Source: Acidobacteriota bacterium (GTDB lineage: Bacteria > Acidobacteriota > Terriglobia > Terriglobales > SCQP01). Taken from it: 64,000 nucleotides of DNA. Positions 1-64,000 of the stretch are shown here, in pieces. Where the stretch lies: positions 186,001 through 250,000 of the forward strand of contig JAKASR010000001.1 in assembly GCA_021818955.1 (NCBI GenBank), in the 5' to 3' direction. The notes below the pieces were generated by a model that saw nothing but the letters and a program-made list of their open reading frames with translations, did no database searches and was not told the DNA's origin. Every line of letters begins with the position of its first letter. The first letter of the stretch is position 1. The translations under genes and the position numbers were made by a program.

Positions 1-2
1 GG

Positions 3-1748
3 AATCCGCAGTATCGGACTGGCTATGAGGTGATGATGGTGCTGCCGCCGGGCGCCCAGGCGAAGCCCATTGCCCGCGTGCGCGCGCTGCTGCCGCCGGG
101 CCGGCATCCGGTGGTTCCGGCCGGCGACAGCACCGGCGCCCCGGCCGCCGCCCAAGCCGAGCGCTGGGTCGAGCGCTTCTGGCAGGGCGACGCCAATGAT
201 TTCTTTAGCGCTTTGGCCGGTGTCTGGAATCATTGGCGGAATTTTTTTTCGGCCGGCATGCAAGCCGACCTGCCCGACCCTTGGCTGGTGGATGCCGCCC
301 GCGCCGGCATCACCCTCAGCCGCTGCAGCTATCGCGGCCTCGAACCCACTTACCAGATCGGGGAGGGCGCCTATACGAAAATTCCCGAACGCAGCCACGC
401 CCTGTTTCCGGTGGCGCACTATGAATTCGTCTGGGCGCACCAGCTCTGGAATCTGACCGGGCAAGTCGACGCCTACTTCGAGCATTATCTCGAGCGCTAT
501 ATCCTGCCCGACGGCAACTTTGTCTATAACACCCAGGATCAGGTCGAGGCGCCGCTCAATGCCGGCGTATTTCTCGAAAACTCCGCCCGCGCCTATGACT
601 ACACCGGCGATGCGGCGGCGCTGCGGCGGCGGCTGCCCGCGCTGCGCCGCATGATGGCCTATGTCGAAGCGCGTTATCGCTATAGCCAGCGCGCCTTTCC
701 CGCGGCCGATGCCCGGCATGGGCTGATCTGGGGATCGCCCGAGGCCGACCTGGGCGACCCGAATGACGACTATCCCCAATCGCATCCCTATTACTACCAG
801 AACGCCAGCTGGATCTGGCGCGGCCTGGCCGAGCACGCGCGCGCGCTGCGGCGCGCCGCCGAGGCGGAACGTTCCGCCGGACTCGACGCCGAAGCCCGCG
901 CCGCCGCCAGCCTGGCGCACGAGCTACGCGGGGATATCGAGCGCTCTTTGCACCGCACGCTGGCGGCGCAGGCGCCGGCGCTGCGCCGCGCCGGCATCAC
1001 GCCCTTTTTCGCCGGCGATATTCAACGCTCGCCGCGCCAGCTTTCCAGTTATGAAAATCATCGCTTCATGATGGATTGGTGGACCAGCGACTGGGGCGAC
1101 CCGCGGCTCGATGAAGGCCATTTCCGCCATCGCCAGTTGGCGGGCGAACAGTTGCTGGGCATGAACACCGACGGGCATTATCCCCGCACCTCGAATTTCA
1201 TGGAACACGGCACCCTGGCCGGCCGCATCCGCCAGGCCGACTATCGCCCTTTCCTGCTGGCGCTGTACGGCAACCTTTGTTACGCCATGGACAGCGGCAA
1301 TCGCTATGCCCCGGAAGATGCGCTGCTGCCCGGCAACTACCCCGGCGAGGGCAGTCCTTATGCCTGGTCGGCGGTGATCAACAGCACGCTGCAACCGGCG
1401 CTCGGTTTGCGCTGGCTGCTCTGCTACGAGGAACACGACCGCGACCTGGTGCACCTGCAAAAGGCCGCGCCCAAGCATTGGTTTGCCCCGGGCCAAATCA
1501 TTGCCGTGCGCCAGTGTCCTACCCGCTTCGGACAACTGGCCTGGACGACCCGCGCCCTGGCCGGACCCCAATGGCAGGTCGAACTGGAGTTGCCCGCCGG
1601 CTGGAAGGCGAGCCTGGCGGTGCATATTCACCCTCCCCAAGCTCAGGCGCTGCGGCAAGCCAGTTTGGGCGCCGTGGCGGGACAGCAGGTGACCCTGCCG
1701 GCGGCGGCGCTGGCCGGTAAAAAACGGGTGCTCCTGGAAATTGAATAA
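3..1748 (+). CDS. Six-hairpin glycosidase-like protein, 5' partial
   Basis: The frame is open from the first bases of the window with no stop before the GTG at 30, and the residues before that codon read as normal protein, so the gene almost certainly starts upstream. The visible part is about 580 residues. It is rich in aromatic and acidic motifs typical of (alpha/alpha)6-barrel glycoside hydrolases, for example WGSPEADLGDPNDDYPQ, SYENHRFMMDWWTSDWGDP and NFMEHGTLAGR. This suggests hydrolysis of a glycan or oligosaccharide, but I cannot name the family or substrate; MGH1-like, GH63-like and trehalase-like folds are the closest ideas. The C-terminal 90 residues look like a small beta domain. 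The next gene converges on it. Confidence 0.7.
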   Translation, partial: NPQYRTGYEVMMVLPPGAQAKPIARVRALLPPGRHPVVPAGDSTGAPAAAQAERWVERFWQGDANDFFSALAGVWNHWRNFFSAGMQADLPDPWLVDAARAGITLSRCSYRGLEPTYQIGEGAYTKIPERSHALFPVAHYEFVWAHQLWNLTGQVDAYFEHYLERYILPDGNFVYNTQDQVEAPLNAGVFLENSARAYDYTGDAAALRRRLPALRRMMAYVEARYRYSQRAFPAADARHGLIWGSPEADLGDPNDDYPQSHPYYYQNASWIWRGLAEHARALRRAAEAERSAGLDAEARAAASLAHELRGDIERSLHRTLAAQAPALRRAGITPFFAGDIQRSPRQLSSYENHRFMMDWWTSDWGDPRLDEGHFRHRQLAGEQLLGMNTDGHYPRTSNFMEHGTLAGRIRQADYRPFLLALYGNLCYAMDSGNRYAPEDALLPGNYPGEGSPYAWSAVINSTLQPALGLRWLLCYEEHDRDLVHLQKAAPKHWFAPGQIIAVRQCPTRFGQLAWTTRALAGPQWQVELELPAGWKASLAVHIHPPQAQALRQASLGAVAGQQVTLPAAALAGKKRVLLEIE

Positions 1749-1851
1749 GCGGCAAGCCCTTGACAATAGCCGATGTCTCAGGCACGTTCCTGACCGCTGC
1801 GGGCGGACATCTGCGTCGTCGTCGTCGGGAGTGAATTAAAAGCAGCCGCGT

Positions 1852-2814
1852 TTAATGCGGGCGGCGCTTGAGCGTGGGCCGCTTCGGCGCTTGGCCGTTC
1901 CGCTCCGGATGCCGTAGGCTGGGACGATTGGGCCCGTGCGGATTGGTCATGCTGTAGGCCTGCTCCAACCGCGCCAGCCGGGCTTTCATCCGCTCGAATT
2001 CGGAGGTATCGAGCACGTATTGCTTTTTCGCAGGCAGCACTGTATCAATTTCGTTTTCCGCCGCCTTGATGCGGTTGGCGGTGGGCGGGTGGGTTTCGAA
2101 GCTGCGCGCAATAAAACCGGGATGCCGCTTGTTTTCCGCCTCAATCTGCTGGAAGAAGCGCACGAAAGACTGCGGATCGTAGCCGGCTTCGTACATGTAT
2201 TCCAGCCCGAGGAAATCCGCCTTCGCCTCGATCGAGCGGTCGAACTTGAGAAAGGTCATCGGGATCGCCAGGCCCGCCACGGTGCGGCCGACAAAGCCGC
2301 CGATGCCGCCCACAAACCAGAGCGGCAGGGTGGCATAGTTGACCAGTTCCGCCTTGGTCATCTGCCGGGTGCCGTCGCGGTCGGCAATATGCGCGATCTC
2401 GTGCGCCATCGGGCCGGCCATCTCCGATTCGTTGTTGGCGGCGAGAATCAAGCCGCTGTTGACGAAAAAATAGCCGCCGGGAAGCGCTTCGGCGTTGATC
2501 ACCTTGGAATCGACGATTTTCACGGTCAGGGGAAAATGCGCGTCGGAATGCCGCACCAGATTTTGCGCTACCCGGTTGACATATTCGTTCAGCACCGGAT
2601 CGTGCATGATGCGCTCGGTGCTTTCCACCTGCTGCGCCAGCATCTTGCCCAGGGCGATCTCTTTTTCCATGGAATAGAAATTCAGGCCGCTGCCGACGCC
2701 GCGATGTCCGATATCGGCTAAATCGTCTAATTTCTTTTTACTTTGCGCAGGCGCGGGCAAGATAAGCGCCGCTGCGATCAGGCCGGCAATCGCCCAACTG
2801 GCGAGACGCTGCAT
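1852..2814 (-). CDS. M48 family metallopeptidase, secreted
   Basis: This 320-residue zinc peptidase carries the HEIAH metal-binding motif at residues 138-142. A downstream EAKAD motif supplies the third ligand expected in M48 peptidases. Residues 1-24 form a signal peptide ending near PAPAQS, so it acts in the periplasm or at the outer membrane, as BepA/LoiP-type peptidases do in envelope quality control. The start at 2814 is chosen because a GGAGG ribosome site precedes it and the signal peptide begins there; the open frame upstream codes for low-complexity residues unlike the family. The last 30 residues are basic and proline-rich. It is divergent from the thioredoxin-like gene at 2980. Confidence 0.87.
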   Translation of the reverse strand: MQRLASWAIAGLIAAALILPAPAQSKKKLDDLADIGHRGVGSGLNFYSMEKEIALGKMLAQQVESTERIMHDPVLNEYVNRVAQNLVRHSDAHFPLTVKIVDSKVINAEALPGGYFFVNSGLILAANNESEMAGPMAHEIAHIADRDGTRQMTKAELVNYATLPLWFVGGIGGFVGRTVAGLAIPMTFLKFDRSIEAKADFLGLEYMYEAGYDPQSFVRFFQQIEAENKRHPGFIARSFETHPPTANRIKAAENEIDTVLPAKKQYVLDTSEFERMKARLARLEQAYSMTNPHGPNRPSLRHPERNGQAPKRPTLKRRPH

Positions 2815-2979
2815 AGGGCCTCCGAGGCTAGTTCTTTCATTATAGCGCCGGCGCCTGTGACCACCAGCACATCCGGGCGCTCCTGGCGCAGGCATCCATG
2901 GCCGACATAGCCGGGGCTCATTCCGGAGAACGCGCCGGACCAGTTGGCTTGCAGCTTCGGATAGGAGGAAGATAAAGTT

Positions 2980-4191
2980 ATGTACCCGCGGCCGACTGTC
3001 TGCCTTCAACGTTTGTTCCGGCTCAGCCTGGCGCTGCTGCTGCTGGCCTGCGCCTGCGCCGCCCAGGATTTGACCGTATTTCCACCCGGCGCCCAGCGCG
3101 CTCCCTCCCTGCCTCGCCCCGGCCGGAACCACGGCATCACCTGGATCAACTCCAAGCCGTTGACCATGAAGCAATTACGCGGCCAGGTGGTGCTGGTGGA
3201 TTTCTGGGAATACACCTGCATCAACTGCATTCGCACGCTCGCTACCAATAAGCGCTGGTACCGGCTCTATCACCGCTACGGCTTCACCATTCTGGGCATA
3301 CACGACCCCGAGTTCGATATCGCCTATGAGGGCAAAGACGCGCAACGCATGCTGCATGACCCCCTCGCCGCGGTGGCCGCCACGCAGGGCACTTCGAAGG
3401 TGAATAACGTCCGCCAGGCGGTGCGCCGCTTCGGCTTGCCGTACCCGGTGGTCGTGGACGACTTTTTCCAGATCTGGCGCGCCTACCACAATGCCTATTG
3501 GCCCAACCGCTTTTTAATCGATGCCCGCGGTTATATTCGCCTCAACGTAGTGGGCGAGGGCCAGGATGCGCAAATGGAGACGGCGATTCGAACGCTGTTG
3601 CGCGAGGCCCATCCCGGATTGCGTTTGCCCGCCCGCGCCGTAGCGCGCGCCGAAGCCGGCGGCTACGGTCCGGGCTGCGGCAGCACTACCCCGGAAATGT
3701 ACATTGGCGACTGGCACGGCCGGGGCGTGCTGCTCAACCGGTACGGAGATCGGGACACCTTCCATTACCGCCTGCCGCGCTCGATTCCGGATGGCCGGGC
3801 GGGCGTACAGGGGCGCTGGGAAACCGATAGCAGCGGCATGATTTATCGCGGCACGGCCAAGCCGGGGCCGCATCCGGCCGAGTTGGCCATGCGCTATCAC
3901 GCGCGCGAGCTCTACGCCGTGCTCAATGTCGCGCACGGACACCCCGAGCGCGTTTATCTGCTGCAGGATGGCCGGCCGCTACCCAAAAGCCAGGCCGGCG
4001 TGGACGTGCGCTTCGATGGCCGCGGCCGCTCGTATATCCCGGTACGCAGCGCGCGCCTCTATTATCTGGTCACCAATCCCGCCATCGGCGAACACCGGCT
4101 CGAACTGCGGCCCACCGCCGCCGGGCTGACCGTCAATTCCTTCACCTTCGGCAACAATTGCCAATTGAAGTTTGCGCATTTGAAGGGATGA
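2980..4191 (+). CDS. Secreted thioredoxin-fold (DipZ/TlpA-like) protein
   Basis: The 403-residue protein has a signal peptide with a strong LALLLLACACA core. A thioredoxin-like domain follows at about residues 55-210. The active site is CINC (C80, C83) inside WEYTCINCIRT, the pattern of DipZ C-terminal and redoxin domains, and is followed by the usual YPVVVDD, YWPNRFLIDARG and GEG segments. The remaining half resembles the beta-rich C-terminal extension of DipZ-like proteins, but the CcdA-type membrane domain of true DipZ is absent. A disulfide reductase or isomerase role in the periplasm is inferred. An AGGAGG site lies about 10 bp before the ATG. Confidence 0.85.
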   Translation: MYPRPTVCLQRLFRLSLALLLLACACAAQDLTVFPPGAQRAPSLPRPGRNHGITWINSKPLTMKQLRGQVVLVDFWEYTCINCIRTLATNKRWYRLYHRYGFTILGIHDPEFDIAYEGKDAQRMLHDPLAAVAATQGTSKVNNVRQAVRRFGLPYPVVVDDFFQIWRAYHNAYWPNRFLIDARGYIRLNVVGEGQDAQMETAIRTLLREAHPGLRLPARAVARAEAGGYGPGCGSTTPEMYIGDWHGRGVLLNRYGDRDTFHYRLPRSIPDGRAGVQGRWETDSSGMIYRGTAKPGPHPAELAMRYHARELYAVLNVAHGHPERVYLLQDGRPLPKSQAGVDVRFDGRGRSYIPVRSARLYYLVTNPAIGEHRLELRPTAAGLTVNSFTFGNNCQLKFAHLKG

Positions 4192-4201
4192 ACGACGGCG
4201 A

Positions 4202-5701
4202 CTAACGGCGATGGGCGAAAGCGGCGGGCGAGGGTTGTTCCATCGGAAAGCCGCACACAAAACGGCTGCCGCCTTCGGCGGGACACTCCACCCAGATGCG
4301 GCCGCCGTGCCGCGTCACGATTTCATGGCAAAGCGCCAGGCCCAGGCCGGCGCCGCGTGGTTTAGGATGGCGCGGGTCGGCCACCTGGTAGAAGCGTTCG
4401 AAGATTTTTTCTCTTTCCTCCGGCGGAATGCCCGGCCCGGCATCGCACACCCACAGCCGCAATTCATTATCGGCGCGGCCGGCGCCCAGCCGCACCGTAG
4501 TGCCCCGGCGGGCGAACTTGAGCGCGTTTTGCAGCAGCCGGATCAGCACCTGCAGCAGCCGGCGCTCGTCGCCGAGCAGGCGGGGAAGAAAGTGATCGGA
4601 AAGCTCCAGGCGCAACTCCACGCCTTCCCGTTTAGCGGCTTCCCGCATCTCCGCCGCTGCCGACAACGCCAGCTCGTCCAGCCGCAGCGGTTGCAGCCGC
4701 AGCATGCTCCGCCCTGCCTGGATATGGGCCAATTCCAGCAGGTCCAGGATCAATTGTTCCAGCCGCAGGCTTTCGTCGTGAATGATGCCGAGGAATTCTC
4801 GCTGCGTGTCCGGCGGCTCGGCCGGATCGGAGCGCAGCAGATCGGTATAGGAACGGATCGAGGTTAGCGGCGTGCACATATCGTGCGAGATATTGGCCAC
4901 GAAGTCGCCTTGAAGCCGATGCAGCCGCAATAATTCCCGATGCTGGCGGCGCAGCTCGGCATGGGCCGCGCCCAGTTCCCGGGTGCGCTCGCGCACCAGC
5001 TCTTCCAGCTGGTGCTGGTGGCGCACCAGATCCCGCCGCACCCGCTCCAGCGCGCGATGGCTGGCGGTAAGCGCGCGCGCCCGCAGCCGCAGCAGCTTCG
5101 CCATCCGGCTGAAACTGTAAGCCAACAGCAGCAATATGCCGATTTCGAAAATCAGATGGGGATAAGCCGGCGCCGGCGGCCGCAGCCGGCTATTCAGCCA
5201 GACCAGGCCGAGATATTCAGCCAGGGCGCAAGCGGACAGCCAGCCCGCCCGCCGCGGCGGCAGCACCAGAAACGCGAAGAAGAGCGTGAAAAAATAGAGC
5301 GCGACCGGCGGATGCGGCCCGCCGGCGACGCGCAGCAGGCGGGTAATGAACCCGAGTTCGAAAAACAATTGCGCCCAGATGAGCGCCAGGAGTTGGTGCT
5401 CATTGCGCAGCCGGGAGCTGACCGCCGGCAACAAAGTTGCAGTCAGCGTCCAGCCCGCCAGCACTTCCAGCGCCGCAAACCTCGCCGGGTTGGCGGTGAG
5501 CGAGAAATAGATGGCCGAGCCGCCACAGAGCAGGGTCAGGATCAGCCGGCGATGCTGGTTGGCATATAAATATTGCTGGCGCAGCGCTTCCAGCGCCGTC
5601 GGCGCCGGGGCGGCGAGCGCCGCATAGCGCCGCCGGAGCGCCGTGAGCCGCCAGCCGTTCCATTGCCGAATTGCGCCCATTAGCCGCATGGGTTCAGACA
5701 A
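4202..5701 (-). CDS. Membrane sensor histidine kinase
   Basis: About six hydrophobic segments lie between residues 52 and 202, followed by a coiled coil to about 262. The dimerisation and phosphorylation site is SHDMCTPLTS with H273. The ATPase domain shows an N box (NALKFARRG), a G1 box (CDAGPGIP), an F box (IFERFYQ) and a G2 box (GAGLGLAL). The H-box reads DMC where most kinases have ELR, but the phospho-acceptor is intact. No extracytoplasmic sensor domain is visible, so the signal is probably sensed in the membrane. The frame opens with TTG at 5701; ATG codons at 5689 and 5680 are alternatives. It follows the response regulator by 42 bp and is presumably its partner. Confidence 0.9.
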   Translation of the reverse strand: MSEPMRLMGAIRQWNGWRLTALRRRYAALAAPAPTALEALRQQYLYANQHRRLILTLLCGGSAIYFSLTANPARFAALEVLAGWTLTATLLPAVSSRLRNEHQLLALIWAQLFFELGFITRLLRVAGGPHPPVALYFFTLFFAFLVLPPRRAGWLSACALAEYLGLVWLNSRLRPPAPAYPHLIFEIGILLLLAYSFSRMAKLLRLRARALTASHRALERVRRDLVRHQHQLEELVRERTRELGAAHAELRRQHRELLRLHRLQGDFVANISHDMCTPLTSIRSYTDLLRSDPAEPPDTQREFLGIIHDESLRLEQLILDLLELAHIQAGRSMLRLQPLRLDELALSAAAEMREAAKREGVELRLELSDHFLPRLLGDERRLLQVLIRLLQNALKFARRGTTVRLGAGRADNELRLWVCDAGPGIPPEEREKIFERFYQVADPRHPKPRGAGLGLALCHEIVTRHGGRIWVECPAEGGSRFVCGFPMEQPSPAAFAHRR

Positions 5702-5743
5702 TTCCGGCTGCCCGCCTACAACCAGGGACGCGCCAATCGCTTT

Positions 5744-6472
5744 TTATAATCGCCGCAGGCGGAAGCCGATCGCGTACATGGATTCCAGCCATTCGCCGTC
5801 CCCGCCGATTTGCTTCAGCTTGCGGCGCAGCCGGCCGATGAGGGCATCGACATTGCGCAGGTAATTCTGGTTGCTACTGCCCCAGATCCGCTCCAGCAGA
5901 CCCTCGCGGCTAAAGACCCGGCCGGGATGCCGCATGAACAGCGACATCAGCTCATACTCGCGCGTGGTCAGCCGCGCCCGGTTGCGATTCAGGATCAGCT
6001 CGTGCGCCTCGCAATCCAGGTGCAGCGGGCCGTAAATCAGAATCTGGCGGCTCATGGACTGCGAGCGCCGCCACACCGCCCGGATGCGCGCTTCCAACTC
6101 GGCCAGATCGAAGGGCTTGCCCAGGTAGTCGTCCGCGCCCATTTCCAGCCCGACAATGCGGTCCAGTTCCGAGCCGCGCGCCGAGGTGATGATGATCGGC
6201 GTGGTGATTTTGGCTTCGCGCAGCTTGCGGCACAACGTCAGCCCGTCCATCTCCGGCAGGATCAGGTCGAGCACGATCAGGTCGTGCGCCTGCTCCAGGG
6301 CGGCTTCCAGGCCGCTGCGGCCGTCGCGGCGCAACGCCACTTCGTATTCCAGCCGCTGCAGTTGGAACATCAGCCCGTTGGCCAGGCATTCCTCATCCTC
6401 GATCACCAAAATGCTGTTGGGACGATCGGCGTATTTATCAACTTCCGTCCAAGAAACCCGTGCTGCCGGCAT
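5744..6472 (-). CDS. OmpR/PhoB-family response regulator
   Basis: The receiver domain occupies about residues 19-135, with the acidic pocket EDE at 25-27, phospho-acceptor D69 (VLDLILPEMDG) and the conserved lysine K119 (LGKPFD). A winged-helix DNA-binding domain fills the rest, with LTTREYELMSLFMRHPGRVFSRE and a recognition-helix region VDALIGRLRRKL. It is the first gene of a two-gene operon with the membrane kinase downstream. The N-terminal 18 residues before the receiver are not conserved-looking, so the start may lie slightly further in. Three ATATCTG direct repeats upstream may be its own binding sites. Confidence 0.93.
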   Translation of the reverse strand: MPAARVSWTEVDKYADRPNSILVIEDEECLANGLMFQLQRLEYEVALRRDGRSGLEAALEQAHDLIVLDLILPEMDGLTLCRKLREAKITTPIIITSARGSELDRIVGLEMGADDYLGKPFDLAELEARIRAVWRRSQSMSRQILIYGPLHLDCEAHELILNRNRARLTTREYELMSLFMRHPGRVFSREGLLERIWGSSNQNYLRNVDALIGRLRRKLKQIGGDGEWLESMYAIGFRLRRL

Positions 6473-6530
6473 GGAAGTGGCCCCAATTTTAAGAAACAGT
6501 TTACGCCAATTGGGTTATAGGGAAAGCTTT

Positions 6531-6555
6531 ATATCTGAATATCTGATTATATCTG
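6531..6555. promoter_or_regulatory. Triple ATATCTG direct repeat upstream of the response regulator
   Basis: ATATCTG occurs at 6531-6537, 6539-6545 and 6549-6555, in an AT-rich stretch between the regulator start (6472) and the 3' end of the cytidine deaminase gene. Start-to-start spacing is 8 and 10 bp. Closely spaced direct repeats are the usual binding pattern of OmpR-family regulators, so autoregulation is a reasonable inference but is not shown. Confidence 0.35.
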
Positions 6556-6660
6556 CCGGCTGAGCCTACGGCGCCGGAACAGGAATCATGGGGACTCGTC
6601 CGCAAGTGACTGAATTGCAAGTCATTACTGAGTTGGTTAAGTGGAGAGTTAGGCCGGTTT

Positions 6661-7068
6661 TCAACGCAAGCTGCCGGCATCGAAGGCGCGCGGCAGCAAC
6701 TGCCCGCTCCGCTCCAGCGCGCAGCGGCCTTTCAGATCGGCGAGCAGGATGGGAATATCGCCGCAAAATTCCCAAATCAATTGGCGGCAGGCGCCGCAGG
6801 GAGGGGTGAGCGTAGCGGCGTCGGCCACAACCACCAGCCGGGAAAAGCCGCCCGCGCCTTCCGAGATCGCTTTCCACAGCGCCACGCGCTCGGCGCAGAC
6901 GGTCAGGCCATAGCTGGCGTTTTCGATATTGCAGCCGGTATGAATTCCGCCCTGGCCATCGAGCAGCGCGGCGCCCACCTGGAAGCCGGAAAATGCCGCC
7001 CGCGCCCGCAACCGCGCCGATTGCGCCGCGCTCACCAGCTCTTGCCAACCGGTATCGGGATATGCCAT
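6661..7068 (-). CDS. cdd: Cytidine deaminase
   Basis: The protein has 135 residues, the usual size of the homotetrameric deaminases. The zinc site is complete: C58 in the CAERVAL motif with catalytic E60, and C91 and C94 in PPCGACRQ. The substrate-binding segments FSGFQVGAAL and GCNIENASYG are also present. It converts cytidine and deoxycytidine to uridine and deoxyuridine. It is the last gene of the salvage operon, 23 bp after the purine phosphorylase, and would feed uridine and deoxyuridine to the phosphorylase encoded by the first gene. Confidence 0.94.
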   Translation of the reverse strand: MAYPDTGWQELVSAAQSARLRARAAFSGFQVGAALLDGQGGIHTGCNIENASYGLTVCAERVALWKAISEGAGGFSRLVVVADAATLTPPCGACRQLIWEFCGDIPILLADLKGRCALERSGQLLPRAFDAGSLR

Positions 7069-7091
7069 AGCTTTGCCTTAACGCGGGCTAC

Positions 7092-7958
7092 TCAACCCCG
7101 GTTTACGCGGGGCGCGGCCGCGGCCAACTCCGGCGCCAGCGCGGTGAGCAGGCGCGCCAGTTGCGCTTCAACTCGACGCCCGGTTTCGAGCACTTCGGCA
7201 TGGTCAACCGGCGCTGCGCTCACGCCCGCCGCCAGGTTGGTGACCACCGATATGGCCAGCACCCGCACGCCCAGATGCCGGGCGGCCACCACTTCCGGGG
7301 CAGTGGACATGCCCACCAGGTCGGCGCCCAGCTGGCGGAAGGCGCGAATTTCCGCCGGGGTTTCGTAGCTGGGGCCGGAAACGGCGATATAGACGCCTTC
7401 CTCCAGCGCAATCGCCAAGCGCTCGCCCACCTGCCGGGCGCGGCGGCGCAGCTCGGGGTCGTACGCCTGCGTCATATCGGGGAAGCGTTCGCCCCAGCCT
7501 TCCAGATTGGGCCCCGCCAGCGGATTGCCGATCAGATTAATGTGATCGCGCACCAGCACCAACTGTCCCCGGCCCCATTCCGGATGCAAGCCGCCGGCGG
7601 CATTGGTCAGCAGCAGGGTATGGATGCCCAGCCGCGCCAGCACGCGCGCGGGGAACACCACCCGCTCCAGCGCATAGCCCTCATAGTGGTGCACTCGCCC
7701 CAGCATCGCCGCCACCGGCACGCCGTTCAGCGCGCCCAGCGCCAGCTCGCCCGCATGGCCAGCCACGGTGGAAACGGGAAAGTGCGGAATCCCGTCATAG
7801 GGCAGCCGCAGCGCTCCCTCGAGGGCGCGGGCAAAGCCGCCCAGCCCGGAGCCCAACACCAGCCCCAACCGCGGCGCCGGCCGAGGGCCCAGCCGCGCGC
7901 GGATCGAGGCGGCCGCCTGCTCGATTTCGCGCTGGTATTTTTTCGCGTCGTCCAGCAT
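7092..7958 (-). CDS. Purine nucleoside phosphorylase (PNP/MTAP family)
   Basis: The 288-residue enzyme shows the phosphate loop GSGLGG near residue 33, GRVHHYEGY, the LLLTNAAGGLHPEW segment, SGPSYETPAE and MSTAPEVVAARH. These mark the trimeric class that cleaves purine nucleosides with phosphate to the base and ribose-1-phosphate. The start at 7958 (MLDDAKKYQREIE) is preferred; the open frame continues upstream but the extra residues are Cys-rich and run into the transporter gene. It lies between the transporter and cytidine deaminase genes, and one transcript is likely. Confidence 0.92.
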   Translation of the reverse strand: MLDDAKKYQREIEQAAASIRARLGPRPAPRLGLVLGSGLGGFARALEGALRLPYDGIPHFPVSTVAGHAGELALGALNGVPVAAMLGRVHHYEGYALERVVFPARVLARLGIHTLLLTNAAGGLHPEWGRGQLVLVRDHINLIGNPLAGPNLEGWGERFPDMTQAYDPELRRRARQVGERLAIALEEGVYIAVSGPSYETPAEIRAFRQLGADLVGMSTAPEVVAARHLGVRVLAISVVTNLAAGVSAAPVDHAEVLETGRRVEAQLARLLTALAPELAAAAPRVNRG

Positions 7959-8007
7959 TTGCTTTCTAAAAACCAACCCGGGAAAAACGCGCCGCTGGCA
8001 GCAAAGC

Positions 8008-9375
8008 TCACCGCAACAACAGGCCGGCAATCGCGGCGGACATGAAGTTGGCGATGGTGCCCGCCAACATGGCCAGCAAGCCCAGCCGCGCCAGGTCGTG
8101 CTTGCGCCGCGGCGCCAGCGCGCCGATGCCGCCGATCTGGATGCCGATCGAGGAGAAGTTGGCGAAGCCGCAGAGCGCGAAGGTGGTGATCACGAAGGCG
8201 CGATGGGAGATGGCCGCCCGCAAGGTTCCCAGCTTGGCGTAGGCGACAAACTCGTTGACCACCATACGCATGCCCAGCAGGCTGCCCACCGTATGCGCAT
8301 CTTTCCAGGGCACGCCCAGCAGGAAGGCGATGGGCGAGAAGCCGTAGCCCAGCAGATTTTCCAGGCTGGTATGAAAATGGGCCAGCAGCCCGTCGGCGAG
8401 CGCGATCAGGGCGATGAAAGCGATCAGCATCGCGCCCACGTTCAAGGCCAGGTGCAGGCCCTCGCCGGCGCCGCGCGAGGCGGCGTCGATCACGTTGACG
8501 TCGGGATTCTCGATGGGCAGGTTAATGTTGCCGGCGGTGGCCGGCTGTCCGATTTCCGGGCGGATGATCTTGGCCAGCATAATGGTAGCCGGCGCGGTCA
8601 TAATGACCGCGGTCAGCAGGTGCTTGATCTGGACATGGCCGATCAGGACATAGGCGGCCATGATCGAGCCGGAGACGTGCGCCATGCCGCTGGTCATGAC
8701 CGTAAACAGCTCCGACTCGGTGAGCTGATCGAGGTAAGGGCGGATGGTCAGCGGCGCTTCGGTCTGGCCCATGAAGATGCTGGCGGCGACATTGAGCGAC
8801 TCCGCCCCGCTGGCGCCCATGATCCAGGTCATGAAGCGGGCGAAGGCGCGCACGATCAGCGGCATCAGGCCGATGTAATACAGGATGGCCATGAGCGCGG
8901 CGATGAAGATGATGGTGGGCAGCACCTGGAAGGCGAAGACCACGCCCAACTGCACCGGCCCCTGGGCGCCCAGCAGCGCCAGCCCCTGGGTGTTGCTCGC
9001 GCCCAGCGCGCCAAAGACAAACTGCGAGCCGGCGAAGGAATAATTCAGCAGCGTCTCAATCTGGCGGGCGAGCCAGGCAAACGCCTCCGCCGTCCAACTG
9101 ACGCGCAGCACCAGCGTGGCAAACAGCAGTTGCAGCCCCAGCCCCCAGGCGACGATGCGGCCCTGAATCTGCCGTTTATGGTTGGAGAGCAGCACGGCGA
9201 AACCCAGCATGACCGCCAATCCGGCTACGCTCATGACCGCACCGAAGCGGTGGCCCGGGGCGATCAGCGCATAGGCAAGACAGAGCAGCAACAGGCCGCC
9301 GGCAATCATCCACCCCCAGCGGTTGGCGTTGCGCGTGGTGTCGGCGGGCGGGGTGGAAAGCGTGGGCGTGGACAT
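8008..9375 (-). CDS. Concentrative nucleoside transporter (NupC family)
   Basis: This integral membrane protein of about 455 residues has many hydrophobic spans. It carries the family segments FVFQVLP-like (here [11 protein letters not shown]), MGQTEAPL and a glycine-rich gate-domain stretch [14 protein letters not shown]. Family members use H+ or Na+ to take up nucleosides. The ATG at 9375 is preferred over an in-frame TTG at 9390. Its position between the two phosphorylase genes fits import of nucleosides for breakdown by its neighbours. Confidence 0.93.
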
Positions 9376-9474
9376 GGCAATAAGCGTCAAGTTTTAAAGC
9401 ATTACCCCCGCCGCGTCAAGTCGCGGGCGAGTTTAGGGCTGAAATGCAATTTAAAACCGCAGCTAACAACAAAG

Positions 9475-10812
9475 CTAAGAGCCCAAAACTTCGCGCACCA
9501 AGCGCCGCGCCTCCGGCGGCGAGCCGCCCAGTTCGAAGGCGGAGAGGGCCAGCGCGCGCGCCGCATCCAGCCGCTCGGGCAGATTGTAATAGAAGGTGCA
9601 GAGCGGCGCGCCGGCCTCGACCCAGTCGCCGAGCCGGGCCTGGAGGCGCAGCCCGGCGGCGGGGTCAATGGCGTCGCTGAGCTGGCGCCGACCGGCGCCC
9701 AGCAACATCGCCGCCGTGCCCAGCGCGCGCGCCCGCGCGGCGCGCACATAGCCGGCCCGGGGCGCGGCCAGCAAGGATTCGTGCCGCGCCCGCGGCAGCC
9801 GCGCGGGCGATTCCAGGCAGCCCGGTTCGGCGCCCTGGGCCTCGGCCATGGCCTGAAAGCGTTCCATGGCGGCGCCGGCGGCGAGATGGCGCTGGCATTC
9901 GGCGCGGGCCGGCTCGAGAGCGGCGGCGGCGGGCCCGCCGCCGGCTTGGCGCGCCAAGGCGACCATGCGCGCGGTCAGCTCCAGCGCCAGCTCGCGCAGG
10001 GCGCTTTGCGCCTCGGTCAGCGCGTCGCCGCGCATGATCGCCAGGCATTCTTCCACTTCCAGGGCGTTGCCCACCATCTCGCCCAGCGGCTGCTCCATAT
10101 CGGTCAGCAGCGCCTCGGCGCGCACGCCCATCTCGCGAGCGATGCCGAGCATGGAAAGCGCGAGCGCGCGGGCGTCGTCATAGGCTTGCATGAAGGCGCC
10201 GTCGCCGAACTTGACGTCGAGCAGCAGCGCGTCCAGCCCCTCGGCCAGCTTCTTGCTCAAAATCGAGGCGGTGATGAGCGGCAGGCTTTCCACCGTCGCG
10301 GTGACGTCGCGCAAGGCGTAGAGCTTGCGGTCGGCGGGCGCGATTTCTTCGGTCTGGCCGATCATGGCGCAGCCCAGCCGCTCCAGCACCGCTTCGAACT
10401 CGCCCAGCGAGAGGCGCGTGCGGAAGCCGGGAATGCTTTCCAGCTTGTCGAGCGTGCCGCCGGTGTGTCCCAGCCCGCGTCCGGAAATCATCGGCACCCG
10501 AATGCCGCAGCAGGCGGCCAGCGGAGCGATGATCAGGCTGGTCTTATCGCCCACCCCACCGGTGGAGTGCTTGTCGGCCACGGGCGCGCCCGGCGGCAGG
10601 GCGAGCACCCGGCCGGAATGCAGCATGGCGCGCGTCAGCGCCCGCGTTTCTACGCCATCCAGGCCGCGGAAATAGACCGCCATCAGCCAGGCGGAAAGCT
10701 GGTAGTCGGGAATCTCGCCGGCGGTGTAGCCGGCGACGAGTCCGGCGATTTCCGCCTCGCTCAACGTGCCGCCATCCCGCTTGCGGCGAATTATCTCTTC
10801 GGCACGAATCAT
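9475..10812 (-). CDS. Pyrimidine-nucleoside / thymidine phosphorylase
   Basis: The 445-residue protein matches the family length. It has the signature phosphate-binding segment KHSTGGVGDK at residues 81-90, ISGRGLGHTGGTLDKLE, and the base and ribose contact region SILSKKLAEGLDALLLDVKFGDGAFM. It splits thymidine, uridine or deoxyuridine to base and sugar-1-phosphate. Deciding between a thymidine-specific enzyme (DeoA) and a broader pyrimidine enzyme (Pdp) needs a tree. It is the promoter-proximal gene of the salvage operon; about 100 bp separate it from the transporter gene. Confidence 0.93.
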   Translation of the reverse strand: MIRAEEIIRRKRDGGTLSEAEIAGLVAGYTAGEIPDYQLSAWLMAVYFRGLDGVETRALTRAMLHSGRVLALPPGAPVADKHSTGGVGDKTSLIIAPLAACCGIRVPMISGRGLGHTGGTLDKLESIPGFRTRLSLGEFEAVLERLGCAMIGQTEEIAPADRKLYALRDVTATVESLPLITASILSKKLAEGLDALLLDVKFGDGAFMQAYDDARALALSMLGIAREMGVRAEALLTDMEQPLGEMVGNALEVEECLAIMRGDALTEAQSALRELALELTARMVALARQAGGGPAAAALEPARAECQRHLAAGAAMERFQAMAEAQGAEPGCLESPARLPRARHESLLAAPRAGYVRAARARALGTAAMLLGAGRRQLSDAIDPAAGLRLQARLGDWVEAGAPLCTFYYNLPERLDAARALALSAFELGGSPPEARRLVREVLGS

Positions 10813-10818
10813 AAGAAT

Positions 10819-10846
10819 CAGTTTCCCGTTCCCAGTTTCCAGTGTT
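10819..10846. repeat. Heptad repeat, CAGTTYC family (4 units)
   Basis: Four units in exact 7-bp register (CAGTTTC, CCGTTCC, CAGTTTC, CAGTGTT) lie 6 bp upstream of the start codon of the pyrimidine phosphorylase, inside its presumed 5' leader. The sequence is unrelated to the CRCARAG arrays elsewhere in the window but has the same period. Confidence 0.6.
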
Positions 10847-11447
10847 TCACGCTAGAAAACAAACGGCGCCAGACCAGGGAGCGGCGGCGGCACAGGCAGG
10901 ACGAGGGCAGCAGGGGGAAAGGCATGCGAGGAGACACGGCAGGGCGAATGGACGAGTTTGGGATGACCGCAAAGTGAAGAGGGAAAAAGCGTTAGCGCAA
11001 ATAACCGGCAGAAATGAAAACAGCCAGGCGTCTCAATTCTCATTAGAATAAGTTAATAGTTACAAATTGTTAGTCGCCGGTTAATAGCTGAATGATCATG
11101 GGCTGTAAGTTTTAAATATTTGGTTGCGAATGGGGCAGCGCAACGCCAGCGCGCGGGCACACGGATCGCGGGGTTCTGGCGGAGCGGGAAAAACAACCAT
11201 CAGGCGCGCATATTTCAGCCAGCAGTTATCACCACCAGCTACCGGCTACAAGCTGCCAGCTAGAAGCTACAAGCTGCAGGCAGCGAAAGCCGATGCTCGG
11301 ACTGAAAGCCCTTCGAGGCGGCACGAGTCTCGAAGATCGAATTGGAAGATGTGGATGGGCTTGTCGCGAGGAATTGTTCCAATTGCTTAAGCGCCGGAGC
11401 GAGGGGACGAGCCTGGACTCCAGCGGTGGGCCACACGGCCGATTAGG
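10847..11447. other. Intergenic region without a convincing gene
   Basis: This gap separates the 5' end of the salvage operon from the 3' end of the helix-turn-helix gene. Short open frames here have biased, non-protein-like composition. About 11035-11130 is markedly AT-rich. A heptad array sits at 11236-11284. No tRNA, terminator with a T-run, or clear promoter could be assigned with confidence. Confidence 0.5.
11236..11284. repeat. Heptad repeat, MAGCTRS family (7 units)
   Basis: Seven contiguous 7-bp units can be read in register: CAGCTAC, CGGCTAC, AAGCTGC, CAGCTAG, AAGCTAC, AAGCTGC, AGGCAGC. Most share AGCT at positions 2-5. A five-unit array of the same family is at 29784-29818 and a two-unit remnant at 24500-24513. 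Confidence 0.7.
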
Positions 11448-12167
11448 CTAGCGCGAGCCGTTGCCGTGATCGCTGGCAAAAGCCGCGATCTCGGCCAGGC
11501 CGGCGGCGAGGGCGGAGCTGAGGGCCGGCGGCCGCGGCGGCGGCAGGGCGCCATCGGGCAGCGGGGTGTAGCGGGGGTGGGTGACCGGCGCCGGGTGCGG
11601 GCGCTCGCCGGAAGGGAAGTCCCGATAGGCATCCTGCTCGGGGCCGACCAGCACGTTGCCGGGCTCGGGCTGGGGCTGATCGAGCGGGCCGACGAGGGTG
11701 ATGTTTTCCTGCTCGGCGGTGGAGGCGCAGGCGGCAGGGTGGGCGAGGCATTTGCGGCTGACCCGCTGCTGGCTTTCTTCAAAGCCGACCCGGGTATTGC
11801 GCTCGGCGCGGCCGCGGGGGGCATTGGCGAGGTAGGGGAAGAGGAGGCGCATGGAGGTTTTATCGCCCTGGAGCGCGGCGTTGGTCATGCGCAACAGCAG
11901 CAGCGGGAAGGAGGCTTCGAGATGCTCGGCGGCCAACTGATGCAGCCAGCGGACGTAGCCGGGATTGCGCTGCCAGCGGTAGTAGGCGGCGCGGCTGACG
12001 TTGGCGAGGCGGCAGAGGGTGGTGACGTCCATATCGAAGCCGGCCAACTGCAGGCCTTCGGCGAGGCGCAGTTGGGCGGGGCTGGGCTGGAAGGGGACGG
12101 GCGGGAGGCCGTCGAGGAGGTCGCGGGACCTGTCCAAGACGGCGGGGGCAGAGGCAAGCGAGGCCAT
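11448..12167 (-). CDS. phBC6A51-type helix-turn-helix protein
   Basis: The 239-residue protein has a helix-turn-helix at about residues 46-75 (VTTLCRLANVSRAAYYRWQRNPGYVRWL), the form seen in phBC6A51-type homeodomain-like proteins. A helical segment (about 78-120) follows, and then a long proline-rich, probably disordered tail. The start is supported by AAGGAG six bases upstream. It probably binds DNA, possibly its own promoter, where a CGTGAC/GTCACG palindrome lies at 12326-12341. This domain is frequent near phage and small-terminase genes, but no other phage gene is nearby, so it is an orphan. Confidence 0.72.
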   Translation of the reverse strand: MASLASAPAVLDRSRDLLDGLPPVPFQPSPAQLRLAEGLQLAGFDMDVTTLCRLANVSRAAYYRWQRNPGYVRWLHQLAAEHLEASFPLLLLRMTNAALQGDKTSMRLLFPYLANAPRGRAERNTRVGFEESQQRVSRKCLAHPAACASTAEQENITLVGPLDQPQPEPGNVLVGPEQDAYRDFPSGERPHPAPVTHPRYTPLPDGALPPPRPPALSSALAAGLAEIAAFASDHGNGSR

Positions 12168-12325
12168 AGTAAGCTCCTTGAAAATATCGGGCTGATACTT
12201 AAGTTTTCCGATGGGGGTTTGTATGTAAGAGGTGAGTGACTATCTCATACAAGGACATTATAACATGGCGAAATCGGCGGTTTTAATGTTATTACTCCAG
12301 TCAATTCAATAACATAAAGTCAAAA

Positions 12326-12341
12326 CGTGACGGCGGTCACG
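12326..12341. promoter_or_regulatory. Perfect palindrome CGTGAC-GGCG-GTCACG
   Basis: A 6-bp inverted repeat with a 4-bp centre lies in the AT-rich 350-bp gap between the divergent helix-turn-helix gene (11448-12167) and the PadR gene. Such a site suits a dimeric regulator of either gene. No other structure was recognised in 12168-12455 beyond AT-rich, promoter-like sequence. Confidence 0.35.
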
Positions 12342-12455
12342 CGCAAAACCGGCCTAAAATTATTTTTCCCGTGCAATGAGCGAGTTACAACGTAATGGAA
12401 AACCAGGCACTGCGCCACCTATTAACCAATATGTCATAGCCGTCCTCATTTCCTA

Positions 12456-12484
12456 TTGCCGTCCCATAGAAAACGCGCTATGCT
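12456..12484 (+). promoter_or_regulatory. Probable sigma-70 type promoter of the PadR gene
   Basis: TTGCCG at 12456-12461 and TATGCT at 12479-12484 are separated by 17 bp, the ideal spacing, and lie about 36 bp before the PadR start codon. Both boxes differ from consensus, so the call rests on spacing and position. Confidence 0.45.
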
Positions 12485-12501
12485 CTATGCGATACCCATA
12501 G
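12465..12501. promoter_or_regulatory. Candidate PadR operator (CATAG/CTATG half-sites)
   Basis: Two inverted pairs overlap the -10 region: CATAG 12465-12469 with CTATG 12478-12482, and CTATG 12485-12489 with CATAG 12497-12501. Dyad sites over their own promoter are common for PadR repressors, so autorepression is inferred. Confidence 0.4.
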
Positions 12502-12519
12502 AAGGGCGGGGCAGAGCGA

Positions 12520-12867
12520 ATGGACGGCCAAAACGACAAGAGCGAGATCTGGCAGGGGACGCTGGTGCTGATGGTATTGAAGACGCTGGAGACGATGGGG
12601 CCGCTGCACGGCTACGGCATCGCGCGGCGGATCGAGCAGGTCAGCGGGCAGGCACTGCTGGTCAACTACGGCACGCTGTATCCGGCGCTGATCAAGCTGC
12701 AGCAGGAAGGCTACATCAAGAGCGAATGGGGCAGTTCGGAGAATAACCGCCGCGCCAAGTATTACCGGCTGACGGCGGCGGGGCGGAAGCTGCTGGCGCA
12801 GGAGGCGCGCGCCTGGCAGCGCGCCCAGGACCTGCTGGCGCGCTTCTGGACTCCGCAAGAGCAATAA
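12520..12867 (+). CDS. PadR-family regulator, acidobacterial ADOP-linked type
   Basis: This 115-residue winged-helix protein carries the PadR signature: GTLVLMVLKTLETMGPLHGYGIARRIEQ at the N-terminus, then NYGTLYPALIKLQQEGYIKSEW and a C-terminal helix. Its short form and its place before a duplicated orphan permease match the acidobacterial PadR family that accompanies these permeases. It probably represses the permease and itself in response to an unknown ligand. A 17-bp-spaced promoter and dyads lie just upstream. A heptad array begins at the base after its stop codon and separates it from the permease gene. Confidence 0.9.
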   Translation: MDGQNDKSEIWQGTLVLMVLKTLETMGPLHGYGIARRIEQVSGQALLVNYGTLYPALIKLQQEGYIKSEWGSSENNRRAKYYRLTAAGRKLLAQEARAWQRAQDLLARFWTPQEQ

Positions 12868-13322
12868 GGCGCAGAGCGCAAGGCACAGAGCACAGAGCGC
12901 AGAGCGCAGAGCGCAGAGCGCAAAGCACAAAGCACAAAGCACAAAGCACAAGGCACAATGCGCAAAGCCAGAATTTGCCTGGGCGCATCCCGACTAGCGG
13001 GATGCTTTCCACGGAAGGAAAAAAGCTTAAGGCGCAGAGCGCAGAGCACAGAGCAAAGCACAAAGCGCAGAGCACGGAGCACAAGGCACAAGGCACAGAG
13101 CGCAAAGCACAGAGCGCAGAGCCAGAATTTGCCTGGGCGCATCCCGGCAAGCGGGATGCTTTCCACGGAAGGAAAAAAGCTGAAAGCGCAAAGCGCAAAG
13201 CACAGAGCACAAAGCGCAGAGCACGGAGCACAAGGCACAAGGCACAGAGCGCAGAGCGCAGAGCCAGAATTTGCCTGGGCGCAGCCCGCCAGCGGGCTGC
13301 TTTCCACGGAAGGAAGAAAGAG
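12868..13322. repeat. Heptad cluster A: CRCARAG arrays with three hairpin modules
   Basis: Arrays of the 7-bp unit CRCARAG lie at about 12868-12966, 13029-13122 and 13183-13264. They alternate with three modules at 12970-13026, 13124-13180 and 13266-13320. Each module has the fixed start AGAATTTGCCTGGGC, a hairpin, and the fixed end TTTCCACGGAAGGAA. The hairpins are GCATCCCG/CGGGATGC (12985-13005 and 13139-13159) and GCAGCCCG/CGGGCTGC (13281-13300). The change of a T-A pair to G-C keeps the stem. The array fills the gap between the PadR and permease genes and may be transcribed with them. Confidence 0.85.
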
Positions 13323-13366
13323 CAGAAAAGGCGTCCGAATCCGACGGGATGACGTGACAGGGAAGC

Positions 13367-13389
13367 AAAAGTAAAAGCGGCCGAGCCGC
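13367..13389 (-). repeat. Palindromic element fragment (left end, reversed)
   Basis: This stretch ends in GTAAAAGCGGCCGAGCCGC, the same as the outer end of the reversed element copy at 28016-28204. Only the end is present. It lies between heptad cluster A and the permease start codon. Confidence 0.55.
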
Positions 13390-13423
13390 AATTCGTGAAT
13401 TTACGGGTTAAGAGGAAGGCGGC

Positions 13424-16090
13424 ATGAGCGGACGAACGATGCGGCGGGGGTGGGCGCGATGGGGCGAATTGTTCCATTCGGCGCGAGCGAGGCGGGAGCG
13501 GGAGTTGGCGGAGGAGCTGGAGAGCCATCTGGCGCTGCACGCGGCGGAGTATGAGCGCGGCGGGCTGACGGCGGAAGAAGCGCGGCGGCGGGCGCGGATC
13601 AAGCTGGGCGGGCTGGACGCCACCGCGGAAGCCTGCCGCGACCGGCGCGGACTGCGCTGGCTGGAGGAGTGGGGGCAGGATGCGCGCTACGGCCTGCGGC
13701 AGATGCGCCGCAGCCCAGGCTTCACCGCGATCGCGGTGCTTACGCTGGCGCTGGGCATTGGCGTCAATGCCGGAATCTTTTCATTATTGGACAAGGCATT
13801 CTTCCGGCCTTTGCCGTATCCCCATGCCAACCACATGCTTTGGTTGACGGACAAGAATGCGCGGCTCGATTTAAACCAGCAGCCGGTCTCGGCGGAAGAA
13901 TTCAAGGCCTGGCAACAAGGCGCCAAGCCGTTATTGGCTGATCTGGTTTCAGGCATTGCGCCCGAAGTGGTTTCTTATCAATACCGGCCGGGCCAGCTTC
14001 GATATGCAACATTTGCCAGCGCCAGCGGCAATTTTTTTGCGATGCTGGGCATTGAACCCCGGCGCGGGCGCCTGTTGAACACCTCCGATACGCACGCGCA
14101 TTACATTGCAGCGGTCATTTCCTATTCATTCTGGCAACGGCAATTCCAGGCACATCCCCTCTCCGCCGGGTTGCATTTTCGGGTGGTGGATTTTTTCCCG
14201 CAGGAAACGAAGGTGGTAGGAGTGTTGCCGAAGGGATTTCGATTTGGGGCGAAAAAGGTTGATTTTTGGATTGCGCACGATACTCAGGCCGCACATCCGG
14301 ATCAACGCCACAATCTCTGGGCCATTGCGGTTCCACGCCCAGGAGTAAACCCAACCCAACTCAAAACGGCTTTGGACACGATTGACTCCAGCCTGGCGCG
14401 GATCGATCCCAATGAACGCGGCTGGCAACTTGCGATGGAGCCGCTACAACGACATTTCTTTTCTCCCATTTCGCTGTACCTGGCTTTATTATTTGCCGCT
14501 TCCGGATTGATTCTGCTGATCGCTTTTGCCAATTTTTCGAATCTGTTATTGGCGCGCGCCGAAATCCGCCGGCGGGAGCTATCCGTACGGGCGGCCTTGG
14601 GAGCCGGCGCCGGGAGATTGATCCGCCAACGAATTACGGAAAATTTTCTCATCGCTTTGCCCGGAATCGGATTGGGACTAGGTTTAGCCTGGGCGGGGCT
14701 GAAAATCCTGCTGGCTGTTTTACCCCATTCGCTTGCGACCGTATTTCAACTGCTGAAGCCACAATTGTTTTCCACGCCCGTGCTCGGCTGGGCTTTGCTG
14801 GTCACTATTTCGCTGATGCTACTGATCAGTGTTTTGCCGAGCCATACTTCAAGCCGCATTGGACTTTGGACTGGATTACACGATATGACGCGCGGAGGCG
14901 GCGGCGGCTTTCGTTTGCAACCGCTGCTGATCATGGGCGAAATGGCCATGGCCTTGCCACTTTTGCTCACGGCGGGATTATTGCTGCGCAGTTTCCAAAA
15001 GCTATTGCATGCGCCCCTGGGCTTTCAAGGCGAGCATTTAATCAGCATAGGCTTGGATCTGGAGCAACCATTTCCCAAGCAATACCGCTACGCTACGACC
15101 GCCTATCAAGCTTACCTGGACAACCTGCTACCACGCGTGCGCGCGCTGCCGGGTATCGTCAATGCCGTTTTTTCCGACAACCCGCCGCTAACGAGCGCGG
15201 AACAAACCGAAAGCGCCGCTTTCGCCAGCGCCGTGGATTTGAACATTGTATCGCCCGGATATTTTCAAATGATGGGGGTCCATCTGCTCGCCGGGCGCAG
15301 GTTCAACGCTTCCGATACCGCCGCTTTGCCCATGCGGGTGATACTGACGCGCAGCGCCGCCGAGCATTTTTTCCCAGGGCAGAATCCGATCGGCCGGCAG
15401 TTGAAATGGCGCCGCTGCAACTTTACCCGCGCCCAAGACCCGGAATGCCTGGTGATCGGGGAGGTCGAAGATACCCGCCAGACCAGCCTGGCAAATGCCG
15501 AGCCGCTGATCTACGAATCCATTTATCAAGATAAGACAACAGACGGCAGTTTAATCATGCGCACGCGCAATCATAGCGCCTCCCTGTTCGCACAACTCCA
15601 TAGCCTGATTAACCATGCCGCCTCGACAACGGGAATACGCATATCCACCGAGCCTGCGACTTTTATGCGCGCCCAGATCGAGGCCGCCGCCTCGGTTCCA
15701 CGCTTTCGCGCAGGATTATTGGTTCTATTTGCCGGATTAGCTTTAAGCCTGGCGATGCTAGGCATATTTGGAGTGACGCACTATTTTGTGACACGCTCAA
15801 CCCACGACATCGCCATCCATATGGCGCTGGGAGCAAATCCCAAAAGAATATTGGCCGATATTTTGGGGAAAGCGTTCCTGTGGACAGGAATGGGCGCTTT
15901 ACTGGGTCTGAGTTTGGCCTTCATCGCGGCACACGCAATCCGGAGCTTGCTGTTTGAAGTCACCCCGCTGGACCTGTTTACCTACGCCTTGGCGACACTG
16001 GTATTAATGTCCGCCTCACTACTCGCCGCCTGGCTGCCGGCGCGGCGGGCGGCGCGGCTGGACCCGTTGGAAGCGCTGCGATGCGAGTAG
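13424..16090 (+). CDS. ADOP-family MacB/FtsX-type permease
   Basis: The 888-residue protein starts with a soluble prefix domain (about 1-85). A first transmembrane helix follows in [21 protein letters not shown] (about 98-118), then a MacB-type periplasmic domain and an FtsX block with several helices (about 345-480). A second periplasmic domain and a second FtsX block end the protein (about 770-885). This double architecture is the acidobacterial duplicated orphan permease, which lacks an adjacent ATPase. A role in export or in mechanical signalling across the inner membrane is inferred from MacB. The PadR gene upstream is its usual partner. The middle of the gene is less GC-rich than its flanks. 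Confidence 0.92.
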
Positions 16091-16342
16091 GCGCGGCGAA
16101 GCCGCCAGGGGGCGCTACCGCGCAGCGCCGGCAGCAACGACCGCAAGGATAATGAAGACAACTACAAAAAGAGTTTAGCCGCACAAACCACTGCAAGCAG
16201 GAGAAAAAGCTGAAGCGCAGCCAGCTTGTCCGGAAAGCTATACTGTTGATTTCGAAAGGCTTATTAATGTTTTGTTAAATAATTTATTTCCTGGACAATT
16301 CCGGCATAATCCGGGCAAAAATAATAAATACCTGAGCGGAAT

Positions 16343-16477
16343 ATGACCGCCAACCGGGAGAGCATGTCGTTGATCGTCGCCAGTCGAAATTTGGAGGCCA
16401 TAGAGGAGTCCGGGGCGGATAACCGCCTGGAAACGATTGGCCTGCAAATGGAGCAAGCTGCCGGCAAGTCTTTTTAA
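16343..16477 (+). pseudogene. Decayed duplicate of the small Cys/His protein gene
   Basis: The DNA from 16343 to about 16500 aligns with 16514 to about 16690: the same ATGACC start, a shared GGAGGCC stretch, GCCTGGAAA, and then a long near-identical stretch ending in GAAAACACCAAAA. An internal deletion shifts the frame, so the open frame ends after 44 codons. The second frame would still read GRITAWK-like and ACKWSKLP residues, but with the first cysteine replaced by arginine. It is best explained as a tandem duplicate that has lost function. A small peptide cannot be excluded. Confidence 0.6.
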
Positions 16478-16513
16478 GATACGGAAAACACCAAAATCGC
16501 TAACTGGGAGGAC

Positions 16514-16798
16514 ATGACCGTGAACTGGGAGAACATGACCGTGTCCAAGGGCGCACCAAACGAAAAGCGAAAACTGGAGGCCGTAGTCGATGCCGCAGGG
16601 CGGATCACCGCCTGGAAATGCTCGGCCTGCAAATGGAGCAAGCTGCCGGAAAGTCCTTTTCTCGCCACGGAAAACACCAAAACCGTTTTTTCCCGCCATG
16701 TTTGCGAAGAACACGGAAAAAAGCGGACCAAGCAGAAGCCCGAGATGAAATGGCTGGCGTGCGCGATTTGGCAGCGGCCATTTCGGGCAGCCAGCTAA
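16514..16798 (+). CDS. Small Cys/His (zinc-finger-like) protein
   Basis: This 94-residue protein has C36-x2-C39 in WKCSACKW, then H62-x-C64 and H67 in FSRHVCEEH, a plausible single zinc site. A conserved-looking VVDAAGRITAW segment comes before the first pair. Function is unknown; small proteins of this look occur in Acidobacteria. The N-terminus contains a 21-bp tandem duplication around the start, so ATG codons at 16514 and 16535 are both possible, each after GGGAG. A decayed copy lies directly upstream and heptad cluster B directly downstream. Confidence 0.55.
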   Translation: MTVNWENMTVSKGAPNEKRKLEAVVDAAGRITAWKCSACKWSKLPESPFLATENTKTVFSRHVCEEHGKKRTKQKPEMKWLACAIWQRPFRAAS

Positions 16799-16830
16799 AA
16801 AACAAGTTAAGGCGAGCTCAAATAAGCCAG

Positions 16831-17182
16831 CACAGAGCGCAAAGCACAGAGCGCAGAGCGCAAAGCACAGAGCGCAAAGCGCAAAGCACAGAGCGCAAAG
16901 CGCAGAGCGCAAAGCGCAAAGCACAAAGCGCAAAGCACAAAGCGCAAAGCGCAGAGCGCAAAGCGCAGAGCGCAAAGCGCAAAGCACAGAGCGCAAAGCG
17001 CAAAGCACAAAGCGCAAAGCACAAAGCGCAAAGCGCAGAGCGCAAAGCGCAAAGCGCAAGGCTCAGAATTTACCTGGGCGCACCGCCCCGCAAAGCGGGG
17101 CGGATGCTTTCCACGGAAGGAAAAAAGCACAGAGCGCAGAGCGCAGAGCGCAGAGCACAAAGCGCAGAGCGCAGAGCACTGA
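16831..17182. repeat. Heptad cluster B: long CRCARAG array with one hairpin module
   Basis: An almost pure run of 7-bp units extends from 16831 to about 17062, the longest uninterrupted array here. One module follows at 17065-17128, then a short run to about 17182. The module hairpin at 17080-17107 has the stem CCGCCCCGC/GCGGGGCGG with loop AAA between the same fixed flanks as in cluster A. It lies between the small Cys/His gene and the 3' end of the convergent barrel gene. Confidence 0.85.
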
Positions 17183-17214
17183 GCGCGGAGCGCGGAGAAG
17201 GTCAGCCCCGGGGT

Positions 17215-18810
17215 TTAGAAGGTCGGGCCGAGGGTCAGGAACCAGCGATGGCCCTCGTGGGGGGTGAGGCCGAAGAAGAGCTTAAAGAGGGTCTTTCTGC
17301 GGCCATCGTTGAACAGCAGGCCCGCGCCCCAGGTGGTGCGCAGGTTGGAGCGGGTCAACTCGGAGCGGACATCGTAAACCTGTCCGAGATCGCCGAACAG
17401 GAAGGCGCCAAAGCCGGTGTCGAAGTAGTGGCGATATTCCAGGCTGCCGGCGACGGCGTTGAGGCCGTAGAAGCGGTAGGGGCGATAGCCGCGCAGGATC
17501 GAACTATCGCCGAGCCGCGCCAGCCGAAAGAAGGGAACCTGTTCGCCGGGTTTGGCAATATTCCAGATGCTCAGAACGCGGCCCGCTAAAACATTGCCAT
17601 AGGGCGTGAGAGGGAGATAGGCGCGCGCCTCGCCCTGATAATGCCAATACCCAAAATGGCTGTGGCCGGCGCCATAATTGTCGGAAGCCGAGAGGCGGAG
17701 GAAGACGCCGCGGTGGGGGTTGCGCGGATAATCGCGGGTGTCGAATTGGAGAAAGGCGAAGGTAGAGAACAGATTGGCGCCGCGCGCCAGGCCGGGCACC
17801 TGAGCGGGAGAGAAAGTGGTTTGGGCATTGGCGTAGCCGCTTTCCTGGCCGCCAAAGACGCGGTTGCCGGAATAATCTTCGCCGACGCCGGCGCGCAGGG
17901 CGCGGGCGGGCCGGATGCCGAAGGTCAGCGCCAGGGCGCGTTCCTGCAGGTCGTACATGGTGCGCTGCGCGGGGCTGAGCGGCCCCAGGCCGAAGAAATC
18001 TTCATTGGGACTGACGCGGTAGCGCCCGGTCAGATCGAGGCTGAAGGTGCGCATGTCGCCGCCGGTGGGATCGAAGCGAAAGCCGAGGGTGGATAGGAAG
18101 TAGGCCTCGGTGGTGACTTGCAGGCTGCCATGCAGTTGCAGCAGATTGACGGGGCCGGAGGGGGTAACAAAGGCGAGGCCGGGGCCGAAGCCGGAGCCGT
18201 CGCCCAGCCCGCCCCAGAGGCCGCGCACCAGCGATTTGCGGCTCCAGAGCACGATGCCGCGGTCTTGCAGACTATCCAGAATCGTTTGCGGATTGGCGTT
18301 GGCCATGACCAGGGTGGCCTGTCCGCGCTGGAGCAGGCAGACCAGGGTGGTCATGCGCCGTCCATGAGGGCGGGCGTAAACCCAGGATTCGCGGTTGCCA
18401 TAGCGCGAAGTGCGATGGGCGACGAACTGCCAAGGCGGGGGAAGCGCGGCCTGGAGAGCGGCGTTGACGCGCGCGCGCGCGGCGGGCGAAGGCTCGCCCT
18501 TAAGATCGAACAGCGCCAGATGGATGCGCCTGGGGCCGGACAGGTCGGCGCCGCGCAGGAACACCTGCGAAGCTCCCAGCAGGCGGCGATGCCGGGGAGG
18601 GCGGCGCAGCGCCAACGACAAATGATGCACGACCTGCGCGAATGCAGCGCCATGATGAGCGGCGTCCGGGCCCGCCGCCGCCCAAGCCGGCGGCGCCGAG
18701 GCAGCCAACGCCAGCCCCAGGAGGAGGGCAACCGCGCGCACCTTTTCTCCGACCCGAGGGGAAATTCCGATCGCCGCGGGGCGCAGGCACAGCGCCGTAG
18801 AGTTGTTCAT
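17215..18810 (-). CDS. BamA/TamA-like outer-membrane beta-barrel protein
   Basis: The 531-residue protein has a signal peptide (residues about 24-46, ending PAWAAA). A soluble N-terminal domain of about 150 residues follows, and then a C-terminal part typical of Omp85 surface-antigen barrels: alternating aromatic strands, RLGDSSILRGYRPYRF (the conserved RG motif) and a terminal phenylalanine. No clear POTRA repeats are visible. The N-terminal domain resembles the DUF4252 protein encoded just upstream, which overlaps this gene by 4 bp (ATGA). Assembly or secretion at the outer membrane is inferred. The unusual length before the signal peptide suggests the true start may be internal. Confidence 0.82.
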   Translation of the reverse strand: MNNSTALCLRPAAIGISPRVGEKVRAVALLLGLALAASAPPAWAAAGPDAAHHGAAFAQVVHHLSLALRRPPRHRRLLGASQVFLRGADLSGPRRIHLALFDLKGEPSPAARARVNAALQAALPPPWQFVAHRTSRYGNRESWVYARPHGRRMTTLVCLLQRGQATLVMANANPQTILDSLQDRGIVLWSRKSLVRGLWGGLGDGSGFGPGLAFVTPSGPVNLLQLHGSLQVTTEAYFLSTLGFRFDPTGGDMRTFSLDLTGRYRVSPNEDFFGLGPLSPAQRTMYDLQERALALTFGIRPARALRAGVGEDYSGNRVFGGQESGYANAQTTFSPAQVPGLARGANLFSTFAFLQFDTRDYPRNPHRGVFLRLSASDNYGAGHSHFGYWHYQGEARAYLPLTPYGNVLAGRVLSIWNIAKPGEQVPFFRLARLGDSSILRGYRPYRFYGLNAVAGSLEYRHYFDTGFGAFLFGDLGQVYDVRSELTRSNLRTTWGAGLLFNDGRRKTLFKLFFGLTPHEGHRWFLTLGPTF

Positions 18811-19406
18811 GGTTGTCTCCTGCCGGCTTTAACGGCGGCGCGGCCGACGGCGCCGAATTTTTTGGCGGCATGCACGTGCGGGATGCCAAAATGCCCGCCC
18901 AGGCGGCTAAGCTCGGCGGGATCGATCGGGCCCACCAGATTCACGACTCGAAGTTCCCGCGGGTAGGCGGCGATGATGGCCATGCCGGCGACGCCTTTGG
19001 CGGTGGACATCACATAGATATCCACATTTTTACGATCGCGGCGGCTGTGGACGCTGAGGATATGCGCCCATCCCGGCGCCCGCAACTGGCGGCGGATGGG
19101 GGCGAGATCATGGGCCGAATACTGGCCTTTTCCAGCGAAGCGGAAGCTTTTGACGTAGACGCCCTGGAGCTGCGCCAGCACCCGGCGGGCGCGGGCATCG
19201 CGCTCCCGGGCGGACAGCATGCGAATGCCCAATTGCAGCATGGGACCGTCGAGCATGACATGACTGACTTCGGCCGCCCGGCGGGCGAGGCCGCCGAAGC
19301 GGAGCTGGATGCGGGCCGGCTGCGGGGCGGGGTTTGACTGGGCCGCCAAGGCGCCGGCCAGGGCGGCGGCCGCGATAAAGGCTGAGAAGCAACGCGCCGT
19401 CTTCAT
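18807..19406 (-). CDS. DUF4252 domain protein, secreted
   Basis: The protein has 199 residues with a signal peptide ending near ALAAQS. The body shows the DUF4252 pattern: LQGVYVKSFRFAGKGQYSAHDL, a PGWAHILSVHSRRDRKNVDIYV strand pair, and the C-terminal IIAAYPRELRVVNLVGPIDPAELSRLGGHFGIP. Its function is not known. It is the third gene of a sigma-factor operon, 3 bp after the membrane protein gene, and overlaps the barrel gene by ATGA. In Acidobacteria and Bacteroidota such proteins often sit beside ECF sigma factors. Confidence 0.85.
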   Translation of the reverse strand: MKTARCFSAFIAAAALAGALAAQSNPAPQPARIQLRFGGLARRAAEVSHVMLDGPMLQLGIRMLSARERDARARRVLAQLQGVYVKSFRFAGKGQYSAHDLAPIRRQLRAPGWAHILSVHSRRDRKNVDIYVMSTAKGVAGMAIIAAYPRELRVVNLVGPIDPAELSRLGGHFGIPHVHAAKKFGAVGRAAVKAGRRQP

Positions 19407-19408
19407 AA

Positions 19409-19846
19409 CTAATTCGCTCCCTTGGGGACGCGGGCCGGGACGGCCACAGCGGGCGGCGCGCCGGGCGATTCGGTCAGGTCCCGATGGGCCTTGGCCGCCG
19501 CCCAGCCGAGCTCACGGGTGGTGATTTGCAAGGCATAAAGCAGGCGGGCTTGCGCCACTTGCGCGCGCCGGGTTTCGAGGCGATGGCGGCGCACCACCGC
19601 GAGGGCGAGAAAGGCACAGAACACGACCAGCGCGGAACAGAAACTGAGCAAGGAGGCGTGGCGGCGCAGTCCATGGCCTTTCGGTTGCGGCGGATGCGCG
19701 GCGGCAGCCTGCTGGCGGGCGCGCGCGAGAATGCGCGCGGTCAGCGCGTCAGGCGGGTCTTCGCGGGCGTAGTGTTCGCGCAGGCGGTTTTCCAATTCGG
19801 CATCAGCGTCCGGGTTATTTTTATCGGGTTGAAATTGGTCTAGCAT
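19409..19846 (-). CDS. Small membrane protein, possible anti-sigma factor
   Basis: The 145-residue protein has a charged cytoplasmic N-terminal half (LENRLREHYAREDPPDALTARILARARQQ) and one transmembrane helix at about residues 64-85. A short outer part with helix-forming residues follows. No HxxxCxxC zinc anti-sigma motif is present. The start at 19846 overlaps the sigma-factor stop by a few bases, which favours translational coupling. Position and topology suggest that it binds the sigma factor; this is inference from context only. Confidence 0.7.
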   Translation of the reverse strand: MLDQFQPDKNNPDADAELENRLREHYAREDPPDALTARILARARQQAAAAHPPQPKGHGLRRHASLLSFCSALVVFCAFLALAVVRRHRLETRRAQVAQARLLYALQITTRELGWAAAKAHRDLTESPGAPPAVAVPARVPKGAN

Positions 19847-20466
19847 GAATGCTCCAGATTCGCGGGCACGACTTCCGGCCGGGCGGAGACACACGCATGC
19901 AAGTTGCCCTCGGGCTTGGGTTGGGCGCCGGCGCCGGGGCGGGTTTGCGGCTGGCGCGGGCCGGAAGCGGGCGGGGGCGCGAGGCGCAGTTTCAAATGCG
20001 TCAAGGCGTGGCGGAGCTTTTGGCGAACGGCGTACTCGGTGATGCCGAGCACGCGGCCGATCTCGGCCGGATCCAGATCCTGCTGATAGCGGAGCACGAG
20101 CGCGACGCGCGCCAGCGGCGGCAGAGCGCGGAGGAGCCGATCGAGGCGGGCGGCCAGCAAGGGATCGCGCCGCGGCAGGGCGGCGACCTCGGCGGCGGGC
20201 TCATCGATTGCGTCCAGCAGCAGCCAGCGGCGCAAGCGGCGGCGGCGGAGCTGGTCAATGCAGCGGCGCGCGGCAACGCGGCGCAGCCAATGCAGCAGGT
20301 GCGCCTCGGACTCGATGCGGGCGGCGTGCTGGAAAAGCGCCAGGAACACATCCTGGGTGATTTCTTCGGCGAGCGAGCGATCGCGGAGCACATGCAGCGC
20401 CAGGCTGAAGACCATGCGGCGGTGCTCGATGACTACCTGCTCGAATTGCTCCGTATCCATGCGCAT
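19840..20466 (-). CDS. ECF sigma factor
   Basis: Region 2 is at about residues 8-80 (VFSLALHVLRDRSLAEEITQDVFLALFQH, then HLLHWLRRVAARRCIDQLRR). Region 4 follows (LPPLARVALVLRYQQDLDPAEIGRVLGITEYAVRQKLRHALTHLK). Beyond region 4 is a proline-rich tail of about 45 residues not usual for the family. ATG codons at 20466 and 20460 and a GTG at 20481 are possible starts. It is the first gene of an operon with a membrane protein, a DUF4252 protein and an outer-membrane barrel, and probably directs transcription of that operon. Confidence 0.9.
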   Translation of the reverse strand: MRMDTEQFEQVVIEHRRMVFSLALHVLRDRSLAEEITQDVFLALFQHAARIESEAHLLHWLRRVAARRCIDQLRRRRLRRWLLLDAIDEPAAEVAALPRRDPLLAARLDRLLRALPPLARVALVLRYQQDLDPAEIGRVLGITEYAVRQKLRHALTHLKLRLAPPPASGPRQPQTRPGAGAQPKPEGNLHACVSARPEVVPANLEHSC

Positions 20467-20573
20467 GCGGCAGCTATACACCCCGGCTTTTGCCGGTTCT
20501 ATAAAGGAATACGCGCCGGAAGGGCGGAATTTACAAATTTATTTAAGGGGCGCGACTGCGTTCGCGCGGCGCA

Positions 20574-21312
20574 AAAAGCGCAGAGCGCAAAGCGCAGAGC
20601 GCAGAGCACAGAGCACAAAGCACAAAGCTCAGAATTTGCCTGGGCGCACCACCCCGCAAAGCGGGGCGGATGCTTTCTACGGAAGGAAAAGCAGAAAGCG
20701 CAGAGCACAGAGCGCAGAGCGCAGAGCGCAGAGCGCAAAGCGCGGGGCGCAGAGCGCAAAGCGCAGGGCGCAGAGCGCAAAGCGCAGAGCGCAGGGCGCA
20801 GAGCGCAGAGCGCAGAGCGCAAAGCACAGAGCACAGAGCACAAAGCACAAAGCTCAGAATTTGCCTGGGCGCACCGCCCCGCAAAGCGGGGCGGATGCTT
20901 TCTACGGAAGGAAATAAACTGAAAGCGCGAGCGCAAAGCGCGAGCGCAAAGCGCAGAGCGCAGGGCGCAGAGCGCAGGGCGCAGAGCGCAGAGCGCAGGG
21001 CGCAGAGCGCAAAGCACAGAGCACAAAGCACAAAGCTCAGAATTTGCCTGGGCGCACCACCCCGCAAAGCGGGGCGGATGCTTTCCACGGAAGGAAAAGC
21101 AGAAAGCGCAGGGCGCAGAGCGCAGAGCGCAGGGCGCAGAGCGCAGAGCGCAAAGCACAGAGCGCAAAGCACAGAGCACAAAGCACAAAGCTCAGAATTT
21201 GCCTGGGCGCACCACCCCGCAAAGCGGGGCGGATGCTTTCCACGGAAGGAAAAGCAGAAAGCGCAGGGCGCAGAGCGCAGAGCACAGAGCGCAGAGCGCA
21301 GAGCGCAAGGCA
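20574..21312. repeat. Heptad cluster C: CRCARAG arrays with four hairpin modules
   Basis: Five arrays of 7-bp units alternate with four modules at about 20631-20692, 20856-20914, 21039-21100 and 21194-21255. The hairpins read CACCCCGC/GCGGGGCG or CCGCCCCGC/GCGGGGCGG with loop AAA; flanks are as in clusters A and B, and all eight modules in the window point the same way. Units carry G variants (GGGCGCAG) not seen in cluster A. The cluster fills most of the gap upstream of the sigma-factor gene. Open frames spanning it encode only ALCALRS-like heptapeptide repeats and are not genes. 21313-21442 holds no recognisable feature. Confidence 0.85.
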
Positions 21313-21442
21313 AGAGTCATCCAGTGACAAGGCTCCGTGCGGCCACAGAAACCGCCAGCGAGGGCGGAGACTACGACTACCGGCAAAACGACGGGAGAAA
21401 CGGAAGCGGCCGGACGGATTGCAAACCTACGCGCGCGCGAAT

Positions 21443-21904
21443 GCGGCACGGCCGCTTTTACTTTTAGGCGCTGACGCTGTAGCAAAGATCCGGCCGAAAC
21501 CGGACGGATTGCTAATGATCATGGCTGCCGGGCATTGCCAGGCGCAATTGCTGCGGAATTGCCGGCGTGCTCGGTGCAATTGCTGCGGAATTGCCGGCGA
21601 GATCGGTGCAATTGCTGCGGAATTGCCGGCGTGCTTGGTGCAATTCCTGCGGAATTGCTTTACTTATCGTTCCCAGACGCGGGACCTAACCGGAACCCCG
21701 CGCGAACCCGGCCTGCGAGCATGGCTAGAGGCAATTTCTCTGAAATTGCCAATGCTAGAGGCAATTTCTCTGAAATTGAGCAGGCTGCAGGCAATTTCTC
21801 TGAAATTGAGCAGGCTGCAGGCAATTTCTTCGAAATTGATAAAGTTCAGGCAATTTCTTCGAAATTGCCAATGACGAAAATACTGTCCGACTCGGCCGTT
21901 AGCG
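21443..21904 (+). repeat. Composite palindromic element, copy 1 (full)
   Basis: The left end is GCGGCACGGCCGCTTTTAC and the right end CTCGGCCGTTAGCG. In between, in order, are a CCGG-rich hairpin, four 32-bp units starting GCAATT (21544, 21576, 21608, 21640) with a GCAATT/AATTGC palindrome, a GCGCGGG/CCCGCG hairpin region, and five about 30-bp units (starts 21731, 21761, 21791, 21821, 21850) with the palindrome CAATTTC/GAAATTG. The element ends 3 bp before the stop codon of the metallophosphoesterase gene. No protein-coding capacity is credible. Confidence 0.85.
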
Positions 21905-21906
21905 CA

Positions 21907-22746
21907 TCAGGCAACGGAGCCGGGGGGCTGGGCGGCGGGCTGGAGGGTGAGCAGGGCCAGTTCGGGCGGGCAGCCCCAGCGGAAGGGGACGATGACCTGG
22001 CCGAGTCCGCGGCTGATGTACATCTGGGTGGCCTGCATCTGGCGCCAGCCGTCGGGGGCCCAGCGATGATAGAGCTGGCGGGCGAAGCGGGGCCGGACTT
22101 GTCCGCCATGGGTATGGCCGGAAAGCACCAGGTCCACGCCGGCGCGGGCGGCGTCGGGCAGGGTGAGGGGATTATGCGCCAGCAGCAGGGTGAAATCGGC
22201 GTGGCCGAGGTTGGCGCCGAGGGCGCGGCGCAGGGAAGGACGCTGGCGGCGATCGTCGATGCCGGCGATGAGCAGGCGGCGTCCCGCGACCTGGCGCCAG
22301 ACGGCGCGGTTGCGGAGCACGCCGATGCCGTGGGCTTCGAGCTCGGCGGTGAGCGGCTCGGCGCCGGCGCGGAAGTCGTGATTGCCGAGCACGGCGAAGA
22401 CGCCCAAGCGCGCGCGCAGGCGTCCCACCATGGCGCTGACCGGAGCGATGAACTGCGGCGAAAGGGTGACAAAGTCGCCGGTGATGGCGATCAGGTCGGC
22501 TTCGAAATCCTGAGTAAGCGCGAGCACGCGCTGGAGGCGATGCGGGGTGTCGTAAAGGCCATAATGCAGGTCAGAAAGGTGGGCGATACGCAGCCCGGCA
22601 AGCTCGCGCGGCAGGGCGGGAAACTCCAGCTCGCGATGGGTAATCTGCGGATCGGCAATGCGGCGGCGGTGCGCGTGCACCCAGCGGTGGGCGCGCGGCA
22701 GGTAACGGCGGCGGGACTGGGGATGAAATAAAGATTGCATGTTCAT
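21907..22746 (-). CDS. Metallophosphoesterase (YkuE/YaeI-like)
   Basis: The 279-residue protein shows the calcineurin-type dinuclear metal motifs in order: HLSDLHYG, ITGDFVT, VLGNHDF, LLLAHNP and LVLSGHTHGGQ. A basic N-terminal stretch may associate with the membrane. This subfamily includes UDP-diacylglucosamine pyrophosphatase-like and YkuE enzymes; the substrate cannot be read from sequence. ATG at 22746 or 22740 could be the start. It is last in a minus-strand run with the inositol-phosphatase-like gene, 64 bp away. Confidence 0.9.
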   Translation of the reverse strand: MNMQSLFHPQSRRRYLPRAHRWVHAHRRRIADPQITHRELEFPALPRELAGLRIAHLSDLHYGLYDTPHRLQRVLALTQDFEADLIAITGDFVTLSPQFIAPVSAMVGRLRARLGVFAVLGNHDFRAGAEPLTAELEAHGIGVLRNRAVWRQVAGRRLLIAGIDDRRQRPSLRRALGANLGHADFTLLLAHNPLTLPDAARAGVDLVLSGHTHGGQVRPRFARQLYHRWAPDGWRQMQATQMYISRGLGQVIVPFRWGCPPELALLTLQPAAQPPGSVA

Positions 22747-22810
22747 GAACGGCGAAAAGCTAAAGCTTAAATCCATCTTCACATCAGCGGGCGATGGCAA
22801 GCCCCAAAAC

Positions 22811-23635
22811 TCACGGCTGCGCGGCGGCAAAGCGGGGTAGCGGGACATCGAACTCGCCGGCGAGCACCTGGGCGAACAGCGCCCGGATTTGGTCATGGAT
22901 GAGGCCATTGCTGGCCAGAATGGCAGGGCTTTGGAGCGAGAACGGTTCGCCCTGCAAATCGGTGATTTGGCCGCCGGCCTGATCGAGGATGCAAGCGCCG
23001 GCGGCCATGTCCCAGGGCTTGAGGCCGAATTCCCAAAAGCCCTCGAAACGGCCGCAGGCGGCATAGCAAAGGTCGAGAGCGGCGGCGCCGAGCCGGCGCA
23101 CGCCGTGGCTGCGCAAGGTGGCGGCGTAATAAAAGAGGATATTGGGGCTGGAGGAGCGCTGCCGGGTGGGAAAGCCGGTGCCGAGCAGGCTCTCGCCCAA
23201 GCGGGGAACGGGCGAGACCTGAATGGGGCGTCCATTGAGGCTGGCGCCGCAGCCCTGTTCCGCGGTGAACAACTCATCGCGCGCGGGGTTGTACACCACG
23301 CCGGCGATGCGCCGGCCGTCGCATTCCAGACCCAGGGAGACGGCAAACTGCGGCAGGCCATGCGCGAAGTTGGTGGTGCCATCGAGCGGATCCACATACC
23401 ACCGGTAAGCGGAGCCGGAAGCGTGTTGGCTGCCTTCCTCGGCGATCAAATCGTGCTGGGGAAAGGCGGCGCGCAGGCGTTCGACAATCAAAGCTTCGGA
23501 TTCGCGATCGGCGGCAGTGACCAGATCAACGCCGCCTTTGTATTCGATGCGCACGCGGCCGAAATGACGCATGAGGACGGCGCCAGCGGCGCGCGCGATC
23601 TCGGCGGCGGGGGGGATGAAAACGGGCTGGGTCAT
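22811..23635 (-). CDS. Inositol monophosphatase family protein
   Basis: The 274-residue protein has the three lithium-sensitive phosphatase motifs: E66-E67 in AEEGS, DPLDGTTNF (D82, D85) and WDMAAG near residue 206. They bind Mg2+ and the phosphate of inositol-1-phosphate, histidinol phosphate, PAP or a similar substrate. The start at 23635 overlaps the moaE stop (ATGA), so translation is coupled. PAP phosphatase activity would suit the sulfotransferase elsewhere in the window, but this is speculation. Confidence 0.9.
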   Translation of the reverse strand: MTQPVFIPPAAEIARAAGAVLMRHFGRVRIEYKGGVDLVTAADRESEALIVERLRAAFPQHDLIAEEGSQHASGSAYRWYVDPLDGTTNFAHGLPQFAVSLGLECDGRRIAGVVYNPARDELFTAEQGCGASLNGRPIQVSPVPRLGESLLGTGFPTRQRSSSPNILFYYAATLRSHGVRRLGAAALDLCYAACGRFEGFWEFGLKPWDMAAGACILDQAGGQITDLQGEPFSLQSPAILASNGLIHDQIRALFAQVLAGEFDVPLPRFAAAQP

Positions 23636-24132
23636 AAGGGAACGATGGGCGGGCGAGCGGAGGGCAGGGGCATGCTGGGGCGATCCGGGGGCTCGGCGGC
23701 GGCATCGTTGGCCAGCCAATCGGCGCCGCCTGCGGCGAAAAACTCCTTTTTCCAGATGGCGGCGCCGCGCTTGAGCGCATCGATGAGGAAGGCGCAGGCG
23801 GCAAGCGCGGGAGCGCGATGCTCGGCGGCGACGGCCACCAGCACGCTGGCTTCGCCCAGTTCGACGCGTCCGAGACGATGCTGCAAGCCCACGCCATGCA
23901 CTTCCGGCCAGCGGCGGCGGCAGGCATCGGCGAGCGAGGCCATCTGGCGCAGCGCCAGCGGCTCGTAGGCTTCGTATTCCAGGTAGCGCACGGCGCGGCC
24001 CTGATTGCGCTCGCGGGCGAGGCCGGCGAAGCCGGCGAGGGCGCCGTCCGCCCGGGTGGCGATGCGCGCGGCGAGGATGGAAGACTCCAGACGCGCGCGC
24101 GTCAGCTCGACAACCGTAGGCCAATGGGACAT
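23632..24132 (-). CDS. moaE: Molybdopterin synthase catalytic subunit MoaE
   Basis: The protein of 166 residues begins at MSHWPTVVELTRARL. The active-site region HRLGRVELGEASVLVAVAAEHR and the WKKEFF motif with the catalytic lysines are intact, as is RYLEYEAYEPLALRQM. MoaE transfers sulfur from MoaD thiocarboxylate to cPMP in molybdenum cofactor synthesis. A Pro/Ser-rich tail of about 30 residues extends beyond the conserved core. It follows moaD after about 110 bp. Confidence 0.93.
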   Translation of the reverse strand: MSHWPTVVELTRARLESSILAARIATRADGALAGFAGLARERNQGRAVRYLEYEAYEPLALRQMASLADACRRRWPEVHGVGLQHRLGRVELGEASVLVAVAAEHRAPALAACAFLIDALKRGAAIWKKEFFAAGGADWLANDAAAEPPDRPSMPLPSARPPIVPL

Positions 24133-24243
24133 TGATTCCAGTTTAACAGGGGCGGAAGGCGCAAGGCGGCAACTCCATAGCCGCATTTGCGCTACCGGAA
24201 GCCAATGGATGGCTTGCTACCGAAAATCGAAATTTAAAACCGG

Positions 24244-24492
24244 TCAAGCGCCGCCGCTGACGGGAGGCAGCAAGCCGATTTCGTCGGCTTCGGCGAGGGG
24301 CGAATCTTCGGCGGCCGATTCCAGATTGCGCGAAAGGTGCAGGCGCGAACGCCAGGCGGAGAGCGCGGGCCAGCGCCGCTGGCATTCATCCAGGCAGTCG
24401 GCGATGCGCGCGCCGGAGGGCAACTCGAGCCAGTGCTCGCGCAGGCCGAGCGCTTCCGCCACGGGGCCAAAGAAGAGGACATGCACGCGCAT
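24244..24492 (-). CDS. moaD: MoaD-like sulfur carrier with C-terminal GGA
   Basis: The 82-residue ubiquitin-fold protein begins MRVHVLFFGPVAEALG and contains LELPSGARIADCLD and DEIGLLPPVSGG, matching MoaD. It supplies sulfur to MoaE. The coding sequence ends GGA-stop rather than GG-stop, so the diglycine that must be adenylated is not terminal unless the last alanine is removed. The start at 24492 is chosen because the open frame upstream runs into heptad repeat DNA. Confidence 0.87.
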   Translation of the reverse strand: MRVHVLFFGPVAEALGLREHWLELPSGARIADCLDECQRRWPALSAWRSRLHLSRNLESAAEDSPLAEADEIGLLPPVSGGA

Positions 24493-24536
24493 GCGAAAGA
24501 AGCTATCAGCTTTCCGCGCAAAGCACAAAGCGCAAA

Positions 24537-24874
24537 GCGGCACGGCCCATTTTTACTTTTAGGCGCTGACGCTTTCGCAAAGGTCCGGCCGAAACCGGAC
24601 GCTTGGCGAAAACTCAGGGCTGCCGGGCATTGCCGGGCGCAATTCCCGCGGAATTGCCGGCTTACCGGGCGCAATTCCCGCGGAATTGCTTTTCGTCGTT
24701 AATAGGCGCGGGACTTAACAGGGACCCCGCGCTTCGGCCTGCGGGCATGGCTTTAGGCAATTTCTCCGAAATTGATAATGCTAGAGGCAATTTCTCCGAA
24801 ATTGATAATGCTAGAGGCAATTTCTCCGAAATTGCCAATGACGAAACTACTGCCCGACTCGGCCGTTAACGCTT
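24537..24874 (+). repeat. Composite palindromic element, copy 2
   Basis: It has the same ends and order as copy 1 but fewer units: two 32-bp units (24639, 24671; GCAATTCCCGCGGAATTGC) and three 30-bp units (24757, 24787, 24817; GGCAATTTCTCCGAAATTG). The hairpin GTCCGG/CCGGAC lies near 24583-24600. The left end directly abuts a short CRCARAG array at about 24518-24537. It fills the gap between moaD and the methyltransferase gene. Confidence 0.85.
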
Positions 24875-24926
24875 ATGGCGCCAAAAGCTCGCGATCAAGC
24901 AGGCAGCCATCGCACCTGCGGCGATT

Positions 24927-25934
24927 TCAGTTCCGTTGCGCCACGATGGCAGGCGAGTGCGAGCCGATCTCCACCGTGTCTATCGCCGTGAAGCCGGCGG
25001 CTTGCAACCAAGTCCGATACTCTTGCAAGGTATAGACGCCGCCTTGCTCGGTATTGACCAGCATGTTCAAAGCGAACAACAGCGGGAAGACCGGGCCGCT
25101 CCGCTCGTCGTTGGGCAACATATCCACAATCACAATTCGACCACCGGGGCGCAATGCCTGGCGGATGCGGGAAAACAACTGATCCAGGGTGGCCTCATCC
25201 TCGGAATGCACGATGTTGGCCAGCAGCGCCAGATCGTATTGCTCGCAGCCCAGTTCCGTCGAGCGCAGATTGCCGGCCCGGAATTCGTATTGCGCCGCCG
25301 CCTGCGCGGCTTGCGCGTATTCCCGGGTAAGCTCCAGCACGGGCGCGAAATCCAAAGCGCAGACCCGAAGCGAGCGGTCGGCGCGCGCCAGCGCCAGGCT
25401 CCAAACCCCGGAGCCACAGCCGACGTCCAGCACCCGGCTGCCCGCCCGCGGCCGCAGCGCCAGCGCCAGCCGTTCCGCCGGCTGCCGGTTTTGGACATGC
25501 AGGCTGCGCACCAAGCCGGGGAAAAACGACTCCGCCACCGGTTGCCGGTTCACGGCCCGATAGGGGCGGCCGTTGCGCACCGCTTCGGTCAAATGACTCC
25601 AGCTCTGCCACAAGTGCTCGGTCTCGATGGCGTAACCCAAGTAATCCGGCTCGCCGGCGACCAGATAGCGGGCGCTGAGCGGAGCGAGCGCATATTCCGG
25701 CCCACTTTTCCGCAGCAGCCCCAAGCCAACAGCGGCGTCGAGCAGCATGCGCAAGCCGCGCGGGTCGGCCTGCTCCGCCGCCGCCACCGCCGCCACCGTG
25801 CGCCGGCCGCCGGCAATATGGGTGAAGACATGCAATTGCACCGCGCTCGTCAGCACCCGCGTGGCCGCCATAGCAAACTGCATTTCCTGCAACGGCTGCG
25901 GCGTCAGGGCGGCGGCGTCTTGTGAATGGGGCAT
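24927..25934 (-). CDS. SAM-dependent methyltransferase, O-methyltransferase type
   Basis: The 335-residue protein has an N-terminal winged-helix dimerisation region (AVQLHVFTHIAGGRRTVAAVAA, then RMLLDAAVGLGLL). A Rossmann methyltransferase domain follows, with motif I VLDVGCGSGVWSLALA, CALDFAPVLEL and the post-motif LRPGGRIVIVDML. This layout is that of small-molecule O-methyltransferases such as hydroxyneurosporene methyltransferase. The substrate is unknown. It lies 16 bp after the cytochrome c gene and is probably co-transcribed. Confidence 0.88.
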   Translation of the reverse strand: MPHSQDAAALTPQPLQEMQFAMAATRVLTSAVQLHVFTHIAGGRRTVAAVAAAEQADPRGLRMLLDAAVGLGLLRKSGPEYALAPLSARYLVAGEPDYLGYAIETEHLWQSWSHLTEAVRNGRPYRAVNRQPVAESFFPGLVRSLHVQNRQPAERLALALRPRAGSRVLDVGCGSGVWSLALARADRSLRVCALDFAPVLELTREYAQAAQAAAQYEFRAGNLRSTELGCEQYDLALLANIVHSEDEATLDQLFSRIRQALRPGGRIVIVDMLPNDERSGPVFPLLFALNMLVNTEQGGVYTLQEYRTWLQAAGFTAIDTVEIGSHSPAIVAQRN

Positions 25935-25950
25935 GATCGGCTCTCTCCGA

Positions 25951-26547
25951 TTACAAATGACCCGCAGGGCGGCGGCGCCCAGGGTTTACCGCCGCAGGCT
26001 TGCCGCGAGCGATGCCCACTGGGTTGACGATGGGTTGGACGGATTGGAGATAAGCGAAAATATCCGCTAAATCAGCGCGCGGGAGCTGCTGGAGCAACGC
26101 CGTATCCATAGGCGGGCGCAGCGGACGGCCTTGGGGATCGACCCCGCTACGGAGGGTATGAATGAACTGTGGCAAGGTCCAGCCGCCAATCCCGGTCTTC
26201 CGATCGGGAGTGATATTGGCGCTGAGGGTGAGGCCCCAAGGTCCGCGCCAGGCGGTGAGTTGCATATTGCCAGTGATGACGCCGGACAGGGCCGGCGGGA
26301 GCGGCATGCCGGCATGATAGCCGGAGAAGCGCCGGGTCATATCCGGAGCGCCGCTGGCCAGCTTGGGCGTGTGGCAATCGTCACATCCGCCCAGCATCAC
26401 CAATTGTGCACCGCGCGCAGCATCGCCTCCGGCGATCACCGGCGCAGCCGGCAGGAGACGCGCGCCGGGGTGCAGCCAGAAGCCCAAAACCCCGCCCAAA
26501 ATCAGCAGCCCGAAGCCCGTACCCACATGAAAAAACCTGGCATTCAT
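25951..26547 (-). CDS. Membrane-anchored monoheme cytochrome c
   Basis: The 198-residue protein starts with an uncleaved or signal-type hydrophobic helix (FGLLILGGVLGFWL). The heme site is CDDCH at residues 55-59, and a likely Met ligand lies in the following region. It resembles the soluble cytochrome domains that accept electrons in periplasmic dehydrogenases. A GAGAGG ribosome site supports the start at 26547. The C-terminus is basic. Pairing with the methyltransferase gene downstream is unexplained. Confidence 0.85.
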   Translation of the reverse strand: MNARFFHVGTGFGLLILGGVLGFWLHPGARLLPAAPVIAGGDAARGAQLVMLGGCDDCHTPKLASGAPDMTRRFSGYHAGMPLPPALSGVITGNMQLTAWRGPWGLTLSANITPDRKTGIGGWTLPQFIHTLRSGVDPQGRPLRPPMDTALLQQLPRADLADIFAYLQSVQPIVNPVGIARGKPAAVNPGRRRPAGHL

Positions 26548-26845
26548 GGGTCCTCTCCCAGGCAGCCGCGCAATCGGCGGATTGCGAAGGTTGCAACGAG
26601 ACCGGCCGCCAGCGACGATGGTCATGTCCGCTGGTGACCATGGTCATTCATTTAAGGAACCGGGCGTATTTTGAACCCGAGGGCGAACAAGAGCAAGCAA
26701 ATTTTTTTACGGCTCCGCCCCCAACGCAAACCCAGCCCTCGACGCATTGCCGTGTTTTAATTCCGCGCTCTGCGGATGCCCGAAGCGGGTGATCAGCAAC
26801 CGTCATTCCGCCACGCTGACGCCGCACGATTTAAACCGCCGTCCG

Positions 26846-26904
26846 GCCAATTGCTTCGAAATTATCCGGGACATGAACTGCTGTCCGGCCCGGGCGTTAA
26901 CGCT
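26846..26904 (+). repeat. Palindromic element fragment (right end, degenerate)
   Basis: AATTGCTTCGAAATT followed by CTGTCCGGCCCGGGCGTTAA and CGCT aligns, with substitutions, to the last 30-bp unit and right end of the full element copies. The rest is missing. It is the only recognisable feature in the 424-bp gap between the divergent cytochrome c and DUF4380 genes. Confidence 0.55.
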
Positions 26905-26971
26905 GCTGGAAGCGGCGGCAACAGCTGGGCTACACTCTCGGCTGAGGCCGCAACGCTTCAGGAGAAGAACC

Positions 26972-27916
26972 GTGCAGATTGAATCCATCACTTACCGGGG
27001 CCATCTCGCCACCCGCATCAGCAACGGGACCGTGCAGTTGATCGTGCTCACGGATGTGGGGCCGCGCATCCTCTATTACGGTTTTGCCGGCGGCCGCAAC
27101 GAGTTTCATGAGTTCGACGCGCAGTTGCGCCAGCCGCAAAAGAAATGGGCCAGCTACGGCGGAGCGCGGCTCTGGGTGGCCCCGGAGACGGAAAGCGTTA
27201 CTTACTTTCCCGACAACGTTCCGGTGAAGGTGGAGCGGCGGGGCGAAGCCGTGCGCTTTCTGGCGCCGGTGGAACTCAAGCCGCGGCCAACGCACTTGCA
27301 GAAGGCGATTGAGATCCGATTGGCGCCGACGGGGACGGAGGTGACGCTCACCTTTTCCATCCACAATCGCGGGCGCCAAGCGGTGGAGCTGGCGCCCTGG
27401 ACGATTTCGGTGATGGCGCCCGGCGGGCACGGCATATTGCCGATGCCGCCACGGGGTCCGCATGGGCCGAAAAATTTTCTGCCCAACGGGGCGCTCACGC
27501 TCTGGTCCTATACCGATTTCAGCGACCGGCGCTGGAGGCTGGGCGAGAAGTACATCGAGCTGCGGCAACAGCGGAAGCCCCGCGGGCGGTATGCGTCCCA
27601 GAAAGTCGGGGCGCGGAATGCCGAGGGCTGGGGCGCGTATTTCCGCAAAGGCCATCTTTATGTAAAACGCACCCGGTTCGATGCCCGGGCGCAGTACCCC
27701 GATTTGGGCTGCAACTTCGAGATTTATACCGATCCCGGCTTTCTGGAAGTGGAAACCCTGGGGCCGCTGCGCAGGCTGGCCGCGGGGGCGGCGGCGACCC
27801 ACGCCGAGCGCTGGTGGCTGTTTCAAGACGTGCCGGGCGGACACGGCGACGCCTGGGTGGAGAAGGAAGTGCGGCCGAGAATCGCGCAGACGATTACAAC
27901 AAGAGTAAGGCGATGA
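26972..27916 (+). CDS. DUF4380 domain protein
   Basis: The protein has 314 residues and starts at GTG, preceded by AGGAG at a good distance; the open frame further upstream covers repeat-derived DNA. The sequence has DVGPRILYYGFAGGRNEFHEF, a WASYGGARLWVAPE motif and LAPWTISVMAPGG, the layout of DUF4380. That family has a galactose-mutarotase-like beta-sandwich. A carbohydrate-related role is likely but no activity can be named. No signal peptide is visible. The gene stands alone between two element copies. Confidence 0.8.
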   Translation: MQIESITYRGHLATRISNGTVQLIVLTDVGPRILYYGFAGGRNEFHEFDAQLRQPQKKWASYGGARLWVAPETESVTYFPDNVPVKVERRGEAVRFLAPVELKPRPTHLQKAIEIRLAPTGTEVTLTFSIHNRGRQAVELAPWTISVMAPGGHGILPMPPRGPHGPKNFLPNGALTLWSYTDFSDRRWRLGEKYIELRQQRKPRGRYASQKVGARNAEGWGAYFRKGHLYVKRTRFDARAQYPDLGCNFEIYTDPGFLEVETLGPLRRLAAGAAATHAERWWLFQDVPGGHGDAWVEKEVRPRIAQTITTRVRR

Positions 27917-28015
27917 TTGACCGAACCAAGCCAACGCCCTCGCATGATTTCCACCAAGGGACTATTGTCTTTCGATAAACTCTGGCGTGATTTCGAATAC
28001 CTACTTCATGACCAG

Positions 28016-28204
28016 AAGCGTTAACGGCCGAGTCGGACAGAAGTTTTCGTTCGAGATCGCAGGCCGAAGCGCGGGGTTCCTATTAGGTCCCACGCCTGTT
28101 AACGACAAAAAACTTTTGGCAGCCATGAGTTTTCGCCAAGCGTCCGGCTTCGGCCGGACCTTTGCGAAAGCGTCTGCACCTAAAAGTAAAAGCGGCCGAG
28201 CCGC
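28016..28204 (-). repeat. Composite palindromic element, copy 3 (reversed, core-less)
   Basis: On the minus strand the same left end, CCGG-rich hairpin, GCGCGGG/CCC hairpin and right end can be followed, but both tandem palindrome arrays are absent. It is the minimal form and shows that the arrays are dispensable for persistence or spread. The plus-strand end lies about 20 bp upstream of the glycosyltransferase start codon, so it may sit in that gene's leader. Confidence 0.8.
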
Positions 28205-28225
28205 ATTTAATTTTCCGCATTGTGA

Positions 28226-29767
28226 ATGGAGGTTAACCTGACAACGTCCGCAACCCCGCACTTGGGAAAGGAACGCGCCGCGGTGGCCTGGCGCGCCCTG
28301 CTCGGCTTAGCCCTCGCCGCCGCCGCGCTGCACATCGCCACCAACGGCGCCTATGGCTTTCACCGCGACGAACTGCAAGTGCTGGATGACGCCCGCCATC
28401 TCACCTGGGGCTTAGTCGCCTATCCACCCTTTACCCCCGCGATCGAACGCCTCGGCCTGGATCTTTTTGGACTTTCGCTGCGCTGGCTGCGGCTATGGTC
28501 AGTGCTGGCGCAGGCGCTGGTGCTGCTGTTCAGCGGGATGATTACCGCCGAACTGGGCGGAAGCAACTTTGCCCAGATCACGGCGGCGCTGGCGGTGGCC
28601 GCTTCCGGGCTGCCCATGTTCAGCGCCACCGAATTCCAGTACACCAGCTTTGACCTGCTCTGGATGACGGCCCTGGTTTACTGCCTGGCCCGCATCCTGC
28701 GGCGCGGCAACGAACGCTGGTGGATCGCCGCAGGCCTGTTCGGCGGCCTGGGACTTGAGACCAAATACAGCATGGTTTTCTATCTCGGCGCGCTGGCCCT
28801 TGCCCTGGCCCTGACGCCGGCACGCCGAAATTTCCGCAGCCGTTGGCTTTGGTACGGCCTGGGGCTTGCATTCGCGATCGCCCTGCCCAATATCGTTTGG
28901 CAGGCGCAGCACGGCTGGATTTCCTTCTACTTTCTCCGCTATATACATGCCCGCGACCTCGCCATCGGCCGCACCCGCGGCTACTGGCCGCAACAGTTCA
29001 CGATCAATTCTCCGCTGTTTGCCGCACCTTTGACGGTTGCCGGCGCGATCTGGTTTTTTCTGCCGGCCCAGCGGCGCTTCCGCCCGCTGGGGCTGATTTT
29101 CGCGCTCATCGTGGTTGGCCTCTGGCTGGCGAAGGCCCGGGGCTATTACGCCGCCGCGGTCTATCCCATGGTGCTGGCCGCGGGCGCCGTCTGGTGGGAA
29201 AGCGCGCTGCGCCGGTTGCCGAAATTCTGGCCATTCGCGGCGCAAGCGGCGACCGTTGCGGTGATGGTTTTCAACGCCGTCATGATGGCGCTTTTCATAC
29301 TGCCCCTGGGCCCGGTTTCGTCTTCCAATTACGCCCTGCGCCACAATGGCAACCTGCGCGAAGAGGTGGGCTGGAACGAGCTGGCGGCGGAAACCGCGCG
29401 CATATGGCGCGCGCTGCCCGCCGCCGAGCGGGCCCATGCGGCCATTCTCACTTTCAACTATGGCGAGACGGGCGCCATCGATCTGCTCGGCCGGCGCTAC
29501 GGCCTGCCGCCGGCGATCAGTCCGGTGAACTCCGCCTGGTATCGCGGATACGGCTCGACCCCGCCGCAAACCGAAATCATACTGGGGCTGAGCGCGCGGC
29601 AGGTAAACGCCAGCTTCGGCGGCTGCCGCCTTGCCGGGCATAACGGCAACCGTTACGGCATACATAACGAAGAGAGCGACGCGCATCCGGACATCTTCAT
29701 TTGCGGACCGCTGCGCCAGCCCTGGGCGCCGGCGTGGCGAGAGGCGCAGATGAAGTCGTTTGGATAG
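28226..29767 (+). CDS. GT39/ArnT-like membrane glycosyltransferase
   Basis: The 513-residue protein has about ten transmembrane helices. Near the N-terminus is GFHRDELQ, the catalytic acidic motif in the first outer loop of dolichol- or polyprenyl-phosphate-mannose type transferases. YPPFTPAIERL and a KYSMVFYLGALALAL region match the family. The C-terminal part is a soluble domain of about 150 residues. It probably moves a sugar from a polyprenyl-phosphate donor onto protein or lipid at the periplasmic face. The acceptor is unknown. Confidence 0.87.
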   Translation: MEVNLTTSATPHLGKERAAVAWRALLGLALAAAALHIATNGAYGFHRDELQVLDDARHLTWGLVAYPPFTPAIERLGLDLFGLSLRWLRLWSVLAQALVLLFSGMITAELGGSNFAQITAALAVAASGLPMFSATEFQYTSFDLLWMTALVYCLARILRRGNERWWIAAGLFGGLGLETKYSMVFYLGALALALALTPARRNFRSRWLWYGLGLAFAIALPNIVWQAQHGWISFYFLRYIHARDLAIGRTRGYWPQQFTINSPLFAAPLTVAGAIWFFLPAQRRFRPLGLIFALIVVGLWLAKARGYYAAAVYPMVLAAGAVWWESALRRLPKFWPFAAQAATVAVMVFNAVMMALFILPLGPVSSSNYALRHNGNLREEVGWNELAAETARIWRALPAAERAHAAILTFNYGETGAIDLLGRRYGLPPAISPVNSAWYRGYGSTPPQTEIILGLSARQVNASFGGCRLAGHNGNRYGIHNEESDAHPDIFICGPLRQPWAPAWREAQMKSFG

Positions 29768-29783
29768 CTAGCCAGATACTGCA

Positions 29784-29818
29784 AAGCTATCAGCTGCCTG
29801 CTACCAGCTAGCAGTTGC
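29784..29818. repeat. Heptad repeat, MAGCTRS family (5 units)
   Basis: AAGCTAT, CAGCTGC, CTGCTAC, CAGCTAG and CAGTTGC follow each other in exact 7-bp register just after the glycosyltransferase stop codon. They belong to the family seen at 11236-11284. The rest of 29768-30023 shows no clear feature. Confidence 0.65.
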
Positions 29819-30023
29819 AAAGCCGCCAGCTAAAGAAAAAACAGCCTCCGGCGCGGGTGAAGCGTTCGAGATTGCGGAAGAATACCAACAAATTAAAATT
29901 CTAAATTCTAAAACAGCAGACAAGACCATCCGCCACGGCGGGCTCTCAGCCCGCGCGGGCAACCTTTGAGAATAAGGAATTCGAAGGCGGGGCGAATCGC
30001 ACTATAGTAAAGACCAACGCCAT

Positions 30024-31409
30024 ATGAGCGAGCAACTGGGGCTGGAGTTTCAAACCGAGCGGCAGGTATGGACGGTATCGGGGCTGGCGGCGCGGCTGCG
30101 GCAGCAGGTGGAGCGCGACTATTTCGACATCTGGCTGGAAGGCGAGATTTCGAACCTGAAGCAATCGGCGGCGCGGCATTATTATTTCGCGCTGAAGGAC
30201 GCGCGGGCGCAGTTGCGGGCGGTGATGTTCGCCTCGGCGGCGCGGGGGCTGAAAACGGCGCCGCGCGACGGGATGGCGGTGCGCGTCCGCTGCCGCATCA
30301 GCGTGTATGAAGAGCGGGGGGATTTGCAGTGCCTGGTGGAATATCTGGAGCCGGTGGGGGCGGGGGCGCTGCAGGCGGCGTTCGAGCAGCTCAAGCAAAA
30401 GCTGCTGGCGGAGGGGCTGTTCGCGAAAGAGCGCAAGCGTCCGCTGCCGCTGCTGCCGCGGCGGGTGGGGCTGATTACCTCGCCGCGGGGGGCGGCGTTG
30501 CAGGATATGCTGCGCATCCTGCGCCGGCGCTATCCCAACCTCGACGTACTGCTGTATCCGGTGCAGGTGCAGGGGGCGAGCGCGCCGGGCGAGATTTGCG
30601 CCGCGCTCGAGTGGTTTGGGCGGCAGCGGGGGACGGGGGTGGAGGTGCTGATCCTGGCGCGCGGGGGAGGATCGCTGGAAGACCTGCAGGCGTTCAACCA
30701 GGAATCGGTGGCGCGGGCGATTGCGGGCTCGCCGCTGCCGGTGATTTCGGCGGTGGGCCACGAGACCGACTACACCATTGCCGATTTCGTGGCCGATTTG
30801 CGCGCGGCCACGCCCAGCGCGGCGGCCGAGCTGGTGGTGCGTCCCAAGCAGGAGTGGCTGGAGGACTGGGGCGAGCTGCGGCGGCGGATGACGCAGCAAC
30901 TACGCTACCGGCTGGCGCGGCTGCGGCACCAGCTCGACCGCATGACGCGGTTTGAGCCGTTGCGGGCGCGGCTGCGGCAATCGGCGCAGCGGCTGGATGA
31001 AGCCGGGTTCCGGCTGCAACGCGGGGCGGGGCGCAATGTCGAAACCCGCCGGCGGGCCGTGGAACAGGCGGCGGCGCGGGTGCGCGAGCACTCGCCGCGG
31101 CGGCGGCTGGAACGGCTGCAGCAGCAATTGACGCTGGGGCAGCACGAGTGCGCGGTCGCATACCGGCTTTACCTGACGCGAGCGCGGCGGCGCCTGGAGG
31201 GCGTGGCCAACCGGCTGGAAGAACGCAACCCGATCGCCATTCTCAACCGCGGCTACGCGCTGGTGTACGACTCCGCCGGCCGCCTGGTCGCGACTCCCAG
31301 CGCGGTCAACGCCGGCGACGGCATCGCGTTGCAGTTCGCCGCCGGCTGGCTGGAGGCGGAGGTGAAGCAAAGAATGCTGGAGTTCGCGCTGCGAAAACCG
31401 AAAAAGTGA
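30024..31409 (+). CDS. xseA: Exodeoxyribonuclease VII large subunit
   Basis: The 461-residue protein has an N-terminal OB-fold (WLEGEISNLKQSAARHYYFALKDA). The catalytic core follows, with LPRRVGLITSPRGAALQDML, ILARGGGSLEDLQAFN and PVISAVGHETDYTIADFVADLRAATPSAAAEL, and then a long helical region and a C-terminal segment with LNRGYALV. It degrades single-stranded DNA in both directions with XseB. No xseB gene was seen after it; a palindromic element follows instead. Confidence 0.95.
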   Translation: MSEQLGLEFQTERQVWTVSGLAARLRQQVERDYFDIWLEGEISNLKQSAARHYYFALKDARAQLRAVMFASAARGLKTAPRDGMAVRVRCRISVYEERGDLQCLVEYLEPVGAGALQAAFEQLKQKLLAEGLFAKERKRPLPLLPRRVGLITSPRGAALQDMLRILRRRYPNLDVLLYPVQVQGASAPGEICAALEWFGRQRGTGVEVLILARGGGSLEDLQAFNQESVARAIAGSPLPVISAVGHETDYTIADFVADLRAATPSAAAELVVRPKQEWLEDWGELRRRMTQQLRYRLARLRHQLDRMTRFEPLRARLRQSAQRLDEAGFRLQRGAGRNVETRRRAVEQAAARVREHSPRRRLERLQQQLTLGQHECAVAYRLYLTRARRRLEGVANRLEERNPIAILNRGYALVYDSAGRLVATPSAVNAGDGIALQFAAGWLEAEVKQRMLEFALRKPKK

Positions 31410-31478
31410 AGCAGCAACCGAAATGATTTAAACGTTAAATTTGCAGGAGCACTACCCGGCGGCGAAGCTGTTTTTAAG

Positions 31479-31876
31479 GCGGCACGGCCGCTTTTATTTT
31501 AGGCGCTGACGCTTTCGCAAAGGTCCGGCCGAAACCGGAGGTTGGCGAATACGCATGGCTGCCGAGCAATACCGGGCGCAATGCCCGCGGAATTGCCGGC
31601 TGGCTTGGCGCAATTCCTGCGGAATTGCTTGGTATCGTCGTTCATAGGCGCGGGACCTAACCGGAACCCCGCGCTTCGGCCTGCGGGCATGGCTTGAGGC
31701 AATTTCTCCGAAATTGATAATGCTAGAGGCAATTTCTCCGAAATTGATAATGCTAGAGGCAATTTCTCCGAAATTGATAATGCTAGAGGCAATTTCTCCG
31801 AAATTGATAATGCTAGAGGCAATTTCTCCGAAATTGCCAAGGACGAAAACTGCCGCCCGCTGGGCCGTTAAGGCTT
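31479..31876 (+). repeat. Composite palindromic element, copy 4
   Basis: The order matches copies 1 and 2, with two 32-bp units (31577, 31609) and five 30-bp units in perfect register (31699, 31729, 31759, 31789, 31819), the most regular array of the set. The left end is GCGGCACGGCCGC and the right end GGGCCGTTAAGGC. It lies between xseA and the diheme cytochrome gene. Because 30 is a multiple of three, open frames cross the array and encode ten-residue repeats; these are not taken as genes. Confidence 0.85.
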
Positions 31877-31990
31877 TAGGTGATTACCGGGGCGGGGGCG
31901 CAGTTGTGCCGCGGCGCACACAATTTCACTGCACGCATCGCCGAAAATTGTGGAAAATACAAGATTCGATTGGAGGAGGTCAACCCGACT

Positions 31991-32926
31991 ATGGGCGTAC
32001 CCAAGCGCCGCCGCGCGCCAGCGGCCGCCTGCGTGGCGTTTTTCGCCGCATTATCCGGACTGTTGGCGGCGCAGCAGCCGGGGCAGGAAGCGGTGCCGGC
32101 CAACCCCGCCGCGCTGGGCGCGGTGCCGGCCAAGCCAGGCGCCAAAAAGCCGGTCAAGCGTTTTACCGGCCCGTTCGCCTTCAAGGCGGGCCAGCCAATC
32201 ATGGGGCTGGGCAAACTGGCGGCGCCCGCCGTAATTGCCAGCGGCCAGCGGGTATTCGAGACCAATTGCAGTTTTTGTCATGGCGCCGACGCCCAGGGCG
32301 GCATCGGCCCCGACCTGCTGCAATCTGCGGTGGTGCTCGACGACGTCAACGGCGATCACATCAGCAACGTGGTGGGCAAGGGTTTTCCCGGCCACATGCC
32401 GGCCTTCAATCTGACGCCCACGCAGCTTCACGACCTCGCCGCGTTCCTGCACAGCCGCGTGCTGGCCATCGCCAATCTCGCCCACGGCCAATACCAAATT
32501 CCCTTCACGGTGGACGGCAATGCCGCCGCCGGGAAGGCGTTTTTTTATGGCCGGGGAAAGTGCTCGACCTGCCATTCGGTGAGCGGCGACCTGGCCCACA
32601 TCGGAGCGAAATACACGCCCTACCAGTTGCAAAACCTGTTTCTCACCGGCGTCAACCTGCGAACCTACTACGGCGGCGGCTCCCGGCCAAAGCAACTGGT
32701 CACGGTGAAACTGCGCTCGGGCCGGAGCGTCACCGGCGCGCTGCGCTATCTGGACGATTTCAACGTGGTGCTGGTGGATGCCGACGGCAAGGTTGAATCC
32801 ATCCGCCGCCGTCCCGGCGTGCAAGTCACGATGAACAATCCACTCGCCGCACACCAGCGACTGCTGGGCGTCTATACGGATGCCGACATCCACAACCTCA
32901 CTGCCTATCTGGTGACCCTGAAATGA
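31991..32926 (+). CDS. Diheme c-type cytochrome
   Basis: The 311-residue protein has a signal peptide and two CxxCH sites: CSFCH at 93-97 and CSTCH at 191-195. After the second heme comes a small beta segment (QLVTVKLRSGRSVTGALRYLDDFNVVLVDADG), then a C-terminal cytochrome helix (DIHNLTAYLVTLK). A GGAGG site precedes the ATG. Its stop overlaps the PQQ dehydrogenase start (ATGA), so it is very likely the electron acceptor of that enzyme in the periplasm. Confidence 0.9.
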   Translation: MGVPKRRRAPAAACVAFFAALSGLLAAQQPGQEAVPANPAALGAVPAKPGAKKPVKRFTGPFAFKAGQPIMGLGKLAAPAVIASGQRVFETNCSFCHGADAQGGIGPDLLQSAVVLDDVNGDHISNVVGKGFPGHMPAFNLTPTQLHDLAAFLHSRVLAIANLAHGQYQIPFTVDGNAAAGKAFFYGRGKCSTCHSVSGDLAHIGAKYTPYQLQNLFLTGVNLRTYYGGGSRPKQLVTVKLRSGRSVTGALRYLDDFNVVLVDADGKVESIRRRPGVQVTMNNPLAAHQRLLGVYTDADIHNLTAYLVTLK

Positions 32927-34641
32927 ACTTCTCCGGTCCACGTTTCCGCCAAGTGTTGCCGGCGGCCGCGCTGCTGGCTTGCGCCGCCGGATTAGCGGCA
33001 CCAGCCGGCGCCGCCCGGCCGGGAGGGGCGCGCGAGCCGGCGCCGGCGGCGCGCACCCAGGCGACGCCAACGCGGCCGTCATTGCCGCCGCTGCTGCCGC
33101 CGGCCGCGCTGCTCGAGCCGCACGCCACCACCGCCTGGCCGATGTACAACGGCGATTATTCCGGCAGCCGCTTCAGCACGCTGCAGCGAATCAATGCCGG
33201 CAACGTGCGCCGCCTGGTTCCAGTCTGGATCTACCAGGTGAGCGGCGGCGGCTTTGGCGCGGCGCAGGTGATGGGCGGCGTGGACGCCACGCCGCTGATG
33301 GTCAACGGGGTGTTATATTTCACCGTTCCGGACCATGTTTTCGCGGTGGATGCCCGCACCGGCACGTTGATCTGGCGCTTCAACTGGGTCAATCACGGCG
33401 GCTTGCTCATCGTCGGCAATCGCGGCGTGGGGATGAGCGGCAACCGGCTGTATTTCATGACGCCGGATAACTGGCTGGTCTGCCTGAACGCCCGCACCGG
33501 CAAGGAAATCTGGCAGAAGAGCATCGCCGACCCGCGCCTGGGGTATTTTTCCAGCGGCGTCCCGCTGGTGGTGGGCAATCATGTGATCGTCAACGCCGGG
33601 GGCGACACGCTCGATCTGCGCGCCTACCTGGAGTCGCGCGACACCCGCACCGGCGCCTTGCAATGGCGCTGGTACGTCGATCCTTCCGCCGGCCAGCCGG
33701 GCGCCGACACCTGGCCCGACGCCAGCGCCCGCCTGCACGGCGGCGGCAATCCCTGGGTGCCCGCCACTTACGACCCCAAGCTCAATCTGGTCTATGCCGC
33801 CACCGGCAATCCCAACCCCGTCTATGCCGGGCAGGGGCGCCTCGGCCGCGATCTTTACACCGGCTCGCTGGTGGCAATCAATCCGGATACCGGCAAACTG
33901 GCCTGGTACTTCCAAGGCAATCCGCACGACACCCACGATTGGGATCAAACCGAGCCGCCGGTCTTATTCGACGCCAAAATTCACGGCCACATGCGGCCGC
34001 TGGTGGCGCAAGCCTCGCGCGACGGCTATTTCTTCGTGCTGAACCGCCGCACCGGCAAGGCCTATGTTTCCACGCCATTTATCCCGCTGAACTGGTCGTT
34101 GGGCGTGAACCAGCGCGGCGAGCCGATTCCCAATCCCAAAGTCATTCCCACCACCGACGGCAACCTGGTGTCGGTCACGGCCGGCGGCGCCACCAACTGG
34201 TTTCCGTCGAGCTACGACCCGCAAACCGGGCTCTTCTACGTCAACTGCGCCGAGGGTTACAGCATCGCGTATTTGCAATCCACCAGCAAAAAAGCCAGCG
34301 GCTTCGCCGGTCGCGCGGTCACGCTCAAGTCGCAGGGGATGCTCAAGGCGCTGAGCGTCAAAACCGGCAAGATGGTTTGGCAGCATATTTATCCCGACCA
34401 GTGGGGCGAGGATAGCGGCATTCTCACCACCGCCGGACACCTGCTCATTACCGGCGACAGCGCCGGCAATCTGATCGCCTATAACCCCAAAAACGGCAAG
34501 ATTCTCTGGCATTATCATCTGCTCTCGCCGGTGTCGAACGGCCCGGAAACGTTCCTGCTCGATGGGCACCAATATCTGGTGGTCGGCGCCGGACCCTATC
34601 TTTATGCGTTTCGCGTGATGCCGTCTTCGGGGCTGAATTAA
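32923..34641 (+). CDS. PQQ-dependent (quinoprotein) dehydrogenase
   Basis: The 572-residue protein has a signal peptide (AAALLACAAGLAAPAGA). An eight-bladed propeller of PQQ-type tryptophan-docking repeats follows: YNGDYSGSRFSTLQRINAGNV, VFAVDARTGTLIWRF, LVCLNARTGKEIWQK, NPDTGKLAWYFQ, LSVKTGKMVWQH and YNPKNGKILWHY. It should oxidise an alcohol, aldose or similar substrate in the periplasm. There is no fused heme domain; the cytochrome is encoded directly upstream with overlapping codons. A strong hairpin 49 bp downstream probably ends the transcript. Confidence 0.9.
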   Translation: MNFSGPRFRQVLPAAALLACAAGLAAPAGAARPGGAREPAPAARTQATPTRPSLPPLLPPAALLEPHATTAWPMYNGDYSGSRFSTLQRINAGNVRRLVPVWIYQVSGGGFGAAQVMGGVDATPLMVNGVLYFTVPDHVFAVDARTGTLIWRFNWVNHGGLLIVGNRGVGMSGNRLYFMTPDNWLVCLNARTGKEIWQKSIADPRLGYFSSGVPLVVGNHVIVNAGGDTLDLRAYLESRDTRTGALQWRWYVDPSAGQPGADTWPDASARLHGGGNPWVPATYDPKLNLVYAATGNPNPVYAGQGRLGRDLYTGSLVAINPDTGKLAWYFQGNPHDTHDWDQTEPPVLFDAKIHGHMRPLVAQASRDGYFFVLNRRTGKAYVSTPFIPLNWSLGVNQRGEPIPNPKVIPTTDGNLVSVTAGGATNWFPSSYDPQTGLFYVNCAEGYSIAYLQSTSKKASGFAGRAVTLKSQGMLKALSVKTGKMVWQHIYPDQWGEDSGILTTAGHLLITGDSAGNLIAYNPKNGKILWHYHLLSPVSNGPETFLLDGHQYLVVGAGPYLYAFRVMPSSGLN

Positions 34642-34689
34642 TCGCCCGCCAGCGGCGGCACGAACGAAACAGTTAACGCCGAAGGATAA

Positions 34690-34722
34690 AAGCCGCGGGC
34701 GCCATTCGAACGCCCGCGGCTT
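34690..34722. terminator. Strong hairpin between convergent genes
   Basis: AAGCCGCGGGCG and CGCCCGCGGCTT form a perfect 12-bp stem with a 9-base loop between the convergent PQQ dehydrogenase and post-COAP-1 genes. There is no long T-run, but the A/T ends give weak tails on both strands. It fits a bidirectional terminator. Confidence 0.7.
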
Positions 34723-34767
34723 GGGGATGCAATGGGCGTAAAGCCGCATCGCGCATCGCCGGCATGA

Positions 34768-35775
34768 TTAGTGATGCATTTGGGCCGACGCGGTCGCGTC
34801 CGCTTCCAAGGTGGAGAGGCAGTGTCCGTGGGCGCTGTGGATTGTAATATTGCCACCCCCCATCTGCCCGCTCGCCTGATAGCCGTTCGAAAGTTGGATG
34901 GAGAAGCTATCCACTCCGCTGCCGTTATCGGTGACCCACACCGTGAAGGTATAACCCGCCATGCCGTTGACGATAGCCGTACCCTGGATCTCGCGTTCGG
35001 TCGCCGACAGCACGATGTAATTGGTAATCGACGCGGATTGCACCATCATCGGCGGGGCCGAGCCTTGATCGTTGTATTCCAAATGGCCCCAGAAGCCGCC
35101 ATTGCGGATTCCGCCATGCACGCCGAAGTTGGCTTTGGCGCCGTCCGGAGCGAGAATCCAGCCGCCACCGGTAACGAAGTCGCGGCAGACCGGGCAGCTT
35201 TCCGTTGATTCGGTCGAGATGGTGAGGGTCGAGGGATAGCCAATCTGAGCGGTGATCGAGCCCGAGGCACTCACCAAATTGTAGAGATTGCCGCCAATCG
35301 GCAGCAGCAAGCTGACTTCACCGCCGGCGGGGCTGAACAGGGAAGCAAACGATCCGCCGGTGACGGTCAACTCGCCCTCCAGCACGGCCGTGGTCGATTC
35401 CGCCGCCTGTTCGAGCGCATAAAAGGTGATTTGTCCGGTCAGGCTTCCCTGAGCAGACACATAGGTGAAATTCAGCGGTTGCGATGCGCTGACCAGAAAG
35501 CTGCCCCCCGAGGTCGCGGTCAGGGTAAGCAGGGTATCCGAACTTCCGCTGAGCGTGTACGATCCGGTCGAAGCGAGCGCGCCGGTGCCAAAAGCGCTGC
35601 CGGAAAGCGAACAACCGCAGGCCAATTGAATGGTTCCCCCGCCCGTACTGGTGAAATGGAAGGCCTGATAGCTATCACCCAGCACGATCTGGCTTTGCGC
35701 GGCAGCGCTAATCGCGAACACGCCCAGCATCAGGCCGAGCCAAGCGGCCATTTTGAGCCATGGTTTCCTTGTCAT
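34768..35775 (-). CDS. Secreted protein with post-COAP-1 domain
   Basis: The 335-residue protein has a signal peptide ending ISAAAQS and a Ser/Thr/Gly-rich beta region. The C-terminal domain contains DFVTGGGWILAPDGAKANFGVHGGIRNGGFWGHLEYND and a GYTFTVWVTDNG strand, the pattern of post-COAP-1 domains found in extracellular proteins. Two paired cysteines (CPVC) precede that domain. AAAGGAG lies 7 bp before the start. A role at the cell surface is likely; no enzymatic activity can be named. Confidence 0.82.
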   Translation of the reverse strand: MTRKPWLKMAAWLGLMLGVFAISAAAQSQIVLGDSYQAFHFTSTGGGTIQLACGCSLSGSAFGTGALASTGSYTLSGSSDTLLTLTATSGGSFLVSASQPLNFTYVSAQGSLTGQITFYALEQAAESTTAVLEGELTVTGGSFASLFSPAGGEVSLLLPIGGNLYNLVSASGSITAQIGYPSTLTISTESTESCPVCRDFVTGGGWILAPDGAKANFGVHGGIRNGGFWGHLEYNDQGSAPPMMVQSASITNYIVLSATEREIQGTAIVNGMAGYTFTVWVTDNGSGVDSFSIQLSNGYQASGQMGGGNITIHSAHGHCLSTLEADATASAQMHH

Positions 35776-36302
35776 TGAATGCTCCTTTGGAAAAATATTT
35801 TACTTTTGCAGGTGCGTGCCAAGCTGGCCGCAGCCGTAACGGCGCGAGTCAAACGAGGTGGCGTACGCCTGTATACAAATTGCTTCGCAACTCAAGTGCC
35901 AGTGCCGGCACGGATAGCGGAAGCCGCAATTTAGCGGAATTCACGCCGATTTCAAGCGGAAACCGGAAACTTTTGCGGACGATCTCATCCCCAGATGGGC
36001 AGGAACTTGCATATAAACGGACAACTTGGCACGAGAATTATCAAAGTTAATAAAAAGATCGGCGTGAAAGTTAGAAAAGCAAGCAGGAATGGCGTTTAAG
36101 TTGTGAGTAACAAGCGGGGACGGATTAAAAGCTGTCCTTTCAAACGACCCGCGGCTGACGGAAAACCATTCAGCCCCATGCCGGAATGCGGATTTCGAAT
36201 TGCGGCCAGGGCGGGCCAAGGCGTCAGCAGAAGTTCAAGCCGCGCCGCAGGCGGCAAAAAATCGGCGATCATAGAAGTACTGCGGCTGCCCGGTGGAACT
36301 GA
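35776..36302. other. Intergenic region, no feature recognised
   Basis: This 527-bp gap lies between divergent genes (secreted post-COAP-1 protein and mnmG). Composition is less GC-rich than the genes around it. It should hold both promoters, but I could not place them with confidence. No repeat of the families described here is present. Confidence 0.5.
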
Positions 36303-38306
36303 ATGGCGGCATATCGAGAGCACTACGAACTGGTGGTGGTGGGCGCGGGACACGCCGGCTGCGAAGCCGCGCTGGCGGGGGCGCGGATGGGGCTGAAGAC
36401 CGCGCTCTTCACGCTCAATCTCGACCTGATCGCGCAGATGTCGTGCAATCCCGCCATCGGCGGCATCGGCAAAGGCCACCTGGTGCGCGAGATCGATGCG
36501 CTGGGCGGGGCCATGGGGCGGGTGATTGACGAGGTCGGCATCCAATTCCGGCTGCTGAACACCAGCCGCGGGCCGGCGGTCTGGTCGCCGCGCGCGCAGG
36601 CGGATAAAAAGCAGTACCGCATCCGCATGCGCCAGGTGCTGGAAAGCGAGCCGCAACTGCACATCCGCCAGGCGGAGGTCTGCGACCTGCTGATCGAGGC
36701 TGAAGACAAGGCGGGGAGCAAGGGGCAAGGCCAGGAGTCCGCCACGGGCGCGCGGCGGCGGTGCGCCGGGGTGAAATTGCGCGACGGCCGGGAAATTGGC
36801 GCGGGCGCGGTCGTGGTGACCACGGGCACGTTTTTAAACGGCCTGATTCATGTTGGAGAAAACACCTATCCGGCGGGGCGCAGCGGCGAGCCGGCGGCGC
36901 ACCTGCTGGGCGAGACGCTCAAGCGGCTGGGGTTCAACTGCGGGCGGCTGAAGACCGGAACGCCGCCGCGGCTGGACGCGCGCAGCATCGACTGGAGCCA
37001 ATTCCAGCAGCAGCCGGGGGATGCCGAGCCGACGCCGTTTTCCTTTCAGACGGCGCGCATCGAGCGGCCGCAGATAGTCTGCCACCTGGCTTACAGCAAC
37101 GCCGCCACGCACGCGGTAATCCGCGAAAACCTGGGCCGCAGCCCGCTGTATTCGGGCCGCATACAGGGTCTGGGGCCGCGCTATTGTCCCAGCTTCGAAG
37201 ACAAAGTGGTCAAATTTCCCGATAAAGACCGGCACCAGCTTTTTCTCGAGCCGGAAGGGTTGGACACGCACGAGATTTACGTAAACGGGCTATCCACCTC
37301 GATGCCGGCGGAGGTGCAGGCGCAATTGCTGGCGACAATTCCCGGGCTGGAGCGGGCGGAGATGCTGCGGCCCGGTTACGCCATCGAATACGATTTCGTG
37401 CAGCCGACGGAGCTGACGCCGGCGCTGGAGACGAAAGCCATCGCGGGGCTGTTTCTCGCCGGCCAGATCAATGGCACCACCGGGTATGAGGAAGCCGCCT
37501 GCCAAGGCTTGATGGCCGGCATCAACGCCAGCCTGCGGGTGACGGGGCGGCCGCCGCTGGTGCTCAGCCGCACGGAATCCTATATCGGCATTTTGATCGA
37601 CGACTTGACCGCGCGCGGCGCCGACGAACCCTATCGCATGTTCACCTCGCGAGCCGAGTTCCGGCTGCATTTGCGCATCGACAATGCCGACGCGCGACTG
37701 ATGCCGTACGCGCACCGGCTGGGACTGCTCCCGGAGCCGGGCTGGCAGGCCTTTATGGCGCGCCAGGAGCGGCTGAAGTGGCTGGAGAACTGGTTTGCCC
37801 AGCAGCGTCCCGACCTGTCGCGGCCGGAGGCGGCGGCGATTGCCGCGAAATTGGGCGGGCCGCTGCCCGAGCGTCCGACGGCGGGGCAATTGTTGAAGCG
37901 TCCGGAGCTGAAATTTAGCGACTTCCTGCCGCTGGTCGAGGCGCAGGCGCCGGAGCTGGTGGCGCGGCAGCGCGAAGTGGATCCGGCCGGATGGGAAGGG
38001 AAGACGATCGAGACGCAGATCAAGTACGAAGGCTACCTGGAGCAACAGCAGCGGCAGATCGCGCAACTGCGGGCGGCGGAGCGGCAGACCATCCCCGCCG
38101 GATTCGATTACCATGCCCTGCCGGGGCTGTCGCGCGAAATGCGCGAAAAGCTCAGCCGGGTGCAGCCGATGACCCTGGGCCAGGCCTCACGCATCCCGGG
38201 GGTGACCCCGGCGGCGGTCTCGCTGCTGCACGTGCACCTGGAGCTGGCGCGCCGGACGGGGACGAAACGTTCGGCCGCAGCGGGCACGCAAGGAGAGAGG
38301 ATGTAG
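36303..38306 (+). CDS. mnmG: tRNA uridine-5-carboxymethylaminomethyl synthase MnmG
   Basis: The 667-residue protein has the FAD-binding [17 protein letters not shown], the family signature [23 protein letters not shown] and [11 protein letters not shown]-like and [12 protein letters not shown] segments. It also has [14 protein letters not shown] and the C-terminal [14 protein letters not shown] region that binds MnmE. With MnmE it modifies the wobble uridine of several tRNAs. It is slightly longer than most family members because of an insertion around residues 138-150 ([15 protein letters not shown]). No mnmE or rsmG lies beside it. Confidence 0.96.
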
Positions 38307-38401
38307 GAGCAGGGTGGCCCACGTCAGCGCTGCCTGTTATAAAAGTTACTTTATTTTCAACTATTTACGTGAAACTTAAAAATGGGAATTCCGCCTCGGG
38401 C

Positions 38402-38414
38402 ATTGTGTCACAAT
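38402..38414. promoter_or_regulatory. Palindrome ATTGTG-T-CACAAT upstream of the M16 peptidase
   Basis: A perfect 6-bp inverted repeat around one base lies about 80 bp upstream of the M16 peptidase start, in the only AT-rich patch of the 188-bp gap after mnmG. It could be an operator. No matching regulator is encoded nearby. Confidence 0.35.
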
Positions 38415-38494
38415 AAAAACAGGCTGGGCAGCACGGAGCCAAGTATGGGGGCGCTGGCCGGTCTTTGGTTCAAAGCTTTAATAGAGGTAGGCCG

Positions 38495-39799
38495 GTGTCC
38501 AGCGTAATGACCAGCCCGAACCCTGCCACTGCCACCGGCATTCAACGCACCATCCTGCCCAATGGGATGATGGTGGTGACCGAACGCATGCCGCACGTGC
38601 GCTCGATCTCAATCGGGCTATGGCTGCGGAGCGGATCGCGGCATGAGACAGCGGATGAAAACGGGATAACCCATTTCATCGAACACATGCTGTTTAAAGG
38701 CACCACAACGCGCAGCGCCGAGGAAATTGCGCGTTCGGTGGATTCGATCGGCGGCAACCTGGACGCCTTTACCGCGAAAGAGACCGTCTGCTTCAGCGCC
38801 AAGGTGCTGGACGAGCACCTGCCGATCGCGCTCGACGTGTTAGCCGATCTGGTGCAGAATCCCCTGTTCCGCGCCGAAGACATCGACCGCGAGCGCGGCG
38901 TGATTTTGCAAGAGATCAAGATGGACGAGGACAATCCGGACTACCTCGTGCACGAGCTGTTTACGCAGAATTTCTGGAAGGAGCATCCGCTGGGGCGCCC
39001 GATACTGGGCACGAAAGAGACGATGCGGGCGATGCAGCAGCCCAAGCTGCTGCGCTACTACGGCGAATGCTTTACCGCCAACAACCTGGTCTTCGCCGCC
39101 GCCGGCAACCTGGAGCACGAGAACGTGGTGGAACAGGTGCTGCGGCGCTTCGAGCGGCTAAAGGCGGTCTCGAACGGGCATGTGGACGTCCCGCCGCGCA
39201 ACCACGCGCGGATAATTTTGCGCAACAAGAAGCAACTGGAGCAGGTGCAGGTCTGCCTGGGACTGCCCGCCTACCCCATCGTGCACGATCAACGCTATGC
39301 CTGGTCGGTGCTGAATACGGTGGCCGGCGGCGGCATGTCGTCGCGGTTGTTTCAGAACATCCGCGAGCGCCAGGGGCTGGCCTATTCGGTGTATAGCGAT
39401 CTCAGCCCGTACCGCGACGCGGGCGTGTTCAGCGTCTTCGCCGGCACCAGCGCCAGCACCGTGCGCCAGGTGGTGCACTCGATCGTGCAGGAGTTGCGCG
39501 ATTTCCGCGAGCGTCCAATACCGGCGGAGGAGCTGCGGCGCGCTAAAGATAATTTGAAAGGCAGCCTGATGCTGGGGCTGGAATCGACCGGGGCGCGGAT
39601 GTCGAATCTGGCGCGCCAGGAACTCTATTTTGGCCGTTATACCGGGCTGGACGAGATGATTGCCCGCATCGAAGCGGTATCGGCGGAGGAAATTCAGGCG
39701 CTGGCGCGCGAATGCTTCCTGGCCGACCGGCTGGGCCTGGCGGTGCTGGGGAATCTGAACGGACTGAAAATCACCCGGGAAGACCTGAAGCTGGAATAA
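38495..39799 (+). CDS. M16 family zinc peptidase (processing-peptidase-like)
   Basis: The 434-residue protein has the inverted zinc motif HFIEH at residues 60-64 with the third ligand E140, at the canonical spacing of 76. It has GGNLDAFTAKETVCFSAKVL and, in the second half, GGGMSSRLFQNIRERQGLAYSVYS. It resembles single-domain bacterial homologues of mitochondrial processing peptidase, often called PqqL/YmxG-like. No signal peptide is visible, so it is cytoplasmic. A GAGG site 7 bp before GTG 38495 makes that start more likely than ATG 38507. Confidence 0.93.
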   Translation: MSSVMTSPNPATATGIQRTILPNGMMVVTERMPHVRSISIGLWLRSGSRHETADENGITHFIEHMLFKGTTTRSAEEIARSVDSIGGNLDAFTAKETVCFSAKVLDEHLPIALDVLADLVQNPLFRAEDIDRERGVILQEIKMDEDNPDYLVHELFTQNFWKEHPLGRPILGTKETMRAMQQPKLLRYYGECFTANNLVFAAAGNLEHENVVEQVLRRFERLKAVSNGHVDVPPRNHARIILRNKKQLEQVQVCLGLPAYPIVHDQRYAWSVLNTVAGGGMSSRLFQNIRERQGLAYSVYSDLSPYRDAGVFSVFAGTSASTVRQVVHSIVQELRDFRERPIPAEELRRAKDNLKGSLMLGLESTGARMSNLARQELYFGRYTGLDEMIARIEAVSAEEIQALARECFLADRLGLAVLGNLNGLKITREDLKLE

Positions 39800-39839
39800 A
39801 GCGAGCTAAGCCGCCGAGGCAAATACAAGAAGGATGCGC

Positions 39840-40334
39840 ATGCCTAATCATGCCCCACCCGCGGCGGACGTTCGCCCGATCGCCTCGCCGCGGCTGACCT
39901 TCAAAGATTCCGCCAAGGCGATTGAGTTTTATCAGCGCGCGCTCGGGGCGCGCGAAATCTTCCGCTTCGAGGTGGAAGGGCACATTCCGCACGCCGAGAT
40001 CGCCATCGGCGATTCCCTCCTGATGCTGGCGGAAGAATGGCCGGAAGGCGGACGTTTCAGCGCCGAGACGCTGGGCAGCTCGCCGGTTTGGCTCAGCATC
40101 CGCGTCGCCGACGTGGATGCCTTCGCCGCGCGCGCGATCGCCGCCGGGATGGCGGTGAAGCTGCCCATGCAGGACCAGTTCTACGGCCATCGGGAGATTT
40201 TGCTGGGCGATCCGTTTGGCTACACCTGGAACCTGTTTACCGTGACGGAAGAGATGCCGGTGGAAGAGATGCACCGGCGGATGAAGGGAATCTCCACCGG
40301 GCCGGAAGGCGGAGAGTTGAAGGTTAAAAGCTAA
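39840..40334 (+). CDS. VOC/glyoxalase-family protein (PhnB-like)
   Basis: The 164-residue protein has an N-terminal segment ASPRLTFKDSAKAIEFYQRALGA and the C-terminal strand GHREILLGDPFGYTWNLFT, the beta-alpha-beta-beta-beta pattern of VOC proteins in the PhnB-like subgroup. Possible metal ligands are a histidine in GHIPHAEI and the glutamate of HREILL. The substrate is unknown. An AAGGA site sits at the proper distance from the ATG at 39840; the upstream ATG at 39834 is too close to it. It follows the peptidase gene by 40 bp. Confidence 0.87.
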   Translation: MPNHAPPAADVRPIASPRLTFKDSAKAIEFYQRALGAREIFRFEVEGHIPHAEIAIGDSLLMLAEEWPEGGRFSAETLGSSPVWLSIRVADVDAFAARAIAAGMAVKLPMQDQFYGHREILLGDPFGYTWNLFTVTEEMPVEEMHRRMKGISTGPEGGELKVKS

Positions 40335-40461
40335 GGCCGGTAAAGCCGCCGAGTTAAAAGCGGTCAAATCCAGAGAGAACCGCGGCGGGTTATTCCCGGG
40401 AATAAACTTTGAAAGCGCAGGCCAGGCGGTCCGCGCGCCCAGGGAATCTCGCGAGATTACA

Positions 40462-41511
40462 ATGGATGCCATGCAGGCGATCGTGCATTATGCGCTGGCA
40501 GCGGGCGCGGTGGAGTTGCGCGAGCTGGCGAAGCCGCCGGCGCCGGGCGCGGGCGAAGTGCTGCTGCGCGTGGGCGCGGTTTCGGTTTGCGGCAGCGATG
40601 TACACCAGTACCGCAATACCCAGAGCTGGCCGGTGCGCGTGCCGGTGGTGCTGGGACACGAGTTCTGCGGCACGGTGGCGGCGGCGGGGGCGGGGGCGAA
40701 CGAATGGCGGGAAGGCGACCGGGTGGCGAGCGAAACGGCGGCGCGCATTTGCGGGCAATGCGCGTATTGCAGGCGGGGAGAATACAACCTGTGTCCCGAG
40801 CGGCAGGGGTTTGGCTATGGCCTGGATGGCGCGATGGCGGATTACGTTTTAACGCCGGCGCGCTGCCTGCACCGGCTGCCGGCGAAGCTGGACTTCACGC
40901 TGGCGGCGCTGACCGAGCCGGCGTGCGTGGCCTATAACGCGGTCTGCCGGCGGACCCGCATCGAGCCGGGCGACACGGTGATCGTGCTGGGTCCGGGGCC
41001 GATCGGGCTGCTTTGCGCCGCCATGGCGCGGCTGAGCGGCGCGGGCCGGGTGATCGTGGCCGGGCTCAAGGCGGATGCCGCGCGGCTGGAGATCGCGGTG
41101 GCGATGGGCGCCGACCTGACCTGGCAACTGGATGAGGGCGACTGGCGGACGGCCTTGCGCGAGTTGGACGATGGGCTGGGGGCGGCGGCTGTGCTGGACG
41201 CCAGCGGCGCCTCGGCGGCACTAGCGACGGCGCTGGCGATGGCGCGTCCGGGGGGGCAGATCACCAAGGTGGGGTGGGGGCCGCAGCCGCTGGGCTGCAG
41301 CCTCGATCCGCTAGTGCAAAAGGCGCTGACGCTGCGCGGCAGCTTCAGCCACAATTATCCGATCTGGGAAGCGGTGCTGGCGCTGCTGGGCGAGGGGCGG
41401 TTGCAGGTGCAGCCGATCATCTCGCGCGTGGCCAGGCTCGAGGAATGGAAGGCCTGCTTCGACGGCATGCATCAGGGGCGGCTGGTCAAGGCGGTGCTGA
41501 CGCCGGCGTAA
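40462..41511 (+). CDS. Zinc-dependent medium-chain alcohol dehydrogenase
   Basis: The 349-residue protein has the catalytic zinc ligand C43 (VSVCGSD) with H66-E67 (LGHEFCG). The structural zinc cysteines C97, C100, C103 and C111 are present, as is a Rossmann NAD(P) motif near residue 175 (VLGPGPIGLL). It resembles threonine, sorbitol and galactitol dehydrogenases, so a polyol or secondary alcohol substrate is probable. It sits 3 bp before the sulfotransferase gene, so the two form an operon. Confidence 0.92.
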   Translation: MDAMQAIVHYALAAGAVELRELAKPPAPGAGEVLLRVGAVSVCGSDVHQYRNTQSWPVRVPVVLGHEFCGTVAAAGAGANEWREGDRVASETAARICGQCAYCRRGEYNLCPERQGFGYGLDGAMADYVLTPARCLHRLPAKLDFTLAALTEPACVAYNAVCRRTRIEPGDTVIVLGPGPIGLLCAAMARLSGAGRVIVAGLKADAARLEIAVAMGADLTWQLDEGDWRTALRELDDGLGAAAVLDASGASAALATALAMARPGGQITKVGWGPQPLGCSLDPLVQKALTLRGSFSHNYPIWEAVLALLGEGRLQVQPIISRVARLEEWKACFDGMHQGRLVKAVLTPA

Positions 41512-41514
41512 ACG

Positions 41515-42387
41515 ATGTCCACCCAGCGGCTGCAAATTCTCTATATCGGCGGCAGCGGGCGGAGCGGCAGCACGCTGCTGGCGCGCATGCTGGGCGAGCT
41601 GCCCGGCTGCGTCAATATCGGCGAGCTGGCGTTATCGCTGGTGGATCGCGACCTGCGCGTGTTCGAGACGCCTTGCGGCTGCGGGCGGCCGGAAAGCGAA
41701 TGCGATTTTTGGCGGCAGGTGAACCCGCGCGCCAGCGGCCATATCCGCGAATTGGGGCTGCCGTTTCAAGCCGGGAGCCTGGGGCTGGTGTGGCGGCGCT
41801 TCCGGCGCGATGCCGCCTACCGGCAAGCGTTGCTCGACCTGCTCGACAAGCTTTACCGCCGCATTGCCGCGGCCGCGGAGGCGGAATGGATTATCGAGAC
41901 CTCGAAAAATCCGATTCCCGGCCGCATTCTGCGGCAGTTGCCGGAAGCGCGCTTCGCGCTGTTGCACCTGGTGCGCGACGCGCGCGGGGTGGTGACGAGC
42001 TGGCGGCGGCGGAAGGACTACCTGCCCAAATTGCCGCCGGGGCGGATGATCCGCGAATGGTGGCGGGCCAATCTGGGCATCGAGCGGCTGGCGCGCGAGG
42101 CCGACTTGAGTTGGCGCTGGCGCTGGGAGGATTTTCTGCAAACCCCGGCGGAGCACCTGGCGCAACTGCTCCGGGAACTGGGGCAGGGCGACGCGGAGTT
42201 GAGCTTTCTCGGCGAGAAGGTGGTGCGGCTGGTGCGGCCGCAACACGTGCTCTTCGGCAACCCCGTCAAGTTGCAGTCGGGCGAGATCCGGCTGGAAATG
42301 CCGGAGTTGCCCGCGGGCGGCGCCGGGCGCGCCATGGTGACGGCGTTGACCTGGCCGCTGCTGCGCCGCTACGGGTACTTAAAATAA
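41515..42387 (+). CDS. Sulfotransferase family protein
   Basis: The 290-residue protein starts with the 5'-phosphosulfate loop GGSGRSGSTLLARMLGE. It has the 3'-phosphate region LLHLVRDARGVVTSWRRRKDY, in which the RDAR arginines and a following serine normally bind PAPS. It would transfer sulfate to a carbohydrate, lipid or small-molecule hydroxyl. The spacing of 3 bp to the alcohol dehydrogenase gene and the ABC exporter downstream could mean a joint role in making and exporting a modified product. This is inference from order alone. Confidence 0.87.
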   Translation: MSTQRLQILYIGGSGRSGSTLLARMLGELPGCVNIGELALSLVDRDLRVFETPCGCGRPESECDFWRQVNPRASGHIRELGLPFQAGSLGLVWRRFRRDAAYRQALLDLLDKLYRRIAAAAEAEWIIETSKNPIPGRILRQLPEARFALLHLVRDARGVVTSWRRRKDYLPKLPPGRMIREWWRANLGIERLAREADLSWRWRWEDFLQTPAEHLAQLLRELGQGDAELSFLGEKVVRLVRPQHVLFGNPVKLQSGEIRLEMPELPAGGAGRAMVTALTWPLLRRYGYLK

Positions 42388-42532
42388 AGCGAACGGCGGC
42401 CGGCGATCCAGCCGCCGGCGATAGGATAAAATTCGTCAAGCCGCGGCAGTTTCGATGCTCGCCGTGGTGATATTTTCCCGGCGGAAATGGCGTATCATCC
42501 AGGCAGCCTTCCGCCGCCAACAGCCAAAATCC

Positions 42533-43339
42533 ATGCCCCCATCGCCCGCCATCCAGGTTGAAAACCTGACCAAATCGTTCAATGGGTTCACCGCGGTGAA
42601 GCCGATTTCGTTCCAGGTGGAGCGGGGGGAGATTTTCGCCTTCCTCGGGCCCAACGGCGCGGGCAAGACCACCACCATCAAGATGCTGACCACGCTGTTG
42701 CGCCCCAATGACGGGAAAATCCTGCTGGACGGTTTCGACCCCTGGCAGCACAGCCGGGAAGCCCGGCAGCGCTTTGGCATTGTTTTTCAAGACCCCAGCC
42801 TGGATGGCGAACAGACGGCCTACGAGAACATGGAACTGCACGGCATTCTGTATCATGTGCCGCGGCAGGAACGCGCGCCGCGCATCGAGGCGCTGCTGAA
42901 ACAATTCGAGTTGTGGGAGCGCCGCAAAGATTACGTCAAAACTTTTTCCGGCGGCATGAAACGGCGGCTGGAGATTGCCCGCGGTTTTCTCCATACGCCG
43001 GGGATTTTGTTTCTCGACGAGCCGACGCTAGGATTGGATCCGCAAAGCCGCAACCAGCTTTGGACGCATATCAAAACGCTCAACCAACAGGAACAGACCA
43101 CCGTCTTTCTCACCACGCATTACATGGATGAAGCGGAGCGGGTGGCGCACCGCATCGCCATTATCGATCATGGCGCGCTGGTGGCGATTGGCACGGCGGC
43201 GGAGTTGAAAACGCGCACCGGCACGGATTCGCTGGAGGCCGCGTTTCTGGCGCTGACCGGCACGTCACTGCGCGACGAGAGCGCCAATGCCGGCGGCGAT
43301 CAGTTGCGGCGCTTCGCGAAAATGTGGCAAAAGCGCTAG
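42533..43339 (+). CDS. ABC transporter ATP-binding protein (DrrA/NodI-like)
   Basis: The 268-residue protein has Walker A GPNGAGKTT (about residues 39-47), signature FSGGMKRRLEIA, Walker B ILFLDEPTLGLD and the H-loop TTHYMDEAE. The sequence pattern is that of the DrrA/NodI group, which works with an ABC-2 permease to export lipids, antibiotics or glycans. The start at 42533 follows the first conserved strand better than the longer upstream frame. The permease gene follows 71 bp later. Confidence 0.94.
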   Translation: MPPSPAIQVENLTKSFNGFTAVKPISFQVERGEIFAFLGPNGAGKTTTIKMLTTLLRPNDGKILLDGFDPWQHSREARQRFGIVFQDPSLDGEQTAYENMELHGILYHVPRQERAPRIEALLKQFELWERRKDYVKTFSGGMKRRLEIARGFLHTPGILFLDEPTLGLDPQSRNQLWTHIKTLNQQEQTTVFLTTHYMDEAERVAHRIAIIDHGALVAIGTAAELKTRTGTDSLEAAFLALTGTSLRDESANAGGDQLRRFAKMWQKR

Positions 43340-43410
43340 TCCGGGGCCGCGGGCCGGCGGCGCCCATGAAATTCAGCACGCTTTATCGCGAATAGGGAGA
43401 ACGAAACCGC

Positions 43411-44175
43411 ATGGGCGCAATCTATATCATGTGGCTGCGCGAGCTGAAGCGGTATGTGCGCTCGCGGGCGCAAATTCTGGTCTCGCTGGGGCAGCCGGCG
43501 CTGTATCTGGTGGCGCTGGGCTACGGTTTCGGGCCAGTGTTCGCCAAAGCCGGCGCGGGCAGCTATCTGCAGTTCATGGCTCCCGGCGTGATCGGGATGA
43601 CGGTGCTGTTTTCCAGCGTGTTTTCCGGCATGGCCATGCTCTGGGACCGGCAGTTCGGCTTTTTGCGCGAGACGCTGGTGGCGCCCGTGCCGCGGCTGCA
43701 CATCATGCTGGGACGCACGCTAGGCGGGGCCACGGTGGCGGCGCTGCAAGGGCTGCTGATCCTGGTGGTTTGCTTGATCGCCGGCTTCCGCCCGCATGCC
43801 TGGAGCGCGGTTTTGACCGCGCTGGTGTTCGTCGTCATGATCGCCGTGGTGTTCGCCGCGCTGGGATCGGCCATAGGCTCGGTCATCGAGGACATGCAGG
43901 GCTTTCAGTTCCTGATGAATTTTCTGATCATGCCCATCTTTTTTCTCTCCGGCGCGCTGTTCCCGCTGAAGCACCTGCCGCGGGTGCTGGATTGGATCAC
44001 GCACGCCGACCCGCTGGCGTACGGGGTGGATGGCCTGCGCGGAGTCTTGATCGGCAACTGGATGTTTCCCTGGGGCGGGCGCATAGATTTTTGGTTTGAC
44101 GCCGCGGTGCTGGCGGGGTTGGCGGCCATCCTGCTGGCGCTGGGCGCCCGGCTGTTTTCCCGCATACAGCTATAA
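43411..44175 (+). CDS. ABC-2 type permease (DrrB/NodJ-like)
   Basis: The 254-residue membrane protein has six predicted helices. A short amphipathic N-terminal segment WLRELKRYVRSRAQ comes first, and the conserved ABC-2 region LSGALFPLKHLPRVLDWITHADPLAYGVDGLRG is present. It forms an exporter with the ATPase encoded just before. The transported compound is unknown. Confidence 0.93.
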   Translation: MGAIYIMWLRELKRYVRSRAQILVSLGQPALYLVALGYGFGPVFAKAGAGSYLQFMAPGVIGMTVLFSSVFSGMAMLWDRQFGFLRETLVAPVPRLHIMLGRTLGGATVAALQGLLILVVCLIAGFRPHAWSAVLTALVFVVMIAVVFAALGSAIGSVIEDMQGFQFLMNFLIMPIFFLSGALFPLKHLPRVLDWITHADPLAYGVDGLRGVLIGNWMFPWGGRIDFWFDAAVLAGLAAILLALGARLFSRIQL

Positions 44176-44214
44176 ACTGAAACTCGAAGCCGGAGGCGAA
44201 AGCAGGCGCGAAGC

Positions 44215-44982
44215 ATGAGCGAATTAACCGGAGCCGTGGCGCTGGTTACCGGCTCGGCGCAGGGCATGGGCGCGGGCATCGCGCGCCGGCTGCACGCCGC
44301 CGGCGCGCGCCTGATGCTGCACGGGCTGGAAGCAGACGCCGGGCGCCGGCTGGCGCGGGAACTGACGGCCAGCGGTCCGGAGACGGAGTTTACCGGCGGC
44401 GACCTGGCCGATGAAAACGCCTGCCGGGCGCTGGTCGAGGCCGCCGCCCAGCGCTTCGGCGGGCTCGATCTGCTGGTGCATAGCGCCGGCGATAGCAGCC
44501 GCGGCACGCTCGAGACCACCAGCGCCCAACTCTGGGACCGCATTTTCGGGGTCAACGTTCGCGCCGGGTTTTTGCTGGCGCATTACGCCCTGCCCTGGCT
44601 GCGGCGCTCACCGCGCGCCGCGATCGTCTTTATCGGCTCGGTGAACGCCTATATTGGCGAGCCCAAGCTGATGGCCTATGCGGCGTCCAAGGGAGCGCTG
44701 ATGACGCTCAGCCGCAATCTGGCGGCGGCGCTGGCGCGGGAGCGCATCCGCGTCAACTGCATCAATGCCGGCTGGACCCTGACCGAAGGCGAAGACCGGG
44801 TCAAACGCGAGCAGGAAGGCAAGCCGGACTGGCTGGCGGCGGCGGAAAAGACGCGCCCGCTGGGCCGGCTGATCACGCCGGCGGAGGTAGGCGAGGCGGT
44901 GCTGCTGTTGGCCAACTCCCCGGTCAGCGGCGCGGTGCTGGATTTTGAGCAGTTGCCGGTGGGCGCGCCGCCGGATTGGTAG
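44215..44982 (+). CDS. Short-chain dehydrogenase/reductase
   Basis: The 255-residue protein has the cofactor motif TGSAQGMGAG (12-21), HSAG (89-92) in place of the usual NAG, and the catalytic triad S142, Y155, K159 (YAASK). It is a classical SDR that uses NAD(P)H; substrate unknown. It lies 39 bp after the permease gene and may be part of the same transcript. The C-terminus ends in a loop rich in proline. Confidence 0.92.
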   Translation: MSELTGAVALVTGSAQGMGAGIARRLHAAGARLMLHGLEADAGRRLARELTASGPETEFTGGDLADENACRALVEAAAQRFGGLDLLVHSAGDSSRGTLETTSAQLWDRIFGVNVRAGFLLAHYALPWLRRSPRAAIVFIGSVNAYIGEPKLMAYAASKGALMTLSRNLAAALARERIRVNCINAGWTLTEGEDRVKREQEGKPDWLAAAEKTRPLGRLITPAEVGEAVLLLANSPVSGAVLDFEQLPVGAPPDW

Positions 44983-45046
44983 GCCAAGAGATCAGGTGTT
45001 CGGCCCTGGCGGGCATTAAAGATGCGGTTATGCGAGGCGAGGATGA

Positions 45047-45421
45047 TTAACGGAATTCATAATTGACGCCTAATTCCCGCGCCACTTCGATTAAAGGTTG
45101 ATCGGCGCTCCACAGCCGGCCTTGCGACAGCATCGTTGACGCCAATAGATGCGCATCAATCCAACCGATTCCACGACCCATCAAGGCATGGCCGAGCACG
45201 AATTCAACCAATTCAGTGTGATGAATGATTGCAGCCGCGGGCAAATAAGCGTATTCCTGCAATACTTTCCGCCTTCCGCCGCGATTGCCGATTAATAATT
45301 CGCCATAAATCAATTCATGTCCCAAGACTTCACTGGAATCTAACAGGCGCTGGAGTTGCGCTGTATAGGGGGCGCGATTGGACAAATGCCGGATCCAAAC
45401 CGAGGTATCCACCAGCACCAT
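45047..45421 (-). CDS. vapC: VapC-type PIN-domain toxin
   Basis: The 124-residue PIN ribonuclease has four acidic metal ligands in place: D5 (VDTSVW), E41 (YGELLIG), D89 (WIDAHLLA) and D107 (SADQPL). VapC toxins cut tRNA or rRNA unless bound by the antitoxin. Its start lies 3 bp after the antitoxin stop. A/T-richer codon use than the surrounding genes hints at acquisition by transfer. Confidence 0.92.
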   Translation of the reverse strand: MVLVDTSVWIRHLSNRAPYTAQLQRLLDSSEVLGHELIYGELLIGNRGGRRKVLQEYAYLPAAAIIHHTELVEFVLGHALMGRGIGWIDAHLLASTMLSQGRLWSADQPLIEVARELGVNYEFR

Positions 45422-45424
45422 AAA

Positions 45425-45616
45425 TTATCGATGGCGCCGGCGAGGAACAACTTTAGCCCGAGGTTCAGAACCGGCGAGCGCCTTGAGCCGCTGCATGGCA
45501 ATCCGGCGGCGCAATTCCAGCAGGCCTAAGCGCACCGCCTCGGTATCGGTTTTCGTTCCGGTCGCCAATTTAACTTCTTGCAAAAGCTCCGGATCAATAT
45601 TTAAAGTCTTTTTCAT
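45425..45616 (-). CDS. vapB: VapB-type antitoxin
   Basis: The 63-residue protein starts MKKTLNIDPELLQEVKLATGTKTDTEAVRLGLLELRRR, the ribbon-helix-helix-like pattern of the VapB family with the TDTEAVRLGL helix. Its basic C-terminal tail probably wraps the toxin. It is first in the operon, and a perfect palindrome upstream (45630-45643) is the likely autoregulatory site. The start at 45616 is the first methionine that leaves that site outside the gene. Confidence 0.88.
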   Translation of the reverse strand: MKKTLNIDPELLQEVKLATGTKTDTEAVRLGLLELRRRIAMQRLKALAGSEPRAKVVPRRRHR

Positions 45617-45629
45617 ACATCTATTTATA

Positions 45630-45643
45630 ACATACAAGTATGT
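45630..45643. promoter_or_regulatory. VapBC operator palindrome ACATAC-AA-GTATGT
   Basis: A perfect 6-bp inverted repeat with AA centre lies 14 bp upstream of the vapB start codon, next to TTATAAAT on the coding strand, which could be the -10 box. Binding here by VapB or VapBC would shut off the operon, as in other type II systems. Confidence 0.55.
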
Positions 45644-45865
45644 ATATTTCATGCGGTACGGTGCTGCCAACCCAGGCCACCGCTATTCATTTTTCTGCTG
45701 CTCAGCTAAAACTGCCGCCAGGCGACGCGGCAACGCCGGTTTGGCGACACGCTGATTACCGCCGCCGCGACCGGCCGCCCCTTTTCTTGCGCAGCACCGG
45801 CAAAGCCGCCGCAACGGCCGGCGCACCCAGGAGAATTGAATAATATATTTTGAAATCGGGCTGCT

Positions 45866-46921
45866 ATGACTACCTGGTTGGTGATCGTTTCCGCATGCCT
45901 TCTGGTGATGGCATTGGGCGCGCTGGCGCAGCCGCTGGCGCGGCGCCGGGAAGACCGGCGGCATCCGCCCCCGGGGCAGATGGTCGAGATCGCGGCGGGC
46001 ATGAAACTGCATGCGATAACGAACGGCGAGCCAAGCCGCGAGGCTGGCGCGACGGTGGTGCTGGATGCGGCTTTGGGGGCAAGTTCGCTGAGCTGGGCGC
46101 GGGTGCAGCCGGCACTGGCGAAATTTGCCCGCGTGATCAGCTACGATCGCGCCGGCTTCGGCTATAGCTCGGCCGCGCGCACGCCGCGCACGGTGGCGGC
46201 GCTGGCGGCGGAATTGGCAGCGCTGCTGGAGGTCGTAGCCGCGCCACCCTACATTCTGGTGGGCCATTCCTTTGGCGGTTTGGTGGTGAGGCAGTTCGCG
46301 CGCCAGCATCCGGAGCGGGTAGCGGGGCTGGTGTTGGTCGATGCCGCCGCGCCGGAACAGTGGGCAGCGCCCTCGCCGCTCGACCGGCGGCGGCTGCGCC
46401 TTGGCGCGCGGCTGGCGCGGCGAGGCGCGTGGGCGGCGCGGCTGGGCCTGGCGCGCGCCGTGGCCTGGCTGCTTCATCACGGGGCGCAGCCGCTGGCGCG
46501 CGCCTCGGCCGGCGCGGTCAGCGGCGGCAGCTTGAGCCAACGCCCCACGCCGCGACACTCCCATGCCGACCTGCTGCTGGCGCCGGCGCTGCGCCTGCCC
46601 GCGGAGTTGCGTCCTTACCTGCGCCGCAACTGGTTGCGTCCGGCTTACTACAGCGCGCTGGCAAGCATGATGCAAAATCTGCCGGTTTCGGCGGCGGCAA
46701 TGCTGGAAGATGGCGGATACGGCGATCGCCCGCTGGCGTTGCTGACGGCGGCCAATGCCGATCCGGTACGCGCCGCCGAACAGCAGGCGTGCATGCGGCT
46801 GTCATCCCGCTGCCGCCATTGGACCGCGCGCGCCAGCGGGCACTGGATTCCGATTGACGAGCCCGAGCTGGTGATCGAGGCGGTGCGCTGGGTATTCGAG
46901 CAAATCCAAGCGGCGCGGTGA
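45866..46921 (+). CDS. Alpha/beta hydrolase, membrane-anchored
   Basis: The 351-residue protein has an N-terminal hydrophobic helix (LVIVSACLLVMALGAL) that may anchor it. The hydrolase domain has the oxyanion region DAALGASSLSW, the strand VISYDRAGFGYS, nucleophile S135 in GHSFGG, and a final histidine in SGHWIPIDEPELV. The lid region (about 165-245) is long and arginine-rich. The substrate, an ester or amide, cannot be read from sequence. It is transcribed away from vapBC. Confidence 0.88.
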   Translation: MTTWLVIVSACLLVMALGALAQPLARRREDRRHPPPGQMVEIAAGMKLHAITNGEPSREAGATVVLDAALGASSLSWARVQPALAKFARVISYDRAGFGYSSAARTPRTVAALAAELAALLEVVAAPPYILVGHSFGGLVVRQFARQHPERVAGLVLVDAAAPEQWAAPSPLDRRRLRLGARLARRGAWAARLGLARAVAWLLHHGAQPLARASAGAVSGGSLSQRPTPRHSHADLLLAPALRLPAELRPYLRRNWLRPAYYSALASMMQNLPVSAAAMLEDGGYGDRPLALLTAANADPVRAAEQQACMRLSSRCRHWTARASGHWIPIDEPELVIEAVRWVFEQIQAAR

Positions 46922-47043
46922 ACAAGCTCGAACATGTGCTCAAGCAGAACCGCTGATCGACCGGGGCCGGGGGCGCATGCCGAGATTTGGCGCGGTCAAT
47001 CCGTTGACGGCAAAATTGCAACAAACTGAATTAGCATCAGTGT

Positions 47044-47958
47044 ATGTCCGCAAGCGCGATCTCGCCCAAGCTGGCCGCCTTTCCAAAATGCTTCATGGAC
47101 CAGATCTGCCTGGCGCGCTCCATGCCGCTGTTGGAATGGATCGAGCTGGGCGCGACGCTGCCGGTGGACGGGCTGGAACTCTACAGCGGATTTTTTCATG
47201 CAGGCAGCGCCGCCGAGCGCCAGGCGGAGCTGCGCCAGGTGCGCGCCGCCCTGGACCGGCATCACCTGGCCATGCCGATGCTCTGTCATTCCCCCGATTT
47301 CACCCAGCCGGATCCGCAGTTGCGGCGGCGTGAAATCGAGCGCCAGCAGGCCGAACTGGAACGGGCGGCCAAGCTGGGGGCGGAGAGCTGCCGGGTGTTA
47401 TCCGGGCAGCGGCGGCCCGAAGTCGAGCCGGAGGAGGCCCTGCGCTGGGTGGTCGAATGCCTGCGCGCGCTGCTGCCCGCCGCCGAGCGGCTGGGAGTGC
47501 GGCTGGCGCTGGAAAATCATTATAAAGACAACTTCTGGCAGTATCCGGAATTTGCGCAAGCCAGCGAACGGTTTTGCGAAATTCTCGACCGCCTGCCTTC
47601 GCCCTGGCTGGGGGTGCAATACGATCCTTCCAACGCCCTGCTGGCGGGCGAAGATCCGATCGCCTTGTTGCGGCGCGTGCGGGCTCGCGTGATCACCATG
47701 CACGCCAGTGACCGGCGCCTGCGGCCCGGGCATTCCGTCGAAGAATTGCGCACGCTCGACACCGGCGCCGGCTACGCCTCGATGCTGGTGCATGGGGTCA
47801 TTGGCGAAGGCGAGATCGACTTCGACGCCATCTTCGCGCTGCTGGCCGAGAGCGGCTTTCGCGGCTGGGTTTCGATTGAAGACGGCGTAAACGGCATGGA
47901 CGAGTTGCGCCGCTCGGCGGAATTTTTGCGCGGCCGGCTCAGCCGGCATTTTAGGTGA
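47044..47958 (+). CDS. Sugar phosphate isomerase/epimerase family TIM barrel
   Basis: The 304-residue protein follows the xylose-isomerase-like barrel pattern: PVDGLELYSGFF, LCHSPDFTQPD, LALENHYKDNFWQYPEF, GVQYDPSNALLAGED, VITMHASDRRL and GWVSIEDGVNGMDEL. Metal ligands are the E of LALENHY, the D of VQYDPSN, the H of TMHASD and the E of SIEDG. Many relatives are sugar-acid or inosose isomerases. The specific reaction is unknown. Confidence 0.88.
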   Translation: MSASAISPKLAAFPKCFMDQICLARSMPLLEWIELGATLPVDGLELYSGFFHAGSAAERQAELRQVRAALDRHHLAMPMLCHSPDFTQPDPQLRRREIERQQAELERAAKLGAESCRVLSGQRRPEVEPEEALRWVVECLRALLPAAERLGVRLALENHYKDNFWQYPEFAQASERFCEILDRLPSPWLGVQYDPSNALLAGEDPIALLRRVRARVITMHASDRRLRPGHSVEELRTLDTGAGYASMLVHGVIGEGEIDFDAIFALLAESGFRGWVSIEDGVNGMDELRRSAEFLRGRLSRHFR

Positions 47959-47970
47959 AGGGCGTGGGTG

Positions 47971-47989
47971 GGCGGCGTAGCGCGCCGCC
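47971..47989 (+). terminator. GC hairpin after the isomerase gene
   Basis: GGCGGCG and CGCCGCC form a 7-bp stem around TAGCG, 12 bp after the stop codon. No T-run follows, so it may only stabilise the mRNA end. Confidence 0.35.
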
Positions 47990-48080
47990 GCCGCCGGCCC
48001 GGGGGAAAGCCATCACGGTTGCCGGCCGGCGGTATTTGCTAGCATGTTTCTAAGCCCCCGGGTCCCTGATTTCATTGCGC

Positions 48081-51000
48081 ATGTCCCCGTTGTTTCATCC
48101 GATGGTCGATGGCTGGTTTGCCGGGCAGTTTGGCGAGCCCACCGAGCCGCAGCAGGCGGGTTGGCCGCGAATTGCCGCCGGCGGCGACACGTTGATTGCC
48201 GCGCCCACCGGCGCCGGCAAGACGCTGGCGGCGTTCCTGTTCGCCATCGACCGGCTGTTTCGCCGCGCGTTGGAAGGCGCGCTGCCGGAAGCCACGCTGG
48301 TGGTCTATGTTTCTCCGCTCAAGGCGCTGGCCAACGACGTGCATAAAAATCTGGAGTTGCCGCTCGACGGCATCTGCCGGCGGGCGCTGGCGGCGGGCCA
48401 CTTGCCGGGAGCGATCCGGGTCGCGCTGCGCACCGGCGACACGCTGGCGGCGGAGCGCGAGGCGCAGTTGCGCCGCCCGCCGCATATCCTGGTAACCACG
48501 CCGGAATCGCTCTATCTGCTGCTTACCGCGGCGCGCTCGCGGCAGGCGTTGACCGCGGTGGAATGCGCGATCGTGGATGAAATCCACGCGCTGGCGGGCA
48601 ATAAGCGCGGCGCCCATCTGGCGCTTTCGCTGGCGCGGCTGGAGCACGGCGTGCGGGCCGCGGGCCGGCCGCGTCCGCAGCGCATCGGGCTTTCGGCCAC
48701 CGTGCGCCCGCTGCGGGGCATCGCCGCGTTTCTTTCCGGCTGCGAACCGGAAACGGCGGCGAACAAAATTCCTGACGATAAGCTTCGCCTGCCCGGCGAG
48801 ACGACGCCCAATGCGGAAAACGAAGTAAAGGCGCGGGCGCGGCCGTGCGCGATAGTCTCCATTCCGCGGCGGCAGTTTCCCGACCTGGCGATCGAGGCGC
48901 CTTCCACCACGCTGGGCCCGATTGCGACCAACGAACAGTGGGAAGAGCGTTACGACCGCATCGCGCAGCTTGCCGGCGAGCATCGCTCCACTCTGGTGTT
49001 CACCTCGACGCGGGCGCTGGCTGAGCGGGTAGCCCACCGGCTGGAGGAGCGGCTGGGCGAAGGCGCGGTGGCGGCGCACCACGGCAGCCTCTCGCGCAAG
49101 TTGCGTCTGGCCGCGGAAGAGCGTTTCAAGCGCGGCGAGCTGAAAGTCATGGTGGCCACCGCCTCGCTCGAGCTCGGGCTGGATATCGGCGCGGTCGATC
49201 TGGTTTGCCAATTGGGCTCGCCGCGCGCACTCAACCCCGCCCTGCAGCGCGTGGGCCGCGCCGGCCATGGCCGCGGCCGTTTGTCCAAAGGCCGCTTTTT
49301 CGCGCTCACGCGCGACGATCTGGCCGAATGCGCCGCGCTCCTGCGGGCGCTGGAGCGGGGCGAATTGGACCGGCTGGAAATGCCACCGTGGCCGCGCGAC
49401 ATCCTGGCGCAACAGATCGTGGCTACGGTCGCCGCCGGCGCGGAGGAAGCGGAGGACAATGCTCCGGTATTCCGTTTCGGCCGAAGCGGCGGCGCGCCAA
49501 CGATCAACGCGGTTGACCCGCGGCAGCAAGCATCGTGGTTGCCTGGCGAATCAAGCCCATCGCCGCAAGGCGGTTGGAGCGAAACCGGGCTGTTTCGCAT
49601 GATCCGCTCCGCCTGGCCCTATCGCGACCTGGCGCGCGAAGAGTTTGACGCCCTCGTGGGCTTGCTGGCCAATGGCGTTTCGACCCGGCGCGGGCGGCGG
49701 GGAGCGTGGCTGCACCGCGACGGCATCCATCGCCGGCTGCGGCCGCGGCGCGGCGCGCGCCTGGCGGCGCTGACCGGTGGGGGTGCGATTCCGGAAACGG
49801 CGGCGTATGCGGTTATCGCCGAGCCGGAGAATTTGCCGGTGGGCTCGGTGGACGAGGATTTCGCGGTGGAAAGCCATGCCGGCGATATTTTTCTGCTGGG
49901 CACGACCTCATGGAAAATACGCGGCATCGAAGGCGGTCGCGTGCGGGTGGAAAACGCGCATGGCGCGCCCCCATCGGTGCCGTTCTGGCGCGGCGAGGCT
50001 CCGGGGCGCACCCCCGAACTATCGCGCGCGGTGTCGCGGCTGCGGCGGCAGGCGGCGCGGCGAATCGAGCAAGCCGGCATCGAAGCCGCGGCCAAGTGGC
50101 TCGAAACGCGGTGTCATATGCCGGCGCACGCGGCCGGCCAGCTGGCGGCCTATATTGCCGAATCGAAGCAAATGCTGGGCGCGCTGCCGACGCGCCGCCA
50201 TTTTGTGGCGGAACGTTTTTTCGACGACGGCGGCGGCATGCAACTGGTCATCCACGCGCCGCTGGGCAGCCGCGTGAATCGCGCCTGGGGCATGGCGCTA
50301 CGGAAGAGCTTCTGCCGCAGCTTCGATTTCGAGCTGCAGGCGGCGGCGGGCGAGAACGGGCTGGTGCTATCGCTTTCCGAACAGCACAGTTTTCCGCTGG
50401 AAACCATTTTTCTGTTGGTGGGCTCGGCGCGCGCCACCGACGTGCTGACCCAGGCGGTGCTGCAAGCGCCGCTGTTTCCGACCCGCTGGCGCTGGGTGGC
50501 GTCGCGCGCGCTGGCGCTGGCGCGCTGGCATGCCGGACGCAAGCTGCCGCCGCAGATTGTGCGCATGCGCGCCGAAGACCTGCTGGCCTCGGTATTTCCC
50601 GCGGCGGCCGGCTGCCAGGATAATCACGAGGGCGATCTGGAGTTGCCGGCGCATCCTTATATTGACGAGGCGATGCGCGATTGCCTGGAAGAGGCGCTGG
50701 ACCTGCCGCGGCTGCTGAAAACGCTGCGCGCGATGGAAACCGGCGGCATACAGCTCACGGCGGTAGATACGCCGACGCCCTCGGGATTGGCGCAGGAAAT
50801 CCTCAACCTGGCGCCCTATGGTTATCTCGATGAGGCGCCGCTCGAGGAACGGCGCGCGCGCATGGTCAGCCTGCGTTCCAGCCTGCCGCCGGAATTTACC
50901 GCCGGCGTGCTGGAGGCGTCGGTCATGGCCGCGGTCGAAGCCGAAGCGCAGCCGGCGCCGTCGGACGCGGAAGAGTTGCACGATGTGTTGCTGTCGCTGA

Positions 51001-52646
51001 TCTGGCTGCCGCAAACCGAGCTGGCGCGCGCCGCCGGCGGCGCTGCCGGCGAAGCATCGCTGGCTGCCTGGATGGCGCAGCTGGCTGCCGCCGGGCGGGT
51101 GATCGAGGCGCGGGCGGGCGAGGTGAAGGGCTGGGCGCCGGCGGAGCGGGCGGCGTTGGCCGCCGCCGCCGGGCTCGAGGCCGGCGCGGCGGAAAAGGAT
51201 ACGGCCGCGCCGGCGGCGGTTCCGGCTGACGCCGAAGCCGCCACGGCCGAGCTGACGCGGGGCTGGGCGGAAATCAGCGGCCCGTTTTCCGTGCCGGAAC
51301 TGGCGCGGCGATTGAATTTGCCGCGCGAGCGGATCGAGGCGGCCTGCCTGCGCCTCGAACATGAAGGCGTGCTGCTGCGCGGGCATTTCCGCGGCCAGCT
51401 TGCCGACAGCGGTCCGCTGCTGGAATTTTGCGAGCGCCGGCTGCTGGCGCGGATTCATCGCCGCACGCTGCAAAGCTGGCGCGAGGCGATCGAGCCGGCG
51501 GCGCCGGGGCATTGGCTGCGCTTCCTGCTGCGCTGGCAACACCTGGAGCCCGGAACGCGCTGGCATGGCGCGCGCGGCCTGGACGCGGCGCTGCGGCAAT
51601 TGCAAGGATTAGAGGCGGCGGCGCCGGCCTGGGAAGCCGAACTGCTGCCGGCGCGAGTGGAAGGCTATCAGGCGGAATGGCTCGACCAGTTGTGCCTGGC
51701 CGGCGATTTCGCCTGGGCGCGGCTGACGCCGCCGCCCTCGTTGCAAAAAGGCGCGGCCATGCGGCGCGTGCTGCCCACGCGCTCTTCGCCGCTGGCCTTT
51801 TTCGCCCGCGCCCAGGCGGCGCCGCTGCTCGTTGCCTGCGGCTGGCGCGAAGAAGAACGCCGGCGGGCGCTGAGTCCCGCCGCGGCGCGGGTTTGGGCCT
51901 GGCTTGAGCGGCGCGGCGCCTGCTTTTTCCGCGATCTCGAATTGGCGCTGGCGTCGCCAACGGCGGAAGCCGACCGGCTGCTGAAAAGCGAAATCGAGTT
52001 GGCGTTATGGGAGTTGGCCGCCGCCGGCCTGGTCACCGCCGATGACTTCGATAATTTACGCGCGCTCTACGATCCGCAGCGGCGGCACGGCCGCGGCCGC
52101 GGGCGCCATGCCCGCCCGCGCCAGGCGCGCGGACGCTGGTCGCCCCTCGGGCACCTGCTGCCCTGGGATGCGGCGGCGCCCATCGCGGCTTCCGGCGGCG
52201 GTCCGGGCGGAACCGAAGCTCCGGGCGAGCGCGAGGCGCAAGCGGAGTTCATGGCGCGGCTGCTGGTGGCGCGTTACGGAGTGCTGTTCCGCGCACTGCT
52301 GGCGCGCGAAACCGCGGCGCTGGCGCGCTTACACTGGCGCGACCTGCTGCTGGCCTGCCGCAGGCTGGAGGCGCGCGGCGAATTGCGCGGCGGCCGCTTC
52401 GTTTCCGGGTTTGCCGGCGAGCAGTACGCGCTGCCGGAGGCGGTGGAGGGATTGCGCGCGGTGCGCACCCTGCCGCCGCTGGCCGCGCCGCTGGCGTTGA
52501 GCGCGCTCGACCCGGTGAATTTTGCCGGAATCCTGTTTCCCGGCGAGCGCGTGCCGGCGCAGCCGGGCAACACGGTCGTGCTCCATCCGGCCGCCAGCGG
52601 TCCCGGTGCGGTGTTTGCCGAGCCGGGGAAAATACAGGTTCTATAA
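48081..52646 (+). CDS. lhr: Large ATP-dependent helicase Lhr
   Basis: The 1521-residue protein is a full-length Lhr. RecA domain 1 has Walker A APTGAGKT (42-49), the DEIH box at 166-169 and the SAT motif (GLSATV). RecA domain 2 has LVFTSTRALAERVAHRL, HHGSLSRKLRLAAEERFKRG and QRVGRAGHGRG. A winged helix and the Lhr-specific region follow, and then the long C-terminal Lhr-CTD repeat region rich in Ala, Arg and Glu. These helicases load on single-stranded DNA and move 3' to 5', with a preference for RNA:DNA hybrids, and are linked to repair. An insertion of about 45 residues lies after the SAT motif (about 225-270). Confidence 0.95.
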   Translation: MSPLFHPMVDGWFAGQFGEPTEPQQAGWPRIAAGGDTLIAAPTGAGKTLAAFLFAIDRLFRRALEGALPEATLVVYVSPLKALANDVHKNLELPLDGICRRALAAGHLPGAIRVALRTGDTLAAEREAQLRRPPHILVTTPESLYLLLTAARSRQALTAVECAIVDEIHALAGNKRGAHLALSLARLEHGVRAAGRPRPQRIGLSATVRPLRGIAAFLSGCEPETAANKIPDDKLRLPGETTPNAENEVKARARPCAIVSIPRRQFPDLAIEAPSTTLGPIATNEQWEERYDRIAQLAGEHRSTLVFTSTRALAERVAHRLEERLGEGAVAAHHGSLSRKLRLAAEERFKRGELKVMVATASLELGLDIGAVDLVCQLGSPRALNPALQRVGRAGHGRGRLSKGRFFALTRDDLAECAALLRALERGELDRLEMPPWPRDILAQQIVATVAAGAEEAEDNAPVFRFGRSGGAPTINAVDPRQQASWLPGESSPSPQGGWSETGLFRMIRSAWPYRDLAREEFDALVGLLANGVSTRRGRRGAWLHRDGIHRRLRPRRGARLAALTGGGAIPETAAYAVIAEPENLPVGSVDEDFAVESHAGDIFLLGTTSWKIRGIEGGRVRVENAHGAPPSVPFWRGEAPGRTPELSRAVSRLRRQAARRIEQAGIEAAAKWLETRCHMPAHAAGQLAAYIAESKQMLGALPTRRHFVAERFFDDGGGMQLVIHAPLGSRVNRAWGMALRKSFCRSFDFELQAAAGENGLVLSLSEQHSFPLETIFLLVGSARATDVLTQAVLQAPLFPTRWRWVASRALALARWHAGRKLPPQIVRMRAEDLLASVFPAAAGCQDNHEGDLELPAHPYIDEAMRDCLEEALDLPRLLKTLRAMETGGIQLTAVDTPTPSGLAQEILNLAPYGYLDEAPLEERRARMVSLRSSLPPEFTAGVLEASVMAAVEAEAQPAPSDAEELHDVLLSLIWLPQTELARAAGGAAGEASLAAWMAQLAAAGRVIEARAGEVKGWAPAERAALAAAAGLEAGAAEKDTAAPAAVPADAEAATAELTRGWAEISGPFSVPELARRLNLPRERIEAACLRLEHEGVLLRGHFRGQLADSGPLLEFCERRLLARIHRRTLQSWREAIEPAAPGHWLRFLLRWQHLEPGTRWHGARGLDAALRQLQGLEAAAPAWEAELLPARVEGYQAEWLDQLCLAGDFAWARLTPPPSLQKGAAMRRVLPTRSSPLAFFARAQAAPLLVACGWREEERRRALSPAAARVWAWLERRGACFFRDLELALASPTAEADRLLKSEIELALWELAAAGLVTADDFDNLRALYDPQRRHGRGRGRHARPRQARGRWSPLGHLLPWDAAAPIAASGGGPGGTEAPGEREAQAEFMARLLVARYGVLFRALLARETAALARLHWRDLLLACRRLEARGELRGGRFVSGFAGEQYALPEAVEGLRAVRTLPPLAAPLALSALDPVNFAGILFPGERVPAQPGNTVVLHPAASGPGAVFAEPGKIQVL

Positions 52647-52699
52647 ATTCGGCCATGCTTGCATTTTGTAATTTTTAACCCGGCCGCAGGCCCGTTTTT

Positions 52700-53218
52700 T
52701 CACCATTCCCCGTCTTGCCGCAGTTTTTTGATTTTTTTCTTGATCAGCTCGCGCTTGAGCGAGCTGAGGTGGGTAATGAACAGCCGGCCGTTCAAATGAT
52801 CGGTTTCGTGCAAAAAGGCGCGCGCCAGCAATTCCTCCCCGGTGCGTTCGAACCAGTTGCCTTCGGCATCCTGGGCGCGGACGGTAACCTGCATGGCGCG
52901 GGTCACGGATTCGCGAAAGCCGGGCAGGCTGAGGCAGCCTTCCTCTTCGGTCTGCTTGCCCTCGGCGTGAATGATTTCGGGATTGATCAGCACCATGCGT
53001 TCCGGCGGTCCCTCGCGGGGGGCGCAATCCACGACCGCGATGCGGCGGCCAATGCCGATTTGCGGCGCGGCCAGGCCCACGCCATTGGCGGCATACATGG
53101 AGTCGAACATGTCTTCGAGCAACTGCCGCAGTTCCGGCGTGGCAAACTCGGTGACGGTGGCCGCGGGGCGGGCCAGCACCGCGTCTCCATATTTCACGAT
53201 GGGATAGATTTTCGACAT
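52700..53218 (-). CDS. def: Peptide deformylase
   Basis: The 172-residue protein has the three family motifs: GVGLAAPQIG (46-55), EEGCLSLPG with metal ligand C95, and HETDHLNG with H137, E138 and H141. It removes the formyl group from nascent proteins. The C-terminal helix SLKRELIKKKIKKLRQDGEW is lysine-rich. It follows aroC by 16 bp, so both are probably one transcript; no fmt gene is adjacent. Confidence 0.96.
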   Translation of the reverse strand: MSKIYPIVKYGDAVLARPAATVTEFATPELRQLLEDMFDSMYAANGVGLAAPQIGIGRRIAVVDCAPREGPPERMVLINPEIIHAEGKQTEEEGCLSLPGFRESVTRAMQVTVRAQDAEGNWFERTGEELLARAFLHETDHLNGRLFITHLSSLKRELIKKKIKKLRQDGEW

Positions 53219-53234
53219 GGCAGGAAAGGGCGGT

Positions 53235-54407
53235 TCACCAGGCGCGGACTTGCGCGAGGTAACCTTCGTAATTGCGCTTGAGCTCCAGCATGGAATCGCC
53301 GCCGAACTTATCCAGCACGGCGCGCGCCAGCACCAGGGCGGTCATGGCTTCACCCACCACCGCCGCCGCCGGCACCACGCAGACGTCCGAGCGCTCGTAG
53401 GCGGCCTTAACCGGCTGGCGGGTGCTGAACTCCACCGACTCGAGCGGCCGGCGCAGGGTCGAGATCGGCTTCAAGTAGCCGCGCACGACGATTTCCTCGC
53501 CGTTCGACATGCCGCCTTCCAAGCCGCCGGCGAAATTGGAAGGGCGGAAAAATCGGCGCGCCTGCGGGTCGTAATGGATCGGGTCTTGAGACGCCGAGCC
53601 GGGCCGGGCGGCGATGCTCACGCCCGCGCCGATTTCGGCGGCCTTCACCGCCTGAATCGAAACCAAAGCCTGGACGAGCTGGCCATCGAGGCGGGCGTCC
53701 CAACTGGCGCAACTGCCGAGGCCGGGGGGAATGCCGCGGGCCCGCACCTCAAAGACGCCGCCCACCGAATCGCCGGTTTTCAGCGCCCGGTCCACTTCGG
53801 CCTGCATGCGCGCCTGGCTGGCCTCGTCCAGGCAGCTCAGTAAAACCTCTTCCCTGGCCGCCAGGGCGCGCAGCTTTTCCCAACTCACTTCGGCTTGCGG
53901 GTCGAGGGAAACGCCGCCGACGGCGATCACATGGCTCAACACTTCCATGCCCAACTCGCGCAGCAACAGCTTGGCCAGCGCGCCCAGCGCCACCCGGGAG
54001 GTGGTTTCGCGCGCCGAGGCGCGCTCCAGCACATAGCGCGATTCCGGGAAATTCCATTTCAAGGCGCCGGCCAGGTCGGCATGCCCCGGGCGCGGGCTGG
54101 CGACCGGCCGCGCCGCTGCCCCCGCCGGCTCGGCAACGGAGAGCGTCTTTTCCCAATTTTTCCAGTCGCGGTTTTCCAGCCAAATGGAGATGGGCGAGCC
54201 GATGGTGATGCCGTTGCGGACTCCGGAAACGAACCGGGCGCGGTCGCGTTCGATTTTCATGCGGCCGCCGCGGCCATAGCCCTGCTGGCGCCGCCACAAT
54301 TCGCGGTCAATGAAGGCGAAATCCAGCGCCAGGCCGGCGGGCAGGCCTTCGAGCAGCCCGATCAGGGCTTCGCCATGCGATTCTCCGGCAGTGAAGAAAC
54401 GTAGCAT
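53235..54407 (-). CDS. aroC: Chorismate synthase
   Basis: The 390-residue protein has the N-terminal signature FTAGESHGEALIGLLEGLPAGL, RRQQGYGRGGRMKIERD, GITIGSPI and RPGHADL, and near the end GGLEGGMSNGEEIVVRG and EAMTALVLARAVLDKFGGD. It makes chorismate from EPSP with reduced FMN, the last step of the shikimate pathway. It is first in a two-gene unit with def. Confidence 0.96.
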   Translation of the reverse strand: MLRFFTAGESHGEALIGLLEGLPAGLALDFAFIDRELWRRQQGYGRGGRMKIERDRARFVSGVRNGITIGSPISIWLENRDWKNWEKTLSVAEPAGAAARPVASPRPGHADLAGALKWNFPESRYVLERASARETTSRVALGALAKLLLRELGMEVLSHVIAVGGVSLDPQAEVSWEKLRALAAREEVLLSCLDEASQARMQAEVDRALKTGDSVGGVFEVRARGIPPGLGSCASWDARLDGQLVQALVSIQAVKAAEIGAGVSIAARPGSASQDPIHYDPQARRFFRPSNFAGGLEGGMSNGEEIVVRGYLKPISTLRRPLESVEFSTRQPVKAAYERSDVCVVPAAAVVGEAMTALVLARAVLDKFGGDSMLELKRNYEGYLAQVRAW

Positions 54408-54490
54408 CGTGGGCTGGGCGAAACATTCTATTGTATAGGCAATTGACAGCTTTACCGCGATGAGGGGAAAGTGGAGACAGCCTTGCCGTT

Positions 54491-54766
54491 ATGCCCAAAG
54501 TCCTCAAGCTCGCGATCGCGCTGTTTGTGCTCGCCGCCTTGGCCTATCTGATTTTCAGCTCGCTGGCCGCCACGCATTACCGCTATGAGGTGTGTGTCCG
54601 CTATGCGGGGCACAGCTCCTGCCGGGTGGCCGAGGGGCGCACGCGAGCGGAAGCGCAGCGCGCGGCGCACGACAATGCCTGCGCCCAACTCACCAGCGGC
54701 GTTACCGGCGCGGTGACCTGCGGGCAGACCCCGGCCTATCGCGTCCGCGCATTGCCGATCCAGTAG
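54491..54766 (+). CDS. Small membrane-anchored protein of unknown function
   Basis: This 91-residue protein has an N-terminal transmembrane helix (LAIALFVLAALAYLIFSSLAA). A small outer domain follows with four cysteines (YEVCVRYAGHSSCRVAEG, DNACAQL and VTCGQ), perhaps in disulfides. The segment EGRTRAEAQRAAHDNACAQL looks helical. I do not recognise a named family. It is divergent from aroC; a palindromic element fragment begins 11 bp after its stop codon. Confidence 0.7.
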   Translation: MPKVLKLAIALFVLAALAYLIFSSLAATHYRYEVCVRYAGHSSCRVAEGRTRAEAQRAAHDNACAQLTSGVTGAVTCGQTPAYRVRALPIQ

Positions 54767-54777
54767 CCACGCCCCGC

Positions 54778-54840
54778 AAGCGTTAACGGCCGAGTCGGGC
54801 CGCAGTTTTCGTCATTGGCAATTTCGGCGAAATTGCCGAG
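54778..54840 (-). repeat. Palindromic element fragment (right end, reversed)
   Basis: AAGCGTTAACGGCCGAGTCG, then a CGTCATTGGCAATTT stretch and one CAATTTC/GAAATTG-type palindrome match the right end plus one 30-bp unit of the full element, reversed. The remaining parts are missing. It lies about 120 bp upstream of the S9 peptidase start. Confidence 0.7.
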
Positions 54841-54961
54841 CCGCTCCAAATTGAGGCCGGCCAGCAGTCACAAGCGCTTTACGCGAGCGGCGGAGTGTCG
54901 TAGCCTTAAGCCTGTTTGGCCGCAAGCGGCCGGGAATATCGAGAAAACGAGGGAATGCGAG

Positions 54962-57085
54962 ATGCGAATGTTCCGCTGCATGGCGCTGGTTGGTCTGGGG
55001 CTTACCCCGCTATTCGCGCAGCAGGCAAGCGCGCCGGCAGGAGGTTTTCGCCTGCGGCAGGTGATGAGCGCGCCGTTTCCCAGCGAGCTGGTGGCGGCGA
55101 CGCACGCCGACACCGCGGCCTGGATGACGAACTTGCGCGGCGTCCGTAATGTTTGGGAGGCAAGCGGCCCTGCATTTCACGCCCGCCAGCTCACCCATTA
55201 CGACAGCGACAACGGGGTCAGCATTTACGGCCTGCAAATCACCGCCAACGGCAAGACCGTGGTTTACGCGCTGGGCAATGAGCGCAATCACCTCGGCGCG
55301 ATCGCCGATCCCACCAGCAACGTGAGCACGCCCAGCCAGGAGGTTTGGGCGGTCGATGTCGCCGGGGGGGAGCCGCGCCGGCTGGGGATGATGAACTGCG
55401 GCAGTGAAGGATGCGAAGACATTCAACTCTCGCCCGACGGCCGTGAGGCCGTTTGGCCGGCGCGCGGCCAGATCTGGATTGCCCCGGTCTCGGGCGCGCA
55501 GCCGGCGCGGCGGCTTTGCTATTCGCGCGGCGACAACGTCAGCCCGCACTGGTCGCCGGATGGGCGGCGGATTGCCTTCGTCAGCCTGCGCGGCGATCAC
55601 AGTTTTATCGCGGTGTACGATTTTGCGCGGCGGCGGCTGCGCTATATGGCGCCCAGCGTGGATCGCGACCTGATGCCGCGCTGGTCGCCGGGCGGGCGGC
55701 GGCTGGGGTTTATCCGCATCGCCGGCGCGCGGCTCGAACATAAAATCATTCCCCCGCAGCCCCGGCCGTTCGCGATCTGGGTGGGGGACCCGCGCACCGG
55801 CAGCGCGCATGAGCTCTGGCATAGCGGCGTGCGGCTGCAGGATTCGCTGCCCTGGCAAACCGAATCGGAAGCGTTTGTTTTCGCCGCCGGCAATCGCCTG
55901 GCCTTTTCTTCCTGGCAGGATGGCCGGCTGCATCTCTATTCCGTGTCCGCGGCCAGCGGCGGGGCGCGGCTGCTGACGCCCGGCGCTTTCGACGTCAAAG
56001 ATGTTGCCTATTCGCCCGACGGGCGCACGATTCTGTATTCCTCCAACCAGAATGATGCCGAGCGCCGCCACTGCTGGCGCGTGGCGGTGAGCGGCGGCGC
56101 GCCGCAGTCTTTAAATGCCGGCACGGGCGTGGAATGGACGCCGGTGGAGAGCGGGGGCGGGCATATCTTCTATATAGGCGCCGGCGCCCGCCGTCCGGCG
56201 CTGCCAATGCTGCTCGCCGCCACCGGCGCGCGCGCGCTCGGACGCCGCCTGGTGTCCGCCGATTTTCCCCGGAACGCGATGGTGAGGCCGCGCGCGGTGA
56301 CGTTCCGCAGCGGCGACGGACTGCGCGTGCATGCCCAGTTGTTTATGCCCCGCGGCCGCACCGCGCCCGGACCGGCGCTGGTTTATATCCATGGCGGCTC
56401 CATGCGCCAGATGATGCTCGGCTGGAACCCGATGCGGTATTACTACTACGCCTATGCCGAAAACCAGTATTTGGTGAACCGCGGCTTTATCGTGCTTTCG
56501 GTCAATTATCGCAGCGGCATCATGTATGGCTATGCCTATCGCCATCCCGCGAACTACGGCTGGCGCGGGGCATCCGATTATCAAGACATATTAGCCGCAG
56601 GAGAATACCTGCAGCGGTTGCCGCAGGTCAATGCCCGCGAGGTGGGGCTGTGGGGCGGATCCTGGGGCGGATATTTAACCGCCATGGGACTGGCGAAAAA
56701 CTCCAATATCTTCGCCGCCGGCGTGGATATGCACGGGGTGCACGACTGGTCGGCGCTGATCGGCGGCGGGGGCCGGATCACCGACCTGGCCGCGGCCAAA
56801 AAGCTGGCGTTTCAGTCGTCGCCCGACGCCTATCTCGCTACCTGGCGGTCGCCGGTGCTGCTGATTCAAGGCGATGACGATCGCAATGTCCCGTTCAGCC
56901 AGACGGTGGATCTGGTGCAACGGCTGCGGGCGCACCATGTGCCCTTCGAGCAGTTAGTCTTTCCCGACGAGGTGCACATGTTTTTGCGCTGGAAAAGCTG
57001 GATGCGGGCCTATGCCGCCACCGCGGCGTTTTTCGAGCGCACGCTGGTGCGGCATCAAGCTTTGCCGCCAGCCCCGCCGTTTTAA
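54962..57085 (+). CDS. S9 family (prolyl-oligopeptidase-like) secreted peptidase
   Basis: The 707-residue protein has a short signal peptide (MALVGLGLTPLFAQQ). A beta-propeller with TolB-like repeats follows (LSPDGREAVW, WSPDGRRIAFVS, WSPGGRRLGFI, YSPDGRTILYSS). The hydrolase domain has nucleophile S567 in GGSWGGY, an aspartate in GDDDRNVP (638-640) and H672 in DEVHMF. It should cleave short peptides in the periplasm or outside the cell. GAGGGAATGCGAG precedes the chosen ATG; the longer open frame upstream covers element DNA. Confidence 0.92.
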   Translation: MRMFRCMALVGLGLTPLFAQQASAPAGGFRLRQVMSAPFPSELVAATHADTAAWMTNLRGVRNVWEASGPAFHARQLTHYDSDNGVSIYGLQITANGKTVVYALGNERNHLGAIADPTSNVSTPSQEVWAVDVAGGEPRRLGMMNCGSEGCEDIQLSPDGREAVWPARGQIWIAPVSGAQPARRLCYSRGDNVSPHWSPDGRRIAFVSLRGDHSFIAVYDFARRRLRYMAPSVDRDLMPRWSPGGRRLGFIRIAGARLEHKIIPPQPRPFAIWVGDPRTGSAHELWHSGVRLQDSLPWQTESEAFVFAAGNRLAFSSWQDGRLHLYSVSAASGGARLLTPGAFDVKDVAYSPDGRTILYSSNQNDAERRHCWRVAVSGGAPQSLNAGTGVEWTPVESGGGHIFYIGAGARRPALPMLLAATGARALGRRLVSADFPRNAMVRPRAVTFRSGDGLRVHAQLFMPRGRTAPGPALVYIHGGSMRQMMLGWNPMRYYYYAYAENQYLVNRGFIVLSVNYRSGIMYGYAYRHPANYGWRGASDYQDILAAGEYLQRLPQVNAREVGLWGGSWGGYLTAMGLAKNSNIFAAGVDMHGVHDWSALIGGGGRITDLAAAKKLAFQSSPDAYLATWRSPVLLIQGDDDRNVPFSQTVDLVQRLRAHHVPFEQLVFPDEVHMFLRWKSWMRAYAATAAFFERTLVRHQALPPAPPF

Positions 57086-57321
57086 GCATCCGCCGCCGCC
57101 GGTGTCTACCTGTGTCTACCCGGCACGTCCAGTCAATGAAGCGAGGATTTTTCAGGAGTAATTAAGGGCGGCTGAATCACGAAAAAGATGTATCCATCTG
57201 AAAACATCCTGCAATAGCGGCTGAACCCGGCCGGTATTCTCGCGCGATTATCGTGTATGCTGAGGGCTTTCACAAAGGCAATCATCCGAATGGGGCGAGT
57301 TTCCCGTTCACTGGAGCCGGC

Positions 57322-58845
57322 ATGCGTTACTTTCGGCACGGAGTTTACTGGTTTGTTGTTGGTTTGGGGTTAACGAGTTTGGCCGCGGCGGCCCGGCCGC
57401 GCGCCGGTTCCGCCACCGCCCGAGTCGAGCGCTATTTGCGCTCGATCCGGAATCAGCCTCCGCTATTGAGCGCCTTTTTCCGCCGCATGCCTAAAGGCGG
57501 CGATCTGCATAACCATCTTACCGGCGCCATTTATGCGGAGACTTACATCCATTGGGCTGCCGCCGCCGGCGATTGCGTGCGACTGGCGGATATGACCGCC
57601 GTACGTCCGCCCTGCGGGCCGATGGATCCGCCGATCCGGAACGCCTTGCGCCAGAGCGGGCTGTATACCGCCATCCTGCATGCCTGGTCGATGCTGGGCT
57701 GGAATCCGGCGCGGGAATCCGGCCATGATCACTTCTTCGCTACTTTCGATAAATACAGCCTGGCGCATGCGCACCACTTTGGCGACATGATTGCGCAAGT
57801 TGCCCAGCGCGCCGCCCGGGAACGCCTCGAATACCTGGAGCTGATGGATACGCTGGACGGCTCGGTGGCCTCGCATCTGGGCATGCAAGCCGGCTGGACC
57901 GGCAATCTGGCTCAAATGCGGCGCCGGTTGATGCGGGCGGGCATCAGCCACGCGGTCGCGGCGGCGCAGGCGCGCCTCAATCGCGGCGAAGTGGTTTGGC
58001 AGCGCGATTTAGGCTGCGGCACGCCTCAAGCCCGCCCCGGTTGCGGGGTGACGGTGCGCTTTCTGTATCAAGTCATCCGCGCCTTGCCGCCGCAGGCGGT
58101 TTATGCCCAGTTCCTGACCGGATTCTTACTCGCCCGCCGCGATGCGCGCGTGGTCGGCATCAATCTGGTGGCGCCCGAAGACGGCTATGTCGCGCTGCAC
58201 GATTTTCATCTGCAGATGCAGATGCTCGATTACCTGCACCATAGGTATCCCCAGGTCAAAATCGCGCTGCACGCCGGCGAACTGAATACCCGGCTGGTGC
58301 GTCCCCGCAATCTGCGCTTTCATATCCGGCAATCCATCGAACTCGGCCACGCCAGCCGCATCGGTCATGGGGTGGACATCATGCACGAAAGCCACCCTTT
58401 CCAATTGCTGCGCGAAATGCGCCGCCGCAACGTGCTGGTGGAAATCTGCCTGACCAGCAATTGGAGCATTCTCGGCATCGCCGGGCGCAATCACCCCTTG
58501 CCCATCTACCTGCGCTATCACGTGCCGGTGGCGCTGGCCACAGATGACGAAGGCGTTTCGCGCAGCGACATGACGCGCCAATATGTGCGCGCCGAACGGG
58601 AATTTCAGCTTTCCTACGCCACCCTCAAACAAATGACGCGCGACAGCCTGGAGCATGCCTTTTTGCCGGGCGCGAGTCTCTGGCGCGCGCCGGAAGATTT
58701 CCATCCGGTTGCCGCGTGCGCGGCGGGAGTTTTGGGCGCGCGCCATCCCGCACCCGCGTGCGCGCGCTATCTGGCGGCCAGTCCCAAAGCCCGTCTGGAA
58801 TGGAAGCTGGAAAGGCGATTGCGCCGCTTCGAAGCGCGGTTTTAA
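57322..58845 (+). CDS. Secreted ADA2-like adenosine deaminase family protein
   Basis: The 507-residue protein has a signal peptide (YWFVVGLGLTSLAAAA). The metal-dependent deaminase barrel has the N-terminal zinc pair H63 and H65 in GDLHNHLTGA, then IALHAGELNTR, LGHASRIGHGVDIM, ICLTSNW and ALATDDEG. This order is that of the secreted adenosine deaminase growth-factor branch (ADA2/CECR1). It probably deaminates extracellular adenosine or a related compound, which would suit the nucleoside import operon in this window. Start 57322 has GGAGCC at a proper distance. Confidence 0.87.
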   Translation: MRYFRHGVYWFVVGLGLTSLAAAARPRAGSATARVERYLRSIRNQPPLLSAFFRRMPKGGDLHNHLTGAIYAETYIHWAAAAGDCVRLADMTAVRPPCGPMDPPIRNALRQSGLYTAILHAWSMLGWNPARESGHDHFFATFDKYSLAHAHHFGDMIAQVAQRAARERLEYLELMDTLDGSVASHLGMQAGWTGNLAQMRRRLMRAGISHAVAAAQARLNRGEVVWQRDLGCGTPQARPGCGVTVRFLYQVIRALPPQAVYAQFLTGFLLARRDARVVGINLVAPEDGYVALHDFHLQMQMLDYLHHRYPQVKIALHAGELNTRLVRPRNLRFHIRQSIELGHASRIGHGVDIMHESHPFQLLREMRRRNVLVEICLTSNWSILGIAGRNHPLPIYLRYHVPVALATDDEGVSRSDMTRQYVRAEREFQLSYATLKQMTRDSLEHAFLPGASLWRAPEDFHPVAACAAGVLGARHPAPACARYLAASPKARLEWKLERRLRRFEARF

Positions 58846-59082
58846 TGTCTGGCATGCGCCGGCGCGGCGCGCAGCGGCTGCCCCAGGTCATGATTATCGG
58901 ATTTCAGCGGGAACGTCGAAAGCGAGAGCGAGCCGGAATAGTTTGTCGATTTTATCACAACCGGTAATTGCGTCCGCTTTTTGAGCGGGCGCGGGGGTTT
59001 TAAGGTAATTTTTTTAGTAAATTTCCTTGCATAATCCCCCACAATATTCATTCCTACTCTTCGGCTTGCTACACTAACCACT

Positions 59083-62019
59083 ATGTCCTTGAAAAGCTTA
59101 CTGATTCGCAAAGGCAATATTTCCTTCACCTACGAGATCCTGATCCTAGCGGGCGCGCTGGGAACGGGACTGGCGGCGGCGCCCCCCCTGCCGGCGGCGA
59201 GCCGCAGGATGCCGGTGGCGCAGCTCAGCCGGCTGCGGCTGCCTTTGCAATTTGAGCCGAACCGGGGGCAATGGCCGGCTCCGGTGCAATATGCGGTGCG
59301 CGGCAATGGACGCGTTCTGCAACTGGTGGCGAAAGGCGCCAATTTAGCCTGGCAGAGCCCGGCCCAAGGGCCATCCTCCCGGCTTCATGTGCTGCGGATG
59401 CGCTTTACCGGCGCCCGCCGCTTGCGCTGGCACGGGCGCCAGCGGCTTCCCGGCCGGATTAACGAACTGGTCGGCGCGCGCCGGCAATGGCGGCGCAATC
59501 TGCCGGTATACGGGCAAGCCGTGGCGGACCAACTCTACCCCGGCGTGGCGCTGCGCTTTGAAGGCCGCGGCGGGGCGATGGAATGGAATCTGCATTTCGC
59601 TCCGGGCGCTACCCCGCAAACGGTTCGGCTGCGGTTTCAGGGCGGGAACGCGCGAATCGAATCCGATGGCAGCCTGCAGGTCGCAGCCGGCGGCCAAAAG
59701 GTGAACTGGCTGGCGCCATACGCATGGCAGATGCGGCAGGGGCGGCGGGTGCCGGTCGCGGTGCGCTATACGCTGCGCCGCCACGGCGAAGTGGGCTTTC
59801 GGCTGGGCGCGTACGACGCCCGGCGGGAACTGGTGATTGATCCCACGCTGGCGTGGGCCACCTACCTGGGCGGAGCGGGCAATGACCAGGCCAGCGCGGT
59901 TTCCACCGACAGCAGCGGCAACATCTATATCACCGGCTTTACGCTTTCAACCAATTTCCCGGTGTCCAGCGCGCTGCAGTCCAAGTCCGGCGGCAGCAAT
60001 GATGCTTTTGTGACCAAAGTGAATCCGCTGGGCAACAAACTGATTTATTCCACCTACCTGGGTGGATCCGGCGACGATGAGGCCGCCGGAATTGCCGTGA
60101 ATTCCAGCGGCAATGCGGTGGTCACCGGATTTACCAACTCCACTAATTTCCCCACCACGGCCGGCGCGCTGGCCACGGTGGCGCCTGGCGGCTATAACGC
60201 CTTTGTTGCCGAGTTGAGCGCGGGCGGATCTTCCTTGCTGTACTCCACCTATTTGGGCGGCACGGGCAACGATTACGCCACCGGCCTGACGCTCGACAGC
60301 CTGGGCGATGCCTACATCACCGGCTACACTTCTTCCACCGATTTTCCGACGACCGCCGGGGTCGTACAACCCAGCCTGAAGGGAACGGTGAACGCCTATG
60401 TCAGCGAGTTGAATGCGGCCGGCTCGGCGCTGATTTATTCCACCTATTTGGGCGGCTCGGGCATCGACCATGCCAATGGCATTGCCCTGGATAGCGGCGG
60501 CAACGCCTACATCTGCGGTTTTACCAGTTCCACCGATTTTCCGGTGACCAGCGCCGCCTTTCAAACTCAGTTTGGCGGCAAATACGACGCCTTCGTGGCC
60601 GAGCTCGCCCCGGGCGGCGCCTCGCTGATCTACGCCACCTATCTGGGCGGAAATGCCGATGACGAGGCGAACGCGCTGACGGTAGATAATGCCGGCGCCG
60701 CTTACGTCACCGGCTACACGCTTTCAACGAATTTCCCGGTCACGATTGGGGCCTACCAGACCACCGCGACCTATGGCAAGAACGTGTTCGTCACTAAGCT
60801 TAGCGCCGGCGGCGCCTCGCTCGACTACTCCACCTTTATCGGCGGCACGGGCAACGATATCGGCAATGCGATCGCGGTGGATGCGCAGGGTTATGCCTAC
60901 GTTGCCGGGCAGACGGACTCGCCCAATTTCCCGGTTACTCCCGGGGCGATGCAATCCACGCTGGGCGGGAACAGCGACGCTTTCCTGCTGCGCCTCGATC
61001 CGGTGGGCCAGACCTTGCCCTTTTCCACCTATATGGGGGGGAGCGGCGTGGATCAGGCCAATGGCATCACCCTCGATCCTTCCGGCAATGTGGTGGTCGT
61101 GGGAACCACGTTTTCCGTGAATTTCCCGGTGACCAGCGGCGCCTTGCAGGCCGCCAACGCCGGCTCGGCCGACGCCTTCGCGGTGAAGTTCACCACGGGG
61201 CCGGCGGCCGGCTTCTCAGCCAGCCAAATCGTCTTTCCGGAACAAGCGGAAAACACCACCAGCACGGCCCGTTCGGTGACGCTCTACAACTCGGGCGAGG
61301 CGCCGCTGACGATTGCGAGCATCGCCGCCAGCAAAGATTTTGCCCAGACCAACAATTGTCCCGCGGTGATGGCGCCCTCGACCAGTTGTTCGATCAGCGT
61401 TACCTTCACGCCCTCGGTCACAACCAGTCCGGATACGGGCACGCTGACCGTGACCGACAATGCCCCCGGCGGTACGCAAACCGTGGCGCTTAGCGGCACG
61501 GTCGGCACCTTCAGCCTTAGCGCCAACCCGACCCAACAGATCATCAACCCGGGCGGGACCGCCAGCTATACGCTGACCTTTACGCCGGCGAATGGTTACG
61601 TTTCGACGACGTACTTGTACTGCAACGGGCTGCCCTCGGGCGCTACCTGCACCTTCACGCCGCAGCAATTGACGCTCTCGGGCGATAGCAACGCCACCTC
61701 GGCTTCGACCTTGAGCATTGTGACCAGCACCAGCGCCGGGCTGCCGATGCCGCCGCCGGGATCGCCGAGCCGGCCCTGGCTCTGGGGCGCAGGCTTGCTG
61801 GCCTTAGCCAGCCTGGGGCTGGCGGCGTGGCGCCGGCGCGGATCGCGCCGTTGGCTGGGAGTGGCGGCGTTAGCCTTGATGAGCCTGGCGGCGGTGGGAT
61901 GCGGCTCCAATTCGCCCGCGAACTCCACCCCGACGGGTACTTATAACGTCACCGTCAATGCCAAAGATGTGAATGGCAAAGTGATCCAAGCCACCCAGGT
62001 GAGCCTGGTGGTGCAGTAA
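59083..62019 (+). CDS. SBBP-repeat beta-propeller surface protein
   Basis: The 978-residue protein has a hydrophobic N-terminal segment. A domain of about 200 residues follows (FEPNRGQWPAPVQYAVRG to LVIDPTLAWATYLGG). About seven SBBP repeats come next, with the recurrent STYLGGSGDDEA, GNAYITGFT and STNFPVT motifs, then a choice-of-anchor-D-like Ig domain and a further beta domain. The C-terminus has a transmembrane helix, an arginine-rich stretch and a second helix that ends LAAVGCGSN. A large surface or secreted adhesin-like role is inferred. This architecture is common in Acidobacteria. Confidence 0.9.
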   Translation: MSLKSLLIRKGNISFTYEILILAGALGTGLAAAPPLPAASRRMPVAQLSRLRLPLQFEPNRGQWPAPVQYAVRGNGRVLQLVAKGANLAWQSPAQGPSSRLHVLRMRFTGARRLRWHGRQRLPGRINELVGARRQWRRNLPVYGQAVADQLYPGVALRFEGRGGAMEWNLHFAPGATPQTVRLRFQGGNARIESDGSLQVAAGGQKVNWLAPYAWQMRQGRRVPVAVRYTLRRHGEVGFRLGAYDARRELVIDPTLAWATYLGGAGNDQASAVSTDSSGNIYITGFTLSTNFPVSSALQSKSGGSNDAFVTKVNPLGNKLIYSTYLGGSGDDEAAGIAVNSSGNAVVTGFTNSTNFPTTAGALATVAPGGYNAFVAELSAGGSSLLYSTYLGGTGNDYATGLTLDSLGDAYITGYTSSTDFPTTAGVVQPSLKGTVNAYVSELNAAGSALIYSTYLGGSGIDHANGIALDSGGNAYICGFTSSTDFPVTSAAFQTQFGGKYDAFVAELAPGGASLIYATYLGGNADDEANALTVDNAGAAYVTGYTLSTNFPVTIGAYQTTATYGKNVFVTKLSAGGASLDYSTFIGGTGNDIGNAIAVDAQGYAYVAGQTDSPNFPVTPGAMQSTLGGNSDAFLLRLDPVGQTLPFSTYMGGSGVDQANGITLDPSGNVVVVGTTFSVNFPVTSGALQAANAGSADAFAVKFTTGPAAGFSASQIVFPEQAENTTSTARSVTLYNSGEAPLTIASIAASKDFAQTNNCPAVMAPSTSCSISVTFTPSVTTSPDTGTLTVTDNAPGGTQTVALSGTVGTFSLSANPTQQIINPGGTASYTLTFTPANGYVSTTYLYCNGLPSGATCTFTPQQLTLSGDSNATSASTLSIVTSTSAGLPMPPPGSPSRPWLWGAGLLALASLGLAAWRRRGSRRWLGVAALALMSLAAVGCGSNSPANSTPTGTYNVTVNAKDVNGKVIQATQVSLVVQ

Positions 62020-62174
62020 TTGAATCCGTTTGCATGCGCCTCAGCCGCGGCGTTTCCGCCTTGCGGCCGGGCCGGAGCGCCAAGCCTCCGGAGCCGGCCA
62101 ACGGGAAATCAGCCGCGGCGGAGCGCGAACGAGCCACCGCGGCCGCGGCCGCGCCAGGAAAGCGAAATCGAACC

Positions 62175-62873
62175 ATGAGCGCCAAATCCTTTCTCTTATG
62201 CGTGGCGGGCTGCATCGCCTTAGCCGCGGCGCCGCTGGCGGGGCAAGCCTCCTCCACCCCGCAACAGACCCAACCCACGGTCCCGGCTGCCACCATCCAG
62301 CAGCCGCTGCGCCATCCCTACCAGTGGCATCCCTATGCGGAAGTCACAGTGCAGATGACCGGCGTGTTCCATCAGACCGCCACTTCAAGCGCGGTAAACG
62401 TGAGCGCCGTACGCACCGGCGGCATTCTGGGCGGCTTGCGCTATTACTTCACGCCGCACTTGGCGGCGGAGATCAATTTCGCGCATAACCTGGATACCTT
62501 CGAATTCACGCCGACCAAAACCGGCGTGCGCCAGGGCTTGCAAACCGACACGAATGAAACCAACGTCAATTTGGTTTATGCCGTGCCCTATCTGGAAACG
62601 CTACATCCGTTCCTGCTGGCCGGCGGCAGCCTGATGAACTTCGGTCCCGCCAACACCAACGCCAATGTGACCGTTAACGCCGCCAAAGTGCAGAACCGGT
62701 TGGCGGGAGTGGTTGGGGCCGGTACCGATATCCGCCTGGGGGGCGGCTGGGCGGTGCGGGCGCAATTGCGCATGCTGCTCTTCAAAGCGCCGAATTTCAG
62801 CCTAAGCCCGTTCACCACGTCGGGTACGATGAAACGCCTGGAACCCTCGGTGGGCCTGGTGTACCGCTTCTAA
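62175..62873 (+). CDS. Outer-membrane beta-barrel protein
   Basis: The 232-residue protein has a signal peptide ending PLAGQAS. It then shows alternating hydrophobic and polar strands typical of small OmpA/OmpW-like barrels (GGILGGLRYYFTPHLAAEINFAHN, VGAGTDIRLGGGWAVRAQLRMLLF) and ends in the assembly signal YRF. The start at 62175 is placed at the signal peptide; the longer frame upstream has random-looking composition. It may be transcribed with the surface protein 155 bp before it. Confidence 0.82.
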   Translation: MSAKSFLLCVAGCIALAAAPLAGQASSTPQQTQPTVPAATIQQPLRHPYQWHPYAEVTVQMTGVFHQTATSSAVNVSAVRTGGILGGLRYYFTPHLAAEINFAHNLDTFEFTPTKTGVRQGLQTDTNETNVNLVYAVPYLETLHPFLLAGGSLMNFGPANTNANVTVNAAKVQNRLAGVVGAGTDIRLGGGWAVRAQLRMLLFKAPNFSLSPFTTSGTMKRLEPSVGLVYRF

Positions 62874-62946
62874 GTCGCTTAGCCTGACGCAGGCCACGGC
62901 TCATCTGCTTGGAATTAGAGCAGCCGGGAACGAAGCGACGCGGCGC

Positions 62947-63285
62947 TTATCGCCTCGCTTTCGCTTCCAGGCGATAGGCTTCGACTTCGGAGATGGCGAT
63001 CAGGCCATCACCCATCATGGCTTCAATCGCGGGCAGCAGCCGCTCCAGCTTCTCGCGCCGGTCCACGATGGTGATGACGATGGGCAGGTCGGAGGAGCGC
63101 AGCCAGTGCGGGCGATGCACCAGCGAACTGGCGCCATAGCCTTCCACGCCGCGATAGACCACCGCCCGCTCGATCTCTTCCCGCCGGCAGGCTTCGAGAA
63201 TCGCCTCATGCAAGGGGCGCCCCTCCCAGCGGTCGTCTTCGCCGCAATGAATGCGCATCAGCCGCGCCTGGGGCACGGCCTTCAT
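62947..63285 (-). CDS. DUF190 family protein
   Basis: The 112-residue protein has the DUF190 pattern: LMRIHCGEDDRWEGRPLHEAILEACRREEIERAVVYRGVEGYG, then a variable loop, PIVITIVDRREKLERLLP and ISEVEAYR. The fold is PII/GlnB-like, and a ligand-binding regulatory role is proposed for the family, often near fluoride channel genes. Its start overlaps the stop of the next upstream gene by ATGA. Confidence 0.9.
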   Translation of the reverse strand: MKAVPQARLMRIHCGEDDRWEGRPLHEAILEACRREEIERAVVYRGVEGYGASSLVHRPHWLRSSDLPIVITIVDRREKLERLLPAIEAMMGDGLIAISEVEAYRLEAKARR

Positions 63286-63998
63286 TCCGCCACTCCGTAG
63301 CGGATTACTTCCACCTCGGAAAGCACCGCCAGCGCGCCGTTCAGCATGGGCTCGAGCCGGTTCAGGATGTCCCGCACTTTGGCCTCGTGGTCCACCACCG
63401 AAATCATCTGCGGGCGGTCCTGGCCAAATCCCAGACCATGAAATTTTTCCGGGTGAGCCTGGTGATGGGCGCCGTAGCCGGCAATGCCGCGATAGATGGT
63501 CGCGCCGGCGGCGTCTGCCGATTGCAGCGCTTCCAGGATAGCGAGGTGCAACGGTTGGCCCTGCCAGCGGTCATGCTCGCTGCAGTAGATGCGCAGCAGT
63601 TTCGCCCGGCCTTCGATTTTGGCCGGAGGCGCCGCCGGCGCGGTTTCGCCCGCGGGCGATGGCGCCGCGCGCGGCGCCTCCGCCCGTTCGGCCGGCGTGA
63701 GCACAATCGTGGCCTGCGGCCCCGCCATTTCGCGCAGCTTGGGCAGCAAGGGCGGCACCTGCCCGGTTTCCGCCACAAACTCGATGCGCAAGGGCAAATG
63801 ATCGCTGGCCGCCAGCAGGTCGCCGCTGTGCATTTTATGCTCGGGACCGAAGCCGGCCAGGCCGCGTGTCGCCAGCGCCGAGGCCACCCCATGATGCATC
63901 AGGAAATTCAGGATGGCGGCGTAGGCGGGCGCGGCGTGGTAGTGCCGCGCTTCATCCATATAAATTACGACTTGCGTTTGCCGGGCTTCGCCGCTCAT
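63282..63998 (-). CDS. Tandem DUF190 protein (two domains)
   Basis: The 238-residue protein holds two DUF190 domains: a divergent first one (about 5-105, TQVVIYMDEARHYHAAPAYAAILNFLMHHGV) and a canonical second (about 133-235, LLRIYCSEHDRWQGQPLHLAILEALQSADAAGATIYRGIAGYG), joined by an Ala/Pro linker. The ATG is 2 bp from the window edge, so an earlier start cannot be ruled out. With the following gene it yields three DUF190 domains in one operon; a fluoride channel gene (crcB) may lie beyond the edge. Confidence 0.85.
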   Translation of the reverse strand: MSGEARQTQVVIYMDEARHYHAAPAYAAILNFLMHHGVASALATRGLAGFGPEHKMHSGDLLAASDHLPLRIEFVAETGQVPPLLPKLREMAGPQATIVLTPAERAEAPRAAPSPAGETAPAAPPAKIEGRAKLLRIYCSEHDRWQGQPLHLAILEALQSADAAGATIYRGIAGYGAHHQAHPEKFHGLGFGQDRPQMISVVDHEAKVRDILNRLEPMLNGALAVLSEVEVIRYGVAE

Positions 63999-64000
63999 CT

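Follow-up and report, generated by a model that had tools for sequence, protein, structure and literature searches.

Hairpin modules embedded in a heptameric satellite of an Acidobacteriota genome: probable REP/BIME-like interspersed repeats with preserved pairing

The heptamer-repeat clusters of this Acidobacteriota locus raise the question of what the hairpin modules lying within them are, and why their hairpins still pair where their sequences differ. The window, that is the whole 64-kb stretch analysed (G000:C12:186001-250000), came from a draft genome of 3.80 Mb that was 96% complete. An earlier note on this DNA had described eight modules with common flanks in clusters A, B and C, all pointing in the same direction; all eight were found at those places, every one on the + strand (Table 1). 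The window modules were far from chance, with model E-values down to 1e-22, and the observation of eight hairpin modules is real. The module consensus was AGAATTTGCCTGGGC, the hairpin, and TTTC[C/T]ACGGAAGGAA, laid out over 53-61 bp as GAATTTG..CTGGGC, a GC-rich hairpin and a mini-hairpin (TTTCC-ACGGAA-GGAAA); module B1 carried the variant AGAATTTACC (G to A). The stems fell into the classes described earlier, with GCATCCCG/CGGGATGC in two modules, GCAGCCCG/CGGGCTGC in one and the long CCGCCCCGC type in five. All five long stems contained a bulged A; three of them, and so three of the eight window modules, also had an A·C mismatch. Compared with dinucleotide shuffles, the folds showed only a modest gain (z -2.5 to -3.0, + strand).

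Table 1. Modules, heptamer arrays and neighbouring genes of clusters A, B and C (positions of the whole window).
Feature	Position	Strand	Remarks
PadR-family regulator gene, upstream of cluster A	12520..12867	+	Pfam PF03551, 5e-21
Cluster A heptamer arrays (RRGCRCA)	12867..13264	+	modules interrupt arrays
Module A1	12968..13022	+	stem GCATCCCG/CGGGATGC
Module A2	13122..13176	+	stem GCATCCCG/CGGGATGC
Module A3	13264..13317	+	stem GCAGCCCG/CGGGCTGC; 3' side without heptamers
MacB_PCD/FtsX permease gene, downstream of cluster A	13424..16090	+	Pfam PF12704, PF02687
Cluster B heptamer arrays	16828..17194	+	end 21 bp before the stop of a convergent Omp85-domain gene
Module B1	17063..17124	+	stem CCGCCCCGC/GCGGGGCGG, bulged A
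Sigma factor gene beside cluster C	19840-20481	-	
Cluster C heptamer arrays	20576..21307	+	antisense to both neighbouring genes
Module C1	20629..20690	+	stem CCACCCCGC/GCGGGGCGG, A·C mismatch
Module C2	20854..20915	+	stem CCGCCCCGC/GCGGGGCGG
Module C3	21037..21098	+	stem CCACCCCGC/GCGGGGCGG, A·C mismatch
Module C4	21192..21253	+	stem CCACCCCGC/GCGGGGCGG, A·C mismatch
Metallophosphoesterase gene beside cluster C	21907-23397	-	

The arrays around the modules were T-free and built of the 7-bp unit RRGCRCA. Tandem Repeats Finder and unit scans placed these units head to tail in intergenic DNA, as in a heptameric satellite. Flanking of every module by heptamers had been claimed; it was seen on both sides of seven of the eight, and module A3, the third of cluster A, had heptamers on its 5' side only. 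In cluster A, the first heptamer unit lay immediately 3' of the padR stop codon (TAA 12865-12867). Of the 26 arrays here, 11 started no more than a few bases from a stop codon on the same strand, compared with 3 of 26 at the mirror position (the opposite end), and about 3.5% of random positions lay near such a stop; for this test, any simple open frame of 120 codons or longer was taken as a reading frame. By simple ORF calls, no same-strand gene lay upstream at four or more module loci (cluster C of the window, L009 1982-2349, L011 1312-1733 and L020 7431-7748).

GCRCARR-like arrays were also present in unrelated bacteria and in an archaeal MAG (at least 113 stretches), and 39 stretches in IMG/VR matched GCRCARR-like heptamers. 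Among the arrays of unrelated phyla (loci L056-L168), 23 of 94 started beside a same-strand stop and 5 had one at the mirror position; these counts are partly non-independent because several of the arrays came from the same genome. That arrays in unrelated genomes begin at stop codons in a strand-specific way is a general pattern open to testing, and it may explain the sites at which bacterial minisatellites originate. In locus L074, the array followed a stop codon and was succeeded at once by an inverted copy and a T-run, the satellite itself forming a terminator-like hairpin. In the middle of locus L219 (genome G005, a family member), another heptamer array, GGGAARA, was located apparently directly after a TGA stop.

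A search with the sequence and structure model R1 revealed 42 to 44 full-length module copies in the genome, and the broader model R2 gave 45 modules in the genome loci examined. Most copies were near-identical duplicates. Within 19 heptamer loci there were 38 of the 45 modules, and their orientation relative to the RRGCRCA array was constant. The other seven lay outside heptamer arrays and were all diverged, among them the lone module before gpmI (stem GCGGCCCG/CGGGCCGC), one on contig C40 (GCAACTCGC/GCGAGTTGT) and one on contig C43 (GCAAGCAA/TTGCTTGC). Several out-of-array modules were preceded by other purine-rich tandem units, either the 10-bp GAGCTAAAAC or AAAGCTC pairs; at L245, a stop codon was followed by AAAGCTC units and then by a module with the stem GCAAGCAA/TTGCTTGC. 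Whole blocks with common flanks recurred across loci, for example over 412 bp at 98% identity beside the C9 and C26 arrays, and tandem blocks measured 154 to 183 bp. The fixed orientation, the flanks common to loci and these tandem blocks point to duplication of blocks and recombination from array to array, and less to insertion of bare modules. A signature of single-unit slippage was absent, with 28 identical neighbouring heptamers compared with 30.0 expected (p 0.73, shuffling).

Against 752 matches of the heptamer pattern in this genome, 59 relatives, a congener among them, had none. Models R1 and R2 gave only weak module hits in the same 59 relatives, none of them convincing, and those inspected with their sequence resembled chance matches within genes. 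The exact module pattern was absent from GTDB genomes and from IMG/VR, and literature searches turned up nothing specific on the heptamer sequence or on such Acidobacteria repeats. The gap between eno and gpmI was 329 bp long here, with repeats and the lone module, whereas in the congener it was about 50 bp long and free of both. A mosaic repeat of about 250 bp that adjoins the heptamer-module arrays had 60 matches in this genome, and shorter, diverged pieces of it were found in four further family members, the congener being one. Since the mosaic repeat is present in relatives and the heptamer-module system is absent from them, the latter probably arrived late on a repeat background that was older and shared. 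The dispersed intergenic mosaic repeat spanned about 250-450 bp at 21400-21900, 24536-24874 and 31473-31870 of the window and at L208 1621-1872, and carried the palindromic subunits GCAATTGCTGCGGAATTGCC and GGCAATTTCTCCGAAATTG.

Comparison of the stems showed that GCAGCCCG, GCATCCCG, GCGGCCCG, GCAACTCG, GCAAGCAA and CCGCCCCGC each kept their own complements. Swapping arms between 12 stem classes, with hand-chosen arm boundaries, broke the pairing; the mean duplex energy was -14.4 kcal/mol for own arms and -8.0 (sd 0.9) kcal/mol for swapped arms (permutation p about 5e-5). Cells with changes on both sides numbered 8 in 12 diverse copies (3.2 when shuffled) and 13 in 33 distinct copies (3.0 when shuffled), in each case above all or nearly all shuffles. 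The covariation score was 0.210 for the 12 diverse copies (shuffles, 0.136); for the 33 distinct copies, whose alignment had been guided by the structure and is biased in its favour, the score was 0.146 (shuffles, 0.082, sd 0.009) and was reached by 0 of 500 shuffles. The signal was lost when the partner was slid by 1 to 3 columns. Most of the variety rested on one pair only (24-45 of A5: GC, UA, AU and CG), and the changes in helix 2 were one-sided only, all to U·G as read on the + strand.

The preserved pairing is real. The claim that pairing is kept despite sequence change holds genome-wide, diverged copies outside the arrays included, and the stems were not simply copied with their flanks, since these diverged copies still pair. 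Compensatory change within the window was weaker than claimed, and consisted of one compensatory pair (T-A to G-C) and one wholesale stem replacement, set against the A·C mismatch in three of the eight modules.

We consider that the modules are non-coding, non-autonomous, lineage-confined interspersed palindromic repeats of a REP/BIME-like kind, copied in blocks with the satellite and kept as hairpins (probability about 0.62). The earlier note had found no repeat class to name for them, which was too strong, because their behaviour fits REP/BIME-type dispersed palindromic repeats and heptameric satellites; the family is placed here among the interspersed palindromic repeats, as a new variety. 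Like REP/BIME elements, the modules are short GC-rich palindromes with many intergenic copies, tandem clusters with flanking DNA, a lineage-specific distribution and a possible bias to regions downstream of genes. As in BIMEs, the intergenic copies are clustered with common mosaic motifs (38 of 45 modules in 19 loci); as to the gap preference of BIMEs (tail-to-tail or tail-to-head), 11 of 26 arrays start at a same-strand stop, but several loci differ. Unlike REP/BIME elements, the modules carry no GTAG or CGTC tag (in the aligned copies the stem is preceded by CTGGGC and followed by TTTCC), have no RAYT gene, do not alternate in orientation and are embedded in a 7-bp satellite. CGTC REPs are also without RAYT (PMC3733652). 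Searching genome G000 for a RAYT/IS200 transposase (Y1_Tnp, PF01797) gave no match, and the controls were detected. That no mobilising enzyme was identified for the module family counts against this explanation.

Heptameric simple repeats have been studied as G-quadruplex formers in Xanthomonas (GGGAATC) and Nostoc (GGGGA[T/C]T). They resemble the arrays here in being intergenic 7-bp repeats with internal variants and species-specific length, but their unit differs and no hairpin module was seen described for them (PMC4692102). TAACTGA heptamer repeats in Beggiatoaceae, Cyanobacteria and Bacteroidetes are likewise dispersed, intergenic and found in unrelated lineages (PMC4679880). Most of them sit immediately 5' of start codons, and they include stop codons, whereas the arrays here are T-free and tend to follow stops; no comparable hairpin module was seen described for the Beggiatoaceae heptamers (PMC4679880). 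Rfam 15, at gathering and relaxed thresholds, gave no match in the window; outside it, the hits were weak and fell in unrelated families. In their repeat and spacer layout the loci did not resemble a CRISPR, as the DNA between modules was heptamer satellite of variable length and the hairpin had only a sub-threshold CRISPR-DR28 hit.

If the modules are such block-copied repeats, a block of purine-rich 7-bp satellite and 53-61 bp module would be copied within and between intergenic regions. Spread of the block would proceed through duplication in tandem and, with the heptamer arrays supplying the homology, through array-to-array recombination or gene conversion. The hairpin would be retained because its folded form matters, likeliest in RNA downstream of genes, where it could help to form 3' ends or protect mRNA; alternatively, it would act in DNA, as a hairpin or cruciform. 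A 3'-end RNA role appears to be the likeliest reason for retention, and is rendered less certain by the weak tail and the four loci without a same-strand upstream gene. To the known repeats the family adds a structurally constrained hairpin that has a fixed orientation inside its short satellite and has dispersed across a single genome. Its occurrence in a lineage without a detectable RAYT transposase suggests that RAYT is not needed for palindromic interspersed repeats to multiply.

It is possible, as a tentative alternative, that the module works in its own right at the 3' ends of RNA (as a weak intrinsic or hairpin-dependent terminator, or an mRNA 3'-protecting hairpin) and that the satellite is a passive filler between stop codon and hairpin. 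The array starts at same-strand stop codons, the diverged copies that also follow stop codons (e.g., L245), the preserved pairing and the GC hairpin followed by UUUCC all favour it, and in intrinsic terminators, too, a GC-rich hairpin precedes a tail containing U, often past the ends of genes. However, the U-run is short, a tail of UUUCC only, which does not make an intrinsic terminator with a strong U-run; the terminator scan flagged one of the eight window modules, near background (19 found vs 14.5 expected). Moreover, several modules occur per gap (three or four at most), four loci have no same-strand upstream gene by simple ORF calls, and the element is missing from the congener. Template switching at palindromes turns imperfect arms into perfect ones, and is a known mutational mechanism. 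It may have produced part of the preserved pairing, and the claimed selection on the fold, with which the pairing agrees, is weakened to that extent, as such correction of imperfect palindromes could match the arms too. That it produced all of the pairing, in a neutral repeat and without selection, is rather doubtful: the stems vary by replacement and length instead of stepwise paired substitutions and most copies are recent duplicates, as this reading has it, but diverged out-of-array copies still pair though the remaining module has drifted, and the non-palindromic module ends are conserved as well.

A self-expanding 3'-flank element is unlikely. In such an element, T-free, purine-rich RNA just past the stop codon, no longer covered by ribosomes, would form R-loops, and these would make the heptamer arrays expand; the hairpin module would be selected for ending or protecting transcripts and would limit expansion; if this were true, stop-anchored, strand-specific heptamers in unrelated phyla would reflect one general mechanism. 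Movement by a single-strand (HUH) transposase, as a true REP/RAYT or IS200/IS605-derived element, is very unlikely. The modules share dispersed palindromic units, fixed orientation and non-palindromic flanking motifs with REPs (PMC3733652), but the 96% complete genome has no Y1_Tnp (PF01797) match where controls were detected, and no GTAG/CGTC tag lies beside the stem. The hexaloop motif bound by CsrA/RsmE is CANGGANG, and CACGGAAG of the second mini-hairpin, with C-ACGGAA-G in the loop, fits it. A CsrA/RsmE-binding regulatory RNA is nevertheless scarcely credible, since CsrA (PF02599) is unmatched in the genome and the motif or stem is broken in several copies (e.g., TTTACACGAAAGGAAA and TTTGCACGG).

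Tandem units of about 70 bp, 70-75% alike, were seen near a heptamer array at L022 808-1413. At 60196-60650 of the window, a stretch of about 260 bp was repeated at an offset of about 195 bp with 69% identity, within a long open frame.
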